The notes under the pieces were generated by a model. It worked only from the letters and a program-made list of their open reading frames with translations, ran no database searches and had not been told where the DNA came from. A DNA stretch of 12,374 nucleotides from Mycobacterium sp. Lineage in GTDB: Bacteria; Actinomycetota; Actinomycetes; Mycobacteriales; Mycobacteriaceae. The translations under genes were made by a program, and so were the position numbers. The stretch covers positions 1,568 to 13,941 of the forward strand of contig JAHFVB010000031.1 of NCBI GenBank assembly GCA_023264755.1. The letters are read 5' to 3'. Position 1 is the stretch's first letter. Every line of letters starts with the position of its first letter. This document shows positions 1 to 12,374 of this stretch, one piece after another.

Positions 1-606
1 CAGCGCCCGCTCGATGCGCTCGTGCGCCTCCCCCGGTTCGTCGGTCTGGAGGCATACGGAGGCCGTGGCGCCGAGCAGCACGCCGGCCAGCGGCCGCGAG
101 ACGTCGCGGGCCCGTTCGACCGCGGCATCGAGGGCGGTGATGGCGGCCGCGGGATCGTCGGCCAGGGTGGCCGAGGCCTGAGCCGCCAAGACCACCGCGG
201 CCAGTTCGCCGTCGAGGTCCGTGTGCTGCGGCACGGCGTCGGTGCGGCCGACGGCGAACGACACCACGTCGACGAGGACGCCGAACTCGCCGAGCTCGGC
301 GCGCAACCCGTCCAGGTCGGTGACGTCGTCGGCGTCCAACACGAACCGGTTGTAGCGCGTGACCGGATCGGTGCCGTCGAGTGCTGCCAGGGCGGCGGCC
401 CGGTCACCGGCGAGGGCGTGCCGATGCGCGCTCAGCCGCGCCGGCCAGTGCTCCGGCAGGCAGCCGGAGAGCAGCGCCCGGCGAGCCGGCTCGGTGTCCT
501 CACCGGCCGGAATCAGCAAATAGCCCAAGGGAAGGCCGAAGGCGCCCAACGGTTGCGGACGCACGCCGACCGCGGTGGACGCGTCGGCGATCACGGTTTC
601 GGTCAC
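1..606 (-). CDS. Partial TPR-like helical-repeat protein of the huc operon (C-terminus beyond window)
   Basis: The reading frame is open without a stop from a GTG at 604-606 to the left edge, giving about 202 residues of an incomplete protein. The GTG is preceded by a GGGAGG ribosome site and begins MTETVIADAS. The protein is rich in Ala, Leu and Asp and looks soluble, with no signal peptide or membrane segment. Several stretches have TPR-like spacing: helices rich in small residues around residues 70-80 (LAGDRAAALAALDG), 145-165 (ADDPAAAITALDAAVERARD) and 170-200 (GATASVCLQTDEPGEAHERI). It starts 29 bp after the 72-residue gene and in the same direction, so it is probably in the huc operon. 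TPR-type genes occur in mycobacterial huc clusters, where a role in assembly or protein contact is likely but unproven. The repeat assignment is by eye only. Confidence 0.72.
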   Translation of the reverse strand, partial: MTETVIADASTAVGVRPQPLGAFGLPLGYLLIPAGEDTEPARRALLSGCLPEHWPARLSAHRHALAGDRAAALAALDGTDPVTRYNRFVLDADDVTDLDGLRAELGEFGVLVDVVSFAVGRTDAVPQHTDLDGELAAVVLAAQASATLADDPAAAITALDAAVERARDVSRPLAGVLLGATASVCLQTDEPGEAHERIERAL

Positions 607-635
607 TGCCCTCCCTTACTGGTCATCCGTACTGG

Positions 636-854
636 TCATCCGCTCCTGGGCCCTCGGATGTCACGTTCGGCGGCCCGCCGGATGAGGTTGGCGGCCAGTT
701 CGGCCCGACGGCGGGTGCGGTAGGTGCCGATTCGCTTCCGGACGACGCCGTCGTCGAAGACCACGACGATGTCGACGGCGAACTGTCCACGCTCCTCTAC
801 GACGACGGTGTCGACCGTCTGGGCGTCCTCGGCGCGACCCTTCTCCCGGATCAC
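636..854 (-). CDS. Small conserved-looking protein of unknown function, 72 aa
   Basis: I do not recognise this protein. It starts at a GTG (852-854) that shares one base with the TAG stop of the upstream protease gene, which implies translational coupling. The predicted shape is two or three beta strands (TVVVEERGQFAVDIVVVFDD, then VVRKRIGTYRT) followed by one basic helix (RRRAELAANLIRRAAERDI, residues about 48-67). It has no cysteines, signal peptide or membrane span, so it is not an obvious metal or redox protein. Its position between the protease and the TPR-like gene suggests a part in hydrogenase assembly, but that is only guilt by association. The gene is real rather than a shadow because it is co-directional, start-stop coupled, and fills the space between its neighbours exactly. 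Confidence 0.7.
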   Translation of the reverse strand: MIREKGRAEDAQTVDTVVVEERGQFAVDIVVVFDDGVVRKRIGTYRTRRRAELAANLIRRAAERDIRGPRSG

Positions 855-1711
855 TATGGCCCCGGCTCCAGCGGGATGCGCAACGCGCCGCGGGCCTCGT
901 CCCAGTACGCCGGACGAACTCCGACGGGGATGCGGCCGTAGAGCACCTCGTGGATCAACACGCTGCGGTCGCCGGCCGGGTTGCGCTGCTTGAGCAGGAG
1001 CCCGCCGCTGCGCGGGCCCCGCAACGGGATCAGCAAGAAGTCGTCGTCACTGACCACCGCGGCGACCGCGTCGGAGGCGAATCTGCTCGCCGCCAGCGCG
1101 GCGTCCAGCCGGACGTACCCGTCGGCGGTGAACTCCACCGTCGCTTCGGATGCCTTCGCCGGCCGCAACGGGGCCAGGAAGTCGCGCTCGATCACGTCCA
1201 TGACCGTCTGCATTCCGGTCAGCACCGGTTCGGAGAGCTCCGCGCCGAACTCGACCGTGGCGACTTCGATCAGGAAGACCGTGATGTCGGACGGACAAGC
1301 GTCGCCCAACGCCCACCGGGCGAACGCAATGGCGTGGTCCCACCGAAACGAATGCGTGTGCAACCCCTGCAGCGGCGGTAGTTCCTCGAACTCGGAGCCG
1401 GGCACGCGGTAGACCGTGCCCGGGGCGGCCCCGGTCGCGGACGCGTCGACGATGACGACCCGCTTGGCCCCCCGCATCCGGAACGCGGTGTCCATGCCTG
1501 CGGTGCCGCCATCGACCAGTTGCGCCCCGTCCGGCACGCCCAACTCCCAGAGCTGACGCACCAGGACGGGTCCGACCCCGTCGTCCCCCCGCAGCAGATT
1601 GCCGCAGCCGACCACGAGCAGCTCACAACCCGGCGGCTCGAGGTCGACTTCCGCCGAACCGCCTGTGGGCGAAACTATTTCACCGGGTGCTGGCTTCAAA
1701 GCAGGGATCAC
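854..1711 (-). CDS. [NiFe] hydrogenase maturation endopeptidase (HybD/HupD family) with extra C-terminal domain
   Basis: This is the nickel-dependent protease that removes the C-terminal tail of the hydrogenase large subunit after the NiFe site is built. I chose the GTG at 1709-1711 because it overlaps the hucL stop in a GTGA arrangement; the frame stays open further upstream, but that part lies inside hucL. The product is 285 residues. The family signature GCGNLLRGDDGVG lies at residues 35-47. By comparison with E. coli HybD (E16, D62, H93), the nickel ligands are probably D44, D89 (in VIVDA) and H120 (in HTHSF). The protease domain ends near residue 180. Family members are usually about 150-165 residues, so the remaining roughly 105 residues form an additional domain that I cannot name. 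The substrate is almost certainly HucL, encoded immediately upstream. Confidence 0.9.
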   Translation of the reverse strand: MIPALKPAPGEIVSPTGGSAEVDLEPPGCELLVVGCGNLLRGDDGVGPVLVRQLWELGVPDGAQLVDGGTAGMDTAFRMRGAKRVVIVDASATGAAPGTVYRVPGSEFEELPPLQGLHTHSFRWDHAIAFARWALGDACPSDITVFLIEVATVEFGAELSEPVLTGMQTVMDVIERDFLAPLRPAKASEATVEFTADGYVRLDAALAASRFASDAVAAVVSDDDFLLIPLRGPRSGGLLLKQRNPAGDRSVLIHEVLYGRIPVGVRPAYWDEARGALRIPLEPGP

Positions 1712-3318
1712 ACCATTCCGTTGATGACGAACTTGGACAGTTCCTTCCCCGTCTTCCCATCGTAGGCGTGCACGGTGCAGACCAAGCAGGAATCGAAGCT
1801 CCGCGCCACGTGACCCAGCTCGACTGGATCCTCGGCGTCCACGATCGGGGAGCCGACCAGGGCCTGCTCGATGGGTCCGAGCACGTCCGAACCATCGCGC
1901 GGGCCGATGTTCCAGGCCGTCGGAGTTACCACCTGGTAGTTCTTTATCTTGCTGTCCTCGATGACGATCCAGTCCGAGAGCGCACCACGCGCGGCCTCGG
2001 TGGAGCCGAAGCCCTTTCCGGAGGCATGCTCGACGGGCTTGGTGTAGAAGCTCTCCTTCAGATCGAGCTCGTCGAGCCACTGGCGCGCCCACTTGTAGTA
2101 CTTGGGCGCCTCGTGCATACGGGCCATCTGGCGGACGAAGACGCTCGGGCCAATCGAATTCATCAAATTGGGGAACAGCGGGTCGTTGTCCTGATGCGGC
2201 AAGGCATTCGGGCCGCCCGCGGCCATGCGGCGGGCCAGCGGCCCCGCCTCGAGCGGCACGTTGCCCAGGCCGCCGCCGATGTCGTATCGCGGCGACTTGG
2301 CCCAGCTGTACTTGCCCTGCTTGCGTCCGGCCTCGGGGTCGATGGGGATGGTCTCACCGTCGAACGGATGCAGCGGTCGGCTGCCCTCGTAGAACGAGTG
2401 CGTGACGTCCTCCCGAACCTTCGCCTGATCGAAGGCGTGCCACTGCCCGTTCGTGTAGATCCCCGAGCGGCCGATCAACGCATCGTTGCGACCGTCGATG
2501 GTGGGATGTTCGTAGCGCACGGGATCGAAGTAGGTGCCGGTGGCCAAGTAGCTGCCAACGCCCTGGCCGTACTTGTCCAGGCCGACGTCGAGGCAGTAGC
2601 GGATGAAGAATCCGCAGTCGCTGTCGTGCTGGGACTCGTTCTCGTCGACCCAGGCCAGCATGTCCTCCCAGGTCTTCACCTCCAGCCAGCGATCGACGCT
2701 GCAGCCCAGCCACTGTCCCTCCAGCCACGCGTCCTTCCAGTGCTCGAGGATCGCAATCGAGCGGGTCACGTCGGACAGCGTCGGGGCACACATCACGCCA
2801 CCGGGCACCATGAAGCTCGAATGCGGCCACTGGCCGCCGAAGATCGCATACACCTCGACCGGCTTGTTCGAAAGCACCACGCCCGGTTGGTAACTGGTCC
2901 CCACGTATGGTGCGAAGCGGCGCACCGCCTCGGCGTACAGCGGCGACTTGGCATAGTTCTTGTTGGTGAGATCGATGGCGAAGAGCGCATAGAAGTAGCG
3001 CGGAATCGACTGCAGCGTCTCCGCGGCCTGGCAGATGTTGCGCACCAAGGTCGCGTTGGGTGGCATGTGCGTCGCCCACGCCGTGTCGAGTGCATAGGCG
3101 GACTTGTAGAGATGACTTCCGCCGCAGATGCCGCAGATGCGCGGGCACACGACGAGACCGGCCTGAGGATCCTTGCCACGCAGGATGATCTCGAATCCGC
3201 GGAACATCGCGGCCTCGGTCCAGGCGGACGTGACGACACCATCCTCGATGGTGACCCGGACGTCGAGGTCACCCTCGACGCGTCCCAGCGGGCTGACGTA
3301 GAGGTCGAGTGCGGTCAT
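1708..3318 (-). CDS. hucL: Huc [NiFe] hydrogenase large (catalytic) subunit
   Basis: This is the catalytic subunit that binds the NiFe(CN)2CO centre and oxidises H2. The 536-residue precursor has the N-terminal motif RICGICGGSH at residues 60-69 (C62 and C65) and the C-terminal motif DSCLVCTVH at 509-517 (C511 and C514). These four cysteines are the expected metal ligands. The proline usual in the DPCxxC form is Ser510 here. Nineteen residues follow His517 (AYDGKTGKELSKFVINGMV) and should be cleaved off during maturation. An ATG start preceded by GGAAGGA was chosen. The gene lies 75 bp after hucS and overlaps the protease gene by 3 bp. The pairing with a signal-less small subunit and HucM-like protein points to group 2a Huc, the enzyme known to consume atmospheric H2 in mycobacteria, rather than the group 1h (Hhy) or group 3b enzymes. 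Confidence 0.97.
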   Translation of the reverse strand: MTALDLYVSPLGRVEGDLDVRVTIEDGVVTSAWTEAAMFRGFEIILRGKDPQAGLVVCPRICGICGGSHLYKSAYALDTAWATHMPPNATLVRNICQAAETLQSIPRYFYALFAIDLTNKNYAKSPLYAEAVRRFAPYVGTSYQPGVVLSNKPVEVYAIFGGQWPHSSFMVPGGVMCAPTLSDVTRSIAILEHWKDAWLEGQWLGCSVDRWLEVKTWEDMLAWVDENESQHDSDCGFFIRYCLDVGLDKYGQGVGSYLATGTYFDPVRYEHPTIDGRNDALIGRSGIYTNGQWHAFDQAKVREDVTHSFYEGSRPLHPFDGETIPIDPEAGRKQGKYSWAKSPRYDIGGGLGNVPLEAGPLARRMAAGGPNALPHQDNDPLFPNLMNSIGPSVFVRQMARMHEAPKYYKWARQWLDELDLKESFYTKPVEHASGKGFGSTEAARGALSDWIVIEDSKIKNYQVVTPTAWNIGPRDGSDVLGPIEQALVGSPIVDAEDPVELGHVARSFDSCLVCTVHAYDGKTGKELSKFVINGMV

Positions 3319-3393
3319 TGTGGTTGGTCCTTCCGATAGACCCGGGCTGAAGAGTTGGCTAGGTGGAGTGGGGCGCGCAGCGAACCGGCGCCC

Positions 3394-4359
3394 CTAGACC
3401 ACGAACATGTCTTCCTTGGACCATTGCGGCGCCGCGATGCGGGCCGCCGCCGCGTGCGCCATGTAGGTCAGATGGTCGGTGCCCTCGGGCACTTCCTTCG
3501 GGATGATCCCGCTGACATTCTGCGTCTTGAACACGGTTCCTGGCGCCAGTTCGAAGTGCGGAAATTCGGGCTCCGTACACCCGATGCAAGGCATTCCGGC
3601 GCGGGTCTTCGAGGACTGCCGGTTCCACAGGATCCGGTTGCACGGCGAGTGCGTCATCGGTCCGCGGCAGCCAAACTCGTAGAACAGGCAGCCGGTCCGA
3701 GTGCCCTCGCCGAAGGACATCGTGGACTGCTTGTACTCGAAGAATTGCACACGTGTGCAACCGGTTTGGGTGAACGTCTTGAAGAAGGTCTCGGGCCGAT
3801 GCAGTTCGTCGAGGGTGAGGTCACCCGCGCGACCGGTGGCCAACGCAACGAGGATCTGAGTGATCCAGTCGGGGTGGGCCGGGCAACCGGGGATGTTGAT
3901 GACGGGCAGCCCCATCTTCGACTTGAAGTCCGGGCCCAGGAACCCGCCCTTGTTGCGCTTGTGGAACTGCAGCCCGGTGGACCCCGACGGGTTGGGCTCC
4001 ATCGCCGGGATGCCGCCCCAGCAGGCGCAGTCGCCGATCGCGACGACGATCTGGGCGGCCGCGGCCAACTCGTTGACCCAGTCCTTCATCGGACGGTCGG
4101 CGAACATGTCGGCCCGGCCGTCGTAGGCCTCCATCACAGAACCCTCGAACACGAAGATGTCGAGGGGCCGTTCGCCGCTCACGCAGTCGTTGAACACCTT
4201 CTGGGCGTTCTTGCCCAACTCGAGGCCCAGCGACGGGTGCCAGATGAGGTCGAGTCCGAAGTCGACGATCAGGTCGACGACGTTGGGCTCCTCGGCATTG
4301 AGGAACGACATCGTGTTGCCACTACACGCGCCACCCTGAAACCACAGCACCGAAGCCAT
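3394..4359 (-). CDS. hucS: Huc [NiFe] hydrogenase small (electron-transfer) subunit
   Basis: This 321-residue subunit carries electrons from the NiFe site through three iron-sulfur clusters. It begins directly with MASVLWFQGGACSGN and has no Tat signal or C-terminal membrane anchor, as expected for group 2a. Proximal cluster: C12, C111 and C159 are present, but the fourth ligand of the CxxC motif is Asn15. Distal cluster: C201, C224 and C231 align with the usual cysteines, but the usual His is Gln198. Medial cluster: C240, C258 and C261 match the usual three. Thus each cluster has three obvious Cys ligands, which fits the published Huc structure with three [3Fe-4S] clusters. C113 is an additional cysteine next to C111. 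The ATG start has a GAGAGGAG ribosome site. The gene lies 71 bp after hucM, with a hairpin just upstream of the ribosome site. Confidence 0.97.
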   Translation of the reverse strand: MASVLWFQGGACSGNTMSFLNAEEPNVVDLIVDFGLDLIWHPSLGLELGKNAQKVFNDCVSGERPLDIFVFEGSVMEAYDGRADMFADRPMKDWVNELAAAAQIVVAIGDCACWGGIPAMEPNPSGSTGLQFHKRNKGGFLGPDFKSKMGLPVINIPGCPAHPDWITQILVALATGRAGDLTLDELHRPETFFKTFTQTGCTRVQFFEYKQSTMSFGEGTRTGCLFYEFGCRGPMTHSPCNRILWNRQSSKTRAGMPCIGCTEPEFPHFELAPGTVFKTQNVSGIIPKEVPEGTDHLTYMAHAAAARIAAPQWSKEDMFVV

Positions 4360-4364
4360 GTGAA

Positions 4365-4392
4365 CTCCTCTCCCGGTAACCCGTCACCGGGA
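4365..4392 (-). promoter_or_regulatory. hucS ribosome binding site with adjoining hairpin
   Basis: On the minus strand the mRNA would read a 7-bp stem (TCCCGGT, 8-nt loop, ACCGGGA; arms 4386-4392 and 4371-4377) immediately followed by the purine-rich ribosome site GAGAGGAG (4365-4372), six bases before the hucS ATG (TTCAC spacer at 4360-4364 plus site end). The stem and ribosome site share about two bases. The hairpin has no following U-run, so it is not a standard terminator. It could protect the hucSL transcript or tune HucS translation relative to HucM. The structure is seen; the function is inferred. Confidence 0.4.
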
Positions 4393-4430
4393 CCTTGGTC
4401 GATGATGAACCGATAGTGAAGGGCCGAAGG

Positions 4431-4985
4431 TCACCGAAGTTGCCTGCCGAACGATTTGGCCACCTGGAGCATGAATCCGAGCCCGCGGGCCACGTCGGGA
4501 TCCTTCATCGCCTTCAACATCCCGAAGAAGCCCTTCGGGCCCTCCGCATTTCGGGCCGTGGCCGACTTCGCCTCCACCAGGGCGTCGCCCAGTTGGGTGA
4601 GCACCTCGGTGGCCTGCGGGTCGGTGAGCCGCGACGACAGCAACGAGTCGAGCGCCGGCGTCGCGCCGATGACCTTGTCGGACAGCGTCGCGAAGCTGCC
4701 CGCCAACCCGGCCAGGTCGACCGCTCTCAGGGCCTCTACCCCCGGAATCGACTGAGTGATCGAGGCACCGTTGGCGTCGGACTTCAACTCCCCTATCGCT
4801 GCGGTCAGCGACTCGCTGATCTCGTCGCTGCGTCGCACCAGGCCGTCGAGCCCAGACACGAGTATGGCCAGCAGATCAGCGTGCTCGAGCAAATCGTTGA
4901 GCGACGCCGCCACCCGAGGATCGTCCAGTTTTGCCCGGACCTGATCGGCTGGTGACGTTGCGAGAGCTTGAACGTTCGCCGTCAT
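4431..4985 (-). CDS. hucM: HucM-like DUF1641 protein, membrane-linking stalk subunit of Huc
   Basis: This is the first gene of the operon, encoding 184 residues. In the M. smegmatis Huc complex, HucM forms a central stalk that holds the HucSL units and conducts menaquinone from the membrane to the electron-acceptor site. The recognisable DUF1641-type feature is the C-terminal segment at residues 149-180, including GFFGMLKAMKDPDVARG. The rest is predicted mainly alpha-helical with alternating hydrophobic residues (for example residues 26-66 and 83-141) and Ala/Ser/Leu-rich linkers. There are no cysteines, so it is unlikely to carry metal clusters, and no classical transmembrane helix or signal peptide is evident, consistent with a peripheral stalk. 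The ATG is preceded by GGAGG with a 5-base spacer. Position directly upstream of hucS supports the call. Sequence conservation in this family is low outside the C-terminal motif. Confidence 0.85.
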   Translation of the reverse strand: MTANVQALATSPADQVRAKLDDPRVAASLNDLLEHADLLAILVSGLDGLVRRSDEISESLTAAIGELKSDANGASITQSIPGVEALRAVDLAGLAGSFATLSDKVIGATPALDSLLSSRLTDPQATEVLTQLGDALVEAKSATARNAEGPKGFFGMLKAMKDPDVARGLGFMLQVAKSFGRQLR

Positions 4986-5178
4986 GAGGACCTCCGTCTT
5001 CGCGCTGTGTCCCTGGTCTCAAACTAGCTCGCCGAACTGGCTGCGCCTATCGCATTCACGCAGATACCATCAGGATTGCGAACACTTCAATGCGCTGGCG
5101 CGCAGTAGATCTGGCCAAATTGCACGGCTCTTTAGGTGAGGCTCCACTAACTTGGAAAAACTGCAGTCGAGGCCCTAG
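4986..5178. promoter_or_regulatory. Divergent promoter region between hucM and the AraC-type regulator
   Basis: This 193-bp region separates the leftward huc operon from the rightward regulator and must hold promoters for both. It is more AT-rich than its flanks. The clearest element is an iron-box-like palindrome at 5132-5150. For the regulator, TAACTT at 5148-5153 could be a -10 element, placing the transcript start about 20 bp before the GTG; no good -35 is seen. For hucM, I find no convincing -10/-35 pair, although TAGTTT at about 5021-5026 on the minus strand fits the loose mycobacterial TAnnnT pattern. A clear GGAGG ribosome site sits 5 bases before the hucM ATG. Binding sites for the AraC-type protein would be expected here but cannot be identified from one sequence. 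Confidence 0.6.
5132..5150. promoter_or_regulatory. Candidate IdeR/DtxR iron box
   Basis: The 19-bp sequence ttaggtgaggctccactaa matches the mycobacterial IdeR consensus TTAGGTTAGGCTAACCTAA at 15 of 19 positions (mismatches at 7, 13, 14 and 15), with both outer arms intact (TTAGGT and CTAA). It lies 28 bp upstream of the GTG of the AraC-type gene and 146 bp upstream of hucM. It overlaps a possible -10 (TAACTT, 5148-5153), the position expected for repression of the regulator by iron-loaded IdeR. The match is seen in the sequence; binding is inferred. A hand estimate suggests a match this good is unlikely by chance in a 193-bp region. Confidence 0.6.
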
Positions 5179-6240
5179 GTGTCACGTCTGACGCGACTCG
5201 GCTTCATCGACACCCGACGCACCAGCGACCCCGTGCGGCGCAAGGTGCGGTCCCGCGGCGTACCACCCGCGCTCGCCAGCAACGAGATCTTCTACACCGA
5301 AAGCATCCGTGAGGCAGCCAAACTCATGGGTCAGGCGCTGTCGCCGTCGACCCTGAACGTGGTGCCGGAACACGTAGACGGATTCGCCGCGGCCATGCAC
5401 GGCGTGCGGCTGCGAAACGTCAGCATGCTGTACTTCGATCTGCACGTCCCCGCCACCATTGACATCCCTTGCCTCGGTAGGTACTTCGCAGTTCACATGC
5501 CCACGAACGGCGCCGCGTTGGCCACCCACCGGGACAAGACCTTCGAAGCCAACAGCACCTGCGCATTGGTCACCAGCCCGGGCCAGGCGTTGACCATGCG
5601 GCTGGACCTCGACTCGCCGCAGTTGGTGATTCGCGTCGAGGAGCCCGCGATGGCCACCTACCTCACCCGATTGCTCGGTCGAAGACTGCAGCACCCCTTG
5701 GCCTTCGAGCCGGAGTTCGACCTCACCACCGAGGCTGCGATGCGCTGGCACGCCGCCATCCAGCTGATCCATACCGAGGTATTCCACGCCGGTTCACTGG
5801 TGCAGCACGGGCACGGGATCAGTGCCATCGAGGATTTGGTGATGAGCAGTCTGCTGCACCTGCAGCCGAACAACTATCACGCCGACTTCACCCAGCCGCT
5901 GCGACCGGGCAAGCGCGACGCCGTGGTGCAGGCGGCGATCAAGTACCTCGACGATCATCTGGCCGAACACATCACGATGGATTCGGTCGCCCATGCGGTG
6001 CACATGAGCGTCCGCGCCGTGCAACAGGGTTTCCACGAACAGCTCGGCATGTCTCCGATGACCTACCTGCGAGAGCGTCGGCTGGAGCGGGTCCATGCCG
6101 AGCTCATGGACGCCACGCCCGCCGACGGCATCACCGTGACCGCGGTCGCCGAACGGTGGGGCTTCCACCACTTGGGCAGCTTCGGCGGCGAGTATCGCAA
6201 GCGCTGGGGCGAGTCCCCGTCGCAGACGTTGCGCCGCTAG
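5179..6240 (+). CDS. AraC-family transcriptional regulator next to the huc operon
   Basis: This 353-residue regulator has an N-terminal sensing domain of the AraC-binding type (about residues 35-235) and a C-terminal double helix-turn-helix domain (about 245-353). The first helix-turn-helix is near 264-286 (ITMDSVAHAVHMSVRAVQQG). The second contains the family signature AVAERWGFHHLGSFGGEYRK (322-341) followed by WGESPSQTLR. The GTG start is the first possible codon after an in-frame TAG at 5176-5178, with GAGG as a modest ribosome site; a later start is possible. Divergent placement from hucM makes it the prime candidate for local control of hydrogenase expression. It could be an activator or, by analogy with RipA of Corynebacterium glutamicum, a repressor of iron-rich proteins during iron limitation. 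The ligand, if any, is unknown. Confidence 0.92.
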   Translation: MSRLTRLGFIDTRRTSDPVRRKVRSRGVPPALASNEIFYTESIREAAKLMGQALSPSTLNVVPEHVDGFAAAMHGVRLRNVSMLYFDLHVPATIDIPCLGRYFAVHMPTNGAALATHRDKTFEANSTCALVTSPGQALTMRLDLDSPQLVIRVEEPAMATYLTRLLGRRLQHPLAFEPEFDLTTEAAMRWHAAIQLIHTEVFHAGSLVQHGHGISAIEDLVMSSLLHLQPNNYHADFTQPLRPGKRDAVVQAAIKYLDDHLAEHITMDSVAHAVHMSVRAVQQGFHEQLGMSPMTYLRERRLERVHAELMDATPADGITVTAVAERWGFHHLGSFGGEYRKRWGESPSQTLRR

Positions 6241-6259
6241 CCCGCCACTCCCCGCGAGG

Positions 6260-6304
6260 GGGAACGTCACGACGAATTCCCGGCGGCAACGTCGTCACGT
6301 TCCC
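6260..6304. terminator. Imperfect inverted repeat between convergent genes, possible bidirectional terminator
   Basis: A 15-bp arm beginning gggaacgtcacgacg (6260-6274) pairs with cgtcgtcacgttccc (6290-6304) with a single C-C mismatch and a 15-nt loop. It sits in the 79-bp gap between the 3' ends of the AraC-type gene and hypE. This is where a terminator serving both directions would be expected. Neither arm is followed by a clear T-run, so it is not a canonical intrinsic terminator, but such hairpins without U-tracts are common in mycobacteria. A protein-binding palindrome is an alternative. Confidence 0.5.
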
Positions 6305-6319
6305 ACTCGGAGTCGATGA

Positions 6320-7423
6320 CTAGCAGATTCGCGGAAGTTGCTCGCCCAGTTCGCGTTCGATCACCCGGGTGGTGCCGAACGGCGTGCGACCGACCACCAT
6401 GCCCGGGTGCTCGGAAACCACCCGACCGATGACCGCCGCAGCCGCCCCCTCGGGCCGCTCGCGCATCGCCGCGAGGACCGCCTCGGTCGCCGTCGGATCG
6501 ACGAAAGCGACCAGCTTGCCCTCGTTGGCCACCTGAAGCGGGTCGAGCCCGAGGAAGCCACAGGCCGAAGCCACCGCCTCGGGCACCGGGATGGCCGCCT
6601 CGTCCAGGGCGACCCCGACCCCGGCCGACCTGGCGATTTCGACCACGGCGGCGACCAGCCCGCCGCGGGTCGGATCACGCAGCGTGTGGATGCCCCCGTC
6701 CGGCGCTGCCGCCAGCATGGCGGCGACCAGTCGGTGCAGCGGGGCGCTGTCGGTGGTGACGACCGTGCCGAAGTCGATCCCGGCCCGCACGCTCATGATG
6801 GCCACCCCGTGTTCGCCGACGTTCCCCGAGACGATGACGTCATCACCGGGACGCGCCAGTTCCGGTCCGATGTTCACACCGTCGGGAATGACTCCGACCC
6901 CGGCCGTATTGACGAACAGCTGGTCGGCACTGCCCTTTCCGACGACCTTGGTGTCACCCGTGACGATGCCTACCCCGGCATTGTCGGCGGCCTCGCCCAT
7001 CGACTGCGCGATGCGACCGAGCAGCTCCAGTTCGAGGCCCTCCTCGAGGATGAACCCGGCGGTCAGCCCCAACGGCTGCGCGCCACTCATCGCCAGATCG
7101 TTGATCGTGCCGTTGACGGCTAGCTCGCCGATGTTGCCGCCGGGGAAGAACAAGGGTTGCACCACGTAGGTATCGGTCGACACCGCGATGCGCCCGGCGG
7201 CGACCGCGAGCACGGCGGAGTCCCGGCTAGGGCCGCCGCCGGAGCCGAACGCGGGCAGGAAGAGGTTCTCGATGAGTTCCTCGGACAACACTCCTCCGCC
7301 GCCGTGGCCCATGACGATGCGCTTGGTCTCCCGCAGCGGAAGTGGGCACACCCAGTCCGCGGGATCGATCGTGACGGGCTGCTGTTCGGCCCCTGGCGAC
7401 TCGGGCAGCGGAGGTTCAGACAT
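6320..7423 (-). CDS. hypE: Hydrogenase maturation protein HypE (thiocarboxamide dehydratase)
   Basis: HypE receives a carbamoyl group from HypF on its C-terminal cysteine and dehydrates it with ATP to a thiocyanate, the source of the cyanide ligands on the active-site iron. The 367-residue protein ends in the diagnostic PRIC, with Cys367 as the acceptor. The AIR-synthase-like ATP-binding fold is shown by MGHGGGG (38-44), [21 protein letters not shown] (residues 82-102), [22 protein letters not shown] and LRDPTRGGL. An N-terminal extension of about 30 residues, rich in Pro and acidic residues, precedes the conserved core. The ATG start overlaps the end of hypD by 8 bp. It is the last gene of the leftward hypFCDE operon and faces the AraC-type gene tail to tail. 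Confidence 0.97.
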
Positions 7424-8531
7424 GGGCGGCCGTCAGGTCCGCCAGATCGAGCCGACGGAATTGGTAGTACGCCGCGCAGGCGCCCTCGGAGGACACCATG
7501 GTGGCGCCGAGCGGGGTGCGCGGGGTACACGACGTGCCGAAGGCCGGGCACTGGTTGGGTTTCAGCAGTCCCTGCAGCACCTCGCCGCTGTGGCATTCGG
7601 CGGACTCGGCGACGTGCAGCTGGCCGACGCCGAACTTGCGTTCCGCATCGAACTGGGCGTAGCGGGGCGACAACGTCCACCCCGACTTGGGAATCATGCC
7701 GATGCCGCGCCACTGCCGGTCGGTGACGACGAAGACGTCATCGAGCGTTTGTTGAGCAACGACGTTGCCCGCGTCGCTGACCGCGCGCGGATAGGCGTTG
7801 CGCAGCTCGGCCTTGCCGTCCTCCAGCAGCTCCACCAGTTGGCGCACGCCTTCGAGCAGATCGAGCGGTTCGAAGCCCGATACGACGATCGGCACGCCGA
7901 ACTCCTCGACGAGCGGACCGTATTCCGAAGTGCCCATCACCGAGCAGACGTGCCCGGCACCGAGGAAGCCCTGCACCCGATTGGTCGGCGACGTCAAGAT
8001 CGCCGTCATCGCCGGCGGCACCAACACATGGGAGACCAGCAGGTAGAAGTTCTTCAACCCGAGCCGCTGGGCGTGCACGACCGACATCGCGTTGGCCGGT
8101 GCGGTGGTCTCGAATCCGACCCCGAAGAACACCACGTCCTTGTCCGGATTCTCGGCGGCGAGCTGGGTGGCGTCCAACGGCGAGTAGACGATGCGGACGT
8201 CACCGCCGCGGGCCTTCACGCTGAACAGGTCCTGTGTGCTGCCCGGGACCCGCAGCATGTCACCGAAGGAGCAGAAGATGACGTCGTCGCGCGAGGCGAT
8301 CTCCAGGGCGCGGTCGATCATCTCCAGCGGTGTGACGCAGACGGGGCAGCCCGGTCCGTGGATGAACTCCACCGCGTCGCCCAGCAACTGGTCGATGCCA
8401 TTGCGGATTATCGAATGCGTCTGCCCACCACAGACTTCCATGATGGTCCACGTTCGGGTGGCGCGGCGCTTGATGTGCTCGACCAAGGCCTTGGCCGCCA
8501 CCGGATCGCGGAATTCATCGAGGTACCTCAT
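7416..8531 (-). CDS. hypD: Hydrogenase maturation protein HypD (Fe(CN)2CO assembly scaffold)
   Basis: HypD works with HypC as the scaffold on which the Fe(CN)2CO unit is built, and it carries a [4Fe-4S] cluster with redox-active thiols. The 371-residue length is typical of the family. Diagnostic motifs are CGGQTH (C34), GPGCPVC (C62 and C65), and a C-terminal cysteine-rich region with C313, C328, C335 and C352 that includes the likely cluster ligands. GFETTAPA and [13 protein letters not shown] are further conserved segments. The ATG at 8529-8531 gives [10 protein letters not shown] and overlaps the hypC stop in an ATGA arrangement, which is a strong argument for this start over the longer open frame. 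It also overlaps hypE by 8 bp. Confidence 0.97.
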
Positions 8532-8812
8532 GCCGACTCCTCGCGGGTGGGACGTGCGTCGGATTGGATCCCGGCCAGCTCCTCTTCGAGGATGCCCAGG
8601 TCGGCGAACATCTTCAGCGTGGTGTTGGCGGATTCTTCGTCCAGCCGGCTGATCGCGAAACCGGCGTGCACGATGGTGTATTCGCCAAGCTCCATGTCGG
8701 GTAGATAGGCCAGGCAGACCTTCTTGGTGGTCCCTCCGAAGTCGACCGTGGACATCCGGGTACCCGACTCCTCCCAGATCTCGACTACCTTGCCGGGGAT
8801 TCCGAGGCACAT
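8528..8812 (-). CDS. hypC: Hydrogenase maturation chaperone HypC
   Basis: HypC is the small chaperone that binds the iron being assembled on HypD and then delivers it to the large-subunit precursor. The 94-residue product begins [12 protein letters not shown]. Cys2 is essential in the family because it coordinates iron and contacts the large subunit after Met removal, so this ATG (8810-8812) is certain although the frame is open further upstream. [12 protein letters not shown] (49-60) is the second conserved motif. The C-terminal tail after residue 75 is acidic and somewhat longer than in short family members. The gene begins inside the last 28 bp of hypF and ends overlapping hypD by 4 bp. 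In the cell HypC would act on HucL. Confidence 0.96.
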
Positions 8813-11151
8813 GGGCCGCTTCTTTCTGTCGAGCGCTGGCGGGCGGGTGGAAGCTGCTGATCGGGTGGAAGCTGCTGATCGGGTGGAAGCTGGTGGACCG
8901 CTGCGGCGACGACGGCCTGCCCGAGCGCAAGCCCGCCGTCGTTGCACGGCACCACCCGATGGGTGAGTACCTCGAAGCCGCGGGCTCGCAAGCCGGCCCG
9001 AATGCCATGGAGCAAGTACCGATTCGCGAAGACACCACCGGTGAGTCCGATCGTCGGGATGTCCATGGCCCTGGCCCCCTCGGCGGCGGCCGTGACGGTG
9101 GCCCGCACCACCGCCTCGTGAAACGCCACTGCCAAGTCGGCGGCTACGTGGCCGGCGCCAATGCCCTCGACGAGCCCGGCGATCACCGGCCTCGGATCCA
9201 GGACACCGTCGCACACGTCGAAGTCCACGTCCACGTTACTGCCGGCACTCCCCGTCCGGGCCAGGTGTTCGAGCTCGATGGCGGCCTGACCCTCATAGGT
9301 GACCTCCTGGCAGACGCCGAGCAGACTCGACACGGCGTCGAACAACCGACCCATGCTGGTGGTCGCGACACACCCGAGGCCGCAGGGAATCTGCTGCGCC
9401 AGCACGTGACGCCCCGCGGTGCCGACGGCTGCGACGGGCGCCAACTCCGGATCCCACGGCAATCCGGCTCGATGCAACAGGTCCAGCGCGATGCGCGCCG
9501 GTTGTCGCACCGCCCCATCACCGCCGGGTAGCGCGAAGGGCGCGAGGTGGCCCACCCGCGTGAAGCGGGCGGGGTCACCGACCGCGAGAAGTTCACCACC
9601 CCAAATGGTTCCATCGGTTCCGAACCCGGTCCCGTCGTAGGCCACGGCCAGCATCGGATCACCCAGCCGCCCGTGCTCGGCGAGCAACGACACGGCGTGG
9701 GCGTGGTGGTGTTGCACCGGGCACACCTCGACGTCGGGCTGACGGCGCGCCCAGCGGGTGGTGGCGTAGGACGGGTGCAGGTCGCAGGCGATGAGCTCGG
9801 GGCGGCGCTCGGTCATGCGGGCCAGATGATCGAGTGCCGAGGAGAAGCACTGCTGCGTACGCGGGTCGGCCATGTCGCCAAGGTGTGCGGACATGTGGGC
9901 GTGCCCGTCGGCGCCGACCAGGCAGAACGTGGTCTTGAGGTCACCCCCGGTCGCCATGAGCTCCACGCCCCCGTCGGCGGGCACCGCCACCGGCAGCGGC
10001 GCATACCCGCGGGAGCGCCGCAGCGGCACCAGGGCCCCGTCCTCGTCGACGGTGACCACCGAGTCCTCGCACGGCACGTGAATCGGGCGGTCGTGGGTGA
10101 GCACGCCGTCGGCCAGCCCCTCGATCCACCCGAGATCGTCGTCGCGAAACACGATCGGCGACCCGCCGGCGTTGGCCGAGGTCATGACGAGGGCCGACAA
10201 TCCGAGCCGCTCGAACAGCAAGTGGTGAATCGGCGAGTACGCCAACATCACTCCGACGTCCGACAGCCCGGGCGCGAGCTGCGGGCACAGGGCGCCGGAC
10301 CGGCTGGGCACCAGGACGATCGGGGCGGCCGGCGATGCCAGGAGCGCCTCGGCGGCCTCGGAGATCCACGCGATGCGATGCGCTGCCGCCAGGTCCGGCG
10401 TCATCACCGCAAACGGCTTCGCGGGCCGCGTCTTCCGTCGCCGCAGCTCGGCGACCACCTTGGCGTGGTCGGCTCGGCAGGCGAGGTGAAAGCCGCCGAT
10501 GCCCTTCACCGCGACGATCCCGCCAGCGGCGATGAGCGCAGCCGCGGCGACGATCGGAGCTTCGTCGGCGAAGGGTCCCCGCCACGACACCGTCGGTCCG
10601 CAATCGGGACACGCGATGGTCTGCGCATGGAACCTGCGGTCGGTGGGGTCGTGATACTCCGTGGCACACTGCGCGCACATCGGAAACGTCGCCATGGTGG
10701 TAGCGGGCCGGTCATACGGCAGGTCCGTGATCACCGTGTATCGCGGACCGCAGTTGGTGCAGGTGATGAACGGATGCCCGAACCGCCGATCGGTCGGGTC
10801 GTTCAGCTCCCGGCGGCAATCCGCACACATGGCGATGTCGGGCGGGACGAGCGTGCGCGCCCCACCTGCCGAGCGGCTCTCGACGATGCGGAACTCGACG
10901 TCCCCGGTCGGCGCGACGGCGCAGACGTGCACCGCATCGATGCGGGCCATCGGCGGCGGCGCGGTCTGCACATCGGTGACGGCGCCGTCGACGGCTCGGG
11001 CGCTACCTTCGAATTCGCAGTGAACCGCCCCGGAGTCGTTGTAGACGAACCCGGTCACCCCGTGGGTGTGGGCGATGCGGGCCACGGCCGGGCGGAAACC
11101 GACCCCCTGGACGACGCCGGTGATGTCGAGCCGGGCCCGCACCGTCGTCAT
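8785..11151 (-). CDS. hypF: Hydrogenase maturation carbamoyltransferase HypF
   Basis: HypF uses carbamoyl phosphate and ATP to carbamoylate the C-terminal cysteine of HypE. The 788-residue protein has all expected domains in order. An acylphosphatase domain covers residues 1-91 ([10 protein letters not shown] with R20, and N38). Two zinc-finger units follow, with C109/C112/C131/C134 and C159/C162/C181/C184. A YrdC-like domain covers about 200-380 ([25 protein letters not shown]). A Kae1-like domain covers about 395-750, with the metal-binding HHHAH at 481-485, [11 protein letters not shown] and [11 protein letters not shown]. The usual family end is [12 protein letters not shown] (735-746). 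About 38 residues follow, including a Gln-Leu-Pro-Pro-Asp-Gln repeat and a tail that overlaps hypC. The ATG is the first start after an in-frame TAG. Its ribosome site is weak at normal spacing; a GGAGG lies about 24 bases upstream. Confidence 0.97.
8845..8893. repeat. 18-bp tandem repeat in the 3' end of hypF
   Basis: The unit gggtggaagctgctgatc occurs twice exactly (8845-8862 and 8863-8880) and a third time in part (8881-8892). Read on the minus strand it encodes QLPPDQ repeated within the C-terminal tail of HypF (residues about 754-769). The unit length is a multiple of three, so copy-number change would keep the frame. It is too short and has no spacers, so it is not a CRISPR. Confidence 0.9.
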
Positions 11152-11239
11152 GGCCGCATGCCGAACACGCTTCAGCTACCTCCAAACGGAGCAGGGCTAA
11201 GAGCCGCGTCGACGGGCTGAAGACACGGCCAATCATCCC

Positions 11240-11268
11240 AGGCTAGCCCCGGCAAACTACGGCGACAA
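11240..11268 (-). promoter_or_regulatory. Candidate sigma-A-type promoter for hypFCDE
   Basis: On the minus strand TTGTCG (11263-11268) and TAGCCT (11240-11245) are separated by exactly 17 bp. The -10 fits the mycobacterial TAnnnT pattern and the -35 shares TTG and C with TTGACA. Transcription would start near 11233, leaving a leader of about 80 nt before hypF. This is pattern recognition only. Confidence 0.4.
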
Positions 11269-11341
11269 TCACAATCGCGCAGAGACTTTCGTCAGCAATT
11301 CCCGGTTACCAATTGCCCTGCCCACCCGTCCGGGTAGGGGC

Positions 11342-11347
11342 TAATCT
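11342..11347 (+). promoter_or_regulatory. Possible -10 element for hypAB
   Basis: The hexamer taatct fits TAnnnT and lies 43 bp before the hypA ATG. No -35 element is found at 16-19 bp; ttgccc upstream is 23 bp away. The small inverted repeat at 11324-11335 sits where a -35 would be, so an alternative sigma factor or an activator is possible. Weak evidence. Confidence 0.25.
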
Positions 11348-11390
11348 ACGCACCAACGACTACCTACTCGCAGACAGACGGTGACGAGCG

Positions 11391-11760
11391 ATGCATGAAC
11401 TCTCACTGTGTCAGGCGGTAGCCGGCGTGGTGAAGGCTCATGCCACTGGTCGGCGGGTCACGGTCGTGCGTGTGCGGGTCGGCGCCCTGCGCCAGGTCGT
11501 GCCCGACGCGTTGTCGTTCTCCTGGACGCTGGTGCGCGATTTCGAGCACCTGGCCGACGCGGAGCTCGAGTTGGAGCTGGTTCCGGCAGAGGTGTCATGC
11601 CGACCGTGTGGAGTTCGATCGGAGCTCACGTCGCGGTATTCGGTGGCCTGTCCGGCGTGCGGTAGCCCGGACGTTCAGGTGCTGCATGGCGAGGAGTTCA
11701 TGGTCACGTCCATCGAGGTCGACGACGCGCCAGTCGTCGAATCATCGAAAGGTGTTCAGC

Positions 11761-11768
<8 letters not shown>
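11391..11768 (+). CDS. hypA: Hydrogenase nickel metallochaperone HypA
   Basis: HypA accepts nickel from HypB and inserts it into the large subunit. The 125-residue protein begins MHELSLCQAV; the MHE N-terminus, with His2, is the nickel-binding site and fixes the start codon. A zinc site is formed by C70/C73 (CRPC) and C87/C90 (CPAC). The core matches the usual family length of about 113-120 residues with a short acidic tail. It ends within hypB, overlapping by 8 bp, so the two are translated together. It is divergent from hypF. The ribosome site is weak. Confidence 0.96.

Positions 11769-12374
<606 letters not shown>

Follow-up and report, generated by a model that had tools for sequence, protein, structure and literature searches.

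In corynebacteria, DtxR represses ripA, and the AraC-type protein RipA in turn represses genes for iron proteins when iron is low (PMC13001254, PMC1382209). The latter report saw no band shift with its own ripA fragment, although it cites an earlier report of binding. The mycobacterial IdeR regulon includes mbt and irt, and regulation of the hydrogenase operon huc in M. smegmatis involves GylR and carbon catabolite control. Papers published in 2026 report a pull-down with the huc promoter and gel-shift assays of GylR, Crp1, and Crp2, after which they still describe the direct transcription factors of the operon as unidentified (PMC13098282, PMC13289019); the words "AraC" and "iron" are both absent from the main text of PMC13098282. 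Searches of an open-licence library showed no account of huc being controlled by iron or by AraC.

Here, we analyzed a 12,374-nucleotide stretch of Mycobacterium sp. DNA (the window), from an assembly of 4.75 Mb that is 70% complete, in which a putative iron box precedes an AraC-type gene beside huc. The arrangement resembles the DtxR-RipA pair in that a DtxR-family box lies before an AraC-type gene (by 32 bp in the case of ripA [PMC1382209] and by 28 bp here), and the product, like RipA (PMC13001254), would act on iron-enzyme genes. It differs in that RipA represses several genes for iron proteins at other genomic locations, whereas the regulator here is divergent from one operon and has a putative operator that is found once per genome, in a place that suggests activation. 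With respect to the IdeR regulon, the box scores like the mbtI and irtA boxes of relatives, but its target would be the regulator of a hydrogenase operon rather than an iron acquisition or storage gene. The operon concerned is the same as that regulated in M. smegmatis.

Results

The relevant features of the window are as follows.

1708..3318, minus strand: hucL, hydrogenase large subunit
3394..4359, minus strand: hucS, hydrogenase small subunit
4431..4985, minus strand: hucM, a DUF1641 gene that heads the huc operon (Pfam PF07849, 1e-14)
5021..5026, minus strand: putative huc -10, TAGTTT
5044..5049, minus strand: putative huc -35, TAGGCG, conserved
5046..5062, minus strand: putative AraC operator, proximal repeat, which overlaps the huc -35
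5066..5082, minus strand: putative AraC operator, distal repeat, 20 bp farther upstream than the proximal one
5132..5150, plus strand: IdeR/DtxR-type iron box, TTAGGTGAGGCTCCACTAA, matching the consensus at 15 of 19 positions, scored with two matrices and conserved in clade A
5148..5153, plus strand: possible araC -10, TAACTT, into which the end of the box extends (read from the sequence; this form is not kept in other clade A loci)
5179..6240, plus strand: AraC-family regulator gene (araC), 353 aa (Pfam PF14525, AraC_binding_2, 2.9e-35; PF12833, AraC HTH, 2.1e-20)
6320..7423, minus strand: hypE, facing the 3' end of araC (TIGR02124, 1.5e-122)

araC is divergent from hucM-hucS-hucL, the first of which was named by position and by kinship to MSMEG_2261 (PMC10017518). 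The placement of hypE against the end of araC is a gene order common to clade A and most of clade B, the two groups of AraC proteins described below. The regulator carries an AraC-type double HTH at its C terminus (PF12833 and PF00165); its relatives in the PDB match through the HTH only (e.g., 3mn2, 2.1e-12), and its closest named relatives are from Mycolicibacterium (84% to M. hodleri). We placed the araC start at the GTG at 5179, immediately 3' of an in-frame TAG, which sets the distance from the end of the box to the gene at 28 bp.

The box departs from the consensus, TTAGGTTAGGCTAACCTAA, at positions 7, 13, 14, and 15 only. The initial annotation had described a 15-of-19 match 28 bp ahead of an AraC gene divergent from huc and overlapping a possible -10, and both sequence and coordinates agree with that description. 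It had also proposed scoring the site with a position matrix, and we used two. Matrix 1, which is symmetric, was built from 22 boxes of the mbtI, irtA, and siderophore-interaction (SIP) genes of relatives and leans toward the consensus, since it was trained on the best consensus matches in chosen regions; it gave the box 19.3, with its training boxes ranging from 6.0 to 24.7 in leave-one-out scoring. Matrix 2 was built from 35 published DtxR sites of C. glutamicum (PMC1382209) and is independent of the selection behind matrix 1, although not as clean; it gave 19.1 (leave-one-out range, 9.7 to 24.6), compared with 18.8 for the ripA box. Both scores thus fall within the leave-one-out ranges, at the level of accepted sites, and the box is the top site in the window with either matrix (runner-up with matrix 1, 9.9). 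Two other stretches were rejected as iron boxes: positions 8705 to 8723 (9.9) are hypC coding sequence, and positions 5070 to 5088 (6.1) fall inside the putative AraC operator. The matrix 1 scan gave no IdeR box at the window's huc promoter.

A first-order Markov simulation from the dinucleotide steps of the window yielded, over 5 Mb, no site scoring at least 19.3 and two scoring at least 14. Among 488,349 positions in 39 loci that surround related araC genes and mostly span 13 kb, 13 scored at least 14 with matrix 1, and 11 of these 13 lay 39 to 65 bp before araC, although they are not independent events because the loci are related. (These are 39 of 42 loci; L042 to L044, which are weak protein matches, were excluded from every count.) The excess was smaller with matrix 2, which scored at least 12 at 11 positions in the 39 upstream stretches versus 5 in the remaining 482,499 positions. 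When the window's own assembly, at its 70% completeness, was scanned for sites with at most three consensus mismatches, only two places were found, one of them adjoining a siderophore-interaction gene; with its four mismatches, the window box just misses this cut.

Conservation was surveyed in 111 araC upstream regions (39 named loci, the window, and 71 regions from further genomes, with overlaps), of which 85 are distinct. With matrix 1, 17 of the 85 scored at least 12, and all 17 belong to two clades that are supported in trees of the AraC protein. (The trees had 54 and 59 rows, so that not every one of the 85 regions is represented; in the 59-row tree, L205 and L220 were misframed and so have spuriously long branches, and neither L037 nor L222 is included.) In clade A, which includes the window, 7 of 10 regions reached 12, two scored 9.7 and 10.1, and the intergenic region of L039 is without the box stretch, which has been lost. 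Clade B includes M. chubuense, M. vanbaalenii, and M. austroafricanum, among others, and 10 of its 11 regions reached 12, the remaining copy being degenerate (7.0). None of the 64 regions outside the two clades did so with matrix 1, the highest scoring 10.1. Matrix 2 gave at least 12 in 15 of the 85, of which 13 belong to clades A and B and the other two, L022 (12.6) and L025 (12.1), do not; clade members that it scored below 12 included L023 (10.3), L024 (11.8), L007 (11.2), and L004, L006, and L038 (all below 9.5). Pairwise identity was 0.78 in the box versus 0.37 to 0.49 in the flanks for clade A (nine rows, without L039) and 0.81 versus 0.34 to 0.70 for clade B (11 rows).

These results support the view that the box before the regulator is, as judged from sequence, a good and evolutionarily conserved IdeR-type site in two clades. 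Before orthologous araC genes, the box is present at 17 of 21 distinct regions within the clades and at none of the 64 elsewhere (matrix 1 scores of at least 12). Because the clade A and clade B boxes differ in form and place, the site may have been gained twice, or it may have drifted and been lost in other lines. With 64 of the 85 regions lacking a site that scores at least 12, the iron input would be confined to two clades and would not be a general feature of huc regulation. In regions outside clades A and B (e.g., L011, L022, and L025), a different conserved element, approximately TTTAGTnAAnnCTTCA, occupies the place of the clade A box.

At E. coli araBAD, AraC acts as a class II activator from two direct half-sites about two helical turns (21 bp) apart, the proximal of which overlaps the -35. 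The huc promoter has a similar layout: its putative operator consists of two direct half-sites in helical phase, with the proximal one over the -35, although the distance is 20 bp here rather than 21. The consensus of the two repeats, which are shifted by 20 bp, is TgCGcAATcCTGACAG for the first and TGCGcGAaAgCGATAGG for the second, and it is the second that overlaps the -35. In the repeat survey, 83 of the 85 regions could be anchored (all but L173 and L174), and at 20 bp the repeats were on average identical at 9.75 of 17 positions, ahead of the second-best shift, 42 bp (7.8). Column shuffles gave a mean of 4.2 (standard deviation, 1.2), and none of 2,000 was as high as 9.75; when the best of all shifts from 17 to 45 was taken, none of 300 shuffles reached this value. 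The anchor for that survey required TANNNT at 17 or 18 bp and so presupposed the spacer, for which reason we took the spacer count from a separate survey in which 81 of the 85 regions were anchored (L039 returned nothing, and a few clade B promoters were mis-anchored). In these 81 loci, TANNNT followed the -35-like TAGGCR at a spacer of 17 in 69 and of 18 in 6, and it was found at none of the spacers 14 to 16, 19, and 20.

The operator also tracks the regulator. A 35-base operator pattern, with at most three mismatches allowed, occurred in 32 of 148 genomes, as a single copy in each and always immediately before araC, and was absent from all 113 of the 148 genomes that lack araC. The three araC-bearing genomes missed by the pattern (araC is present in 35 of the 148) belong to clade A and include the window's own.

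A CRP-like motif, TGTGN8CACA, lies just downstream of the huc -10 in 60 of the 83 anchored loci (L003, L009, and others), where it could block transcription; in the window, it is degenerate (positions ca. 5003 to 5020). Since Crp1 and Crp2 are reported not to bind the M. smegmatis huc promoter (PMC13098282), another Crp/Fnr-type protein may use this site.

Among 297 genomes, the AraC protein was found in 71 and hucS in 81, and all 71 fall within the 81 (lists compared by eye; E value cutoffs of 1e-80 for AraC, which is strict and leaves remoter AraC kin uncounted, and of 1e-120 for hucS). This supports a tie between the regulator and huc. The ten huc loci without araC (L194 to L203) are also without the operator; because three of these stretches are short (520 to 1,290 bases), the absence of araC beside hucS is firm for seven of the ten.

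The ten huc-bearing genomes without araC are 2.5 to 4.5 Mb in size, their hucS is 84 to 87% identical to that of the window, and, subject to the same three short stretches, they have no recognizable hucM beside it. In one of them (G209), an IdeR-like site scoring 16.1 lies ca. 130 bp before hucS (L201, positions 137 to 155), possibly reflecting direct iron control of huc. Other IdeR-like sites were seen 3' of the hydrogenase protease gene: one in L006 (positions 1635 to 1653; 16.2), lying before another gene of the same orientation, and others in L026, L028, and L036 (9.8 to 13.7), ca. 4.2 to 4.3 kb before araC. The window has none at that place.

Discussion

The explanation that we favor is that Fe-IdeR represses araC and that AraC activates huc, in two clades only. 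Taken whole, it seems to us evenly poised between right and wrong. According to this explanation, positions 5132 to 5150 would be an IdeR operator lying across the araC promoter region. Judging from this position and from the known behavior of IdeR and DtxR, Fe-IdeR would hold araC expression low in iron-replete cells, and a drop in iron would derepress it. AraC, probably acting with a ligand, would bind the pair of direct repeats, which lie 20 bp apart and read roughly TGCGnnA...GAYAG, and, with the proximal repeat overlapping the weak huc -35 (TAGGCR), it may serve as a class II activator of hucM-hucS-hucL. We read it as an activator because the conserved repeats both abut and overlap the huc -35 and the -10 follows at a spacer of 17 to 18 bp, as for class II activators. 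Iron would thus set the dose of the huc pathway regulator in two mycobacterial clades, while elsewhere the same regulator and putative operator occur without an iron box. The layout is that of a pathway-specific class II activator, the sign of the regulation being the weakest step.

Several considerations count against this explanation. AraC proteins are able to repress as well as activate, most of the regions (64 of 85) are without a site that scores at least 12, and L039 has lost its site within the window's own clade. Moreover, for low iron to raise an iron-rich enzyme is not an obvious economy. One speculative possibility is that, because Huc hands electrons straight to menaquinone (PMC13098282), it could aid a cell whose iron-heavy dehydrogenases are failing.

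The likeliest of the alternatives, albeit in our view unlikely, is a RipA-like circuit, in which araC would be repressed by IdeR and its product, made when iron is scarce, would repress huc to spare iron. The same wiring is described in C. glutamicum and C. diphtheriae (PMC13001254, PMC1382209), the interval between box and gene at ripA is close to that found here, and Huc is itself rich in iron. However, the putative operator overlaps the huc -35 at its upstream edge, with both the -10 and the start left uncovered, which is an activator's place, although this is a guess from layout and some AraC proteins repress from such sites. The claim in the initial annotation that the regulator represses huc as RipA does its targets is therefore not supported as written.

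It is also improbable that the conserved island serves as the core promoter of araC, or binds some other regulator, and resembles an IdeR box only by coincidence. In favor of this reading, the initial TTAG of the island aligns with the TTTAG of the box-less clade, a -35-like TTGCRT is present ca. 17 bp upstream in several loci, and the clade A and clade B islands are dissimilar. Set against these observations, most of the 19 positions are conserved, more than a hexamer would account for; both matrices place the box among accepted sites; and clade B has a different IdeR-like island ahead of the same gene.

A further question is which DtxR-family protein would use the box. The window's own genome encodes two, one adjoining a sigB-like ORF and the other a ribF-like ORF (labels assigned by eye); the neighborhood of the former matches that of the IdeR gene, which we take to adjoin sigB. 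The mntH-like genes of relatives have a box, AAAAGTKAGGNTANCCGAA, in 12 of the 20 loci examined (L227 to L243), ca. 80 to 100 bases upstream and in the register of the IdeR consensus, so that DtxR-family sites need telling apart. This is presumably a site for MntR, the DtxR-family manganese repressor. The IdeR matrix gives these mntH boxes scores of 9.2 to 17.9, and a matrix built from 11 distinct mntH boxes (whose assignment to MntR is our assumption) gives the araC boxes of L026 and L167 scores of 13.8 and 13.5. For the window box, however, the IdeR matrix gives 18.7 versus 1.9 with the MntR matrix, and the IdeR matrix scored higher in all 17 araC boxes compared. Use of the box by MntR is accordingly very unlikely for the window, and less clearly so for L026 and L167. 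Finally, a functionless chance match, with which the lack of a box at most loci (64 of 85) would fit, is scarcely credible and was rejected on the basis of the simulation (no equally good site in 5 Mb), the 39-locus background, and the retention of the box over diverged flanks in clade A.

Returning to activation of huc by an IdeR-controlled AraC, what would be new is a relay of the DtxR-to-AraC type with a hydrogenase as its target and, by layout, the opposite sign. We tentatively propose, while thinking it somewhat doubtful that every part will hold, both that an IdeR-to-AraC-to-huc relay operates in some soil mycobacteria, with iron shortage raising rather than lowering the iron-rich hydrogenase, and that the divergent AraC is the direct activator that huc has so far lacked in most mycobacteria that carry the operon, with gain or loss of the iron box from clade to clade.

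Soil bacteria take up most atmospheric H2, and the huc enzyme lets soil mycobacteria live on traces of H2 in air. The anatomy of this locus names a candidate regulator of huc, the divergent AraC (found in 71 of the 81 genomes, out of 297, that carry huc), together with its putative operator to the base, and it names a candidate iron input for two clades. If this is true, iron supply would join carbon supply as a control of the atmospheric H2 sink.
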